Assembly: GCA_905479815.1 (NCBI GenBank)
Contig: CAJQOA010000115.1
Location: 1-48,314 of the forward strand
Origin: an uncultured Psychroserpens sp.
GTDB lineage: Bacteria > Bacteroidota > Bacteroidia > Flavobacteriales > Flavobacteriaceae
DNA: 48,314 nucleotides
Reading direction: 5' to 3'
Each line of letters opens with the position of its first letter. Position 1 is the stretch's first letter. Position numbers and translations under genes: made by a program. The notes beneath the pieces are model-generated. The model was not told the DNA's origin and ran no database searches. It worked only from the letters and a program-made list of their open reading frames with translations. Shown piece by piece: positions 1-48,314 of this stretch.

Positions 1-13
1 TTTTTCTCTTAGA

Positions 14-1033
14 CTAAAAACGATGCAACACCTCCAATAAACGAACATGCATCTCATCTGTATAATCGAGATGCGTCACCATACGCAACTTATTGCTTCC
101 CATACCAATAATATGAATATCCTTATCTGATAATTGTTTTAGAAATTCGCTTTCATCTACATGAGATTCTAGCTCAAAAATCACAATATTGGTTTCTATT
201 GGTTCTACTTTCTTAATGATAGATAGGTCTTCTAAAACTTGACCAATCTCTTTTGCTTTTTTATGGTCGTCTATTAATCGATCTAAGTGATGATCTAAAG
301 CATACAATCCAGCAGCAGCTAAATAGCCTACTTGGCGCATACCTCCTCCTAATATTTTACGAACACGAATGGCACCTTTCATGATGTCATTATTACCAAT
401 AAGTACAGAACCTATTGGGCAACCTAAACCTTTACTCAAGCATACAGATATGGTATCAAATAACTGTCCGTAATCTTCAGCAGTCTCTTTTGTATTGGCT
501 AGCGCATTCCATAGTCGTGCTCCATCTAAATGGTAACTTAGATTATGTGTATCACAAACGGTTCTAATGCGCTTTAATTCTTCAAAATCCCAGCAAGCTC
601 CTCCTCCTTTATTCGTTGTATTCTCTACTTCTACTAAAGTTGTCAACGGACTATGATAAAAATCTGGCGGATTTATAGATTCTGCTACCTGAGCTGCTGT
701 AAACATTCCACGATGACCATCAATAAGTTTGCAGGAGATACCACTATTAAAAGAAGCTCCTCCTCCTTCATAGTTAAAAATATGTGCATACTTATCACAT
801 ATAACTTGCTCTCCTGGATTGGTGTGCAACTTAAGTGCTGTTTGGTTTGCCATACTTCCCGTTGGAAAAAACAACGCTTGGTCTTTACCAAACATTTTGG
901 CTAATCGTTCCTCTAAAGCATTAACAGAAGGGTCCTCTTTATAAACATCATCACCAACATCTGCTGTCATCATGGCGTCCAACATCCCTTTAGTTGGCTT
1001 TGTTACTGTATCACTTCTTAAATCTATAATCAT
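14..1033 (-). CDS. ltaE: Low-specificity L-threonine aldolase
   Basis: PLP enzyme that cleaves L-threonine or L-allo-threonine to glycine and acetaldehyde in the cytosol. The 339-aa protein is full length for the family. It opens with the typical IDLRSDTVTKPT segment, has the FFPTGSMAN stretch near residues 55-63, the cofactor aspartate in YHLDGARLWNA (D170), and the PLP-binding lysine in SKGLGCPIGS (K201). It begins only 3 nt after the stop of the upstream metalloprotease gene, so the two are probably co-transcribed, although no functional link is obvious. Family assignment is firm; the exact stereo-preference is not visible from sequence. Confidence 0.95.
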   Translation of the reverse strand: MIIDLRSDTVTKPTKGMLDAMMTADVGDDVYKEDPSVNALEERLAKMFGKDQALFFPTGSMANQTALKLHTNPGEQVICDKYAHIFNYEGGGASFNSGISCKLIDGHRGMFTAAQVAESINPPDFYHSPLTTLVEVENTTNKGGGACWDFEELKRIRTVCDTHNLSYHLDGARLWNALANTKETAEDYGQLFDTISVCLSKGLGCPIGSVLIGNNDIMKGAIRVRKILGGGMRQVGYLAAAGLYALDHHLDRLIDDHKKAKEIGQVLEDLSIIKKVEPIETNIVIFELESHVDESEFLKQLSDKDIHIIGMGSNKLRMVTHLDYTDEMHVRLLEVLHRF

Positions 1034-1036
1034 ATT

Positions 1037-3445
1037 TTAATTCTCGTTGTAATTACAAAAACCGCTACCAATTGGTGAACCATCAGGTATTTTGGGAGCA
1101 TTTTCTATTTTAAATTTTTCTGGGTGTTCTCTAAACTCTTTTATGATCATTCCGTATTGTGACGCATAAGCAGATGGTTTCTTTTTATTTGCAAGATAAT
1201 CTCTTAATACTAAATTTATAGCATCATTTGCTTTTGCTTTAACTTGAAATATAGATTGATCACTTATAGCTAAATTCATCATATGTAGTAACACACGTTC
1301 ATTAATTAATTGCTGAATTTCATCTTTATAAGCATCATCATATCGTTTTCCAAAAGAAGCATCTAATACTTGCTTTAACATCTCATCTAATCCCAACTGG
1401 TTGTCATCTAAACTTTTTTGCTGAATCATACGATTAGCACGTTGAGGGTTTAATAACAACTTCAATGTCATATCGCTTGCAGTCACTGCTGCACTCATAG
1501 GGTCAAAAGCAACTCCTGTTTTACCTTTGAAAGATTCTCGCGTTCTACCATAAGCATAGGCTCTTGGAGGAAATAGTTTTAATGTTGACTTCGGAATAGC
1601 TAACGCTTCCGCAGAAATTGTATGTAAGATTTGATCTAATGTTTCTTTTTGAATTTTGACACCAACCGGTTTTACTATGGTTTGTCCGTCTCCTTTTACT
1701 GCATAACTATAATCTAATCCGCCAACAACCTTCGTTGCTCCTTCTACTTGAAAACGGTGGAAAAAGTATAATGGCACAAAGACATCTTCTAATACAGAAT
1801 ATGGTTGTCCGTCACGAATATTATCCACTGAAAAATTTGAAATCGCTTGAGCTCTAACCGTCATTAAATTTTCTAATTCCTCTGAAGCACTTTTACCGTT
1901 ATCCCAAAGATGCGCAAATGCATGTGCTCCTCCTTGTGGTCTTGCATCTGAATCTGAAATAAATTGCAAACCTGAATCATCAGCAGATTTCAAAATCGCA
2001 TTTAAATTATCTTTCTCGTTTATATTATCATTAAATTCTGAATATGAATACGCTACTGTGACTTTATCCCAAGCACCTATTCCAACCGCATAAGCGTTTG
2101 AAAAGTCGATGTTTCCATTGGTCATAGAAATCGTTGGATGCGGATAATCCATAACAGATGCCCTACCATTAGCACTGGCAGCAAAATTATGTGTAAACCC
2201 AATAGTGTGACCAACTTCGTGAGCACTTAATTGTCTAATTCTAGCCAAAGCCATATCTAACATTGGTTGGTAATTATCATCACGCTCTGCAAATGGTTTG
2301 TTCATCAATGCTTGGGCTATCATAAAATCCTGACGAATTCTCAAACTCCCTAAACTCACATGCCCTTTTATAATTTCCCCTGTTCTTGGATCAACAACAC
2401 TTCCTCCATAACTCCAACCACGAGTAGAACGATGTACCCATTGAATAACGTTGTAGCGACAATCCATAGGATCTGCATTGTCTGGTAACATTTTAACTTG
2501 AAATGCATCTTTAAACCCTATTGACTCATAAGCTTGGTTCCACCAACGAGCACCTTCTAATAATGCAGAGCGAACTGGTTCTGGTGTACCTGGATCTAAA
2601 TAATAAATGATAGGTTCTTTTGCTTCGCTTAATTGTGCCGTTGGATCTTTCTTCTCTAAACGGTGACGAATAATATATCGTTTTCTAATAGGTTCTTGGA
2701 TTGGCGTTGCATAATCTAAATACGACATAGAAATAGCGCCACTCCTTACATCAAACTCTCTTTTTTGATACCCATCATCTGGCAATTCTATAAAACTGTG
2801 ATGTTGTATGACGCTTACCAAAGACGATGTTGGTGTAACACTTCTAATATTTTGGCCTTTAGCTTGCCCTTTAAAGGTTAGTAAAGCTTCAAATTCTACA
2901 TTTTTTGGAAATGCTTTTGTTCTATCTAATGATAAAGCACTTTTACTTACATCTAGTTTGTATGAACCTTCTCCTTTTAAACGATTCGTAACACCATGTG
3001 CATCTTGCATTAAAAATGGTGTAAAGTCTATTTTATATGTGCCATTATTATGTTCTATAATTTTAAAACCAAAAAGTACAGATTGAGCAAATGCCTGTTC
3101 TATACTTTTTTTCTCTAATTCGTTATCTGTAATCGCTCTATAACGCAAATTAGGTTGAATCAATAATAATTTATTACCCGCTTTTTTAAATGTAACTAAT
3201 CGCTCTTGACCCAATTGCCCTCGATCTAAACCAATATCATTAGACCCAACTCCTGTTGCTAAAGAATTAACATATAGAAACTCTTTATCTAAGTCCTCAA
3301 CGTCTAGATAAATTTTGTCTGTTGACTCTTCATAATGAAAGTCAAAAAAACCATTATAATCTTTTACTTTTTTGATGTCTGGTTTCTGTGAGAACCCACT
3401 AAGGATAAAGAAAAACACGATAGTGCCAAGTATATATTTTTTCAT
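1037..3445 (-). CDS. Secreted zinc-dependent metalloprotease (metzincin motif, DUF5117-type)
   Basis: Large 802-aa exported protein with an N-terminal signal peptide (residues about 1-19, ending GFSQ). The catalytic site is a textbook metzincin motif, HEVGHTIGFTH, at residues 409-419 (ligands H409, H413, H419; catalytic E410). A Met-turn, SVMDY, follows with M432. Long N- and C-terminal regions around the catalytic domain match the architecture of the Bacteroidota zinc-dependent metalloproteases that carry DUF5117/DUF4953-type regions. It probably acts in the periplasm or at the cell surface. It is the first gene of a two-gene unit with ltaE. The substrate is unknown. Confidence 0.9.
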   Translation of the reverse strand: MKKYILGTIVFFFILSGFSQKPDIKKVKDYNGFFDFHYEESTDKIYLDVEDLDKEFLYVNSLATGVGSNDIGLDRGQLGQERLVTFKKAGNKLLLIQPNLRYRAITDNELEKKSIEQAFAQSVLFGFKIIEHNNGTYKIDFTPFLMQDAHGVTNRLKGEGSYKLDVSKSALSLDRTKAFPKNVEFEALLTFKGQAKGQNIRSVTPTSSLVSVIQHHSFIELPDDGYQKREFDVRSGAISMSYLDYATPIQEPIRKRYIIRHRLEKKDPTAQLSEAKEPIIYYLDPGTPEPVRSALLEGARWWNQAYESIGFKDAFQVKMLPDNADPMDCRYNVIQWVHRSTRGWSYGGSVVDPRTGEIIKGHVSLGSLRIRQDFMIAQALMNKPFAERDDNYQPMLDMALARIRQLSAHEVGHTIGFTHNFAASANGRASVMDYPHPTISMTNGNIDFSNAYAVGIGAWDKVTVAYSYSEFNDNINEKDNLNAILKSADDSGLQFISDSDARPQGGAHAFAHLWDNGKSASEELENLMTVRAQAISNFSVDNIRDGQPYSVLEDVFVPLYFFHRFQVEGATKVVGGLDYSYAVKGDGQTIVKPVGVKIQKETLDQILHTISAEALAIPKSTLKLFPPRAYAYGRTRESFKGKTGVAFDPMSAAVTASDMTLKLLLNPQRANRMIQQKSLDDNQLGLDEMLKQVLDASFGKRYDDAYKDEIQQLINERVLLHMMNLAISDQSIFQVKAKANDAINLVLRDYLANKKKPSAYASQYGMIIKEFREHPEKFKIENAPKIPDGSPIGSGFCNYNEN

Positions 3446-3537
3446 AGTTGTCTTAAAACTTTAAATTTACTTATTTTTGACTTAATTGTGATAGTGACTA
3501 TACAAAATAAAATGTGTCTTAATTATTACAGAACCAT

Positions 3538-4251
3538 ATGGTTGCAGATGTGAATTTGCTACTATTTAATTATCAAATTATACTGAAAGCCCTTTTAAAC
3601 AGAATAAAAATAATTTTCAACCTTCTCAAAAGTGGCAGTATCAAACCCATTATTGATAACGTATCTACACGACTATACTCTACTAAAAATTTTGTTGGAG
3701 TTGAAGTTAAAAGAGATCAACTTAAAAACTTAGACTATAAACTAGATCTTACAATCAGACCTTTTGAGCAATCAGATCTTAATTCACTTAAAGAAGGACA
3801 AAGGCATATACGTTTGGTAGAAGAAAACATACCTGATTGTTATGTGGCAACTATCAAAGATAATATAACAGTATATAGACAATGGTTTTTTAAGCAAGAA
3901 CAATTTGAGCAAATAACAACGTATTTTGGTCCAATTTTTCCGATGATAAAAAAAGACGAAGCCATAATTGAAGGTGTTTTCACACATTTAGACTACAGAG
4001 GCTTACGCATTATGCCAAATGCCATCTACAACATATTAAATCAAGAGTATTATACGCATATAAAGAGAGTAATTGCATTCGTAGAACAAAGCAATATTGG
4101 TAGCCTCAAAGGATTTTATCGTATTGGTTTTGAACCTTATATTGTAAGACAAGAAAAATGGTTTCTCTTTAAGAGAACTGTTTCTTTTATTCCGCTTGCT
4201 TCAGAAATCCATGAAAGCTATCTAAAATTAATTGCAACGCCTTCTAAGTAA
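3538..4251 (+). CDS. GNAT-like N-acyltransferase
   Basis: This 237-aa soluble protein has the general layout of a GNAT acyltransferase. An N-terminal helical lead-in is followed by a strand-rich region (TIRPFEQSDLNSL), a central segment with a GVFTHLDYRGLRI stretch (about residues 141-153) that resembles the acetyl-CoA-binding turn, and then a GFYRIGFEP segment (about 199-207), the usual C-terminal GNAT signature. The canonical Q/RxxGxG/A motif is degraded to DYRGLRI, so the call is moderate. It is divergent from the metalloprotease gene and monocistronic. The start is the only in-frame ATG that includes the N-terminal helix. Confidence 0.6.
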   Translation: MVADVNLLLFNYQIILKALLNRIKIIFNLLKSGSIKPIIDNVSTRLYSTKNFVGVEVKRDQLKNLDYKLDLTIRPFEQSDLNSLKEGQRHIRLVEENIPDCYVATIKDNITVYRQWFFKQEQFEQITTYFGPIFPMIKKDEAIIEGVFTHLDYRGLRIMPNAIYNILNQEYYTHIKRVIAFVEQSNIGSLKGFYRIGFEPYIVRQEKWFLFKRTVSFIPLASEIHESYLKLIATPSK

Positions 4252-4315
4252 ACATAATTAGGTTTTAGTTTTTTCTAAAGGATATAAATATTAATTTTAC
4301 TGAAAATTATTGATA

Positions 4316-5426
4316 ATGATAACATCAGATCAAATCAAAGATCTCAATACACGCCTCGATAAACTTAGGCACTACCTTTGACATAGATGCCAAATTAATA
4401 GAAATTTCAAACGAAGAGGAACAAACCTTTGATCCTAACTTTTGGAATGACTCCAAGCAAGCTGAATTAATAATGAAATCTTTAAGAACCAAGAAGGCTT
4501 GGGTTGAAGATTATAAAATAGGTCAAACTCTTGTTGAAGACCTAGAAGTTGTTTACGAATTCTTTAAAGAAGATGAAGCCACTGCAGAAAATGTACAAGG
4601 TCGATTTGATAAGGCACTATTGCTAATCGAAAAATTAGAGTTCAAAAATATGTTATCTGAAGAAGGTGACTCACTTAGTGCTGTACTTCAAATTACAGCT
4701 GGTGCTGGTGGAACTGAATCTTGTGATTGGGCAAATATGCTCATGCGCATGTATTTAATGTATGCTGAAAAAAGCGGATTTAAAATCAAAGAGCTCAATT
4801 ACCAAGGAGGTGATGTTGCTGGTATAAAAACGGTAACTTTAGAAATTGAAGGTGATTATGCTTTTGGATGGCTTAAAGGTGAGAATGGTGTTCATCGTTT
4901 GGTAAGAATTTCTCCTTTTGATAGTAATGCGAAGCGTCATACAAGTTTTGCTTCGGTTTATGTCTACCCCTTAGTGGATGATACAATAGAAATTGATATC
5001 AATCCTGCAGATATAGAAATCACAACTGCGCGATCTAGTGGTGCTGGTGGACAAAACGTTAATAAGGTTGAAACTAAAGTACAGTTAACTCATAAACCTT
5101 CTGGGATACAAATATCCTGCTCTGAAACACGCTCACAACACGATAATAGATCTCGTGCAATGCAAATGCTTAAATCTCAACTTTACGAAATAGAATTACA
5201 GAAACAATTAGCACAGCGTGATGATATTGAAGCTGGTAAGATGAAGATTGAATGGGGAAGCCAGATTAGAAACTATGTGATGCACCCTTACAAATTGGTA
5301 AAAGATGTACGCTCTGCTCACGAAACTGGAAATGTAGACGCTGTTATGGATGGTGATATTGAACCTTTTTTAAAAGCATATTTGATGATGATGGGACAAA
5401 AAGAAGAAAATCAAAACGAACTATAA
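4316..5426 (+). CDS. prfB: Peptide chain release factor 2 (programmed +1 frameshift)
   Basis: RF2 recognises UGA and UAA stop codons and triggers peptide release. The true start is ATG at 4316. A 21-codon first frame ends at an in-frame TGA (4379-4381) and translation continues in the +1 frame from GAC at 4380, giving about 369 aa, the normal RF2 length (E. coli is 365). In the main frame I see the stop-recognition tripeptide SPF (in VRISPFDSN) and the catalytic GGQ ([11 protein letters not shown]). An automatic gene finder would start at the internal ATG at 4473 and lose about 50 residues. The gene itself ends with TAA, so it does not depend on RF2 alone. It is followed by arsC-like and Lys-rich genes at gaps of 14 and 10 nt, likely one transcript. 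Confidence 0.96.
4364..4382 (+). promoter_or_regulatory. RF2 autoregulatory +1 frameshift site
   Basis: The codons read CTT AGG CAC TAC CTT TGA C. The slippery CTT followed by TGA C is the conserved prfB recoding site: low RF2 makes the ribosome pause at the poorly terminated UGA and slip +1. In E. coli the AGGGGG upstream acts as an internal Shine-Dalgarno stimulator. Here only the AGG codon is kept and GGG is replaced by CAC, so the stimulator is weak or lost. This fits the reduced use of Shine-Dalgarno pairing known for Bacteroidota. Confidence 0.93.
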
Positions 5427-5440
5427 TTTAAAAAAACATA

Positions 5441-5782
5441 ATGATTACAATACTTCACAACCCAAGATGCACTAAATCTAGAGAAGGTTTAAGCCTTTTA
5501 GAAAATTCTGGCAAAGATTTTGAAGTGATAAAGTATCTGGATGAGCCAATTTCTGAAGACACATTGAAAAACATCATTTCACTTTTAGACATTAAGCCTA
5601 TAGAATTAGTTCGTAAAAACGAAGCCATTTGGAAATCTGATTTTAAAGGAAAAACACTATCAGATAATCAAATCATTAAAGCTATGGTTATGCATCCAAA
5701 ATTAATAGAACGTCCAATTGTTATAAATGGCAAGAAAGCTGCGATTGGTCGTCCATCTCAAAACATATTAGACATTATATAA
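5441..5782 (+). CDS. arsC: ArsC/Spx-family arsenate-reductase-like protein
   Basis: This 113-aa thioredoxin-fold protein of the glutaredoxin-dependent arsenate reductase family has the nucleophilic cysteine in HNPRCTKSR (C10). Arginines at R58 (LVRKNE), R91 (ERPIV) and R104 (IGRPS) match the anion-binding arginines of E. coli ArsC. The length is slightly short, as in the YfgD-like branch. It lies 14 nt after prfB with no other arsenic genes in sight. A general thiol-redox role is therefore as likely as arsenate detoxification. Confidence 0.85.
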   Translation: MITILHNPRCTKSREGLSLLENSGKDFEVIKYLDEPISEDTLKNIISLLDIKPIELVRKNEAIWKSDFKGKTLSDNQIIKAMVMHPKLIERPIVINGKKAAIGRPSQNILDII

Positions 5783-5792
5783 TTATTAGAAA

Positions 5793-6215
5793 ATGAAAAC
5801 ATTACTTATCTCAATTTTTTGCTCTGTTATATTTATTAGCAACGGTTTTTCTCAAGCTGCTGAAGAAAAACAAAAACTCAAATATGAGGCAGAGATGGAA
5901 AAGAAAAAAAAGGAATACATCAATGATTTTGTTGGAACACTAAAAGTTGATGACTTTCAAAAGGAAATCATCAAACAACAGATGGAATCTTACTTTGAAG
6001 AGTTTAAAAAAATCAATTTACTTCGCCTAAGAGAATTTGAACATAAAGCACTTGTTCAAAAATTAGATGACACACATTTCGCAGATTTGAAAGCAATGAT
6101 TACCGAAGAGCAAATGGAAAAAATCATGGACGCTCTCAAAGGTAAATGGAATCATAGCGAAGAAAAAAAGAAAAAAAAGAAAGAAAAAAAACGTAAGAAG
6201 AGAAATAAATCTTAA
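5793..6215 (+). CDS. Exported protein with poly-lysine tail, unknown function
   Basis: This 140-aa protein has a signal peptide (residues 1-20, ending NGFSQA), a helical charged core and a C-terminal tail of about 20 residues that is almost entirely Lys/Arg/Glu. The core (FVGTLKVDDFQKEIIKQQM and following, with a later ITEEQMEKIMDAL) has the spacing of small periplasmic Spy/CpxP-like helical proteins, but I see no diagnostic LTxxQ motif. It lies 10 nt after the ArsC-like gene, so is likely in the prfB transcript. The tail is encoded by several runs of 7-8 A, which are prone to slippage. Function not recognised. Confidence 0.7.
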   Translation: MKTLLISIFCSVIFISNGFSQAAEEKQKLKYEAEMEKKKKEYINDFVGTLKVDDFQKEIIKQQMESYFEEFKKINLLRLREFEHKALVQKLDDTHFADLKAMITEEQMEKIMDALKGKWNHSEEKKKKKKEKKRKKRNKS

Positions 6216-6268
6216 CGGTTATATTCATACTAATTTTATTATAATTTAGTTATAGACAATTTAAAAAA

Positions 6269-7108
6269 ATGGAAGTAATTAATTTACCAGACGATTTAAA
6301 TCTTAAAACGTCTTCTTCCTTAAAAGTATTCGATTATCATACGTCTAAAGAATGCTTTAAACAAATGGTATCTCTACAACAAAATACATTTAGTTTTCTA
6401 ATTGAAGGGCGTAAAGAAGTTTTTTCAGATAAAACCTCAGTTTCTATTGAGAATTCAAGTTTCTTATTAATGAAAAAGGGACATTGTTTAATGACTGAAA
6501 AACTCCCAAACACTGCCCATAACTACAGAAGTCTTTTATTATTTTTTTCAAATGAATCACTTATAGAGTTCATCCAAAAACATAAGATTCAAAATTCAGA
6601 GCACTACAATCAAAAATCTATTCATTCATTTACCTATGATGGTTTTTTAAAAACATTCGTTACTGGGCTTATTGACATTAGCAAACTAAACCCTGAAATT
6701 CAAACAAGACTATTAGATGTCAAGTTTGAAGAGCTAATGATTTATTTACAAGAAACTAAAGGGTCAGATTTTATTTTTTCTTTAATTTCTAATGTAGATA
6801 GTCAACTTCAAAGTTTCATTGACATTGTAGACACAAATAAGCTTAATAAACTCACTGTTAAAGAGCTTGCGTTCTTGTCTAACATGAGTGTCTCAAAATT
6901 TAAGCGAGAATTTGAAAAACATTTCCATAGTTCACCAAGCAAATGGTTTCAAGACAAAAGGCTTGAGCATTCTGCATTTCTATTAAAGACTAAATCTCAA
7001 AGACCGTCTGATATTTTTGAAGACATTGGTTATGAAAACCTTTCAAACTTTATACAAGCGTTTAAGACTAAATTTGGTGTGACACCAAAGCAATATCAAT
7101 TAGATTGA
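6269..7108 (+). CDS. AraC-family transcriptional regulator
   Basis: This 279-aa protein has the C-terminal double helix-turn-helix of AraC/XylS regulators at about residues 187-279. The first HTH is around LTVKELAFLSNMSVSKFKRE. The family signature around the second HTH is PSDIFEDIGYENLSNFIQAF followed by KFGVTPKQY. The N-terminal 180 residues are a divergent cupin-like ligand or dimerisation region (FLIEGRKEVFSDKTS, SFLLMKKGHC). It is followed on the same strand by the PEBP gene 88 nt downstream, a plausible target. The inducer is unknown. Confidence 0.9.
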   Translation: MEVINLPDDLNLKTSSSLKVFDYHTSKECFKQMVSLQQNTFSFLIEGRKEVFSDKTSVSIENSSFLLMKKGHCLMTEKLPNTAHNYRSLLLFFSNESLIEFIQKHKIQNSEHYNQKSIHSFTYDGFLKTFVTGLIDISKLNPEIQTRLLDVKFEELMIYLQETKGSDFIFSLISNVDSQLQSFIDIVDTNKLNKLTVKELAFLSNMSVSKFKREFEKHFHSSPSKWFQDKRLEHSAFLLKTKSQRPSDIFEDIGYENLSNFIQAFKTKFGVTPKQYQLD

Positions 7109-7164
7109 ACTTTTAGCACTACTTTTTGACCTAAATCAAACACAACGTTTTCTCCATATAGGCA

Positions 7165-7172
7165 TAGTTTTG
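7165..7172 (+). promoter_or_regulatory. Candidate Bacteroidota -7 promoter element
   Basis: TAGTTTTG matches the TAnnTTTG -7 consensus of the Bacteroidota primary sigma factor and lies 24 nt before the PEBP start codon. No TTTG -33 box is present at the standard 19-nt spacing, so this is a half-match only. Confidence 0.5.
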
Positions 7173-7196
7173 TATTTATAATTAAACACATACACT

Positions 7197-7754
7197 ATGA
7201 AAAAATCAAATTTTATTTTAGGACTGCTCTTAATGGTATCAATCACATTATGTGCTCAAAATACGTTTACTTTATCAAGCAATGATTTAGGTGGTGAAGC
7301 CACTATTACTCAAGAATTTGATGGTTTTGGTTGTTCAGGAAAAAATCAATCTCCGCAACTATCTTGGAAAAATGCTCCGGAAGGCACAAAAAGTTTTGCA
7401 ATCACTATGTACGATCCTGATGCACCAACAGGAAGTGGATGGTGGCATTGGGTTGTATTTGATATTCCATCAAATATTAACGAATTAGTATCTGGTGCTG
7501 GTAATACTAAATTAAATTTAGCTCCTGAAGGCGCTATTCAAAGTATAACAGATTATGGTGCAAATGGCTATGGTGGGCCTTGTCCTCCAGAAGGCCATGG
7601 CATACATCAATATATCATCACTGTACATGCTTTAAAAACAGACAAACTTGAACTAAACGAAAGTACTAACCCTGCTGTCGTTGGGTATTACCTCTGGAAC
7701 AATACGCTTGCAAAAGCAAGTATCATAGCTTACTACAAGAGAGAAAAGAACTAA
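7197..7754 (+). CDS. Exported PEBP / YbhB-YbcL family protein
   Basis: This 185-aa protein of the phosphatidylethanolamine-binding (Raf-kinase-inhibitor-like) family has an N-terminal signal peptide (about residues 1-20, ending ITLCAQ), so it should be periplasmic. Family landmarks are SPQLSWKNAPEGTKSFAITM, the ligand-pocket run DPDAPTGSGWWHWVVFDIP, and GPCPPEGHGIHQYIITVHAL. The bacterial members have no settled function. It sits alone behind the AraC gene and is followed by a terminator. Confidence 0.92.
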   Translation: MKKSNFILGLLLMVSITLCAQNTFTLSSNDLGGEATITQEFDGFGCSGKNQSPQLSWKNAPEGTKSFAITMYDPDAPTGSGWWHWVVFDIPSNINELVSGAGNTKLNLAPEGAIQSITDYGANGYGGPCPPEGHGIHQYIITVHALKTDKLELNESTNPAVVGYYLWNNTLAKASIIAYYKREKN

Positions 7755-7782
7755 TAGTAGGTCTTAAAAAGACAAACTCACT

Positions 7783-7814
7783 AAGCACATTACCTTTGGT
7801 TTTGTGCTTTTTTT
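7783..7814 (+). terminator. Rho-independent terminator after the PEBP gene
   Basis: Arms AAGCACA (7783-7789) and TGTGCTT (7803-7809) with a 13-nt loop are followed by a T run to 7814. Confidence 0.8.
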
Positions 7815-7875
7815 ATTTAAGAATACCTTTGTTTTGTTTAACAAAAAATTAACCAGTACCTCCCACAAGTAATTA

Positions 7876-7883
7876 TACTTTTG
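7876..7883 (+). promoter_or_regulatory. Candidate -7 promoter element for the TonB-dependent receptor
   Basis: TACTTTTG fits TAnnTTTG and lies 34 nt before the receptor start. A TTTG upstream (7833-7836) is too far for a standard -33 box. Confidence 0.5.
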
Positions 7884-7917
7884 TGCATCTAAACACACAA
7901 ACAATAAAGACTTAGGA

Positions 7918-10347
7918 ATGTTACGTAAAACAACTTATTTACTACTATTATCATTTTTATGCTCTGCCTTTGGCTTTGCGCAACAAGACATCACTGTGTC
8001 AGGAACGGTTCTAGATGCTGATGGCAAATACCCATTAGAATATGCTACTATTTCGTTTTTCAGTAAAAAGGAAAATAAAACAATAACTGGTGGGATTACA
8101 GACCCTAAAGGTGTTTTTAAAATAGATATTACTCCTGGTGTTTATGATGTTAAGGTGGAATACCTGTCGTATAAAACCAAAACGTATGAGAACAAATCGT
8201 TAACTAAAGATATTAATCTTGGTACAGTCTCATTGTCACTTAATCTAGAAGCTTTAGATGCTGTAGAGGTTATAGCAGAAAAAACAACTGTAGAGATCAA
8301 GTTAGACAAAAAGATATATAATGTAGGTCGTGATTTAACCGTTAGAGGCGGAACTGTAAGTGATGTTTTAGATAATGTTCCTTCGGTTTCTGTGGATGTT
8401 GAAGGTAATGTTGCCCTCCGTGGAAACGAAAATGTAACTATCCTAATTAATGGTAAACCTTCTGGGTTAGTGGGTTTAAACTCTACAGATGCTTTAAGAC
8501 AATTACCTGCAGAATCTATTGAGCGCGTAGAAGTCATCACCTCTCCATCGGCTCGTTATGATGCAGAAGGTACAGCAGGAATTCTAAATATCATTTTACG
8601 TCGTAGTAAATTACAAGGTCTTAATGGTGCTGTGACTTTAAACGCAGGAGATCCAACGCAATTAGGTGCTTCTGGAAACATCAATTATAGAACTGGTGAT
8701 GTCAATTTCTTTAATACTTCAGGATATAGCTATCGTGAATCTCCTGGAAACGCCAACACAAGTACCGAATATTTTAATGGTGATGATCCTAACACATTTT
8801 TTGACGAGTTTAGAGAATTTGACCGAAAAAGAAAAGGGTTTAATACCAATCTTGGTTTAGAATGGTATATCAATGAAACGACATCTGTAACAACCTCTTT
8901 TGTATATCGTGATAGTGATCAAAATAATGATAACTCTAATACCATTAGAGAATTAGATAGTAATGGTGGTCTTATCAACGAATCCATTAGATTAGATCCA
9001 GAAGAAGAAAAAGATGCGACTAGACAATACGCTGTTAATTTTGATAAGCAATTTAAAGGCGACAGTCAGCATCGCTTAACCATTGACTTTCAATATGAAG
9101 ATAATGCCGAAGAAGAGAAATCTCTTATTGCTCAAGATGGTGATGCTGCAGAGCGTGTGAGAACCTTAGAACGTCAAGATGAAGTGTTATTACAATTAGA
9201 TTACACCAAACCTATTGGTAAGGTTAGTAATTTTGAATTTGGTTTCCGAGGAAATTATGAAGAAACAGATACTGATTACACCTTAGAATTCAATCAAGAT
9301 GGTACATTTATTCTTGATGATAATGTGAGTAATAATTTAGTTTTTCGCCAATATGTAAATGCACTTTACTCTCAATTTGGTAGTAAAATAAAAGATAAGT
9401 TCTCGTACTTATTAGGATTACGTATGGAGCAATCTCGTATCACTATTAATCAAGTTACCACTAATGATTTACAACGTAAAAATTACACAGGCCTCTTCCC
9501 TACTGTTAATTTAGGATATGAAATTTCAGAGAAGCAAAGTGTGACTTTAGGTTATAATCGTAGAATTAGACGACCACGTTCTCGTTTTATCAATCCGTTT
9601 CCTTCTAGAAGTAGTGCTACTAATATATTTCAAGGAAATCCAGATATAGATCCAAGTTATTCTAATACTGTTGATTTAGGGTATTTGAATCGCTTCGGAA
9701 AAATGACACTCAACTCTTCTATCTATTTTCAGCGTGCAACAGACGTGTTCACCTTTGTGTCTTTAGATACTGGGCAAACAACCGTTGTAGGTGGCACAGA
9801 AGTTCCAATCATACAACGTACACCAATCAACTTGGCAACTAATGATCGTTATGGTTTTGAATTTACGCTAACCTATAGACCATCAAAAAAATGGAACCTC
9901 AACGCCAACTTAAATCTATTTAAGTCGATTACAGAAGGCATTTATGAAGGCACAGATTTTGGTGCAGATAACTTTAGTTGGTTTGCAAGAATCAATAACA
10001 AGTATACCTTACCAGGAGATATAGATTGGCAAACACGTTTATTTTATCGTGGACCAAGTGAAGATGCTCAAAATGTAAGAAAAGGGATTTTCTCTTCAGA
10101 TTTAGCATTTAGCAAAGACATCTTAAAAGACAGAGCGTCTTTAGCAGTCAACGTTAGAGATGTCTTTAATTCTAGAAAGCGCCAATCTACAGCAACTACA
10201 GATACGTTTGTGAATGAAAGCGAGTTTCAATGGAGACAGCGTAGTTTTAACGTTACATTCACGTATCGCTTTAATCAACAGAAAAAACGCCAACGTGAAG
10301 GTCGTGGAGATGCTGGTGGTGGTGATAATTTTGATTTTGAAGGCTAG
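7918..10347 (+). CDS. TonB-dependent outer membrane receptor
   Basis: This 809-aa outer-membrane protein has a signal peptide (about 1-21, ending GFAQQ), a carboxypeptidase-like regulatory beta-sandwich (about residues 24-105: VSGTVLDADGKYPLEYATISF), a plug domain (about 125-220: GTVSDVLDNVPSVSVDVEGNV, then RVEVITSPSARYDAEGTAGI) and a long C-terminal beta-barrel (outer-membrane beta-barrel type 3). After the last barrel strand (FNVTFTYRFNQ) there is an unusual short basic, then Gly/Asp-rich tail. There is no SusD partner next door, so the substrate cannot be inferred; siderophore, metal or peptide uptake are all possible. It is monocistronic, between its own promoter and a terminator. Confidence 0.92.
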   Translation: MLRKTTYLLLLSFLCSAFGFAQQDITVSGTVLDADGKYPLEYATISFFSKKENKTITGGITDPKGVFKIDITPGVYDVKVEYLSYKTKTYENKSLTKDINLGTVSLSLNLEALDAVEVIAEKTTVEIKLDKKIYNVGRDLTVRGGTVSDVLDNVPSVSVDVEGNVALRGNENVTILINGKPSGLVGLNSTDALRQLPAESIERVEVITSPSARYDAEGTAGILNIILRRSKLQGLNGAVTLNAGDPTQLGASGNINYRTGDVNFFNTSGYSYRESPGNANTSTEYFNGDDPNTFFDEFREFDRKRKGFNTNLGLEWYINETTSVTTSFVYRDSDQNNDNSNTIRELDSNGGLINESIRLDPEEEKDATRQYAVNFDKQFKGDSQHRLTIDFQYEDNAEEEKSLIAQDGDAAERVRTLERQDEVLLQLDYTKPIGKVSNFEFGFRGNYEETDTDYTLEFNQDGTFILDDNVSNNLVFRQYVNALYSQFGSKIKDKFSYLLGLRMEQSRITINQVTTNDLQRKNYTGLFPTVNLGYEISEKQSVTLGYNRRIRRPRSRFINPFPSRSSATNIFQGNPDIDPSYSNTVDLGYLNRFGKMTLNSSIYFQRATDVFTFVSLDTGQTTVVGGTEVPIIQRTPINLATNDRYGFEFTLTYRPSKKWNLNANLNLFKSITEGIYEGTDFGADNFSWFARINNKYTLPGDIDWQTRLFYRGPSEDAQNVRKGIFSSDLAFSKDILKDRASLAVNVRDVFNSRKRQSTATTDTFVNESEFQWRQRSFNVTFTYRFNQQKKRQREGRGDAGGGDNFDFEG

Positions 10348-10381
10348 TTAGAAGAACTCCAATTTTATCAAAAAAAAGCAC

Positions 10382-10413
10382 AAAAAAAGGAAACCAATTT
10401 GGTTTCCTTTTTT
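10382..10413. terminator. Bidirectional terminator between convergent genes
   Basis: A-run, GGAAACC (10389-10395), loop AATTT, GGTTTCC (10401-10407), T-run. It lies between the receptor gene (plus) and the small membrane gene (minus) and is symmetrical, so it can serve both. Confidence 0.85.
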
Positions 10414-10438
10414 TATATCTATAGTTTAGTTAAACGTG

Positions 10439-10609
10439 TTAGGCACGTTTCGCTTTTCTTTCTTCTTTAATTTCATTTAAACGCTCAATAAGCGATCCAC
10501 CAATCCAGTAAGGGATTACAAATGTGATGAGAAATATCATCAACCAGAATCCTAATGTTAATATGCTTAAAAAAGCTAAAAATCCTAAATATTGGTCAAA
10601 ATCAAACAT
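10439..10609 (-). CDS. Small membrane protein, unknown function
   Basis: I choose the start MFDFDQYLGF, giving 56 aa. An upstream in-frame ATG at 10660 would add 17 residues of low-complexity sequence (MQNKSLYYIFVATKNKN) that look like leader. One long hydrophobic segment or hairpin covers residues 8-36 (FLAFLSILTLGFWLMIFLITF, then PYWIGG). A charged C-terminal helix, RLNEIKEERKAKRA, follows and is probably cytoplasmic. The pattern is typical of flavobacterial small membrane proteins of unknown role. Confidence 0.6.
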   Translation of the reverse strand: MFDFDQYLGFLAFLSILTLGFWLMIFLITFVIPYWIGGSLIERLNEIKEERKAKRA

Positions 10610-10698
10610 GTTCTTATTTTTTGTTGCTACAAAGATATAATAAAGGGATTTGTTTTGCAATAGTAAATATGAGTTTTATTAACAGGGTTGTTAATAAA

Positions 10699-11265
10699 TT
10701 ACCACACACAGCTTTTGTTATAAAAAGCAACAATTTGTTTTACTTGATCTCTTTTAAATTCATTAGCCTCAATTTTGCTTAATAACACTGGACAAAGTTC
10801 AAAATATTTTAAGTGTTTGTTTTTTAGCCTTACTCCTATTCTAATAAGTTCATCGTTAACTTTAATAAAATAAACAGTAGTTATATATGACCCATTTACG
10901 AATCTTGTTCCAGTACCTGATTCATTGGGCATAACTTGGTTTGCTCCATTTATGTCCTTACTATATAAAGGAAGTCTACCTGCTAGTTCATAGTTTAAAA
11001 GTCTTGGTTCAGGATTGTTTTTATCAGTAACATACCTGTATCTTTTACGACCAGTATCTAGATCCACACCATAATATTCTGACTTTTCATATTTAGTAGC
11101 TTTTGATTTCTTATGTAGCTTATATTTTACTTTTCCTGATTTTTTAAGCATTATATAACCTCTTTTTGAGGTACTGTCATTAAGATAAATTCGTCCTCTA
11201 TCGTACTCTTGACTTTGTACTTTTAAAAAGGAAAGTATAATAATTAGTGAAAAAATGATTTTCAT
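10699..11265 (-). CDS. Exported protein of unknown function
   Basis: This 188-aa protein has a signal peptide (1-18, ending VQSQ). The mature part starts with a strand-rich region (RGRIYLNDSTSKRGYIMLKKSGKVKYKL) and ends with a helical cysteine-containing segment (FELCPVLLSKIEANEF, later FYNKSC) that could form one disulfide. The first region resembles the N-terminal part of the 407-aa barrel protein near 47.9 kb (KGYFLDEKGDRIEVLIKNSD), suggesting a shared periplasmic module. Monocistronic. Function not recognised. Confidence 0.65.
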   Translation of the reverse strand: MKIIFSLIIILSFLKVQSQEYDRGRIYLNDSTSKRGYIMLKKSGKVKYKLHKKSKATKYEKSEYYGVDLDTGRKRYRYVTDKNNPEPRLLNYELAGRLPLYSKDINGANQVMPNESGTGTRFVNGSYITTVYFIKVNDELIRIGVRLKNKHLKYFELCPVLLSKIEANEFKRDQVKQIVAFYNKSCVW

Positions 11266-11417
11266 ATTCGATTTGGTCTTTTTACTTCTATTAATATGTG
11301 AAGTTTTAATATTTACCTGGCAAGATAAACAATCAAGTATAAAAAATTTGAAGTCAGTTTAACTTGTTGTTATGGATTGGTATTATGTTCACTAACGTAT
11401 ATTAAAAATTAAAACTA

Positions 11418-11891
11418 TTAACGTAACCATCGCTTCATTTTAGGGAATTCATTAGTCTCACAAATACCCATCCATTCTAACAATGGTAATCCCATATAAA
11501 CACCATTCGTAAATTGTTCTATAAACCAAGGTGACGCATTTTTATAACCCTCTGGATGAAACACAATTTTGGGATCTAATTCTAAATGCTGTAATGCGGC
11601 ATAAGACCATAATATGGCTACAATCTCATCACTTTGGCTTGGCCAATCATCTCCTATAGCCTTAGTACCAATTAGTGGTCTCAACGCTTTTTGTGTCACG
11701 GCGATGTGACCAGCTTCATGTAATAGATCTCCTGGATACTTTAATTTTGCATCATCTACTAAAATGGCTTGCCCTTTGAGTTGTAAACCTGGCAAAAAGG
11801 TGTCTTCAGCTATATCTGCTTTAATCACGTCTATGCCAATCTCATTAAGAAAATTGGTGATGCGGTTTGAGATGTTTTGTTCTGTAATCAT
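11418..11891 (-). CDS. Small HExxH protein, zincin-like, unknown function
   Basis: This 157-aa soluble protein without a signal peptide has the sequence LLHEAGHIAVT (HEAGH at residues 58-62), the active-site form of zinc peptidases such as the ImmA/IrrE group. A possible acidic third ligand is in SQSDEIVAILW. No HTH or antitoxin gene accompanies it. The rest of the protein (WFIEQFTNGVYMGLPLLEWMGIC) is not a domain I recognise. It may be a cytosolic metallopeptidase or a metal-binding protein without protease activity. Confidence 0.65.
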   Translation of the reverse strand: MITEQNISNRITNFLNEIGIDVIKADIAEDTFLPGLQLKGQAILVDDAKLKYPGDLLHEAGHIAVTQKALRPLIGTKAIGDDWPSQSDEIVAILWSYAALQHLELDPKIVFHPEGYKNASPWFIEQFTNGVYMGLPLLEWMGICETNEFPKMKRWLR

Positions 11892-12041
11892 TTCTGTTAA
11901 AACTACGTTTTAGTGATTAAAAATTTACACGTAGAAATACCCGATTTAGGATCTTGATTCCATCCCATAGACCAAAATAAATAGGTTCCAATTTCCGAAG
12001 TAATAATCCTAAAACGACACGAAATTAAAATTCAAAAATCG

Positions 12042-12049
12042 TAACTTTG
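12042..12049 (+). promoter_or_regulatory. Candidate -7 promoter element for fumC
   Basis: TAACTTTG matches TAnnTTTG and lies 26 nt before the fumC ATG. There is no clear TTTG box at the -33 position. Confidence 0.55.
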
Positions 12050-12075
12050 CAGGACAACTAAAATAAACATCCACA

Positions 12076-13473
12076 ATGGAGTATAGAATAGAAAAAGACA
12101 CGATGGGTAACGTTAATGTGCCTTCAGATAAACTTTGGGGAGCACAAACAGAGCGTTCTCGTAATAACTTTAAAATTGGTGCTGCGGCATCCATGCCTTT
12201 AGAAATTGTTTATGGCTTTGCTTACCTTAAAAAAGCTGCAGCGTTTACCAACTGTGATCTTGGTGTTTTGGCTAGTGAAAAACGTGATCTTATTGCTCAG
12301 GTTTGTGAAGAAATTTTAGAAGGAAAGCATGATGATCAGTTTCCGTTGGTGATTTGGCAAACGGGTTCTGGTACGCAAAGTAACATGAACGTTAATGAAG
12401 TGGTTGCCAATAGAGCACATCAAATTGCTGGAAAAGTAATTGGTGAAGGAGAAAAGACGATTCAGCCAAATGATGATGTGAATAAATCACAATCGTCTAA
12501 TGATACATTTCCAACAGGAATGCACATTGCTATATATAAAAAGGTTGTAGAAACAACCATGTCTGGTGTGATTCAATTAAGAAATACATTACACGAAAAA
12601 TCAATTACATTTAAAAATGTGGTTAAAATTGGACGTACGCATTTAATGGATGCCACACCGTTAACATTAGGTCAAGAGTTTTCTGGTTATGTATCGCAAT
12701 TAGATCATGGTATGAAGGCTTTAGAAAACACGCTTCCACATTTAAGTGAAATAGCTTTAGGCGGCACTGCTGTTGGTACAGGTTTAAATACACCTGATGG
12801 CTACAGTGAATTAGTTGCCGATTACATCGCTAAGTTTACTGGTTTACCATTTATTACTGCAGATAATAAATTTGAAGCGCTTGCAGCTCATGATGCTTTA
12901 GTAGAAACGCATGGTGCTTTAAAGCAAATCGCAGTCTCATTAAATAAGATTGCAAATGATATTAGAATGATGGCTTCTGGTCCTCGTAGTGGGATTGGAG
13001 AAATCACGATTCCGGCAAACGAACCTGGAAGTTCTATCATGCCAGGAAAAGTAAATCCTACACAATGTGAAGCCTTAACAATGGTGTGTGCTCAGGTTAT
13101 GGGTAACGATGTTGCTGTAACTGTTGGTGGTACGCAAGGGCATTACGAACTTAACGTGTTTAAACCTATGATGGCTGCCAATGTATTACAGAGTGCACAA
13201 CTTATTGGTGATGCTTGTGTAAGTTTTGAAGAGCATTGTGCTACTGGTATAGAACCAAATCATGACGTGATTAAAGAATTGCTTAACAACTCATTAATGT
13301 TAGTGACTGCTCTTAATACTAAAATTGGGTATTATAAAGCTGCGGAAATAGCAAATACAGCTCATAAAAACGGTACAACATTAAAGGTTGAAGCTATAAA
13401 TCTAGGCTATGTTACTGCTGAAGATTATGACGAATGGGTAAAACCAGAGAACATGGTTGGCACTTTAAAATAA
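12076..13473 (+). CDS. fumC: Class II fumarate hydratase
   Basis: TCA-cycle enzyme that interconverts fumarate and (S)-malate without an iron-sulfur cluster; active as a homotetramer in the cytosol. The 465-aa length is standard. Visible landmarks are [14 protein letters not shown] (about 96-109), the catalytic histidine in [10 protein letters not shown] (H189), and the superfamily signature [11 protein letters not shown] (318-328) with catalytic S319. It is monocistronic with its own -7 element. No FumA/B-type gene is present in the window. Confidence 0.97.
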
Positions 13474-13551
13474 CGTTTAAACGCTAAAAAAATCGATTAA
13501 ACGTTGATTTATTGACGTTTTTACCTATATTAGCATACAAATAAATACATC

Positions 13552-14961
13552 ATGAAAAGAACTTTACTTTTTGCTATTGCACTTGCAACAAGCTTTACTT
13601 CAATTTCTCAAACAGTTTGGGAGCCTCTTCAAAACATTGATCCTAACACAGGAGCAGATCCTTATGTAATCGCTTCAGGTGATTTAGATGGTGATTTAGA
13701 TATTGATATCGTTATTGGCACATTTAGATTTTCAAATGATGACATTAAATGGTATGCCAATGATGGTTCTGGTAATTTCACATTACAACCAACAGTATCT
13801 ACAACAGGTAGTCTTAACGGTATTGGAGGTATAACAATTGCTGATGTAGATGGTATTAATGGAAATGACATTATTACAGTATCTTATATTGACGCTACTG
13901 TTGTTTTATATGCAAATAATGGTGCAGGTGGTTTTGCTGCAGAACAAGTTATAGCAACTGGTGTTACAGGAGCTGGACAAGTGACTGCTTCAGATATTAA
14001 TAATGATGGAGACTTAGATATTTCTGTTGCTGCATTTGATGGTGACGAAGCTATTTGGTTTGCAGGAAATGGTGATGGTACTTTTGGTACTAAGCAAGTT
14101 ATTGCTTCTATAGAATCTCCTGGAAATGTAAGTTTTGCAGATGTTGATGCTGATGGCGATTTAGATGCGCTTGTTGGATTTCAAGACACAACAACAGACG
14201 GAACAATAGAGATTTACTACAATCAATATATAGAAAGTGGAACAATGACTGTATCTTGGATTAAAGATGCTGTAACTGTTGATAGTGGTAACCTTGCATT
14301 ATTTGTAGTTGCCTTTGCAGATGTTGATGATGATGGAACCCTAGAAGTTATTAAATCTGATTTAAATGGTGGTGATGTAGCTTATTATGATAAAGTAAAA
14401 GATGGTGCATCTACAGAAACTATTATTTCTGATGCTACAGTTATTGCAAGACCTGCAGTTGTTGCAGTTGCAGATTTAGATAATGATACTTTTAATGATG
14501 TGATTATCACAGATGGTGCTACTACTAGTGATGCTATCATTTGGTTTGAAAGTACAGATACAGGTGGTTTTAATACAGAAGCTCTAATCTTTGATAATAG
14601 CAATCAAATGTATGGTATTACTATAAATGATTTTGATGATGATGGTGATTTAGATATTGCTGCTATTGGTTATCAAAGTGATACTGTAGATTGGTTTGAA
14701 AACTTATTAGAAACGTTAAGTACAGATGATGCTACTTTAGAAACGTTGAGCATCTTCCCTAACCCAGCAAAAAATGTATTGAATTTTAAAGGTGTTACTT
14801 CGGAAATTTTAAACCTTGAAGTTTATGACATCTTAGGTAAATCTGTCCTTAGTACTTCAATAGAACACAATGGAAGTTTAGATATTTCGGCATTAAACAG
14901 TGGTCTTTATATCATTAAATTTGAAAACACGAATACGACTTACAAGTTTGTAAAAGAGTAA
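13552..14961 (+). CDS. Secreted FG-GAP/VCBS repeat protein with T9SS sorting domain
   Basis: This 469-aa exported protein has a signal peptide (1-19, ending TSISQ). Seven Asp-rich repeats follow (DLDGDLDIDIVIG, DVDGINGNDIITV, DINNDGDLDISVA, DVDADGDLDALVG, DVDDDGTLEVI, DLDNDTFNDVII, DFDDDGDLDIAAIG), consistent with a seven-bladed beta-propeller with Ca-binding DxDxDG loops. The C-terminal 75 residues (LSIFPNPAKNVLNF to YKFVKE) are a typical type A T9SS sorting domain, so the protein is secreted through the type IX system and probably surface-anchored. The ligand is unknown; adhesion or polymer binding is usual for such proteins. Confidence 0.9.
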   Translation: MKRTLLFAIALATSFTSISQTVWEPLQNIDPNTGADPYVIASGDLDGDLDIDIVIGTFRFSNDDIKWYANDGSGNFTLQPTVSTTGSLNGIGGITIADVDGINGNDIITVSYIDATVVLYANNGAGGFAAEQVIATGVTGAGQVTASDINNDGDLDISVAAFDGDEAIWFAGNGDGTFGTKQVIASIESPGNVSFADVDADGDLDALVGFQDTTTDGTIEIYYNQYIESGTMTVSWIKDAVTVDSGNLALFVVAFADVDDDGTLEVIKSDLNGGDVAYYDKVKDGASTETIISDATVIARPAVVAVADLDNDTFNDVIITDGATTSDAIIWFESTDTGGFNTEALIFDNSNQMYGITINDFDDDGDLDIAAIGYQSDTVDWFENLLETLSTDDATLETLSIFPNPAKNVLNFKGVTSEILNLEVYDILGKSVLSTSIEHNGSLDISALNSGLYIIKFENTNTTYKFVKE

Positions 14962-14980
14962 TCAAACATACTTATATATT

Positions 14981-15015
14981 AAAAAGCTGTCTTTGTAAAA
15001 AAGACAGCTTTTTTT
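14981..15015 (+). terminator. Strong terminator after the FG-GAP gene
   Basis: Arm AAAAAGCTGTCTT (14981-14993), 7-nt loop, arm AAGACAGC and a T run (15001-15015). A perfect 13-bp stem. Confidence 0.9.
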
Positions 15016-15066
15016 ATATCAAAGATTTATATCTTTATAACTCTAATTGAATTACAAAAACAACAC

Positions 15067-16302
15067 ATGTCTTTATTAATAACCAATATCAAAGAATTAC
15101 TACAAGTCAGAGAAACAAACGTTACTATAGTTAAAGGTCAAGACATGAAAATCTTACCGACGCTAAAAAACGCCTATGTTTTTATTGAGCATGATACTAT
15201 AGTAGAATATGGTCCTATGGCCGACTGTAATGGTATTGAAGCAGATGAAGTCATTGATGCAACTGATAAAATTGTATTACCTACTTGGTGTGATTCTCAT
15301 ACGCATATCGTTTATGCAGGAGATAGAACTCAAGAATTTGTAGACCGTATTAATGGCCTGTCTTATGAAGATATTGCCAATCGTGGTGGTGGGATTTTAA
15401 ATTCTGCAGAAACATTACAGAACACATCAGAAGATGATTTATACAACCAAGCCTCTAAGCGACTAACCGAAGTTATAAAACTAGGTACGGGAGCTATAGA
15501 AATAAAATCAGGTTACGGACTTACCATTGAAGCCGAATTGAAAATGCTTCGTGTGATCAAACGATTAAAACATGATTTCCCAATTAGTGTTAAACCAACA
15601 TTACTGGCAGCACATGCCATTCCAAAAGCGTTTAAGGGTAATAAAAGTGGTTTTATTGATTTGGTAGTTAACGAGATGATTCCTGCAGTTGCTAAAGAAC
15701 ATCTAGCAGACTATATTGATGTTTTTTGTGAGAAAGGTTATTTTGACTTAGAAGATACAGAGCGTGTTTTAAAAGCAGGGATTGAGCATGGCATGACTCC
15801 AAAAATACATGTCAATCAATTTAATGCCTTTGGAGGTGTTGCACTTGGTGTAAAATATAATGCACTTTCTGTAGATCATTTAGAAGAACTTAATAGCGAT
15901 GATATTACTGCTTTACAAAAATCTCATACGATGCCTGTAGCGCTTCCTTCTTGCTCCTATTTCTTGAGTATTCCATATACACCTGGAAGAGCAATTATAG
16001 ATGCAGGTTTACCGTTGGCTTTAGCTACAGACTACAATCCAGGGTCTACACCTAGCGGAAACATGAACTTTGTCGTCTCTACTGCATGCATAAAAATGAA
16101 ACTCACTCCAGAAGAAACTATAAATGCTGCAACCATTAATGGTGCTTATGCTATGGGTATTTCAAATCGCTACGGAAGTATTTGCAGAGGTAAAAAAGCA
16201 AATTTAATGATTACTAAAAAATTACCTAGCTACTACCACTTGCCTTACGCATTTGGTGATAATGCAATTGAAACAGTTATAATTAATGGTGAAAAATTTT
16301 AA
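15067..16302 (+). CDS. hutI: Imidazolonepropionase
   Basis: Third step of histidine degradation: hydrolyses 4-imidazolone-5-propionate to N-formimino-L-glutamate. The 411-aa protein is of the amidohydrolase superfamily. The metal-binding HxH is in CDSHTHIVYAGDR (H78, H80). Further landmarks are AAHAIP, HVNQFNAFGGVALGVKYNALSVDHLEE, and LATDYNPGSTPSGN carrying the late catalytic Asp. It overlaps the next gene by 17 nt. hutG follows 1.6 kb downstream, and hutH and hutU are not in the window. Confidence 0.95.
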   Translation: MSLLITNIKELLQVRETNVTIVKGQDMKILPTLKNAYVFIEHDTIVEYGPMADCNGIEADEVIDATDKIVLPTWCDSHTHIVYAGDRTQEFVDRINGLSYEDIANRGGGILNSAETLQNTSEDDLYNQASKRLTEVIKLGTGAIEIKSGYGLTIEAELKMLRVIKRLKHDFPISVKPTLLAAHAIPKAFKGNKSGFIDLVVNEMIPAVAKEHLADYIDVFCEKGYFDLEDTERVLKAGIEHGMTPKIHVNQFNAFGGVALGVKYNALSVDHLEELNSDDITALQKSHTMPVALPSCSYFLSIPYTPGRAIIDAGLPLALATDYNPGSTPSGNMNFVVSTACIKMKLTPEETINAATINGAYAMGISNRYGSICRGKKANLMITKKLPSYYHLPYAFGDNAIETVIINGEKF

Positions 16303-16855
16303 ACTATCTCAAAAGGAATCGCTTTCTAAACAATGTGTTTCACTAGGCTTAACAGATTTTGATGCTGTTTATAACTACATGAAACAATTACCCTATGGTC
16401 GAAACTCTAACAGAAGTAATTACAAATTAGTCCTAAAAGAAAACAAAGGAACTTGTTCTACGAAACACGCATTTTTGAAAGCTGTCGCTATAGAAAACAA
16501 TACTGAGGATTTAAAACTATGCTTGGGTATCTTTAAAATGAATAGAGACAATACACCAAAAATAAGTGCCGTTTTAGACCGCTATCAACTAGACTATATC
16601 CCAGAAGCGCATTGCTATTTAAAAGTCAGTGATACCATAAAAGACATCACCTTTAATGATAGTCATAATGAGCTACCTGCTTTTGCTCAATCTTTATTAC
16701 ATGAAGAATTCATCTTACCAGAGCACATTGGTGAGTACAAAGTAAACCTGCACCAAACATTCTTAAAGTCATGGATAATTAAAGAAAATATACCGTTGAC
16801 CTTTGATGAACTATGGAAAGTGAGAGAATTATGTATTGCTCAACTTTCCAAATAA
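16286..16855 (+). CDS. Transglutaminase-like protein, unknown substrate
   Basis: This 189-aa soluble protein shows the order of a transglutaminase-like Cys-His-Asp triad: KGTCSTKHAFLKAVA (C57, at a helix start), then PEAHCYLKV (H109), then KDITFND (D120 or D125). This matches the GxC...HxW..V...D pattern of the papain-like transglutaminase superfamily with the usual tryptophan missing. The start overlaps the end of hutI by 17 nt, so translation is coupled and a role near histidine degradation is suggested but unproven. No signal peptide, so cytosolic. The fold is my inference from motif spacing. Confidence 0.6.
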   Translation: MVKNFKLSQKESLSKQCVSLGLTDFDAVYNYMKQLPYGRNSNRSNYKLVLKENKGTCSTKHAFLKAVAIENNTEDLKLCLGIFKMNRDNTPKISAVLDRYQLDYIPEAHCYLKVSDTIKDITFNDSHNELPAFAQSLLHEEFILPEHIGEYKVNLHQTFLKSWIIKENIPLTFDELWKVRELCIAQLSK

Positions 16856-16860
16856 AACAA

Positions 16861-16898
16861 AAAAAAATCCGAAAGCCCAATTGAACTTCCGGATTTTT
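16861..16898. terminator. Terminator between convergent genes
   Basis: A-run plus TCCGAAAG, a loop, then CTTCCGGA and a T-run. The stem is one mismatch short of perfect. It lies between the hutI-linked gene (plus) and the coiled-coil gene (minus). Confidence 0.75.
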
Positions 16899-16919
16899 CT
16901 AACCTAAACTATATTGTAT

Positions 16920-17801
16920 TTATCTCAATGTAAATTCTGAAGAAGAAATTAATTCCTTATCGTTAAATACATTTACAACGTAACGTCCTTTTTCAAACTC
17001 ATCATTTGGAGCAACAAACTCACAAATATTTAAGTTTCTGTTTTCATAATTAAACTTACTAATTAAGCTATAATTTAAAACGGTGTCATCAAATTGTATT
17101 TGTTCGTTAGAACCTAATACGTTGTTTAAAGGATCTAAAACTTGAACATATAATTCTTTATCACCAGAACCTACTAATCTGTTTTTAGCAACCGTGTAGC
17201 ATACTCTAATTTTATCACTACGTCTAGCGCGTTCTGTTGGTATTAATTTGCCAGAGCTTCTCTCAATAACTCCAAATCCTTTAAGATCTGTTGTTTGTAA
17301 TACTGCTGCGTTTTCAACAACTTCTGCTAATTGTGTGTTTTGTACTAATAAAGAATCTGTGAAAACAGTACGCTCTGCTAATTGAACAGTTGTACTATCT
17401 AAAGTAGACGCCAATAAAGAGTTTTCTACTTTAAGGTTATCGTTTTCTGTCATTAGAACCGTCATTTCTTCTTGCAAAGCCATGAATTTCTTTTTGTATC
17501 TCCATAAACTACTCACGCTGTTTTGAGAAATTTTTAATGAATCCATTAAGCCTTGAATACGACCTCTCGCTTCTTCTAAACGCTCATTAGAGACTTCATT
17601 CTCACCAATAGCAACATCATATTGTTTTGCCATTGTACTCAAATCTGCCATCACTTGTTGCTTTTCACGAGTTAAAGATGCTTCATTTTCTTTTTTCTCG
17701 TTGTAGAGCTTTGATGTGTAAAAACCTGTACCTAAAAATAATGCTAGTAATATTCCTAAAGCAATTTTTAATCCTGTACCCTTACTGTTTGAATTTTCCA
17801 T
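16920..17801 (-). CDS. Membrane-anchored coiled-coil protein, unknown function
   Basis: This 293-aa protein has one N-terminal transmembrane anchor (about residues 10-27, LKIALGILLALFLGTGFYTS), then a long heptad-rich coiled coil (about 35-165: ASLTREKQQVMADLSTMAKQ onward), and a C-terminal strand-rich domain (about 185-293) beginning ERSSGKLIPTERARRSDKIRVCYTV. The layout suggests a cell-envelope protein with the coil and globular domain in the periplasm. Monocistronic, convergent with the hutI unit and divergent from hutG. Not recognised beyond this. Confidence 0.7.
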   Translation of the reverse strand: MENSNSKGTGLKIALGILLALFLGTGFYTSKLYNEKKENEASLTREKQQVMADLSTMAKQYDVAIGENEVSNERLEEARGRIQGLMDSLKISQNSVSSLWRYKKKFMALQEEMTVLMTENDNLKVENSLLASTLDSTTVQLAERTVFTDSLLVQNTQLAEVVENAAVLQTTDLKGFGVIERSSGKLIPTERARRSDKIRVCYTVAKNRLVGSGDKELYVQVLDPLNNVLGSNEQIQFDDTVLNYSLISKFNYENRNLNICEFVAPNDEFEKGRYVVNVFNDKELISSSEFTLR

Positions 17802-17920
17802 AAGTTACTTTTTGTTTAAATTATTTAAAAAATTTAATCTTTCAATTTTAGTTAATAGTTATTGAAGTTGAAAATAAAAAAACTGTACTTTTATTACGCC
17901 AAAATTAAACAATTTTGTTA

Positions 17921-18943
17921 ATGGATCATTTAAAACTTTTTACATCTTCAGAATTAAAATTACTTCTGAATAAACGTCCTAAAGAAACTAAACTAGGAGA
18001 ACATATTATTTTAATTCCCAACTACAAGGATATATACGAGCAATTGTTAAAATTGGACGTTACCTATGTTGTTTTTGGTATTAAAGAAGATGTTGGCGTA
18101 TTCGCTAATCACGGTAATATGGGGACTTCAAGTGCTTGGGACGCTACGATTAAAATTTTGTTAAACATCCAAAGTAATACACATACTCATGCTAAAAAAA
18201 TAGCGATTTTGGGATGTTTAGAATTTCCGAAGTATCAAGAGCAACTAAAAAAATTAGATCCTAATAAGAAGAAAGACATTGCAAAAGCACGCAAAAAAGT
18301 AACAGCAATTGATGAATCTGTCTCTTATTTAGTCTCACAAATTGTTAGCGCAGGTAAAATCCCAATTAGTATTGGTGGTGGTCATAATAATGCCTACGGA
18401 AATATTAAAGGCACATCATTAGCGCTTAAAAAACCTATAAACGCTATAAATTTTGACGCACATCACGATTTTAGAGCTGAAGAAGGTCGTCATAGTGGTA
18501 ACGGGTTTAGCTATGCCTTTGCTGAAGGGTTTTTAAAAAACTATTTCATTTTTGGTCTGCACGAAAACTATACGTCTGACACTATTTTTAGAACCATAAA
18601 AAAACTAAAAACGATTAAATACAATACGTTTGAGAGTATGATGGTGCGAAGAGAAACCTCTTTTGATGCAGAAATGGATCGTGCCTTAGAACACGTCTCT
18701 ACAAGACAATTTGGGCTAGAAATAGATTGTGATGCCATACAAAACATCCCAAGTAGTGCAATGACTCCTAGCGGTTTTGCTGTAAATAAAGCCAGAGCTT
18801 TTGTTAATCACTTTGGAAAACAAAAAGACGTATCCTATTTACATATCTGTGAAGCTGCACCTACTCCAGAAACCGAAACACAGGTTGGAAAACTCATTTC
18901 ATACCTCATAACAGATTTTATTAGAGCACATGAAAACATTTGA
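17921..18943 (+). CDS. hutG: Formimidoylglutamase (arginase family)
   Basis: Hydrolyses N-formimino-L-glutamate to glutamate and formamide, the last step of this histidine-degradation route. The protein has 340 aa from ATG at 17921; a TTG two codons earlier is in frame but less likely. Ureohydrolase dinuclear-Mn ligands are all present: GGGHN (H155), NFDAHHDFR (D179, H181, D183) and EIDCDAI (D269, D271). It pairs functionally with hutI just upstream. A conserved arginase-fold enzyme of other specificity is possible but the hut context favours HutG. Overlaps the GNAT gene by 14 nt. Confidence 0.85.
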   Translation: MDHLKLFTSSELKLLLNKRPKETKLGEHIILIPNYKDIYEQLLKLDVTYVVFGIKEDVGVFANHGNMGTSSAWDATIKILLNIQSNTHTHAKKIAILGCLEFPKYQEQLKKLDPNKKKDIAKARKKVTAIDESVSYLVSQIVSAGKIPISIGGGHNNAYGNIKGTSLALKKPINAINFDAHHDFRAEEGRHSGNGFSYAFAEGFLKNYFIFGLHENYTSDTIFRTIKKLKTIKYNTFESMMVRRETSFDAEMDRALEHVSTRQFGLEIDCDAIQNIPSSAMTPSGFAVNKARAFVNHFGKQKDVSYLHICEAAPTPETETQVGKLISYLITDFIRAHENI

Positions 18944-19397
18944 AATCATTCCTTTTGATAATGCTTACGCAAAAGACTTCTATGATTTAAATATAGAATG
19001 GCTACAAACCTATTTCTATGTTGAGCCTTATGATGAAGAAGTACTTAGTAAGCCAGAAAAGTATATCATTAATAAAGGTGGTTATATATTTTTTATAAAA
19101 TCTAAAGACATCGTTTTAGGAACTGTCGCTTTAATGCCAACCGATGAGCCCTTCGTTTTTGAGCTCACTAAAATGTCTGTTTTGCCTAATCAACGTGGAC
19201 AAAAAATCGGACAACAGCTCCTGCAATACTGTATTGATTTTGCTAAAGAAAACAACTTTAAATCACTCATGCTCTACTCTGCTACCAAATTAGAGAATGC
19301 TATTTATATCTATAGAAAATTTGGATTCATTGAGTTAGAATTAGAAAAAGATTCTCCTTATAAGCGTAGTGATATTAAGATGGAGCTAACGTTGTAA
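18930..19397 (+). CDS. GNAT family N-acetyltransferase
   Basis: This 155-aa acetyltransferase has a clear acetyl-CoA loop (motif A) in MSVLPNQRGQKIGQQLLQYC, with the QRGQKIG turn. The C-terminal NAIYIYRKFGFIELE is the usual motif B. The start overlaps the end of hutG by 14 nt, so the two are translationally coupled. The acceptor substrate is unknown; a small-molecule amine is the default guess. Confidence 0.9.
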   Translation: MKTFEIIPFDNAYAKDFYDLNIEWLQTYFYVEPYDEEVLSKPEKYIINKGGYIFFIKSKDIVLGTVALMPTDEPFVFELTKMSVLPNQRGQKIGQQLLQYCIDFAKENNFKSLMLYSATKLENAIYIYRKFGFIELELEKDSPYKRSDIKMELTL

Positions 19398-19419
19398 TTT
19401 ACAGTTATGACTAAGAAGC

Positions 19420-19914
19420 TCATAGAGAATTAGTTAAAACAGCATCCAACTCTTTGCAGTAGTCATTCTCATTTTCACACAACCCTACTAAGGTTTCAAT
19501 CAATAATTGATTAACAGTTTCATCATTGGGATAAATTGCATAAGCCAGTTTAAACTCTGAATGTGCACCTTTTAGATTATTAGATGTCAATCTACTTGTA
19601 CCTGATTTTATTAAAAAGTTAAATGCAAATGTATTGTTTCGGTCTATACGTTCTTGCTTTTGTATGGCCCAGTTGTTTTGATAGTCTTCAAATTGAGGAA
19701 TTTTATAATACAAACCAATCGTCACTAACCCAATTAAGAATAAGCTAAAAACAATATAAAGGTTACTCGATTTTTTTGAAGGCTGAAGTTTAAATACGCG
19801 ATCGTAAGTAGAAAGCGTATTGCACGTTGGTCTTCGCTTTCTTTTCGAAAACGGTTTTCTTGGACCTTGTTTATAAATCCAAGCTGCCATACCAAATCCC
19901 ATATATCCTCCCAT
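19420..19914 (-). CDS. Membrane protein with TPR-like C-terminus
   Basis: This 164-aa protein opens with MGGYMGFGMAAWIYKQGPRKPFSKRKRRP, a basic soluble segment, then one transmembrane helix (about residues 53-70, LYIVFSLFLIGLVTIGLYY), then a helical C-terminus resembling one or two tetratricopeptide units (NTFAFNFLIKSGTSRLTSNN, AHSEFKLAYAIYPNDETVNQ). Two cysteines lie near the end. It is last in a ten-gene minus-strand run and separated from the preceding gene by 98 nt, so membership in that operon is uncertain. Function unknown. Confidence 0.65.
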   Translation of the reverse strand: MGGYMGFGMAAWIYKQGPRKPFSKRKRRPTCNTLSTYDRVFKLQPSKKSSNLYIVFSLFLIGLVTIGLYYKIPQFEDYQNNWAIQKQERIDRNNTFAFNFLIKSGTSRLTSNNLKGAHSEFKLAYAIYPNDETVNQLLIETLVGLCENENDYCKELDAVLTNSL

Positions 19915-20012
19915 AATAGACTTTACTTATAAGTCTGATAATCATGGGTTTTGTTACGAAATTTAGAGTTTATTTCTAATGAGAGTCCTTATATCGCTGA
20001 GATAACAAATAT

Positions 20013-20513
20013 CTAATTTTTCAACACTAAAAAAATCAAACTAATTCCAAATCCAATTATAGCAGATATCAAATTATATTTTGATTTAAGCTTTAGATCA
20101 TTATGAAATTCTTTACTGAAAATCTTATGATGATTTACAATAAAAAGTAATCCAAGGTTGACTAACAGAAAGAAAATAAGGATTAAAAAATATCTAATAT
20201 CATTAACCCATTCATCATTAACTATATCATCATAAAATGTAAAAATGAGATTGAATAAAATAAAATAGAAATACTGAGTGATTAAAAACCATCCAAATCT
20301 ATTTCTAAAGAAAAGACCGACTAAAGAAAGAATAACAGGTAATGATGTTCTAAAGATTGAAAAAGTAATTATAATATGATTACTTGAAGTAAAATCAAAA
20401 TTAAAATCTATTCCTTCAAAAGTTTCAACAAATAAAGATATAGCATTCGATCCTGCAGCAATGAGCATAAGAAACAAGAAAACATACAGAACAGAAATTA
20501 ATCTAAATTTCAT
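20013..20513 (-). CDS. Five-TM integral membrane protein, unknown function
   Basis: This 166-aa, strongly hydrophobic protein has about five predicted transmembrane helices (near residues 4-24, 47-68, 72-93, 105-125 and 145-164). No conserved catalytic motif is visible. It begins only 5 nt after the stop of the 564-aa gene, so it belongs to the same transcript as the AAA-ATPase cluster. It may be an ordinary small membrane protein riding in the operon or a membrane part of the system. Confidence 0.6.
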   Translation of the reverse strand: MKFRLISVLYVFLFLMLIAAGSNAISLFVETFEGIDFNFDFTSSNHIIITFSIFRTSLPVILSLVGLFFRNRFGWFLITQYFYFILFNLIFTFYDDIVNDEWVNDIRYFLILIFFLLVNLGLLFIVNHHKIFSKEFHNDLKLKSKYNLISAIIGFGISLIFLVLKN

Positions 20514-20518
20514 GAATT

Positions 20519-22213
20519 TTAATTATCATTCAAAGCCTTCAAAGAATCTAATTTACGTTGCAAAGCTTCAATTTCTGGTGTGTTTTTAGCCTCTTTTGGG
20601 ATTACTGTTAAAGAATCTACCATCTGTTGTAAATCGTTATCTGTGATTTCTTTTTCGTAATAATAACCAATCCCTTCACTTGCTCTCCAAGCTTCTCCTA
20701 ATTGGTTATAAACTTCTTCATCCCAAGTACTAGGATGTTTAACATCAATCCAAATTACGTCGCGATACTCACTATCAACTAAAACGAGATCTGGTGTTGC
20801 TGATCCATCAAATTGCTTTGCATCAGAATCACTAATTGCAGAAATTGTTCCTAAAAAGAACATACGTTTTCTACCTGCTATCTCTTTAATATACGGTCTA
20901 AATTCTACTGGTGTATTCGCCGTCCAATCGATTTCTTTTTTAGACTCTTTTACTTTTTGAGGCATTGCAGAAACACCTGCATATCCTTGCTTTTTTGAGG
21001 CATGATCATAATAATAAATTTTATCAAGTCCATCTGCTGGCACAAAAACACTATAACTCAAACTGGTACGTTCATCACCTATTGGCTCTAATCCAAACCA
21101 ATGGTACAAACCAGTATAAGCATCACTCTCTGAACCTGCAAAATCAAAATCGGTTACGTAAGGTTGTTGGTTTTGATCTTTAGACATCTTTGGTATTTTA
21201 ACCGCTGTCAACATATTCCATGGTAATGGATCACTAAATCCACCAAGAAACTTTAAAGATTCAGCTTGTAGTCGAGATACTTTTTCTGCTAGTGTATTTT
21301 GTTTGGTTAAGTAAGGGTAATTCTTCATCTCATCTGGAGAGATAAAGGTTCCTTTTCCTATGGTGATTCGCTCCATATAATCGTTCATATCATGCTCACC
21401 ATTTTCGATAACCATAACACCTCCAAAACTTGGATAAGGGAAGAAAAAACCTTTCCACTTAATTAAACTCACGACTTGCACCCATTCTCCTGAATCATTT
21501 TTCATATAAAATGTATCGCTTGGCTCATAATTAATAAGCATCCAGGGATTAAAACGCTGCACAACTGCATTGTATGTATTACGGCTAAACTTTAAAGTTT
21601 CACCTATTGAAAAGGTTACCGGAATTCTATTTTCATTAGAAAAACGAGGAAACGGTGTTGTACTTGACACTGCAAACACTTCTTCTGTATTATCACTAAT
21701 TTGTTGGAATGTATAATTCTCTGATGGTTGAATAGCCATCGTCCATTTATTTTCATCTTCAATACGAACTAAATGCGGTAGAGATACATCTTTGGTTTCG
21801 CCTACACTTTCATTAGCCATTGTAAAAATGTTTTGAAGCGGCTGGATACGTTCGTTGCGAGTTAATGGCAATTCGTTAATCTCAACTTTATTTAAGTCAT
21901 TGAACACATTGTATGTTCGCATGTAATCATACATCTTAAAATGCCATCCTGCAACATAGATTAACCCAAAAAACACTAAAAGTAAAGCGAGAGTTCCTAA
22001 GCGCTTGCCTGTACTTGCTGAGCTTCTAAATTTTCTAAGTCCAAAAAACAATACGACTAAACTTAATAGAATAATGAAGATATATTTCCGAAGAAATAAT
22101 AATCCAGGTTGATAATCATCTCTAAATGCAAATAATGCTATGAGTAGAATTAAACCTAAAAAAATGGTTATGAATTTTTGCTTTGCTCCTTTGTTCCAGT
22201 ATGATTTGATCAT
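20519..22213 (-). CDS. Membrane-anchored 564-aa protein of the AAA-ATPase cluster
   Basis: Three transmembrane helices occupy the first 95 residues (about 14-30, 41-58, 73-91). A large region of about 470 residues follows, rich in aromatic and polar residues and with no domain I recognise (landmarks: WKGFFFPYPSFGGVMVIENG, LPWNMLTAVKIPK, SYSVFVPADGLDKIYYYDH, PDLVLVDSEYRDVIWIDVKH). It ends in a short heptad-like helix (EIEALQRKLDSLKALND) suitable for oligomerisation. Whether the large part is periplasmic or cytoplasmic cannot be settled by eye. It lies 113 nt downstream of the 180-aa gene. Confidence 0.65.
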   Translation of the reverse strand: MIKSYWNKGAKQKFITIFLGLILLIALFAFRDDYQPGLLFLRKYIFIILLSLVVLFFGLRKFRSSASTGKRLGTLALLLVFFGLIYVAGWHFKMYDYMRTYNVFNDLNKVEINELPLTRNERIQPLQNIFTMANESVGETKDVSLPHLVRIEDENKWTMAIQPSENYTFQQISDNTEEVFAVSSTTPFPRFSNENRIPVTFSIGETLKFSRNTYNAVVQRFNPWMLINYEPSDTFYMKNDSGEWVQVVSLIKWKGFFFPYPSFGGVMVIENGEHDMNDYMERITIGKGTFISPDEMKNYPYLTKQNTLAEKVSRLQAESLKFLGGFSDPLPWNMLTAVKIPKMSKDQNQQPYVTDFDFAGSESDAYTGLYHWFGLEPIGDERTSLSYSVFVPADGLDKIYYYDHASKKQGYAGVSAMPQKVKESKKEIDWTANTPVEFRPYIKEIAGRKRMFFLGTISAISDSDAKQFDGSATPDLVLVDSEYRDVIWIDVKHPSTWDEEVYNQLGEAWRASEGIGYYYEKEITDNDLQQMVDSLTVIPKEAKNTPEIEALQRKLDSLKALNDN

Positions 22214-22297
22214 AATTTAGTGTTGTCATTGCTAGTTACGCTTTTTAGCGTGCTGTGGCAATTTATTGTATTAATCTTAATGACTTATAATGAGATA

Positions 22298-22313
22298 CTT
22301 AAATTAATTTAAG
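22298..22313. repeat. Perfect 16-bp AT-rich palindrome
   Basis: CTTAAATTAATTTAAG, in the 113-nt gap before the 564-aa gene. It could be a regulator site or a weak processing hairpin, but AT-rich palindromes also arise by chance. Confidence 0.4.
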
Positions 22314-22326
22314 ATTACAGTCTCTG

Positions 22327-22869
22327 TTACATTAGACCCTTATCTTTCAATCGGTCACGTGCAGATTTCTCATCAACTTTTGGCATAGGTTCTGCATTGA
22401 TATCTTCTGTAACGTCTTCAATCTCCTTAGCATCTCTGGTTTTTAAATCCTCTATGAAATCTTTACCTTTTTCAACTGCTGTTTCAAACTTATCTTCTAG
22501 AGATTCACTTTGTGCTTCGATAACTTGTCCAGACTTTAATACCATATTAGCTAAATATGTTCCCAATAAGGTTCCTACTGCAAAAGAGGCAAATGCAGAA
22601 ATACCATTATAGCTCCCAAAAACAGAAATTGGTGTTAAAAACTCTACAACTAAAGCTGCAATTAAAACTAAAGCGACTACAAAAAGAAGTCTTGGAATAA
22701 AAGATTGTTGGTAGATAAACCCCTTTTTACTATTTGGAGCCATCTGCAATTCTTTGCTATTCAATATTTTATTTATAAAACGATATATGCCATTACTGTT
22801 GGATTCTCTCCAGTATAGAAAAATTCCAAATAGTATTGCTGCTATAAATATTACTAATTCTATTCCCAT
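22327..22869 (-). CDS. 180-aa membrane protein of the AAA-ATPase cluster
   Basis: Three hydrophobic helices: an N-terminal one (about 3-20, IELVIFIAAILFGIFLYW), then about 55-78 (FIPRLLFVVALVLIAALVVEF) and about 88-110 (ISAFASFAVGTLLGTYLANMV). The C-terminal 65 residues are highly charged and helical (KFETAVEKGKDFIEDLKTRD), probably cytoplasmic and available to bind a partner. It lies 44 nt after the 411-aa gene. No family recognised. Confidence 0.65.
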   Translation of the reverse strand: MGIELVIFIAAILFGIFLYWRESNSNGIYRFINKILNSKELQMAPNSKKGFIYQQSFIPRLLFVVALVLIAALVVEFLTPISVFGSYNGISAFASFAVGTLLGTYLANMVLKSGQVIEAQSESLEDKFETAVEKGKDFIEDLKTRDAKEIEDVTEDINAEPMPKVDEKSARDRLKDKGLM

Positions 22870-22913
22870 AGTTGTTGGTTTTGATGATGCTTTATAAAGT
22901 TAGTCTAATTTTA

Positions 22914-24149
22914 TTAAATATTGTTACTAATTGTCTCTATCACCCAGTCTTTTAAAGAATCATCCCAAGTTGTATATTGCTTATAAAATTCTTCTTTATC
23001 ATACCAATACAAGAATAAAACATCTTTTGGTGCAATGTTAACGAGTAATTTCCAGATTAAGTCTTGATGATTTGGATGTAAGCTCGAATGTGGTTCATGC
23101 ATAGCTTCAAACAAACCATCATCAACGATATCTGATATTTTATATTGATTACTAGTTTCAATTTTTTCTAAATAACGCTCTACACTCATGACCTTTTTAC
23201 GCGTATCAATATCGACCTTGTTTAAGTAACTTTTAAACAATAAAGGATCATTGAGAATATCTCTTATAGGATGTTGCGTATCTTTTAAATATTGAGAGAA
23301 CTCAAATTTTTTGATACGTTCATAGCGCTTGGTATTTACAATATCTTCCAAATCATAAGCGATTATAATATGGTCTCGAAGTTTTTCCATCAATTCAGGT
23401 TGTGAAATATGAAAAATCATAACATCATGAACTGTATCTTTAATGGCTTCTTTATACCATTTCATCTCTTCAAATACTACAATTGGTGAAATGAAATCAC
23501 GCAAGACATAAACACCTCCAAACGATTTTGTATAGAATGAATCTGTCACATAATTAACAGACCTTAAATTCAAATCACGCTCACGTAAATCACCATATTT
23601 TGTGGCAGATTCAAGCAATTGATTATGAAGATCTTCATCTATAAAATTATTACCAGTCTTAAACTTTTCAATAAGCTCTAATTGTTCATCTCTTACATTA
23701 TCTAGATTATCAATAAGATGAAACTTAATCGTAACAATTTGATATCTAAGCACATCTAAAGGTTCATAAAAAGCATCGATGCTTTGATCAAAATCAATAC
23801 AAATAGCAGAATCTCTTGTAATATCATTAATCTTCTCACCATGAACCTTAAATACAGACTGCATCATTTCCCTATCAAATGTATGATATGGTATATACAC
23901 AGGTTTTTTATTTTGTAGAGGAGATATGATAATGCCATGTGGATTTGATTCGCCATTACACAGGTAGTTTCCGTCCTTTTTTTCTTCTGCTACTTCTGGA
24001 CTCCAGCCAATACCATCAATATGAAAATGAGTGAGCTTAGTCTCAGTAAAGCCTAACTTTTTAAGGCATTTATTATAACGCTCAACTAACTTACCACTCA
24101 CGGGAATTAATTCACTTCTATATAAATTTGCTGCTTTTAGTTTTTGCAT
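22914..24149 (-). CDS. 411-aa soluble protein of the AAA-ATPase cluster (possibly DUF6638-type)
   Basis: Predicted cytosolic, with no signal peptide or membrane helix. The N-terminal half is mixed alpha/beta (HFHIDGIGWSPEVAEEKKDG, NPHGIIISPLQNKKPVYIPYH). The C-terminal half is helical (RKKVMSVERYLEKIE) and ends in a segment rich in Trp and acidic residues (YWYDKEEFYKQYTTWDDSLK). From memory it resembles a Bacteroidota family listed as DUF6638; I cannot confirm this. It lies 27 nt after the 145-aa gene, in one transcript. No catalytic motif seen. Confidence 0.65.
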   Translation of the reverse strand: MQKLKAANLYRSELIPVSGKLVERYNKCLKKLGFTETKLTHFHIDGIGWSPEVAEEKKDGNYLCNGESNPHGIIISPLQNKKPVYIPYHTFDREMMQSVFKVHGEKINDITRDSAICIDFDQSIDAFYEPLDVLRYQIVTIKFHLIDNLDNVRDEQLELIEKFKTGNNFIDEDLHNQLLESATKYGDLRERDLNLRSVNYVTDSFYTKSFGGVYVLRDFISPIVVFEEMKWYKEAIKDTVHDVMIFHISQPELMEKLRDHIIIAYDLEDIVNTKRYERIKKFEFSQYLKDTQHPIRDILNDPLLFKSYLNKVDIDTRKKVMSVERYLEKIETSNQYKISDIVDDGLFEAMHEPHSSLHPNHQDLIWKLLVNIAPKDVLFLYWYDKEEFYKQYTTWDDSLKDWVIETISNNI

Positions 24150-24176
24150 CTTGTTTCCGTATGAGCGGTAATCTTA

Positions 24177-24614
24177 TTAATTTTTTGACCAACCAATTAT
24201 TTGAAAAATTCCCCCAAGAACTCCAATTATGAATAATAGAAGCCCAAACATAAGAAGGTAAGGAACTAATTTATCGCTCCATTTTTCTATATATGGTTTA
24301 GAGATTTCAATATCATCTCTCATTTTATAAATTGGTTTAATTAAAGAAACTGAATCCTTTATATCATGTCCAAACCAATCTCCTCCATCAATTTTTATTA
24401 AATCAATTTCATTTTTAGAGTCATTAATTTTTCTAAAACCTATTAATAATTCTTTAGCGAATAATAACAAACCATCTTTATTTGAACGTATACATGATGA
24501 TAACTCGTCTGCATTATTTTCAATAGGATCATAATCTAAATCAATATATCCTTTTTCTTCAGAACTGTTTAATTCTAAAATCTCGATAATTGTATTTAAG
24601 TCATCATTTTTCAT
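24177..24614 (-). CDS. Tail-anchored 145-aa protein coupled to the AAA ATPase
   Basis: About 110 acidic, soluble residues (IEILELNSSEEKGYIDLDYD, DLIKIDGGDWFGHDI) are followed by a single C-terminal transmembrane helix (about 117-139, LVPYLLMFGLLLFIIGVLGGIF) and a four-residue end. This is the topology of a tail-anchored protein with its soluble part in the cytoplasm. Its ATG overlaps the stop of the AAA gene by 1 nt (TAATG), so translation is coupled. It may recruit the ATPase to the membrane. No family recognised. Confidence 0.65.
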   Translation of the reverse strand: MKNDDLNTIIEILELNSSEEKGYIDLDYDPIENNADELSSCIRSNKDGLLLFAKELLIGFRKINDSKNEIDLIKIDGGDWFGHDIKDSVSLIKPIYKMRDDIEISKPYIEKWSDKLVPYLLMFGLLLFIIGVLGGIFQIIGWSKN

Positions 24615-26575
24615 TAATCTCTATTCCCAAACTGCTCTCTGGCTTCGGTTTCTATATTCAATTGATTTATTCTAGAATCTACTTTTCGCTTGAAATCGGT
24701 ATCTGCAATAGTAGCTACGTTATCTAAATAACGAACAACTTCTTGTCGGCGAATTTCAGAAAAATCTAATCCTTTCATATTTCCTCGCATTAACTCCTGA
24801 AGCATATTAAACTTCGTTTCATAATCTTTCTTGAAATAGCTTTCAGGGTTTTCAAACCAGTCTTGTTCTAAATCAAAATCTGTTAAACGCAATGATACTG
24901 CACTCTGTATGTTTCTTACATCACGAGATGAGAAGAATGGAAATATCTTTTGAATCTCTTTATACAAATTAGCATAAAACAAGTGATCTGTAGATTTAAA
25001 CTGCTTCTCTATTTTGTCATACGCATCTAAAACACGCTCCTCAGTTGGTTTATCAGACACATTAAAAATCTCACCCATGTTCTTCGCTAAACCTTGATCT
25101 TGCAGGTATGTGTAATCATTTGGACCTTGCATATTAACAAAATCTGGCATTGTACTATCTAGTTTTCTCCACCATAAATGATCTTGATCTAAAAAATCAT
25201 GCTCTGTACGAGCACCATCAATTTTAAAACGTCCTTGTACTCTAGATATAACTGCTTTATCTAGCATCTCTGGTAAATTAGTGAATAACCCAATAGAACT
25301 ATTACCGTAATTAACTGCATAAGCACCTTCTGTATATCTCAAAAACACGCCTATTACTTCTTTTACACCTGCAGAAACTCCCTGAGCTGTACGTTCTTGC
25401 AAATTGTTTTCGGCATCATCTATTGGAGCAAAAATTAATTTACTTGGATCTCCTAAAGGCTTCATCCAATCTACCATTTTTTCTGCAGAACCACCTTGAA
25501 AGGTTGAAATCAACGTGTCTGGCATTGGGTGAAACAAAAATGGAATATCTAAATTATCTGAATGTTCTTTTAATCGGGTTGCTATAGCAGCAATCAACAT
25601 ACTTTTTCCAGTTCCCGGAATTCCGTAGCCCATAAATACTGGCATAAAACCACCTAGTTCTTGAAACGGATTCTTCTTAGCTTCAAAATCGTAGCTTAAC
25701 ATACGCTCAGTTAAACGACGAGCAAAATGCTTTGCATCTCTGTTACCTACAATTTGTTCAAACTGTATTTTATTAAATTCTACACTTTTTGCTGTGCCTT
25801 GAAAAACGTTATCCCAACCTGCAACTGCAAATTCTGAGTTTTCTAATTTATAGGTTCTATCTCCAATAGTCTCTGTGTACTCCAAACTACTCTTACGCAT
25901 TTGAATTTCAGCAATTAGCGCTTCAAAATACACCACTGTAAAATCAATAACATCCTTATCTGTTTTGATGATTTCTGGATGTCCTAAATATTTATCATAA
26001 TAAAACAACGCACATGAGATTCCTTTTAATGGCGACATTAAAGACACCTCAGGAATTCCTGCAAATTTGTTTTTCATGACGCTTAAATCATCTGAAGCAA
26101 CCGTTTTTAAGTCATGTAATATTTTATAAGACATGGCAAACAACATAAATGCTGTGCTTGTTTGCATTTTACTTTCATATTCGCGTTTTCCAGAATTATC
26201 TAAAGCTGATCTGTTTTCAGATAAACTAGATAAACCTGAAGAATCATAGAAACTGTCTTTTATCCAAATTCCTAAAGTGATGCCTTCTTGAACCGCATAA
26301 AGTGTTTGATTTAAATGAATTGGAATGGCGATAGACTCTGGTAGTAATCGTTTTTTAAGCTCTAAAATAGTTTTTGATACAGATGTAACATCGGTCCCTC
26401 CATTTCCTTTAGCGCGAGATAAATACAATAGTATAGACTCATCTTTGGCGTCTTTATCTTTGTTCTTTGCTCTCTGACCTTGCTCCCATTGGATACTTTT
26501 TATATAAGATGTTGCTTCATCACGAAGCATATCTAGTTCATTTTGTTTTATAGGAAATGTTGAGTTGTGTTCCAT
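24614..26575 (-). CDS. Classic-AAA-type ATPase
   Basis: The 653-aa protein has an N-terminal helical domain of about 300 residues not seen in common AAA proteins, then one AAA module. Walker A is GIPGTGKS (318-325). LISTFQGGSAEKMVDWM (355-371) parallels the pore-loop and GxSE region of p97/FtsH-type proteins, with aromatic F359. The Walker B region is LIFAPIDDAEN (380-390), with Asp where the catalytic Glu is expected. Sensor 1 and the arginine region, FTNLPEMLDKAVISRVQGRF (431-450), match the AAA second region of homology (N433, R445, R449). It probably forms a ring that threads or remodels a protein partner. Neighbours are a coiled-coil protein and several membrane proteins. Confidence 0.85.
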   Translation of the reverse strand: MEHNSTFPIKQNELDMLRDEATSYIKSIQWEQGQRAKNKDKDAKDESILLYLSRAKGNGGTDVTSVSKTILELKKRLLPESIAIPIHLNQTLYAVQEGITLGIWIKDSFYDSSGLSSLSENRSALDNSGKREYESKMQTSTAFMLFAMSYKILHDLKTVASDDLSVMKNKFAGIPEVSLMSPLKGISCALFYYDKYLGHPEIIKTDKDVIDFTVVYFEALIAEIQMRKSSLEYTETIGDRTYKLENSEFAVAGWDNVFQGTAKSVEFNKIQFEQIVGNRDAKHFARRLTERMLSYDFEAKKNPFQELGGFMPVFMGYGIPGTGKSMLIAAIATRLKEHSDNLDIPFLFHPMPDTLISTFQGGSAEKMVDWMKPLGDPSKLIFAPIDDAENNLQERTAQGVSAGVKEVIGVFLRYTEGAYAVNYGNSSIGLFTNLPEMLDKAVISRVQGRFKIDGARTEHDFLDQDHLWWRKLDSTMPDFVNMQGPNDYTYLQDQGLAKNMGEIFNVSDKPTEERVLDAYDKIEKQFKSTDHLFYANLYKEIQKIFPFFSSRDVRNIQSAVSLRLTDFDLEQDWFENPESYFKKDYETKFNMLQELMRGNMKGLDFSEIRRQEVVRYLDNVATIADTDFKRKVDSRINQLNIETEAREQFGNRD

Positions 26576-26653
26576 ATTTTATAGTCTTCAGTCTCTTCTG
26601 TAGTAAACAGACACTTAATCTGTTCTGTTTTCTTTATCTAAAACTGTATGTTA

Positions 26654-27700
26654 TTATTTTTTATTAATCTTGAGATCAGCAATTTGAATAGGCGCTTTCG
26701 CTAATTTATTCATAATCTCAGGTGTTTTATTATATAGTAATTGTATGATTCTATGTGGTGCAAAAACGTATCGTTGCCTAAATATAGCATCCCACTTTTG
26801 AAAGGTTTGTTTGCTAAAAAAACTACCTTCTTTAAATTCGCTTTTTGATTTGACTTCGTCAATCTTAAAAGAGATAGCATACGATTCTAATGGTATTGCT
26901 TTTTCTGCAATACCTTGTAAAACAGCATGTGTTACTTTATTCTCGTCTTTAGCGAATACATTATGTATAGGTCCTAAATCTACACGTTTTATAAGCTTAG
27001 GAAATAGTTTAGGGATACGTTTGTCAATCCCATAAGCCATTATATCTAGAGTCATTTCTCTATCAGCAACCGTTTTTAAAGCGTAGTAAATTTCATCTCT
27101 GTCTTTTAAAGGGCTTCCATCATAATCAAAATACATGTAGCAAATAAATGGTCTATTATGTGACACATCGTAAAAACTCCAACTTACCATAAACTCTCCA
27201 GAAGAACCTTGAGGTGCTTCTATAATTTTGCCTTGTACAAAACGATTGAATATGTATTCTTTTTTAGCAGATGTATAATAAACAATAGATGACGCTTGAA
27301 ATAATTTGCGTTTAGTAATTGGTTCTTTCTTTCGCAATAAAGTATCTAAGAATTCGTCTTTTAATACATCAACATTAGTAAGCCTACCTAAATAGTCATC
27401 ACGTAATTCTAAATCATTAAACAGATATCGAAACTCCAAATAATTTGGAAAACCAGAGTCTGTCAAATCTACCTTCATATTTTCTTCATCATCATACATG
27501 TACTTCACACGCATAGCTTCTATAGAATACAAGAGTAAATCTGAATATTGCTTAAACAATAAGATCTCCGTTTTCTCTAAAATTTGCTTTTGTTGTACAG
27601 CTACAATGAGCTCTTTAAGTGCAAAGTCTACCATTTTGTGGTAAAACACATACTGCTCTTTGGAGTCTAATATTGCAGAATCTAATGGTGTTACAATCAT
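26654..27700 (-). CDS. 348-aa soluble protein of the AAA-ATPase cluster
   Basis: Predicted cytosolic, no signal peptide. The first 160 residues are helical (FALKELIVAVQQKQILEKTE, LLLYSIEAMRVKYMYDDEE). A strand-rich centre follows (FMVSWSFYDVSHNRPFICYMY, then DYDGSPLKDRDEIY), then a helical C-terminus (FQKWDAIFRQRYVFAPHRII). No known domain or catalytic motif recognised. It sits between the 60-aa gene (22 nt) and the AAA ATPase (78 nt). Candidate adaptor or substrate-binding partner for the ATPase, by position only. Confidence 0.65.
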   Translation of the reverse strand: MIVTPLDSAILDSKEQYVFYHKMVDFALKELIVAVQQKQILEKTEILLFKQYSDLLLYSIEAMRVKYMYDDEENMKVDLTDSGFPNYLEFRYLFNDLELRDDYLGRLTNVDVLKDEFLDTLLRKKEPITKRKLFQASSIVYYTSAKKEYIFNRFVQGKIIEAPQGSSGEFMVSWSFYDVSHNRPFICYMYFDYDGSPLKDRDEIYYALKTVADREMTLDIMAYGIDKRIPKLFPKLIKRVDLGPIHNVFAKDENKVTHAVLQGIAEKAIPLESYAISFKIDEVKSKSEFKEGSFFSKQTFQKWDAIFRQRYVFAPHRIIQLLYNKTPEIMNKLAKAPIQIADLKINKK

Positions 27701-27722
27701 TTTTAGAATTGAAATCTTTAAT

Positions 27723-27905
27723 TTAAAAATTGAACTTCTCTTTACAAACGTGTGTATTCGTTGTTACTACAGTTGTTCCGCTATCTGAAGTCTTGATCTC
27801 TTGAATTTGAGAACATTCATGATGATCATTAGAATCTTTTATAAATAGGATTGCTATTACCGATACCAAAATTACCGTAATGGAAAAAAGTATTGTTTTT
27901 TTCAT
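27723..27905 (-). CDS. 60-aa membrane-anchored or exported peptide
   Basis: An N-terminal hydrophobic helix (about 4-23, TILFSITVILVSVIAILFI) precedes about 37 polar residues with two cysteines (HHECSQIQEI, THVCKEKFNF) and a Thr/Val-rich middle. It could be a single-pass protein with its tail in the periplasm, where the cysteines might pair, or a cleaved secreted peptide. It lies between the coiled-coil gene and the 348-aa gene, with a hairpin-rich leader. Function unknown. Confidence 0.6.
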   Translation of the reverse strand: MKKTILFSITVILVSVIAILFIKDSNDHHECSQIQEIKTSDSGTTVVTTNTHVCKEKFNF

Positions 27906-27956
27906 AACTGTTTATTTTTAGTTTGAGTAAGTAATTGACTTAGGCGTTTGTTGAAT

Positions 27957-27971
27957 CTCGTCAAAGACGAG
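27957..27971 (-). repeat. Small hairpin in the leader of the 60-aa gene
   Basis: CTCGTC-AAA-GACGAG, a GC-richer 6-bp stem with a 3-nt loop. It lies just downstream (in transcription) of the larger inverted repeat. Confidence 0.6.
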
Positions 27972-27980
27972 CGACTGCTT

Positions 27981-28025
27981 ATAGCTTAACCTAATTTTGC
28001 CATTAGCACAATTAGGTTAAGCTAT
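27981..28025 (-). repeat. Perfect 16-bp inverted repeat after the coiled-coil gene
   Basis: Arms ATAGCTTAACCTAATT (27981-27996) and AATTAGGTTAAGCTAT (28010-28025) around a 13-nt loop, starting 7 nt after the coiled-coil stop codon. In the transcription direction (minus) there is no T-run after the stem, so it is not a standard terminator. It looks like a 3'-end stabilising or attenuating structure that would let the first gene be expressed more than the rest. Confidence 0.75.
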
Positions 28026-28032
28026 CATTAAA

Positions 28033-29379
28033 TTATCCTAATAAATCGTCGTCGTTAGATTCTGGCTTTGGTTCTCCTTCTGGTTCTTCTCCTCCATCTC
28101 CTGAAGGTGCGTTAGCATCTGCAGCATAGTAATCTTCAAAAATTTCTTTCATATCGATACCATAACGCTCAGCAAAATTCTTTTGAATAGACTTATCTTT
28201 TTCACGAATTTCTTGTAAAGCCTCTGCATAACTACCATAAACACCTTGCATCACTTTCTCATGAACTGGAATATTATCCATCATTTCCTGACGTGCTTTA
28301 GCACTTGCAGTATGCATTGATGCTAATGTTTCACCAATATGCTCATCTGTCTTAACACCTAAATGTTCTAAAATAGCTGCAAATTCTTGATCTGTACGTG
28401 CTTTTAAAGCCACGATATAACCATCATAATATTTAAGACGCTCATCTGTATCACTCTTTAATTTTGCACGATGTGTTTGTAAGTTACTACGTAATGATGT
28501 TAATACTTTGATCGTTAAATTATGCTTGTGTACAAAACTATCTTTTGAAGCAGCAAGGGTTGTATAAGCATTTTTAAGACCTTCTAACTCTTCTACTTTT
28601 TGTTCTAATGTTGTGACTTTACTTAAGGCTTCAGAATATTCTGTGGATTGCTTATCTGCAACTTCTTCTAAAGCTTGACGTGCTTGTTTAAGCAGTGCAT
28701 ATTGTTCTTCTAGTTTATCTTCGACTTCTTTCTTCTTTTGAAGCGCCTTAGTATGATTATTACTCGCTTCTACGATTGCAGTCTTTAAACTTTCTTCAAC
28801 TTCTTTAATTTCAATTTCTCTATCTTTTAAGCGCTTAACAGCTGCCTGACTTTTAAAAGACAACTCATTTAAGAGTGTTTGTACATCTGCCGTTTCAATA
28901 CGTTGCTGAAACATAGCTTTTGCTTCATTATCTGCTGCATCACGAACTTTTTGAGCATCTTTCAGCTCTTGTTCTGCTGTTTTAATTTTTCCTTTTCTTC
29001 CAAAAAGGTTATTCCAAAATGTATCTGGCTTTGCATTAGCGTCTTCCAATTCTACTTTTGCACGCTCTAAACGTTTGATAGCGTCATCAATGATTTTTTG
29101 CTCACCTGCGTTTAATGCAGAGAAACCTTCAAACATAATTCCAACCTCATCTTGATAATCTGTCAAATCTTTAATCGCATCTAATAATGTAGAACGATCT
29201 TTCTCTGCCATATCAACAACATTGTCTAATGTAGCATTTAAGATTTTTTGACGACTCTCTGGATCATCTTCTTGAGCAAGCTTTGACTTCATTTGGTCAA
29301 TAGCTTTCCCCCAATTAACATCTACTTTTTCAGTTTTTTCGTTGGAACTTGTTTCTAATAAATCAAAATCATCAGACAT
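28033..29379 (-). CDS. 448-aa coiled-coil protein, first gene of the AAA-ATPase cluster
   Basis: Soluble, extremely helical and charged. Long heptad stretches run from about residue 90 to 310 (DDAIKRLERAKVELEDANAK; KEVEDKLEEQYALLKQARQA; KVTTLEQKVEELEGLKNAYT). A more compact helical part follows (HTASAKARQEMMDNIPVHE), then an acidic Gly/Pro/Glu-rich tail (PSGDGGEEPEGEPKPESNDD). No signal peptide or membrane helix, so cytosolic or peripheral on the inner membrane. Such proteins are often auto-named microtubule-binding, which is meaningless here. By position it is the likely filament, scaffold or substrate of the AAA ATPase. A TelA-like relation was considered but no TelA motif was seen. Confidence 0.7.
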   Translation of the reverse strand: MSDDFDLLETSSNEKTEKVDVNWGKAIDQMKSKLAQEDDPESRQKILNATLDNVVDMAEKDRSTLLDAIKDLTDYQDEVGIMFEGFSALNAGEQKIIDDAIKRLERAKVELEDANAKPDTFWNNLFGRKGKIKTAEQELKDAQKVRDAADNEAKAMFQQRIETADVQTLLNELSFKSQAAVKRLKDREIEIKEVEESLKTAIVEASNNHTKALQKKKEVEDKLEEQYALLKQARQALEEVADKQSTEYSEALSKVTTLEQKVEELEGLKNAYTTLAASKDSFVHKHNLTIKVLTSLRSNLQTHRAKLKSDTDERLKYYDGYIVALKARTDQEFAAILEHLGVKTDEHIGETLASMHTASAKARQEMMDNIPVHEKVMQGVYGSYAEALQEIREKDKSIQKNFAERYGIDMKEIFEDYYAADANAPSGDGGEEPEGEPKPESNDDDLLG

Positions 29380-29552
29380 ATTTATGTTGTGTATTAAAGT
29401 TGAACAATATTTAGGACTAGCAATTTCGTTAAAAAATCTGATTTTATAAACATAAACTACCTAAAATATATGTAGTAAAAGGTAATGTTTTGTTACAAAC
29501 TATTTTCGTAAATCAATTGTTATTACCTTTAGATTCTTAAAATATATAGATT

Positions 29553-30353
29553 ATGAAATATTCGTATTTACTATTGCTATCGTTGTGTTTAACAATTTCA
29601 TCTTGTAAAATAGATGCAAAAAAACAATCAACAGATAGCATAGGAACTAGTACAAAGGATTTAATTGCTGAAACATCTACAGAAGAAAAAAAACTAATTA
29701 TAAACCCAATAACACATGCTACTATGGTGTTATCTTATGATAATTACGATATTTATGTTGATCCAACAGGAGGACCTGAAGCTTTTAATGGTCTTTCTGC
29801 TCCAGAAATTGTCCTCATCACAGATATTCATGGAGATCATATGGATTTTGAAACCTTAACAGCATTAGATCTATCTAATACTACTGTAATTGCTCCTAAA
29901 GCTGTAGTTGATAAATTTCCGAAGGGTTTAAAATTAGGAACTTCTGTAACTCTAAATAATGGTGATTCTATTACGATAAACGGACATTCATTTGAAGCTA
30001 TCCCAATGTATAACTTGCGTGAAGAAGCTCTTAAATTTCATTCAAAAGGACGAGGAAATGGTTATGTCTTAACAATTAATGACGAACGTATCTATATTTC
30101 TGGTGATACAGAAGATATACCAGAAATGAGAGCTCTAGAGAATATTGATAAAGCTTTTGTTTGTATGAATTTACCATACACTATGACTGTTGAAAGTGCT
30201 GTTAATGCTGTATTAGAGTTTAAACCAAAGCAGGTTTATCCTTATCATTATAGAGGAACAGAAGGTTTTAGTGACGTAGAAAACTTCAAAACACTTGTAA
30301 ATCAAGGAGATGAAAGTATTAAAGTCGTTCAATTAGAATGGTATAAACAATAG
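29553..30353 (+). CDS. MBL-fold metal-dependent hydrolase, lipoprotein
   Basis: This 266-aa protein has a lipoprotein signal peptide ending in a lipobox (TISSC, about residues 14-18), so it is membrane-anchored in the envelope. The metallo-beta-lactamase fold shows in the metal motif TDIHGDHMDF (HxHxDH-like, with Ile-His-Gly), YISGDTEDIPEM carrying a metal-bridging Asp, and the late histidine in YPYHYRG. It belongs to the UlaG-like branch of small hydrolases. The substrate is unknown. It is divergent from the coiled-coil gene and monocistronic. Confidence 0.88.
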   Translation: MKYSYLLLLSLCLTISSCKIDAKKQSTDSIGTSTKDLIAETSTEEKKLIINPITHATMVLSYDNYDIYVDPTGGPEAFNGLSAPEIVLITDIHGDHMDFETLTALDLSNTTVIAPKAVVDKFPKGLKLGTSVTLNNGDSITINGHSFEAIPMYNLREEALKFHSKGRGNGYVLTINDERIYISGDTEDIPEMRALENIDKAFVCMNLPYTMTVESAVNAVLEFKPKQVYPYHYRGTEGFSDVENFKTLVNQGDESIKVVQLEWYKQ

Positions 30354-30445
30354 ACTTATTAACTATTTGCGTAAGAATGTTCATAAGTTTTACCGATAAA
30401 GTGTGATTTTTTTCAGATAAAGTGCATTTGTTCTAATATATTTTG

Positions 30446-30453
30446 TACATTTG
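30446..30453 (+). promoter_or_regulatory. Candidate -7 promoter element
   Basis: TACATTTG matches TAnnTTTG and lies 28 nt before the 76-aa gene. An upstream TTTG (30427-30430) is 15 nt away, shorter than the usual spacing. Confidence 0.5.
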
Positions 30454-30481
30454 AATTCCAAATCATTTTAAACCTAGCACA

Positions 30482-30712
30482 ATGCTAATTACTTATAACT
30501 CAAATATTTCACTTGTAAGCACGATGCAACTCACCATTGTTCTCATCGTCACAGCTTCTATATTCTTAGTATTTATTGCTGTTGCAATTATTAAGATGTA
30601 CAAATTGAAAGCAGAAAACAAAAAATTGTTAGATAACAGTTTTTATAAAACTGATGTAGATAAGAATTATCAAGATTTCACTGAAAGTCATTTGTACGAT
30701 AATAACAACTAG
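30482..30712 (+). CDS. Small single-pass membrane protein (76 aa)
   Basis: Transmembrane helix about residues 17-38 (LTIVLIVTASIFLVFIAVAII), followed by a basic juxtamembrane helix, KMYKLKAENKKLLDN, and a polar tail. The start could instead be M15 (MQLTIVL). The juxtamembrane part strongly resembles that of the next ORF (YKVQKLKKENENLKK), suggesting duplicated or co-functioning small proteins. A short gap to the next ORF implies one transcript. Function unknown. Confidence 0.6.
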   Translation: MLITYNSNISLVSTMQLTIVLIVTASIFLVFIAVAIIKMYKLKAENKKLLDNSFYKTDVDKNYQDFTESHLYDNNN

Positions 30713-30716
30713 TGGT

Positions 30717-30878
30717 ATGAACGAAGAGATTCTTATGGATGAAAGTCTATCAAAGATGACAACAATCTTAGCCATAGCATTAATTACTATTATAATTTTG
30801 TTGGCATTGAATCTTTATAAAGTTCAAAAGCTGAAGAAAGAAAACGAAAATCTTAAGAAACAAATACATAAACAATAA
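30717..30878 (+). CDS. Tiny single-pass membrane protein (53 aa)
   Basis: A 53-codon ORF starting 4 nt after the previous stop, short enough to be missed by most gene finders. It reads MNEEILMDESLSK, then a hydrophobic helix (TILAIALITIIILLALNLY, about 16-34), then a Lys/Glu coiled-coil-like end (KVQKLKKENENLKKQIHKQ). A terminator sits immediately after. Coding is supported by the clean membrane pattern, the tight spacing and the resemblance to its upstream neighbour. An internal ATG at codon 7 is possible. Confidence 0.6.
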   Translation: MNEEILMDESLSKMTTILAIALITIIILLALNLYKVQKLKKENENLKKQIHKQ

Positions 30879-30880
30879 AA

Positions 30881-30906
30881 AGAGCCAGCAAATGCTGGCT
30901 CTTTTT
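30881..30906. terminator. Bidirectional terminator
   Basis: AGAGCCAGC-AAAT-GCTGGCTCT with flanking A and T runs. It serves the small-protein pair (plus) and ettA (minus). Confidence 0.92.
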
Positions 30907-30946
30907 ATTGTAATCTACTTTTGGTTTGATAGATCTATTACTTAGA

Positions 30947-32638
30947 TTATCTCACCAATTTTTTATATTTAATTCGCTTCGGCATTAAATCTCCACCCAA
31001 ACGTTTTTTCTTATTCTCTTCATAATCTGAGAAACTACCTTCAAAGAAATAGACTTGACTATCACCTTCAAAAGCTAAGATGTGTGTACAAATACGATCT
31101 AAAAACCATCTGTCGTGAGAAATAACTACTGCACAACCAGCAAAGTTCTCTAAACCTTCTTCTAAAGCTCTTAATGTATTAACATCAAGATCATTAGTAG
31201 GTTCATCTAAAAGTAATACATTACCTTCTTCTTTAAGAGTCATGGCTAAATGTAAACGGTTACGCTCACCTCCAGATAACAATTTAACAGCTTTGTTTTG
31301 TTCGCTACCAGAGAAATTAAAGCGACTTAAATACGCTCTTGAATTCACTTGCTTTCCTCCCATCATCACCATCTCTTGCTCATCACTAAAGTTTTGCCAG
31401 ATTGACTTTTCAGGATCTATATTAGAATGTTTTTGATCAACATAAGCCAGTTTAGCTGTTTCACCAACTTTAAACTCACCTTTATCTGGAGTTTCTTCTC
31501 CCATAATCATGCGGAAAATAGTAGTTTTACCCGCACCATTAGGTCCAATAACTCCTACAATACCTGCTTGTGGCAAATTGAAATTTAAATCTTCGTACAA
31601 TAATTTATCATCATAACCTTTACTAACACCTATGGCTTCAATAACATTAGTCCCTAAACGAGGACCATTAGGTATGTAGATTTCTAGTTTTTCATCAAGC
31701 TGCTTTTGATCTTGACTCATTAATTTATCGTAGTTATTCAAACGTGCTTTTTGTTTAGATTGACGTCCTTTAGCTCCTTGACGTACCCATTCTAACTCAC
31801 GTTCTAATGTCTTTTGGCGTTTTGAAGCAGTCTTACTTTCTTGAGCCATACGTTTAGATTTTTGATCTAACCATGACGAGTAATTCCCTTTCCAAGGAAT
31901 ACCTTCTCCTCTATCAAGTTCTAAAATCCATCCAGCAACATTATCTAAAAAGTATCTATCGTGAGTTACTGCGATTACTGTTCCTTTGTATTGTGCTAAG
32001 TGATGCTCTAACCAATGTACAGATTCGGCATCCAAGTGGTTGGTAGGCTCATCTAATAGTAATACATCTGGTTCTTGAAGTAATAGTCTACAAAGTGCAA
32101 CACGACGACGTTCACCACCAGAAAGTACACCAATTTTCTTATCACCATCTGGAGTACGTAACGCATCCATAGCTATTTCTAATTTGGTATCTAACTCCCA
32201 AGCATTTGCTGCATCAATCTCATCTTGAAGCACAGCTTGCCTATCCATTAACTTTTGCATTTTATCTGCATCAGAATACACTTCTTCAAGACCAAACATG
32301 TCATTGATTTTATTGTACTCATCAAGAATAGCTACTGTCTCAGCTGCACCTTCACGAACAATTTCCATAACTGTTTTCTCATCATCTAATTGTGGTTCTT
32401 GTTCTAAAAACCCTACAGAATAATCTTGCAAGAAGGTAACATCACCTTGAAAGTTCTTATCGACTCCTGCTATAATTTTAAGCAAAGTAGACTTACCAGA
32501 ACCGTTTAAACCAAGGATTCCAATTTTTGCTCCATAAAAGAAGCTTAAGTATATATTTTTTAAAACTGGAGTTTGTGCACTTTGAAATGTCTTAGTTAAA
32601 CCAGACATTGAAAATATTACTTTTTTATCGTCACTCAT
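30947..32638 (-). CDS. ettA: Energy-dependent translational throttle protein EttA
   Basis: Ribosome-associated ABC-F ATPase that binds the E site and gates the first elongation step according to the ATP/ADP ratio. It has 563 aa and two ABC modules without membrane domains: Walker A GLNGSGKST near the N-terminus and GPNGAGKTT in the second half, with signatures LSGGERRR and LSGGERNR, each followed by LLLDEPTN. A linker rich in charged residues and the arm-containing module fit EttA rather than Uup. It is downstream of a small membrane gene and shares a terminator with the convergent gene pair. Confidence 0.95.
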   Translation of the reverse strand: MSDDKKVIFSMSGLTKTFQSAQTPVLKNIYLSFFYGAKIGILGLNGSGKSTLLKIIAGVDKNFQGDVTFLQDYSVGFLEQEPQLDDEKTVMEIVREGAAETVAILDEYNKINDMFGLEEVYSDADKMQKLMDRQAVLQDEIDAANAWELDTKLEIAMDALRTPDGDKKIGVLSGGERRRVALCRLLLQEPDVLLLDEPTNHLDAESVHWLEHHLAQYKGTVIAVTHDRYFLDNVAGWILELDRGEGIPWKGNYSSWLDQKSKRMAQESKTASKRQKTLERELEWVRQGAKGRQSKQKARLNNYDKLMSQDQKQLDEKLEIYIPNGPRLGTNVIEAIGVSKGYDDKLLYEDLNFNLPQAGIVGVIGPNGAGKTTIFRMIMGEETPDKGEFKVGETAKLAYVDQKHSNIDPEKSIWQNFSDEQEMVMMGGKQVNSRAYLSRFNFSGSEQNKAVKLLSGGERNRLHLAMTLKEEGNVLLLDEPTNDLDVNTLRALEEGLENFAGCAVVISHDRWFLDRICTHILAFEGDSQVYFFEGSFSDYEENKKKRLGGDLMPKRIKYKKLVR

Positions 32639-32706
32639 AGTATTGTTGAATTGTTGAGTTGTTTATTGTTTTTGTTTTAGCTATTTGATAACTGAATTTG
32701 CAGAAA

Positions 32707-32889
32707 CTACATTCTACCTTTGAGCGCATTAAACACCCAAGCTATACAGAAAAATCCGCCACCAACAGCCGCAAATCCCCAACCAGCTACGTCATCATAT
32801 CTAAATGCTCCTAAGCCAATTAAACATAATCCTACTATTATCATAATTGTGGTAGCCCAAGCTAATACTGTATTTTTATTCATTGCCAT
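32707..32889 (-). CDS. Small two-TM membrane protein (60 aa)
   Basis: MAMNKNTVLAWATTIMIIVG opens the first transmembrane helix (about 8-28). A second helix covers about 37-55 (FAAVGGGFFCIAWVFNAL). A conserved-looking glycine-rich loop joins them (GAFRYDDVAGWG). M3 is an alternative start. This resembles a flavobacterial family of uncharacterised small membrane proteins. It lies 68 nt upstream of ettA and could share its transcript. Confidence 0.65.
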   Translation of the reverse strand: MAMNKNTVLAWATTIMIIVGLCLIGLGAFRYDDVAGWGFAAVGGGFFCIAWVFNALKGRM

Positions 32890-32938
32890 AATTCAATTTT
32901 TTTTTAAAGGGAAATACAAATATCGCATTTTTTAAACA

Positions 32939-32967
32939 AAAAAGCATCCCATTGCGGAATGCTTTTT
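32939..32967 (-). terminator. Terminator of the pirin transcript
   Basis: Arms AAAAAGCAT and ATGCTTTTT around a short GC-containing centre, 25 nt after the end of the 238-aa pirin gene in the minus direction. Confidence 0.7.
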
Positions 32968-32991
32968 AGCTATTAATCAATTATGGTTGAC

Positions 32992-33708
32992 TTAATTCAT
33001 TGGTACTTCAATAATAATTAACTCTGAGTCTCTAGTTGTTAAAATATCTACGTACTCGGTTTCATAAACACCAATAGCGTCTCTTTTATCAAGCGTATTA
33101 TTCTCTACTTCAATTTCACCATCTACAACAAACACATAGAATCCATTGTTTACTGTCTTCGCTTTGAGATTTAGTGATTTCCCACTATCTAAATAAGCAC
33201 GATAAATATAAGCCTGCTGACTTATAGGCAATGCATCACCTATCAATTTATCTTTTGGAGCTACTACAGTTTGTAATTGATTCTTTTTGTCTTCGGAAGA
33301 AAATGAACGTTGCTCGTAATTAGGAGTAACATTCATATCTTCTGGAATAATCCATAACTGAAGAAAATTAACAGCATCAGTTTTACTGTCGTTAAATTCA
33401 GAATGCGTTAAACCTGTTCCTGCACTCATCACTTGTACTTCTCCTACTTCAATAGCACGCTTATTTCCCATGTTGTCTTTGTGAGATAACGCACCAATTA
33501 AAGGAATCGAAATTATTTCCATGTTTTGATGAGGATGCGTACCAAAACCCATTTTAGGTTGTACGATATCATCATTAAGTACGCGAAGCATACCAAAATT
33601 CATACGTTCTGGATTTTGATAACTTGCAAAGCTAAACGTATGGTGTGATTTTAACCATCCATGATCGGCAAAGCCTCTTGTATCTGCTTTATGAACTATA
33701 GTTTTCAT
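32992..33708 (-). CDS. Pirin family protein (238 aa)
   Basis: Bicupin of the YhaK/quercetinase type. Metal ligands are readable: THPHQNMEI (H58, H60) and LTHSEFND (H102, E104). The opening RGFADHGWLKSHHTFSFASY is typical of the small pirin class. Such proteins can cleave quercetin-like flavonols or act as redox-responsive regulators. It is second in a pair with the 290-aa pirin, 19 nt apart. Probably controlled by the MarR regulator next door. Confidence 0.92.
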   Translation of the reverse strand: MKTIVHKADTRGFADHGWLKSHHTFSFASYQNPERMNFGMLRVLNDDIVQPKMGFGTHPHQNMEIISIPLIGALSHKDNMGNKRAIEVGEVQVMSAGTGLTHSEFNDSKTDAVNFLQLWIIPEDMNVTPNYEQRSFSSEDKKNQLQTVVAPKDKLIGDALPISQQAYIYRAYLDSGKSLNLKAKTVNNGFYVFVVDGEIEVENNTLDKRDAIGVYETEYVDILTTRDSELIIIEVPMN

Positions 33709-33727
33709 GTGTTGTCTTTATCTATTA

Positions 33728-34600
33728 TTAGTTTGCTGGCAAAAATCCCATTTTACCCATTTGATAATCTCGCATAGCTTCTAAAAGCTCGGTTTGCGAA
33801 TTCATAACGTATGGTCCATACGTTGCAACGGTTTCATTGATAGGTTCTCCAGAAAGAAATAGAATTTTGCTATCTGTTTCGGCTTCAATTGAAAATCCGT
33901 CGCCATCCTGATTAAACTCTAACAGTTGATTTTTGTCAAGTTCTAGAATTTCCGTCGCATTTATAGTCACTTTACCGCTTAAAAGATAGAGCATTCCTTG
34001 TTGCTTACTATCAAAATTTATCGTGTGCCTACCTCCTGCTTTGGCATCAATCATAAATGCATTTACTGGTGTTTGAGTTCCGATTTTTCCATAGAAATTG
34101 TCAAGAGAACCCGCTATAATTCTAGTCTCAACTTTTTTATCTTCGGAAATGATCACATTAAACTCCTCGTGTTTTGCATGTTGATAGTTAGCTTCCATCA
34201 TTTTTTTCTCCGCAGGCAAATTCAACCACAATTGAATCCCTTCAATGGTACCTCCTCTTTTTACAAGATCTTTAGTTGGTCCTTCTGCATGAATGATACC
34301 TCTTCCAGCAGTTGTCCATTGTACATCACCAGCTTTTACAACGCTCTCATGACCTAATGAGTCGCGATGTAATTGCTCGCCTTGAACTAAAAAAGTTACG
34401 GGTTCAAAACCTCTGTGTGGATGAGGCCCCAAATCAAAAGGGTTATTATCTTCATTGATTTCATAAGGTCCATAATGGTGTAATAACACAAATGGATCTA
34501 TAGATTCAATATGTTGTGTTGGAAATGGTTGACGCAATCTAATTGGTCCCATATTGACGAAATGACTTCGTCCTGCTCTTTTTATTGTATTTAGTTTCAT
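33728..34600 (-). CDS. Pirin family protein (290 aa)
   Basis: Larger pirin-class bicupin. The N-terminal cupin has the full metal site: GPHPHRGFEPVTF (H60, H62) and GIIHAEGP (H104, E106). The C-terminal pirin domain is also present (LFLSGEPINETVATYGPYVMNS). It is the first gene of the pirin pair. Its upstream region holds two strong palindromes, candidate operators for the MarR protein. Confidence 0.93.
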   Translation of the reverse strand: MKLNTIKRAGRSHFVNMGPIRLRQPFPTQHIESIDPFVLLHHYGPYEINEDNNPFDLGPHPHRGFEPVTFLVQGEQLHRDSLGHESVVKAGDVQWTTAGRGIIHAEGPTKDLVKRGGTIEGIQLWLNLPAEKKMMEANYQHAKHEEFNVIISEDKKVETRIIAGSLDNFYGKIGTQTPVNAFMIDAKAGGRHTINFDSKQQGMLYLLSGKVTINATEILELDKNQLLEFNQDGDGFSIEAETDSKILFLSGEPINETVATYGPYVMNSQTELLEAMRDYQMGKMGFLPAN

Positions 34601-34635
34601 GTGTTTTTCTTTATTGTTTTTTTAAAGTCACATGG

Positions 34636-34687
34636 AACATCCATTTCGTATTTGATCATAATATCTAATTTTTTAGATATGGATGTT
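34636..34687. promoter_or_regulatory. Nested inverted repeats upstream of the pirin pair
   Basis: The outer 9-bp arms are AACATCCAT (34636-34644) and ATGGATGTT (34679-34687). Between them, abutting the right arm, is the perfect hairpin ATATCTAA-TTTT-TTAGATAT (34661-34680). Candidate operator for the adjacent MarR regulator. Confidence 0.6.
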
Positions 34688-34710
34688 TCATTTTAAAATT
34701 CTTTCATTGC

Positions 34711-34732
34711 AATACTTTCCATGGAAAGTATT
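34711..34732. promoter_or_regulatory. Perfect 22-bp palindrome between the marR-type and pirin genes
   Basis: The left half is AATACTTTCCA and the right half its exact reverse complement, centred on CATG. The length and symmetry fit a MarR-dimer operator. The site is 18 nt from the marR-type stop codon. Confidence 0.65.
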
Positions 34733-34749
34733 TAGTTAAAAAAACACGT

Positions 34750-35187
34750 TTATCGCATTTTATCTAAAAGATTACTTAGCTGTTCTGCTTCTTTTTCACT
34801 TAAATTTTGAAGTAATTTTTTATTTAAATTATTAGGGATAGATTCTAACAAACCCATGCCTTGTTTAGTTATTGCAATTTTGACAACGCGTCTATCATGT
34901 TCTGATGGTAGTCGTTCAATGTACGCTTTAGCACAAAGCTTATCCATTAATCGTGTCGCATTTGGTGAGCGTTCTAACATTCTATCTTTAATGGTTTGAA
35001 CATTTAGCGGCTCACCAGCTCCTTTTAATATTCTTAGAATATTGTACTGTTGTGGAGAAATACCAAAGTCTTTAAAAAATTCATTTTGACAACTTGTAAT
35101 CCAATTAGCTGTGTAAATAATATTGAGCATTGCTTTTACTCTATTATTTGGAAACGTTGAATTTATGTCTTTTGCTAAATCTCCCAT
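34750..35187 (-). CDS. MarR-family transcriptional regulator
   Basis: This 145-aa winged-helix protein has a DNA-binding core from about FGISPQQYNILRIL to the wing signature LPSEHDRRVVKIAIT. The recognition-helix region is MLERSPNATRLMDKL. Two cysteines, C33 (TSCQNEF) and C85 (DKLCAKA), could sense oxidants or quinones as in other redox MarR proteins; this is inference. It is 31 nt after the FMN reductase gene, in one transcript. The palindromes after its stop codon and the related half-sites before the reductase are likely its targets. Confidence 0.92.
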   Translation of the reverse strand: MGDLAKDINSTFPNNRVKAMLNIIYTANWITSCQNEFFKDFGISPQQYNILRILKGAGEPLNVQTIKDRMLERSPNATRLMDKLCAKAYIERLPSEHDRRVVKIAITKQGMGLLESIPNNLNKKLLQNLSEKEAEQLSNLLDKMR

Positions 35188-35218
35188 TTTTATAAGTCTT
35201 TAATATGTCGCTTAAAAT

Positions 35219-35749
35219 TTATAAACTATCCTGAAATTGCTTTACTTCTTCTATTAACTGCCCTTGTAATTCAGTATTAGTTATTTTTCCTTCTGAAAAA
35301 TTATCACCAAAAGAAGGGAAAGAAAATGATCCTACAATGTTACCACCCATGTACTGAAAACGACCTTGAGCTATTTCTAGACCTGTTGCTCCTCCTCTAG
35401 CTCCTGGAGATGTTGCCATTAATAGCATTGGTTTATCACTCCATAGTTTTCCATCTATTCTTGATAGCCAATCAAATAGGTTTTTAAATACAGTTGCATA
35501 AGTACCATTATGCTCAGCAAGAGATAGGATGATACCATCTGTAGATTTTATGTATTGCAAAAATTTATGTGCATTATCTGGAATACCATGCGCTATCTCA
35601 TAATCCATTCCATAAAGTGGTAATTCAAAATCATTTAAATCTAAAACAGTAACTTCTACATTATCAACTAAAGTTGATGCGTAAACTGCTAATTGTTTAT
35701 TTATTGAATCTTTACTGTTACTTCCTGCAAATGTTATAATATTCTTCAT
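35219..35749 (-). CDS. NAD(P)H-dependent FMN reductase
   Basis: This 176-aa flavodoxin-like protein has the flavin-phosphate loop FAGSNSKDSINKQLA at the N-terminus and the isoalloxazine-contacting SLAEHNGTYATVFKNLFDWL at about residues 97-116. Such enzymes reduce quinones, azo compounds or chromate with NAD(P)H. It is the first gene of the transcript containing the MarR regulator, which fits a quinone/electrophile response. Confidence 0.9.
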   Translation of the reverse strand: MKNIITFAGSNSKDSINKQLAVYASTLVDNVEVTVLDLNDFELPLYGMDYEIAHGIPDNAHKFLQYIKSTDGIILSLAEHNGTYATVFKNLFDWLSRIDGKLWSDKPMLLMATSPGARGGATGLEIAQGRFQYMGGNIVGSFSFPSFGDNFSEGKITNTELQGQLIEEVKQFQDSL

Positions 35750-35770
35750 TTTTTTTATGTTTATTAGTAC

Positions 35771-35818
35771 AAATATACAATAAAATAATCATATATTCCT
35801 AGGGAACTATTTCCATGT
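35771..35818 (-). promoter_or_regulatory. Candidate promoter and MarR operator before the FMN reductase
   Basis: On the minus strand TATATTTG (35771-35778) is an exact TAnnTTTG -7 match 22 nt before the start. In the -33 zone lies the near-palindrome TTCCTAGGGAA (35798-35808), then TTTCCATG (35811-35818), which repeats a half of the 22-bp palindrome at 34711. A repressor bound there would cover the -33 region. Confidence 0.55.
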
Positions 35819-35892
35819 AATTAATTTTAACAAAATATTCGCTTTTTAATCCGTGTCGCGTTTCGTAAATTCGTGGGAAATTAAAACACACT

Positions 35893-37521
35893 ATGGATTT
35901 AAACTTCAATAAAAACGAAGATCATAATAAATTACTCCTTTCTGACCTTAAAAAGCGTTTCGCCAAAGTAAAGCTTGGAGGTGGAGAAAAGCGAATTGAA
36001 AAGCATCATGCAAAAGGGAAAATGACTGCTAGAGAACGTGTTAATTATCTTTTAGATTCAAAAAAGCCATCCATAGAAATTGGTGCTTTTGCTGGAGACG
36101 GCATGTATGAAGAACATGGTGGCTGTCCTTCTGGAGGTGTTGTGGTTAAAATGGGATATGTTAAAGGCAAGCAGTGTATTGTTGTAGCTAATGATGCTAC
36201 AGTAAAAGCTGGAGCATGGTTTCCTATTACTGGAAAAAAGAATTTACGTGCTCAAGAAATTGCTATTGAAAACCGATTACCAATCATATATTTAGTAGAT
36301 TCTGCAGGTGTGTATTTGCCAATGCAGGATGAAATTTTTCCAGACAAAGAACATTTTGGTCGCATATTTAGAAACAATGCAGTCATGAGTAGCATGGGAA
36401 TTACGCAAATTGCTGCTGTTATGGGAAGTTGTGTTGCTGGTGGTGCTTATTTACCTATTATGAGTGATGAAGCGCTTATTGTTGATAAAACAGGAAGCAT
36501 ATTTCTTGCTGGTAGTTATTTAGTAAAAGCTGCCATTGGAGAAAGTATTGACAATGAAACTTTAGGAGGCGCAACAACACATTGTGAAATCTCTGGAGTG
36601 ACAGATTACAAAGCTAAAGACGATAAGGATGCGTTGGAAACTATTCAGCGTTTAATGGATAAGATTGGTGATTATGATAAAGCTGGTTTTAATAGATCCG
36701 ATATCAAAAAACCAAAAGAAAACCCTGAAGATATTTATGGGATTTTACCTAAATCACGTGCAGAACAGTACGACATGAAAGAGATTATCAAACGACTAGT
36801 TGATAACAGTGAGTTTGATGAATATAAAGAAGGCTATGGAAAAACAATCATCACAGCCTACGCTCGTATTGATGGTTGGGCAGTTGGTATTGTTGCCAAT
36901 CAACGTAAATTGGTTAAAACCAAAAGTGGCGAAATGCAGTTTGGTGGTGTGATTTATAATGATAGTGCAGATAAGGCGACGCGTTTTATTGCAAATTGTA
37001 ACCAAAAGAAAATCCCGTTAGTCTTTTTACAAGATGTTACCGGTTTTATGGTTGGTAGTAAATCTGAACATGGTGGTATTATCAAAGATGGTGCTAAAAT
37101 GGTAAATGCCGTTAGTAACAGTGTGGTGCCTAAGTTTACTATTATCCTCGGAAACAGTTACGGCGCAGGAAATTATGCGATGTGCGGAAAAGCTTATGAC
37201 CCTAGACTTATTGCTGCATGGCCAAGTGCTGAATTAGCAGTAATGAGCGGAAACTCTGCAGCCAAAGTTTTACTACAAATTGAAAAGGCTTCACTTCTTA
37301 AGAAAGGTGAAAAAATTACCGAAGAAAAAGAGAAAGCCCTTTTTGATAAAATTAAAAATAGATACGATAACCAAGTATCGCCTTATTATGCAGCGTCTCG
37401 TATTTGGACAGATGCTGTTATTGATCCTTTAGATACAAGAACTTGGATTAGTATGGGAATAGAAGCTGCAAACCACGCTCCTATTGAAAAACCTTTTAAT
37501 ATGGGAGTTTTACAGGTTTAG
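35893..37521 (+). CDS. Acyl-CoA carboxylase, carboxyltransferase (beta) subunit
   Basis: This 542-aa protein transfers carboxyl from biotin to an acyl-CoA, probably methylcrotonyl-CoA (leucine breakdown) or propionyl-CoA. The N-terminal half has HHAKGKMTARERVNYLLD and CVAGGAYLPIMSDE. The C-terminal half has LQDVTGFMVGS and NSYGAGNYAMCGKAYDPRL. These are the two crotonase-fold carboxyltransferase domains with their oxyanion-hole glycines. The biotin-carboxylase (alpha) subunit is not in the window. Closest in style to the methylcrotonyl-CoA branch, but the substrate is not certain. Confidence 0.9.
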   Translation: MDLNFNKNEDHNKLLLSDLKKRFAKVKLGGGEKRIEKHHAKGKMTARERVNYLLDSKKPSIEIGAFAGDGMYEEHGGCPSGGVVVKMGYVKGKQCIVVANDATVKAGAWFPITGKKNLRAQEIAIENRLPIIYLVDSAGVYLPMQDEIFPDKEHFGRIFRNNAVMSSMGITQIAAVMGSCVAGGAYLPIMSDEALIVDKTGSIFLAGSYLVKAAIGESIDNETLGGATTHCEISGVTDYKAKDDKDALETIQRLMDKIGDYDKAGFNRSDIKKPKENPEDIYGILPKSRAEQYDMKEIIKRLVDNSEFDEYKEGYGKTIITAYARIDGWAVGIVANQRKLVKTKSGEMQFGGVIYNDSADKATRFIANCNQKKIPLVFLQDVTGFMVGSKSEHGGIIKDGAKMVNAVSNSVVPKFTIILGNSYGAGNYAMCGKAYDPRLIAAWPSAELAVMSGNSAAKVLLQIEKASLLKKGEKITEEKEKALFDKIKNRYDNQVSPYYAASRIWTDAVIDPLDTRTWISMGIEAANHAPIEKPFNMGVLQV

Positions 37522-37522
37522 T

Positions 37523-38809
37523 ATGTCACAACAAAAAACAACTTCACCAGCTTATATCATCATCTTACTTATATTAGCTGGTGAGGCTGTTTTTATATTA
37601 CCTTTTGTTTTACAGCGCATTTTTAGAACAACCTTTTTAGAATCATTTGCTATTAGTCAAACTGAATTGGGAAGTTGCTTTTCTGTCTATGGCATTGTTG
37701 CTTTATTTTCTTATTTATTTGGCGGCCCTTTCGCAGATAGATTTCGTCCACATATATTAATGTCTGCTGCTTTAATGCTCACAGGAATTGGTGGTTTTTA
37801 TTTGGCTACATACCCTTCGTTGGCAAATCTTCATATACTTTATGGCTTTTGGGGTTTTACCACTATTTTCTTGTTTTGGGCTGCAATGATTAAAGCCACA
37901 AGAATTTGGGGCGGACAAAATAAACAAGGGATTGCTTTTGGGTTTTTAGATGGTGGACGCGGATTGGTTGCTGCACTTTTTGGATCAGTAGGTGTATTGA
38001 TATTTTCAGCATTTATAACTAAAGACATTGAACTCACCTCTGTTTTAGAACGTAAAGTCGCTTTTAAACAAGTCATTATTTACACCGCTTTTGCGATTTG
38101 TGTGGTATCTGTTCTTGTGTTCTTCTTTTTGAAAAATTTACATTCTTCGGAAGAAAAACAAATTGAACTCCAAGTTGAAGAACCAAAACTCCTGACATTA
38201 GACAATTTTAAAATAGTCATGAAGTTTAAAGCCGTTTGGTTGCTAATGATTATTATTCTATGTGCTTATTACAGTTATAAAATGACTAACCTTTTTAGTC
38301 AATATGCAGAACAAGTCATGCATTACAACAAAATTGAAGCGGCAAAAGTTGGGACTTATTTATTATATATGAGACCAGTTATTGGTGTTACAATTGGTCT
38401 GTTAGCCGATAGAACAAAAGCTAGTCTTTGGATTATTATAGGTTTCTTTTTAATGGCAATAACAAGTTTAATTTTTGCTCTTGGCATCATAAATAACTCA
38501 ACCTCTTTATTGTTTGTTTTATCTATAGGTACTATGGCTATAGGCGTGTATTCGGCTAGAGTTTTATATTTTGCTACTTTAGAAGAGAGTAAAATACCTT
38601 TGGCAGTTACAGGAACTGCTGTAGGTTTTATTTCTGTTATTGGTTATACACCTGATATATTCACTGGTCTAATTAATGGTTATTTTTTAGATACTTACAA
38701 TGAAGTAGTCGGACATCAAATTGTTTTTGCAATTATGTTTGGTTTTGCAGTAATTGGCTTAATAGCATCCTTTTCGTTGTACAAACATTCTAAATCAACA
38801 ACTGTTTAG
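37523..38809 (+). CDS. MFS transporter
   Basis: I take ATG at 37523, 1 nt after the carboxylase stop, giving 428 aa; an upstream in-frame ATG at 37484 would overlap it and add a hydrophilic leader. There are about twelve transmembrane helices in two halves with a central hydrophilic loop (HSSEEKQIELQVEEPK). The between-helix motif GGPFADRFRPH matches the MFS loop 2-3 pattern (GxxxDRxxR), and GLLADRTKAS gives its second copy. The substrate is unknown. The stop overlaps the convergent M24 stop by 4 nt. Confidence 0.9.
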   Translation: MSQQKTTSPAYIIILLILAGEAVFILPFVLQRIFRTTFLESFAISQTELGSCFSVYGIVALFSYLFGGPFADRFRPHILMSAALMLTGIGGFYLATYPSLANLHILYGFWGFTTIFLFWAAMIKATRIWGGQNKQGIAFGFLDGGRGLVAALFGSVGVLIFSAFITKDIELTSVLERKVAFKQVIIYTAFAICVVSVLVFFFLKNLHSSEEKQIELQVEEPKLLTLDNFKIVMKFKAVWLLMIIILCAYYSYKMTNLFSQYAEQVMHYNKIEAAKVGTYLLYMRPVIGVTIGLLADRTKASLWIIIGFFLMAITSLIFALGIINNSTSLLFVLSIGTMAIGVYSARVLYFATLEESKIPLAVTGTAVGFISVIGYTPDIFTGLINGYFLDTYNEVVGHQIVFAIMFGFAVIGLIASFSLYKHSKSTTV

Positions 38810-40143
38810 TTCCCTTGGTGTTCTTTAACTCTTGGTATTGTTAGCAATGTTGTTTGACGTCCATTCACATATCTAAACCCAGTTTCTCCATAAAAACCAG
38901 CTTCTTCTAACATCACTCTAATATCACGCTTCCATTCTGGGATATTGACAGTCGTATTTAATTCAATCGCGTATACTGTGTTTGGATATAACGGATAATC
39001 ACCAGTACCTGCAACACCTCCTTGAGAATCCCACATCCCAATGGTTGGACCTGAAGAATGCCCATAACTTCCTAAAGGATGTGTGTAAATTGAAGGCTTC
39101 AAACCTTCGGCTTTGGCTTCTTGAAGTGATTTTAAAAGTATATCATTTCCTGTTTTTCCTGTTTCGAAATTAGCAGTAAAAATATCTTGAACACGGTTTC
39201 CATCTTTTAGCGCCTCTATTAAAAATTGTGGAGGTGTCGTTTCATTTGGTTTTAAAACATAAGCTAATTCTTGGCAATCGGTATTCAATCTTAAATACGT
39301 AATCCCGAAATCACAATGCACTAAATCTCCAGGCACAATGACTTGTTCTTCTGGTCGATCTGAAAACGAATATAAATGTCCTTTTAAATCCTCTTTTGAG
39401 CGTTGTACATCAACCGTTGGATGAAACCACGTTTGCAAACCTAGATCTATTACTTTTTGGCGCATCCACCACTCTACATCTGATGTTGTTGTAATACCTG
39501 GTGTGATTACTTTTTCAGAAAACGCTTCTGCTATAATATCATGTGTAATGTCGACTAGTTGATTATAAATAATCATCTCTCTCTCTGTTCTAGTTTCAAT
39601 CCAACCTATGGCTAACTTTTCCGCAGAAACGACTTTCGCTTTATATTGCTTTGGCAGTACTTGCATGAATTCATCATAATCGGTTTTATCAAGACCATCA
39701 GCAATATTAAAGTGCGTTGAATAATTTAACCCAATGTTTTTAGGATTTCGCTCTTCTATAATCTCTACAAGACGATTCCATTGATTGGGCTGCTTCTCTT
39801 TATCCCAAGCTGAAATGATATTATCTCCAAAATTGTAACGTGCAACTGCTAATTTTTCTATCGTATCATTTTCCTTATCTCTATAGAAAACAATAATAGT
39901 TCGTCGTCTAGCATTTAGCCATTTTGCAGGTAACATTGTTTTTAAAACAGGATCTTCATTATATTCTCTAGAGATTAAAATCCACATATCTAGATGAGCA
40001 CGATCCATTAACTCTGGCAACAAATTATTAAAACGATCTTCTAGTATATCATCTATAACTACTGCTTGTTCTTTAACAGATAAAATTTGCTGTGCATGGA
40101 TTTGAAATGTCACAAATAATACGAGGATGCATAATTTTTTCAT
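38806..40143 (-). CDS. Exported M24-family metallopeptidase (Xaa-Pro aminopeptidase-like)
   Basis: This 445-aa protein has a signal peptide (about 1-18, ending IHAQQ), so it is periplasmic. It has a creatinase-like N-domain (ARRRTIIVFYRDK) and a pita-bread catalytic domain with metal ligands D278 (HCDFGITY), D289 (NTDCQEL), the histidine in HPLGSYGHSSGPTIGMWD and glutamate in YAIELNT. Both expected aspartates are present, so it should be catalytically active. It likely trims N-terminal Xaa-Pro from peptides. Convergent with the MFS gene. Confidence 0.9.
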   Translation of the reverse strand: MKKLCILVLFVTFQIHAQQILSVKEQAVVIDDILEDRFNNLLPELMDRAHLDMWILISREYNEDPVLKTMLPAKWLNARRRTIIVFYRDKENDTIEKLAVARYNFGDNIISAWDKEKQPNQWNRLVEIIEERNPKNIGLNYSTHFNIADGLDKTDYDEFMQVLPKQYKAKVVSAEKLAIGWIETRTEREMIIYNQLVDITHDIIAEAFSEKVITPGITTTSDVEWWMRQKVIDLGLQTWFHPTVDVQRSKEDLKGHLYSFSDRPEEQVIVPGDLVHCDFGITYLRLNTDCQELAYVLKPNETTPPQFLIEALKDGNRVQDIFTANFETGKTGNDILLKSLQEAKAEGLKPSIYTHPLGSYGHSSGPTIGMWDSQGGVAGTGDYPLYPNTVYAIELNTTVNIPEWKRDIRVMLEEAGFYGETGFRYVNGRQTTLLTIPRVKEHQGN

Positions 40144-40187
40144 ATAGCTGATAGTTGAGCTTAAAAATATGCAATTTCGAGTGTTTA

Positions 40188-40784
40188 TTAATCCTTAATT
40201 ACAGAAATAATTTCTGGCAATAAAGCAATTGCTGTGATTAGAATAGTGTTATTTCTCTTTTTTGGAACTACAGAATTTTGAGTATTAATAGCATTAACTG
40301 CATTTGGATTCCTAATCATCACAACAGTATTTATAGCATCTTCTTCAAAATTTTCTTTAGCATAAGCATATGCCAATTCTATACCATCAATATGTAATTC
40401 TTTAATACTCGATTTGAAATTTTCTAGAGCGTACATGATTTTCTTCAACTCTTTTGGAGATGTTTTCTTGAGTGAAACTCCGTTAATTCCTGAATATGCT
40501 ATAATAGATACATGATCATTTTCGGAAAGTCGCTTGGAGACCAATTTAAAGGTCTGTTTTAAAATAACCTTATCTTCTATAGATAATCCATTTGGTGAGG
40601 ATTGTACCAAAAATGTAATATTCTTTATAGATAGTGAATCTCCCTGTGAGCTTCTATCTATGTTTTCAATAACATATGAGATAACATTTTCAATAGCTAC
40701 AGATTTTGTTTCGATGGCCATTTCTTGACCGCTAACAGCATAGCTTAATAAACAAACTAGTGTTAATGTGATTTGATTTTTCAT
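40188..40784 (-). CDS. Degenerate VWA-like exported membrane protein
   Basis: This 198-aa protein has a signal peptide (about 1-19) and a C-terminal hydrophobic helix (about 178-196, NTILITAIALLPEIISVI). The centre aligns by eye with the VWA domain of YfbK-type proteins: strand ITFLVQSSPNG where DxSxS should be, then LSENDHVSIIAYSGINGVSL, then IDGIELAYAYAKENF, then INTVVMIRNP. The MIDAS metal site is lost (Asp to Gln at position 61). It therefore probably binds a partner without metal. It is preceded by two 14-bp direct repeats. Function unknown. Confidence 0.6.
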   Translation of the reverse strand: MKNQITLTLVCLLSYAVSGQEMAIETKSVAIENVISYVIENIDRSSQGDSLSIKNITFLVQSSPNGLSIEDKVILKQTFKLVSKRLSENDHVSIIAYSGINGVSLKKTSPKELKKIMYALENFKSSIKELHIDGIELAYAYAKENFEEDAINTVVMIRNPNAVNAINTQNSVVPKKRNNTILITAIALLPEIISVIKD

Positions 40785-40844
40785 TGGATTATGGTTTTAA
40801 GTTATTTAAACTTACCATCAAACAAGGACGAATAAAATGACAAA

Positions 40845-40879
40845 TGAGTGAACTACTATTTTGAGTGAGTGAACTACTA
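40845..40879 (-). repeat. Two 14-bp direct repeats, 21-bp period
   Basis: TGAGTGAACTACTA occurs at 40845-40858 and 40866-40879, upstream of the VWA-like gene and running into the menE stop codon. The 21-bp period places both copies on one face of the helix, as with LytTR-type regulator sites. It could also be a local duplication. Confidence 0.7.
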
Positions 40880-41935
40880 CATTATTTTTTCAAGTGTTTT
40901 CTTACGCTGTATTTTTCCGCTACCAGTCATTACAAACTGAGGCACTGCATAAATAGCCTTAGGAATTTGAAATTTACCTAGACCTTCAAAAACGGAATCA
41001 TCAATAGTATTGTTGTCTGCTTCGAGAATCAATATAAGCTGTTGTCCTAAGGTTTCATTAGGCTCTGAGGCTATAAAAAATTGAGATTGTATTTTCTCTT
41101 TTAAGTGGTCTTCAATTTGTTCTGGAAATAATTTTAAGCCTCCAGAATTAATCACGTTATCAAAACGACCCAACCATTCAAAAGATGTCGTAGAATACAG
41201 TTTTACAATATCATTAGTTACTATTGTTTCTGTAGTTACTTTTGGAGCCTTTATAACCAAACATCCTCTTTTATCTTGAGATATTGTAACATCTGGTAAC
41301 GTTTCAAAAAATGATTTTTCTACACCGTTATTAATTGCTTTTAAAGCGATATGAGTTACAGTTTCTGTCATTCCGTATGTGGCAAAAATATTGGTTTGCA
41401 GCTTTTGAGTATCAGAAGCTAGAGTTTTAGATACTGGAGAACCTCCAACAATTAAAATATCAATATGATTGATATGATCTTTTGTAGATTCTAACTGCAT
41501 TGGCAACATGGCACAAAAACGATACTCTTTATGATTATCAAAAACGGGTTGTGATGTTGGTTCTACAATATCGATTTCTAGTCCTAAAACCATAGCACGC
41601 ACTAACATCATTTTACCTGCGATATATTGAGATGGCAAACAATGTAAGGCTGTATCACCTGGTTTTAAATCTAAATATTTTGCTGTGGCCATAGCAGAAT
41701 TTACCATAGCCTGTTTACTCAATTTTATGATTTTTGGTTGACCTGTAGAACCTGATGTTTGTACTAAAACAAAATCTTTGCCATCTAACCAGTCTACTAA
41801 AAAATCTCCTATAGTTTTTTCAAATGCGACACCGTCTTTAACTAAACTGTACCCAATGTTTTTGAGTTGCATGTGGTTAAAACTGTTTCCGTTGAATTTA
41901 AATCTTGAATGGATTTGATTAAATGTTGGTGTCAT
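40877..41935 (-). CDS. menE: O-succinylbenzoate-CoA ligase (AMP-forming)
   Basis: Menaquinone biosynthesis enzyme that activates o-succinylbenzoate with ATP and CoA. The 352-aa protein has the adenylate-forming motif TSGSTGQPK (60-68). Further landmarks are FATYGMTETVTHIALKA, the WLGRFDNVINSGGLKLFPEQIE hinge region, and the C-terminal lysine in GSGKIQRKKTL. It is about 100 residues shorter than the usual MenE, as is common in Bacteroidota. The identity is supported by menC two genes upstream in the same operon. Confidence 0.9.
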   Translation of the reverse strand: MTPTFNQIHSRFKFNGNSFNHMQLKNIGYSLVKDGVAFEKTIGDFLVDWLDGKDFVLVQTSGSTGQPKIIKLSKQAMVNSAMATAKYLDLKPGDTALHCLPSQYIAGKMMLVRAMVLGLEIDIVEPTSQPVFDNHKEYRFCAMLPMQLESTKDHINHIDILIVGGSPVSKTLASDTQKLQTNIFATYGMTETVTHIALKAINNGVEKSFFETLPDVTISQDKRGCLVIKAPKVTTETIVTNDIVKLYSTTSFEWLGRFDNVINSGGLKLFPEQIEDHLKEKIQSQFFIASEPNETLGQQLILILEADNNTIDDSVFEGLGKFQIPKAIYAVPQFVMTGSGKIQRKKTLEKIM

Positions 41936-41956
41936 TACATTTCAGCTTAAAAACAA

Positions 41957-43129
41957 TTAGTCTCCAATGACTTTATAGTCTTCTGCTGGTGGCTCTTGAA
42001 TTTTACCAAATAATTTTTCTTTCCAATTGTTCCATTTATATACTTTAGAAAAAATAAACAATATGATTGGAAACATAATAAACACAGGAAAGACCATGTC
42101 TATAAATTCTAATTTTGGTTCAGCAATATCCTTTAAGATAGAATGGGTTTGAAACGCCGTCCAATCTGAAGTCACTAACAAAGCCGTAAACAAATTATTT
42201 GCGGCATGAAAGCCCAAAGCAAGCTCTGTACCTTCGTCCATTAAGGTCATAATACCTAAAAACAAACCAGTACCTATATAGTAAACCAATAATGAGTAAC
42301 CCAGTTTATCAATCTCAGGATTTGCGATATGTAATAACCCAAAAATAGCAGAGGTAATCAATAACGGTGTCCAATTTCTTTGACATACATTTCTAAGACT
42401 ATTAAAGCTTTTAGACTCAAATCCATTCGTTTTTTTAATGATTTGAAATAGAATGACACCAATTACGATGTCAGCGGTTAATAACAAACTATTCTGCAAA
42501 TATCCAATAGAATATTTAATGTTTAATATGATAAACATTGGGATTGTAATAAGTGAAATCAAAAAAGCAAAAGGGAAAAATTTGTCAGTTGTAGCTGCAC
42601 CAAATCCTTGCATTAAATAGCCTCTAAAAAGATACTCTTCTAAACTCGTTTGTATAGGAACTAAAGCTATAGCTATTATTGCTAGAACAATAAAACGTTG
42701 CATTTCAAAATTATAGATATAACCTTCTGGTGCTAGGTAAAAATAATCGATTAGTACGAGTCCTGATGATATGATTCCCCAAAAGAAAAAAGCAAACCAA
42801 ATACGGTTCCAATCTAGCTTTGGTCTAGAGGTTGCAATAGCAGTCATTTTCTGTTTATGAATATATTTTACAGCAATCCATAAGCCTATAAAACCAATTG
42901 CAAAAGAAAGCAATGCTAATAATAAAAACACATTAGAATCTAAAATAGAATACATCGATGTTTCATTGATAGACTCTACATCTCCTCCATCACTAATAAC
43001 TTTAATAATGACTGCTCCCAATAACGGAAACTGACCAATTAAAGCTGCTACAAAAACAACTATAGATCCAGCCAAATACTTCCAGAAATCATGCTCTACT
43101 TTAAAAGCTTCTGATATAAATTTATTCAT
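41957..43129 (-). CDS. CPBP-family intramembrane metalloprotease
   Basis: This 390-aa protein has about eight transmembrane helices. Catalytic motifs of the CAAX protease / bacteriocin-processing (Abi) family are present: EEYLFRG (E164, E165, R169), then FGLLHIANPE and LGFHAANNLF supplying the two histidines and Asn. It probably cleaves a membrane-embedded substrate or prenylated peptide. It sits between menC and menE with gaps of 5 and 21 nt, so it is co-transcribed with menaquinone synthesis; a functional link is unproven. Confidence 0.88.
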   Translation of the reverse strand: MNKFISEAFKVEHDFWKYLAGSIVVFVAALIGQFPLLGAVIIKVISDGGDVESINETSMYSILDSNVFLLLALLSFAIGFIGLWIAVKYIHKQKMTAIATSRPKLDWNRIWFAFFFWGIISSGLVLIDYFYLAPEGYIYNFEMQRFIVLAIIAIALVPIQTSLEEYLFRGYLMQGFGAATTDKFFPFAFLISLITIPMFIILNIKYSIGYLQNSLLLTADIVIGVILFQIIKKTNGFESKSFNSLRNVCQRNWTPLLITSAIFGLLHIANPEIDKLGYSLLVYYIGTGLFLGIMTLMDEGTELALGFHAANNLFTALLVTSDWTAFQTHSILKDIAEPKLEFIDMVFPVFIMFPIILFIFSKVYKWNNWKEKLFGKIQEPPAEDYKVIGD

Positions 43130-43134
43130 TCTTA

Positions 43135-44187
43135 TTATATTTTAATATCGAGAAACGACGTGTTCCAATCTCGATTATTTTCGTATTGCAATGTACCATT
43201 TTTTACAACTAATGGCGAATCAAAATTATTGGTAAACAAACTCCCAGTTCCTAATCCTTGTGGCAATTCACTATTAAGAGTATAAGTCCATTGTGCAATT
43301 GCATTGAGACCAATATTGCTTTCAAGTGCACTTGTAACCCACCATTTTATATGCTGCTGCTCTGCTAATTCAATCCATTGTTCACTGCCTTTAAAACCTC
43401 CAACTAAGGTTGGTTTTAGAATAATATATTGCGGATTGATGCTAGACAATAGCGCTTTCTTTTTTTCTTCGGAAAACACGCCAATCAACTCCTCGTCTAA
43501 AGCAATTGATAATGGTGTACTTTCACACAATCTTGCCATGTCATTCCATTGCCCTTGTTTTATAGGTTGTTCGATAGAATGCAAGTCAAAATGAGATAAT
43601 CGTTTCAATTTCTCTAAAGCTTCTTGAGGTGAAAATGCGCCATTGGCATCAACACGAAGCTCAATGTCATTAGCAGAAAACTCCTGCCTTATGGATTTAA
43701 GTAGTTCAATTTCCGAAGAAAAATCAATGGCTCCAATTTTCATTTTAATACAGGAAAAACCAGCGTTCAATTTGTCTTTGATTTGTTGCTTCATGAAGGC
43801 TTTATCTCCCATCCAAATCAATCCGTTAATTGGGATTGGTGATTGGTTTTTAGTGAATTCTGAAGAAAACAAATTAAAACCGTCATGACTTTCTAAAGAT
43901 TTGAATGCCATTTCTAGTCCTATTTGAATACTAGGGAACTCGACAAGTTCATTCAATAGAGTTTCTAAGCCTAAGCTAATGTTGTTACAAGTCCATTGAA
44001 GTTTGTTTTCAAAATCTGGTCTATCATCAATACTAAGACCTTTAAACATGCCACATTCTCCTAGACCTGTTTTACCATCTTTTTCTAATATGACAAACCA
44101 TGTATCTTTGGTTTTAAGGATGCCTCGGGAAGTTCCGCTAGGGTTTTTAAAATTGAGTGTATAGTGTTTAAACGTTGCTTTTATCAT
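43135..44187 (-). CDS. menC: o-Succinylbenzoate synthase
   Basis: Enolase-superfamily enzyme that dehydrates SHCHC to o-succinylbenzoate in the menaquinone pathway. The 350-aa protein has the catalytic KxK in FSCIKMKIGA (K148, K150), metal ligands in RVDANGA (D180), SIEQP (E206) and LDEEL (D231), and the second catalytic lysine in IILKPT (K258). All residues for activity are present. Operon: menC, CPBP protease, menE. The gap to the upstream DUF2490 gene is 47 nt. Confidence 0.93.
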   Translation of the reverse strand: MIKATFKHYTLNFKNPSGTSRGILKTKDTWFVILEKDGKTGLGECGMFKGLSIDDRPDFENKLQWTCNNISLGLETLLNELVEFPSIQIGLEMAFKSLESHDGFNLFSSEFTKNQSPIPINGLIWMGDKAFMKQQIKDKLNAGFSCIKMKIGAIDFSSEIELLKSIRQEFSANDIELRVDANGAFSPQEALEKLKRLSHFDLHSIEQPIKQGQWNDMARLCESTPLSIALDEELIGVFSEEKKKALLSSINPQYIILKPTLVGGFKGSEQWIELAEQQHIKWWVTSALESNIGLNAIAQWTYTLNSELPQGLGTGSLFTNNFDSPLVVKNGTLQYENNRDWNTSFLDIKI

Positions 44188-44234
44188 CTACACAAAAGTA
44201 CGGAAACAATTCACATTTTTTGAAGTACAACTAT

Positions 44235-44924
44235 TTAGAAATTATGATGAAAACTCAATTGTATTTGCCCTTTGCCAACACTATTACTTTTTTGGTTCAT
44301 CCAGCCTAATTGAAATTTCATTCCTTTTTTTAGGACGTAGCCTACTCCTAAATAAGTTCTATTACGATCAAAGAATTCTACCTCTCTATTATCGCCAATA
44401 TCACGTTGTCCATTTACAAATAACTCATTATATAAAGCGGCATAAAACGCTCCTTTTTCTATAGCACTTTTATTGAAAGGCACATTCAGGAATAGATTGT
44501 AACGATATCGCGTTCTAAAATCTTGATCTTCTATAAAACGCTGCTCATATCTAAAACGATGAGTAAGGTAGACACGATTTCCTAATTTATGTGGTAATAA
44601 AGCTTCTTGATAAATTCTACTTTCGGTTGATGTATCATCGCTGTCACCAAAAGCTCCTGAAGTTATATGTGCATAACCTAAAGTAAACTTTGCATTAACG
44701 CCTTTTGGTCTATATGTTAAACCAGATCGCAAAAGTAATTGCTCTAGGTCTCCTCCAAGATTCCAGTTACGGTATTGAATATCGCCTTGAACTCCAAAAT
44801 CACTGTCTTTAAATTGTGTATCATAAAAGTACATGTACCATGCTCCTGTTTTTCCAGATTCTACTTGAGCCATTGATTTCACTGAAAAACATAAAAGAAT
44901 AAAAAGCGATAGTTTCAATTTCAT
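44235..44924 (-). CDS. DUF2490 outer-membrane barrel protein
   Basis: This 229-aa protein has a signal peptide (1-19, ending KSMAQ) and a mature part of alternating beta-strands (WYMYFYDTQFKDSDFGVQGD; GAFYAALYNELFVNGQ; RTYLGVGYVLKKGMKFQLGW) ending in a terminal aromatic residue, HHNF, as in outer-membrane barrels. The opening VESGKTGAWYMYFYDTQF is the DUF2490 signature as I know it. It is probably a small outer-membrane protein of unknown role. It starts near menC, so may share transcription. Confidence 0.85.
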   Translation of the reverse strand: MKLKLSLFILLCFSVKSMAQVESGKTGAWYMYFYDTQFKDSDFGVQGDIQYRNWNLGGDLEQLLLRSGLTYRPKGVNAKFTLGYAHITSGAFGDSDDTSTESRIYQEALLPHKLGNRVYLTHRFRYEQRFIEDQDFRTRYRYNLFLNVPFNKSAIEKGAFYAALYNELFVNGQRDIGDNREVEFFDRNRTYLGVGYVLKKGMKFQLGWMNQKSNSVGKGQIQLSFHHNF

Positions 44925-45035
44925 AATTAATAAATTTTAACGAAAATAATAAGCAAATCTCTAGTTTGGAAATAGAATTCAAAAAATAATAAATGTTTAA
45001 CATTTTTGTACATTAGCTGAAAGAATAAATAACAC

Positions 45036-45947
45036 ATGCCAGACCCAAATTTTCCTAATATTATTTTATATGCCATTCCTTTTTTTGTAATTGCGATGCT
45101 GTTAGAAGTCTATGTAACAATTAAGCAAGGCATTAAAACGTATGACCCTAAAGATGCGTTCTCCTCTATTGCCATGGGATTAGGTAATGTCTTCCTTGGT
45201 TTTTTTAGTAAAGCACTTGTGTTATTAGCTTTCTTATTCATCTACCAGAACTTTAGACTGTTTACCATACCAATTGCATGGTGGAGTTTTGTTTTAATTT
45301 TCTTTGCAGATGATTTAGCTTATTATTGTTTTCATCGCATCTCTCACGAATGTCGTTTATTTTGGGCATCTCACGTTGTACATCATTCGTCTCAACATTA
45401 TAATTTAAGTACTGCACTACGACAAACTTGGTCTGGTGGTTTTTATACCTTTATTTTTTGGCTATGGTTACCTCTTTTAGGTTTTCATCCAGGAATGATT
45501 ATGCTACAAATGTCAATTAGCTTGTTGTATCAATTCTGGATTCATACTGAAACTATAGAAAAAATGCCTAAATGGTTTGAAGCTGTTTTTAATACGCCTT
45601 CGCATCATCGTGTACATCATGGTAGCAATCCTTTGTATTTAGATCGTAATCATGCTGGGATTTTAATTATTTGGGACCGGTTTTTTGGCACATTTCAACC
45701 AGAACTAAAAGACGAAAAAGTCGTGTATGGTTTGGTTAAAAATATTGACACTTATAACCCTGTAAAGATTGCTTTTACAGAATGGATTGATATGTTTAAA
45801 GATGTTTTTTCTAGTCGGAAATCATTAAAAAGCAGGTTACTTTATCTTTTTAAACCTCCAGGTTGGCGTCATGATGGTACTGGTCAATCATCTGATGATC
45901 TTAGAAATGAATGGTTAACTAATAAGAATCAACATGAAGCTAAATAA
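45036..45947 (+). CDS. Sterol desaturase / fatty acid hydroxylase family protein
   Basis: This 303-aa integral membrane non-heme di-iron enzyme has several transmembrane helices near the N-terminus. The histidine clusters are HRISHE (H100, H104), HVVHHSSQHYN (H113, H116, H117, H121) and, about 75 residues later, SHHRVHHGSNPLY. Members hydroxylate or desaturate lipids such as fatty acids or sterol-like compounds. The target lipid is unknown. The stop overlaps the SDR gene by 14 nt, hinting at a joint lipid-modifying step. Divergent from the DUF2490 gene. Confidence 0.92.
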   Translation: MPDPNFPNIILYAIPFFVIAMLLEVYVTIKQGIKTYDPKDAFSSIAMGLGNVFLGFFSKALVLLAFLFIYQNFRLFTIPIAWWSFVLIFFADDLAYYCFHRISHECRLFWASHVVHHSSQHYNLSTALRQTWSGGFYTFIFWLWLPLLGFHPGMIMLQMSISLLYQFWIHTETIEKMPKWFEAVFNTPSHHRVHHGSNPLYLDRNHAGILIIWDRFFGTFQPELKDEKVVYGLVKNIDTYNPVKIAFTEWIDMFKDVFSSRKSLKSRLLYLFKPPGWRHDGTGQSSDDLRNEWLTNKNQHEAK

Positions 45948-46725
45948 TAAAACAGTTTGGATTACTGGAGCATCTAGTGGAATTGGAAAAAGTCTAGCCA
46001 TTGCACTTTCTAAATACGATTGTAAACTGATACTGTCTGCCAGGAGAACCGAAGAACTTGAAAACGTAAAAGAACTTTGTAGCAATCCTGATTTGGTTTA
46101 TGTCTTGCCCTTAGATTTAGCAAACACTGATGCAATGAAAGGTATTGCAAAAGACGCTATTTCTGCTTTTGGAACTATTGATATACTCGTTAATAATGGA
46201 GGTATTAGCCAACGCTCTCCTATCATAGAAACAGCTATTGACGTGGATCGTAAGCTCATGGAAATTGATTATTTGGGAACCGTTGCCATATCTAAAGCAT
46301 TACTACCTCATTTTGTAGAGCAACAATCTGGTCATTATGTTGTGGTGTCGAGTTTAATGGGGAAATTTAGTTCTCATTATCGCTCAGCTTACTGTGGTGC
46401 TAAACATGCATTACATGGCTTTTTTGATGCCTTACGCTTAGAACATGATAAAGACAACGTAAAAGTGACTATGATATGTCCTGGTTTTGTTAATACCAAT
46501 GTGGCAAGAAATGCATTAACAGCAGATGGCAGCAAACAAGAGCATCAAGACGAGATGACCGAAAACGGTTTAGATGTTAATGTTTTCGTACAAAAAATGA
46601 TTAAAGCTATTCGTAAAGAAAAATTTGAAGCTTACATTGGTAAATTTGAAAAGTTTGGCGTTTTTGTAAAACGCTTATCTCCAAAATTGATTCATAAATT
46701 AGTGATGCGAAGTAAGGTTAGGTAA
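45934..46725 (+). CDS. Short-chain dehydrogenase/reductase (SDR)
   Basis: This 263-aa protein has an N-terminal Rossmann motif WITGASSGIGKSLA (TGxxxGxG), the NNGG variant of NNAG (LVNNGGISQRS) and the catalytic YCGAK (Y and K of YxxxK, in SAYCGAKHALHG) with the preceding serine in VVSSLMG. It is a classical SDR of the DltE/fabG-like class. It is coupled to the desaturase-family gene by overlap, so it may oxidise or reduce the same lipid. Cofactor preference is not clear from sequence. Confidence 0.92.
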   Translation: MKLNNKTVWITGASSGIGKSLAIALSKYDCKLILSARRTEELENVKELCSNPDLVYVLPLDLANTDAMKGIAKDAISAFGTIDILVNNGGISQRSPIIETAIDVDRKLMEIDYLGTVAISKALLPHFVEQQSGHYVVVSSLMGKFSSHYRSAYCGAKHALHGFFDALRLEHDKDNVKVTMICPGFVNTNVARNALTADGSKQEHQDEMTENGLDVNVFVQKMIKAIRKEKFEAYIGKFEKFGVFVKRLSPKLIHKLVMRSKVR

Positions 46726-46737
46726 CTTTTTTAAATG

Positions 46738-47961
46738 CTAAAATATTGTATATCCTAGTATAAATGACATTGATCCATGCTTGGAGTCAATTCCTGTAAA
46801 CGCTTCTAAGTGATTACGACTAGATTGATATAAAAACTCTACACTATACCTGTCATCAAACTTATAACCTGCACCCAATCCAATGTTAAAGTTTGAGCCA
46901 AATTCAAACGAATCACTAGATTCATACATAATAAATGTATCAGTACCTGCTGCATCAAAAACAAAAGCTGCATTAGCAAATAATTTTGATCTATCATTTA
47001 AGAAGAAATAGTGTCTTAATCCTATATTCAATTCAATTGAAGAATAATCTATTGTAATAGATTCGCTTCCAGATATTGAGGTACCTACAAAAACTAAACG
47101 TTCATCGTCAAATTGTGTGTTTTGATATCTTGGCTCAAAAAATATAGACCATTTTCCGCCATTAAAGCCAAAAACATATTCCAACTCCAACCCAATTGAA
47201 AAACCAATGGTATTTTCTAATTCAGTGCTTTGATTTCCAAAAACAGATCTTCGATCATCAACAGAAAAAGAACTACTCCTCAAACCTGCCTTGATAGACA
47301 AATTCAAATTATCCTTAGATTTATTTTCTTCAAAATTGGTAAAATCCTTATTTAGGGATTCATTATAATCTACAAAATAATTGACCAAAGATTTTTTATC
47401 GTACCTTATTTTATTAATACTATTAATAGTGGCACCATCAAAAGATAATTCATTTAAAAGCTGTTGCTTGTATTGACTGTTTTCATTCATTTCACGATCA
47501 ACAGTACTATACTTTTTATAAACTAATTGCTTAATGTCTTGATTTTCTTTATCAAAAAAATATCTTCTTAAATTTGAATCTACATATGCATATAGAGTAG
47601 CTTCACCTTCTACCAAAACTTTTAACAACAAACTTTCTTGTTTAAAGTCTGGCAACCTAGAATTACTCATTTTGCTAATCACTGAACTTGACCTATCAAT
47701 CTCAACATCTTTTCTTACAAACTTAACCTGATCATAAATTCCTAACTCATTTACTTGAGATAAATTTAATATTTGTGATTGTCCATCAAGAGATGTTTTA
47801 TATTGAATTTGGCTTGGTGTATTTCTCCAGTCAGAATTTTTTATCAAAACTTCAATTCTGTCACCTTTTTCATCTAAAAAATAGCCTTTTTCAAATTTTA
47901 TTTGTGCAAAAGAATTAAAGAAGAATAAACCAAAAAGTAGTACTAGAAAGGAATTTTTCAT
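46738..47961 (-). CDS. Exported outer-membrane beta-barrel protein
   Basis: This 407-aa protein has a signal peptide (1-19, ending NSFAQ), an N-terminal soluble region of about 200 residues (IKFEKGYFLDEKGDRIEVLI and later a helix around EMNENSQYKQQLLNELSF) and a C-terminal barrel (about 220-407) with alternating strands such as WSIFFEPRYQNTQF and FNIGLGAGYKF, ending in aromatic YTIF. The N-terminal module resembles that of the 188-aa exported protein near 11 kb. Such proteins are sometimes auto-annotated as GTPases, which the sequence does not support. Function unknown. Confidence 0.75.
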   Translation of the reverse strand: MKNSFLVLLFGLFFFNSFAQIKFEKGYFLDEKGDRIEVLIKNSDWRNTPSQIQYKTSLDGQSQILNLSQVNELGIYDQVKFVRKDVEIDRSSSVISKMSNSRLPDFKQESLLLKVLVEGEATLYAYVDSNLRRYFFDKENQDIKQLVYKKYSTVDREMNENSQYKQQLLNELSFDGATINSINKIRYDKKSLVNYFVDYNESLNKDFTNFEENKSKDNLNLSIKAGLRSSSFSVDDRRSVFGNQSTELENTIGFSIGLELEYVFGFNGGKWSIFFEPRYQNTQFDDERLVFVGTSISGSESITIDYSSIELNIGLRHYFFLNDRSKLFANAAFVFDAAGTDTFIMYESSDSFEFGSNFNIGLGAGYKFDDRYSVEFLYQSSRNHLEAFTGIDSKHGSMSFILGYTIF

Positions 47962-48080
47962 AAGATATCTTAAAATTATTATAGTAAAAGTCCTACAATA
48001 ATAGTGTTCTCTTTATTAAAGAATCATTTTTTTGATAAAAAACTAATAAAAAATATTTGTTCGAATCGAGCAATACAAAA

Positions 48081-48314
48081 TTACAATTCAATACTCTCGC
48101 CAATTTCAAGTAACATCAAATCCTTATCCTTATCAAAGAATTTTCGCTTGGCAACTTCATGGTCAATTTCGATATAACCAAAGGTATCAAAGTGATACCC
48201 AAGAACTTTATCACAGGCAACAAAATCGCTTGCTAAAATAGCTTCGTCAATCCCCATGGTGAAATTATCACCTATTGGTAGAATTGCTAAATCTAACTTT
48301 GTAAACAATGGAAT
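48081..48314 (-). CDS. MBL-fold metal-dependent hydrolase, C-terminal part (cut by window edge)
   Basis: The reading frame is open to the right edge of the window, so only the last 77 residues are seen. DLAILPIGDNFTMGIDEAIL is the C-terminal signature of the UPF0173/UlaG-like metal-dependent hydrolases (the IGDxFTMGxxEA motif). The histidine of VLGYHFDTFG fits the last metal ligand. The N-terminal HxHxDH part lies outside the window. Confidence 0.85.
   Translation of the reverse strand: MPLFTKLDLAILPIGDNFTMGIDEAILASDFVACDKVLGYHFDTFGYIEIDHEVAKRKFFDKDKDLMLLEIGESIEL

Follow-up and report, generated by a model that had tools for sequence, protein, structure and literature searches.

The window (the whole 48,314-nt stretch of DNA analyzed here) contains nine consecutive minus-strand genes between positions 20013 and 29379. 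All nine open reading frames (ORFs), as well as the short gaps and the TAATG overlap on which the original prediction was based, were confirmed in the ORF listing of the window. In gene order, from A448 to I166, the intergenic distances are 127, 22, 78, -1, 27, 44, 113, and 5 nt, the negative value corresponding to the overlap of the AAA and E145 genes at TAATG (position 24614).

28033..29379, minus strand: A448, 448 aa, core gene 1; cytosolic coiled-coil protein, equivalent to X in Pseudomonadota
27723..27905, minus strand: B60, 60 aa, non-core; single-pass peptide, lineage-specific
26654..27700, minus strand: C348, 348 aa, core gene 2; soluble protein, equivalent to Y in Pseudomonadota
24614..26575, minus strand: AAA, 653 aa, core gene 3; classic-AAA ATPase
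24177..24614, minus strand: E145, 145 aa, non-core; tail-anchored protein in the AAA-F411 slot
22914..24149, minus strand: F411, 411 aa, core gene 4; DUF6638 protein
22327..22869, minus strand: G180, 180 aa, core gene 5 in Bacteroidota; small membrane protein
20519..22213, minus strand: H564, 564 aa, core gene 6 in Bacteroidota; protein with three transmembrane (TM) helices
20013..20513, minus strand: I166, 166 aa, non-core; four-TM protein

A hydropathy scan detected no TM helices in A448, C348, AAA, and F411, one each in B60 and E145 (near the C-terminus in the latter), two in G180, three in H564, and four in I166. A tenth minus-strand ORF (19420-19914, 164 aa) lies 98 nt beyond I166. The search of Rfam yielded zero matches within the window.

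Conservation of the gene set

The nine genes had been treated as a single set. A search of 15 window proteins against 30 related loci from the same family bore this out for six of them: A448, C348, AAA, F411, G180, and H564 constitute the conserved set, and the 60-, 145-, and 166-aa genes (B60, E145, and I166) are local extras. In 27 of the 30 family loci, the six genes share a strand and follow the order A448-C348-AAA-F411-G180-H564, and core neighbors overlap (-1 or -4 nt) in 14 of the 30. Order and strand are also kept in all six loci from other Bacteroidia families and in 70 of the 80 genome-scan loci (L093-L172, which partly repeat genomes of the first two locus sets: L087/L094, L088/L103, L090/L098, L092/L102, G088/L150, and G370/L155); one genome-scan locus is a Candidatus Sungiibacteriota (CPR) contig.

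Neither I166 nor B60 had a match in any of the 30 related loci; relatives of B60 were found as ORFs in the A448-C348 gap in six loci of a further locus set. E145 was matched in two of the 30 loci (L051 and L055) and has two blastp relatives, located in the AAA-F411 slot, in that further set. Slot genes differ between loci, and a NUDIX hydrolase is more common in the AAA-F411 slot than E145. Because E145 is an optional passenger rather than a core component, the proposal that this tail-anchored protein docks the AAA ring loses its support.

The AAA gene is present in 114 of the 397 genomes of the family (counting that of the window itself). Presence is patchy beyond the family too, with 8 of the 345 genomes sampled from the class and a single match among 239 CPR-group genomes. 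F411 is missing in all 38 tested genomes that lack the AAA gene, including G660, for which AAA status was inferred from absence among the AAA matches of the family. The F411 of G1542 is the copy within locus L107, and the F411 frame of L092 is open. In L058, the H564 frame comprises 288 aa, yet the tblastn match spans 560 aa, so that H564 may be broken there.

A four-gene version in Pseudomonadota

The coiled-coil protein, C348, AAA, and the DUF6638 protein are encoded as a four-gene version on rhizobial and Vibrio megaplasmids, and on the strength of these sequence matches the module crosses phyla. The order X-Y-AAA-DUF6638 is found in all five fetched Pseudomonadota replicons. Locus L096, titled Saccharospirillaceae, is not assigned to Pseudomonadota here, as its match coordinates recur in the search of the window phylum. 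A448 is homologous to Pseudomonadota X (hhalign probability 99, E 7e-18), and the C348 profile recovers Y of Sinorhizobium and Vibrio with 99-118 bits, in a search where E-values refer to 12 proteins only and off-target scores are at most 4.0 bits. The PF00004 scores in Sinorhizobium and Vibrio are 41.8 and 50.1 bits, and the DUF6638 profile scores 256 and 199 bits, respectively. G180 and H564 are absent beside the core in Pseudomonadota, and of the five replicons, three (one from R. leguminosarum and two from Vibrio) showed no membrane-protein gene recognizable by eye beside the core, so that action at the membrane may not be general. Their place may be taken in certain rhizobia by a membrane protein of the DUF2333 family. 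Synteny, put forward in the original prediction as a check, extends to further families of Bacteroidia, to a CPR contig, and to Pseudomonadota; the set is thus not confined to close relatives, and no known pathway could be assigned to it.

The same distribution could be that of a system for stress or anti-phage defence that has passed from lineage to lineage: its coiled-coil and membrane proteins would alter the envelope upon attack, and the NUDIX hydrolase or other slot genes would serve as effectors. The patchy spread, the single match in the CPR group, the carriage on megaplasmids, and the variability of the slot genes all fit such a system. However, the PADLOC scan of the window yielded weak matches only (IetA-type ATPase, MukB-like, and LmuB); the flanks of nine distant loci, examined by eye from ORF starts, mostly have an ordinary metabolic or housekeeping look, a helicase-like ORF 2.9 kb downstream in L099 apart; and the slow evolution of A448 and AAA does not resemble that of arms-race genes. 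We consider a defence function improbable.

The AAA ATPase

The identification of a classic-AAA ATPase held up. The window protein exceeds the Pfam cut-off for PF00004 (34.0 bits versus 21.2; E 4.8e-8), with a ~260-aa N-terminal region preceding the domain, and Walker A, Walker B, the sensor-1 Asn, and two SRH Arg residues are invariant in all nine aligned cross-phylum sequences. The pore-loop-1 position is occupied by [FY]-Q-G (aromatic-Gln-Gly), again in nine of nine. We take these motifs, including the arginine fingers and the aromatic pore loop 1, to have their usual meaning in AAA proteins; by the PF00004 score together with the motifs, the protein classifies as a classic AAA. Walker B is Asp-Asp in each of the nine sequences, a departure from Asp-Glu that may mean slow hydrolysis.

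The first matches of the window AAA among PDB sequences were VPS4B/SKD1 (E 0.0015-0.0029). The profile of the nine sequences matched no PDB chain at E <=0.001, and the likeness to VPS4 thus comes down to a weak single-sequence match. Profile searches of PDB sequences with five alignments (A13, A14, A11, A7, and A12) returned nothing useful.

The coiled-coil protein A448

A448 carries FDLLE a few residues from its start and a variable tail that ends with DDLL. Across 31 sequences, 241 of its 448 positions are invariant, the highest share among the six core proteins in the family, in a ranking where the counts of F411 and H564 are depressed by cut sequences. The C-terminal pattern [DNE][DNE][LM][LM] is found in 75 of 77 sequences, the exceptions being one masked end and one CPR sequence. 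The motif is absent from the CPR and Pseudomonadota forms, which implies that capture of the tail cannot use one universal signal.

The AF2 model of A448 is all-helical, with long helices (pLDDT 68). Among the matches listed by Foldseek and VIA are F-BAR, ClyA-type, and other helical bundles with Z up to 12.7, a value that is below the shared-fold level for helices and that any helical bundle reaches; no ESCRT-III or PspA chain was among the best 50 listed in each search, which excludes nothing. F-BAR and ClyA-type bundles are membrane-binding proteins.

A sequence relationship of A448/X to PspA was rejected after hhalign comparison with 12 PspA proteins (probability 1.0 for all X and 2.2 for Pseudomonadota X), with a PspA-to-PspA split control that worked only moderately (probability 85, limited to 53 columns). 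TelA (toxic anion resistance, PF05816) is, like A448, a soluble, largely helical protein, but comparison with four TelA proteins gave a probability of 0.1, with a TelA-to-TelA control that worked well (99.9), and this candidate was rejected at the sequence level too.

A448 might instead form a cytoskeletal or sub-membrane filament involved in cell shape or division, which the AAA protein would sever as katanin and spastin do. The high conservation of A448, its long helices, and weak profile matches between its central portion and keratin coiled coils (E 0.02) are compatible with a filament, although keratin matches are common for coiled coils generally. The patchy presence (114/397 in the family, 8/345 in the class) speaks against a basic component of shape maintenance or division, and we regard the severing of such a filament as rather improbable.

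The soluble and membrane proteins

C348 and F411 had been described as soluble proteins without recognizable domains. This stands for C348, which has only weak Pfam matches (best E 0.036 in the window and 0.0085 among 21 members); F411, in contrast, is a DUF6638 protein (PF20343; E 2.2e-35, 122.8 bits versus a cut-off of 27), with DUF6638 matched by all 20 aligned members. The possibility that C348 and F411 are relatives of each other was rejected (hhalign probability 0.1).

G180 has a variable, charged linker and a short conserved C-terminal motif, KSARDRLKDKG. This motif ends 59 of the 73 G180 ORFs, and 2 more have Q in the motif; 9 have D-W-R-x-G-[VI]-x-x-F as their terminus, 2 are truncated at a contig edge, and 1, from CPR, has neither motif. 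The short conserved terminal motifs that follow variable stretches in A448 and G180 are reminiscent of docking peptides.

Besides its three TM helices, H564 has a domain of ~400 aa with a predicted periplasmic location (AF2 model of H564: pLDDT 84.2, pTM 0.81). Its C-terminal part weakly resembles YpmB (Z 4.9, 124 aa, rmsd 5.9), CD1622 (Z 4.7, 61 aa, rmsd 2.3), and YpeB (Z 3.8, 125 aa, rmsd 13.5), all of which we take to be PepSY proteins; unrelated short helices outscore the three in the same structure search, with Z up to 6.1, and PepSY is not among the Pfam families listed for H564. Four internal repeats in the periplasmic domain, suggested by the model, were rejected, as the four sub-alignments revealed no repeats when compared with hhalign.

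These membrane partners in the Bacteroidota operon, the large domain of H564 outside the membrane, and the aromatic residue kept at the pore-loop position could all be accounted for if the AAA ring were a membrane-protein chaperone or extractor, acting on G180, H564, or damaged membrane proteins much as Msp1, Bcs1, or a protease-less FtsH would, with A448 as a scaffold holding the ring. Such an activity appears unlikely to us: Pseudomonadota share the four-gene core, coiled coil included, without G180 and H564, and A448 tops the six proteins in its share of invariant positions (241/448), as expected for a main partner.

Stem-loop and leader element

Two features flank the A448 gene:

27981..28025, minus strand: 16-bp stem-loop directly 3' of the A448 stop codon
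29420..29432, minus strand: conserved leader element TTAACGAAATTGC upstream of A448

The 80-nt stretch with the stem-loop folds at -27.1 (z -4.47), and none of 200 shuffles equals it. A hairpin with a T-run occurs in 26 of 51 A448-C348 gaps versus 23 of 124 other gaps (Fisher p 3e-5, in a survey with shuffles that preserve base composition only); the stem-loop of the window itself is without a T-run. The degenerate core of the leader was detected in 53 of 74 upstream regions, with 50 matches at 47-57 nt before the ATG and 0.4 expected. In 20 genomes, the exact 13-mer has 17 matches, 14 at the operon (in 14 of the 20 genomes, 2.6-3.9 kb upstream of the AAA gene) and 3 elsewhere; a reversed control pattern has 11. 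With just three matches away from the operon, the 13-mer was rejected as the mark of a regulon.

Proposed mechanism and comparison with known systems

The reading that we favor, tentatively and at a likelihood slightly short of even, is a dedicated membrane-tethered classic-AAA machine that remodels or disassembles the coiled-coil protein A448, with adaptors, a tether, and a periplasmic sensor. The AAA protein would assemble as a ring, grip the flexible end of A448, and pull A448 through its pore, and an A448 assembly, presumably polymeric, on the cytoplasmic side of the inner membrane would be taken apart or reshaped. C348 and F411 would be soluble adaptors linking the ring to the coiled coil. 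In Bacteroidota, G180 would tether the assembly to the membrane via its cytosolic C-terminal motif, and H564 would report the condition of the envelope from the periplasm. The operon would be controlled by its own leader element, and A448 might be produced in excess of the ATPase, an excess only suggested by our proposal that the stem-loop after the A448 gene lowers the expression of the downstream genes.

As in ESCRT-III/Vps4 (CdvB/CdvC in archaea), where the coiled coil is of the Snf7 type, a coiled-coil protein is paired with a classic-AAA ATPase and has a flexible tail with a conserved end, and VPS4B/SKD1 came first among the PDB sequence matches. Unlike ESCRT-III, A448 has 448 aa and very long helices, the system comprises four to six dedicated genes, and the AAA profile is without a PDB match at E 0.001. 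In PSP envelope stress, PspA is reported beside AAA ATPases, and a Bacteroidetes neighborhood with PspA and Snf7 contains a third coiled-coil protein (PMC11237479); A448/X differs from PspA/IM30 in having no detectable sequence relation to it, and the passages on these neighborhoods do not describe the present gene set. TelA is described in PMC7824862 as belonging to sub-membrane structures of the Ter stress systems. The AAA domain is shared with IetA/IteA, the ATPase of the anti-phage system IetAS (PADLOC E 0.00036 to 0.0092), but the match is limited to this domain.

The literature searched contained no description of this gene set and no mention of DUF6638, in agreement with the initial impression that no characterized system has these parts. 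The broader proposition, which we regard as doubtful, is that Bacteroidota, Pseudomonadota, and at least one CPR lineage possess a coiled-coil/AAA membrane-remodeling machine built from parts outside the ESCRT-III/PspA superfamily. It would be an independent bacterial counterpart of ESCRT-III/Vps4, equipped with dedicated adaptors and leader control and, in Bacteroidota, with a periplasmic sensor. If the mechanism is right, bacteria own a further AAA machine that pulls apart a coiled-coil assembly; nearly all of its genes lack names, yet they are conserved across phyla and occur in rhizobia that are tractable. DUF6638 and DUF2333 would gain context, and whether ESCRT-like logic evolved more than once could be tested. 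Even with the mechanism wrong, an ordered four-gene core shared by Bacteroidota and Pseudomonadota, with a marker family unnamed in the literature searched, is a clear gap.

Viral matches

In viral_contigs, no relative was found, and none of 58 pattern matches was confirmed. Against phages, the CPR AAA query produced a single short match (27%), and the F411 query and two further H564 queries produced none. The window H564 weakly matched 15 Lak phage records (E 0.3-0.6); Lak relatives of H564 were rejected, as profiles found none among the ORFs of two Lak regions (TAG read as Gln), where any core-protein profile scored at most 10.6 bits, and the Lak matches are taken as chance. In PHROGs, H564 members had only single weak matches, and those of the window proteins were weak (best E 0.00014). 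In BFVD, the match of entry A0A6G5YLZ4 to the H564 model extends along its length (E 1.6e-16, TM 0.56/0.54, 13% identity), so that a viral relative of H564 is conceivable.

Conserved six-gene core in Bacteroidota

All nine minus-strand genes that the original prediction had joined into one operon were recovered in the ORF listing of the window, each at its predicted position. Successive gaps between them are 127, 22, 78, -1, 27, 44, 113 and 5 nt, the negative value reflecting the TAATG common to the genes for the AAA ATPase and the 145-aa protein; a tenth minus-strand ORF lies 98 nt beyond the ninth. The draft genome containing the window comprises 265 contigs and 3.3 Mb. Pfam names two of its proteins, the 653-aa ATPase (AAA domain, above the cut-off) and the 411-aa F411 (DUF6638), and NCBIfam and PADLOC scans of the window proteins made no firm addition.

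Flanks of the AAA gene, up to 20 kb, were taken from 30 genomes of Flavobacteriaceae. The order recurring in this family is A448 (the coiled-coil protein), C348, AAA, F411, G180 and H564, and the complete six are present in 27 of the 30 loci. Six of the nine predicted genes hold together as a core, and those for the 60-, 145- and 166-aa proteins fall outside it. As for the exceptions, locus L055 is cut short; L066 lacks the final two core genes in the stretch read; and in L067 the first three core genes adjoin, with F411 about 750 kb off, elsewhere in that genome (G380). Overlaps of 1 or 4 nt between core neighbors occur in 14 of the 30 loci. F411 was found in none of the 38 tested genomes without the AAA gene. 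In one locus (L058:5637-7316), the H564 frame is only 288 aa long, yet the tblastn match spans 560 aa, so that this gene is possibly broken.

The AAA gene was detected in 114 of 397 genomes of the family (the source genome included; the others at 68-93% identity) and in eight of 345 sampled genomes of the class. Six of these eight belong to other families, with AAA identities of 42-44%, and all six loci have the complete core in the usual order. When the genome collection was searched with the AAA alignment, at least 343 relatives were found; 70 of the best 80, the set retained, encode the six genes in the same order and on the same strand. In eight of the ten exceptions (L097, L104, L106, L109, L123, L128, L145 and L150), the core runs into the end of a contig or locus or is broken up by a long insertion; L107 lacks G180 and H564 in the 8.5 kb 3' of F411; and in L096, F411 is off the contig, elsewhere in the genome. 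The L096 genome (G1216), a metagenome-assembled genome titled Saccharospirillaceae, clusters with Bacteroidota and is probably mislabelled or a mixed bin.

All six core genes are also present on a contig of Candidatus Sungiibacteriota (CPR; L115, 0.9-Mb genome), where they are surrounded by a DnaJ-kinase gene and other small genes. Because this is the sole carrier among the 239 genomes of its phylum group, the occurrence may represent transfer or a binning error. Two ORFs after this operon (L115:15853-17567; 360 and 216 aa) have no Pfam family.

Four-gene core in Pseudomonadota

Pseudomonadota were covered through plasmid records. A tblastn search of these with the CPR ATPase produced long matches in ten records of Sinorhizobium, Shinella, Rhizobium and Vibrio, and a short match in two Enterococcus records; the DUF6638 query matched the identical ten records, those of Vibrio over 35% of the query length. 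In all five fetched stretches, the gene order is X-Y-AAA-DUF6638, where X and Y are the counterparts of A448 and C348. Profiles of the Bacteroidota families, applied to Sinorhizobium and two Vibrio stretches, score X at 36-55 bits (A448), Y at 99-118 bits (C348), the ATPase at 231-299 bits and the DUF6638 protein at 107-198 bits, with off-target pairings at no more than 4.0 bits. A448 and X align over 326 columns (hhalign probability 99, E 7e-18). The core genes are homologous and co-conserved, with their order retained.

Neither G180 nor H564 was seen beside the four-gene core in the fetched Pseudomonadota stretches. Located 3' of the core are, in Sinorhizobium, a gene for a DUF2333 protein (PF10095, E 6e-16) with predicted transmembrane (TM) segments; in Shinella, at the equivalent position, an ORF whose start is much like that of the Sinorhizobium one; and in Rhizobium leguminosarum and Vibrio, different genes. 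Judged from these comparisons, the part common to the phyla consists of the coiled-coil protein, Y/C348, the ATPase and DUF6638; the membrane partners are lineage-specific. The two Vibrio plasmids L175 and L178 are circular, 925 and 882 kb in size, and have mfd and secA genes close to the four-gene core.

ATPase and coiled-coil protein

Motifs of the ATPase were compared in nine aligned sequences (four from Bacteroidota, one from CPR and four from Pseudomonadota). All nine share G-x-P-G-T-G-K as Walker A and Ile-Asp-Asp as Walker B (Asp-Glu in the majority of AAA proteins), and the position of pore loop 1 always reads Ser-x-[FY]-Gln-Gly. Also constant are the sensor-1 Asn, a pair of Arg residues in the second region of homology and, in the sensor-2 region, a late Arg and an Asn-Ile. 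The functional labels of these motifs are putative. The N-terminal ~260 residues are more variable, and in the window protein they match no Pfam family above the cut-off. In a single-sequence search, the top solved relatives were VPS4B and SKD1 (E 0.0015-0.0029), over the AAA domain; the nine-sequence profile retrieved no PDB chain at E ≤0.001.

Invariant positions across 31 sequences number 241 of 448 in A448, 275 of 653 in the ATPase and 58 of 348 in C348. The A448 model is entirely helical (mean pLDDT 68); residues 166-239 and 246-343 form its longest helices. Foldseek ranked AhlC (ClyA-type) and F-BAR domains first, with a best E of 0.0045, the level of any helical bundle, and VIA gave Z scores up to 12.7, as any bundle of long helices does; hence, no fold was assigned. 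The variable tail of A448 terminates in [DNE][DNE][LM][LM] in 75 of 77 sequences; the C-terminal end differs in the CPR and Pseudomonadota proteins. Two candidate relationships of A448/X were rejected: no profile relation was detected to four TelA proteins, in a comparison where the split-family control was found, or to 12 PspA proteins, where the control was found moderately.

Membrane proteins and proposed mechanism

H564 has a basic N-terminus followed by three TM helices, which, by the positive-inside rule, predicts a periplasmic location for its ~400-aa domain. Its model, of good quality (pLDDT 84.2, pTM 0.81), matched no solved structure at E 0.001; in weak VIA rows, three proteins, presumably PepSY-type, align to the C-terminal part. 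A virus-labelled 588-aa protein in BFVD (A0A6G5YLZ4) matches the model over its full length (E 1.6e-16, TM 0.56/0.54). Behind a charged, variable linker, the Flavobacteriaceae forms of G180 end in KSAR[DE]RLKDKG or a near variant, and the other Bacteroidota forms end in D-W-R-x-G-[VI]-x-x-F-x-x-[KR]; the short motif at this position is retained within each clade and differs between the two, as expected of a docking peptide.

We infer the AAA ring, its substrate, the assembly state and the action at the membrane as follows: a membrane-tethered ring would pull on the coiled-coil protein A448, with C348 and F411 as putative adaptors, G180 as the tether and H564 as a candidate envelope sensor. The chief rivals of this scheme are that the core genes encode a membrane-protein extractor, a filament-severing system or a defence system.

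The ATPase is a member of an established superfamily, and the pairing of an AAA ring with a coiled-coil partner is likewise of a known kind. Searches of papers returned no description of this set of parts or of the cross-phylum four-gene core, and DUF6638 (PF20343) is named in no paper found among those under open licence. Related themes are the associations of PspA with AAA and Vps4 (PMC11237479); the present gene set is absent from the passages of that paper seen here.

Candidate expression signals and additional genes

Two candidate signals accompany the A448 gene of the window:

27981-28025, minus strand: 16-bp stem-loop directly 3' of the A448 stop codon, without a T-run; none of 200 shuffles folds as well
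29420-29432, minus strand: leader element TTAACGAAATTGC, ~50 nt before the A448 start

Among A448-C348 gaps of 40-300 nt, 26 of 51 contain a hairpin with a T-run, compared to 23 of 124 for the other four gaps (p 3e-5). A degenerate form of the leader element occurs in 53 of 74 upstream regions versus 0.4 expected. The exact 13-mer was found 17 times in 20 genomes, and the reversed control pattern 11 times in 20 genomes; because 14 of the 17 occurrences precede the AAA gene by 2.6-3.9 kb, at the operon start, the element marks the operon, not a regulon.

The gap between the AAA and F411 genes is a slot for extra genes, exceeding 400 nt in 49 of the 78 loci that have both. The largest ORF cluster in this slot, with 34 members, encodes a NUDIX hydrolase (e.g., L105:11965-12546; one member tested, PF00293, E 4.3e-14). 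The tail-anchored 145-aa protein, previously suggested to dock the ring, has relatives in only two of the 30 family loci, along with two slot ORFs in the other set (one genome being common to both), and, with relatives so few, this role finds no support. Insertions of about 9 kb occupy the slot in L106 and L150, with related minus-strand ORFs in both. In a Sinorhizobium strain (L174:15869-17614), the AAA gene is separated from the DUF6638 gene by an IS4-family transposase and a gene with an endonuclease domain.
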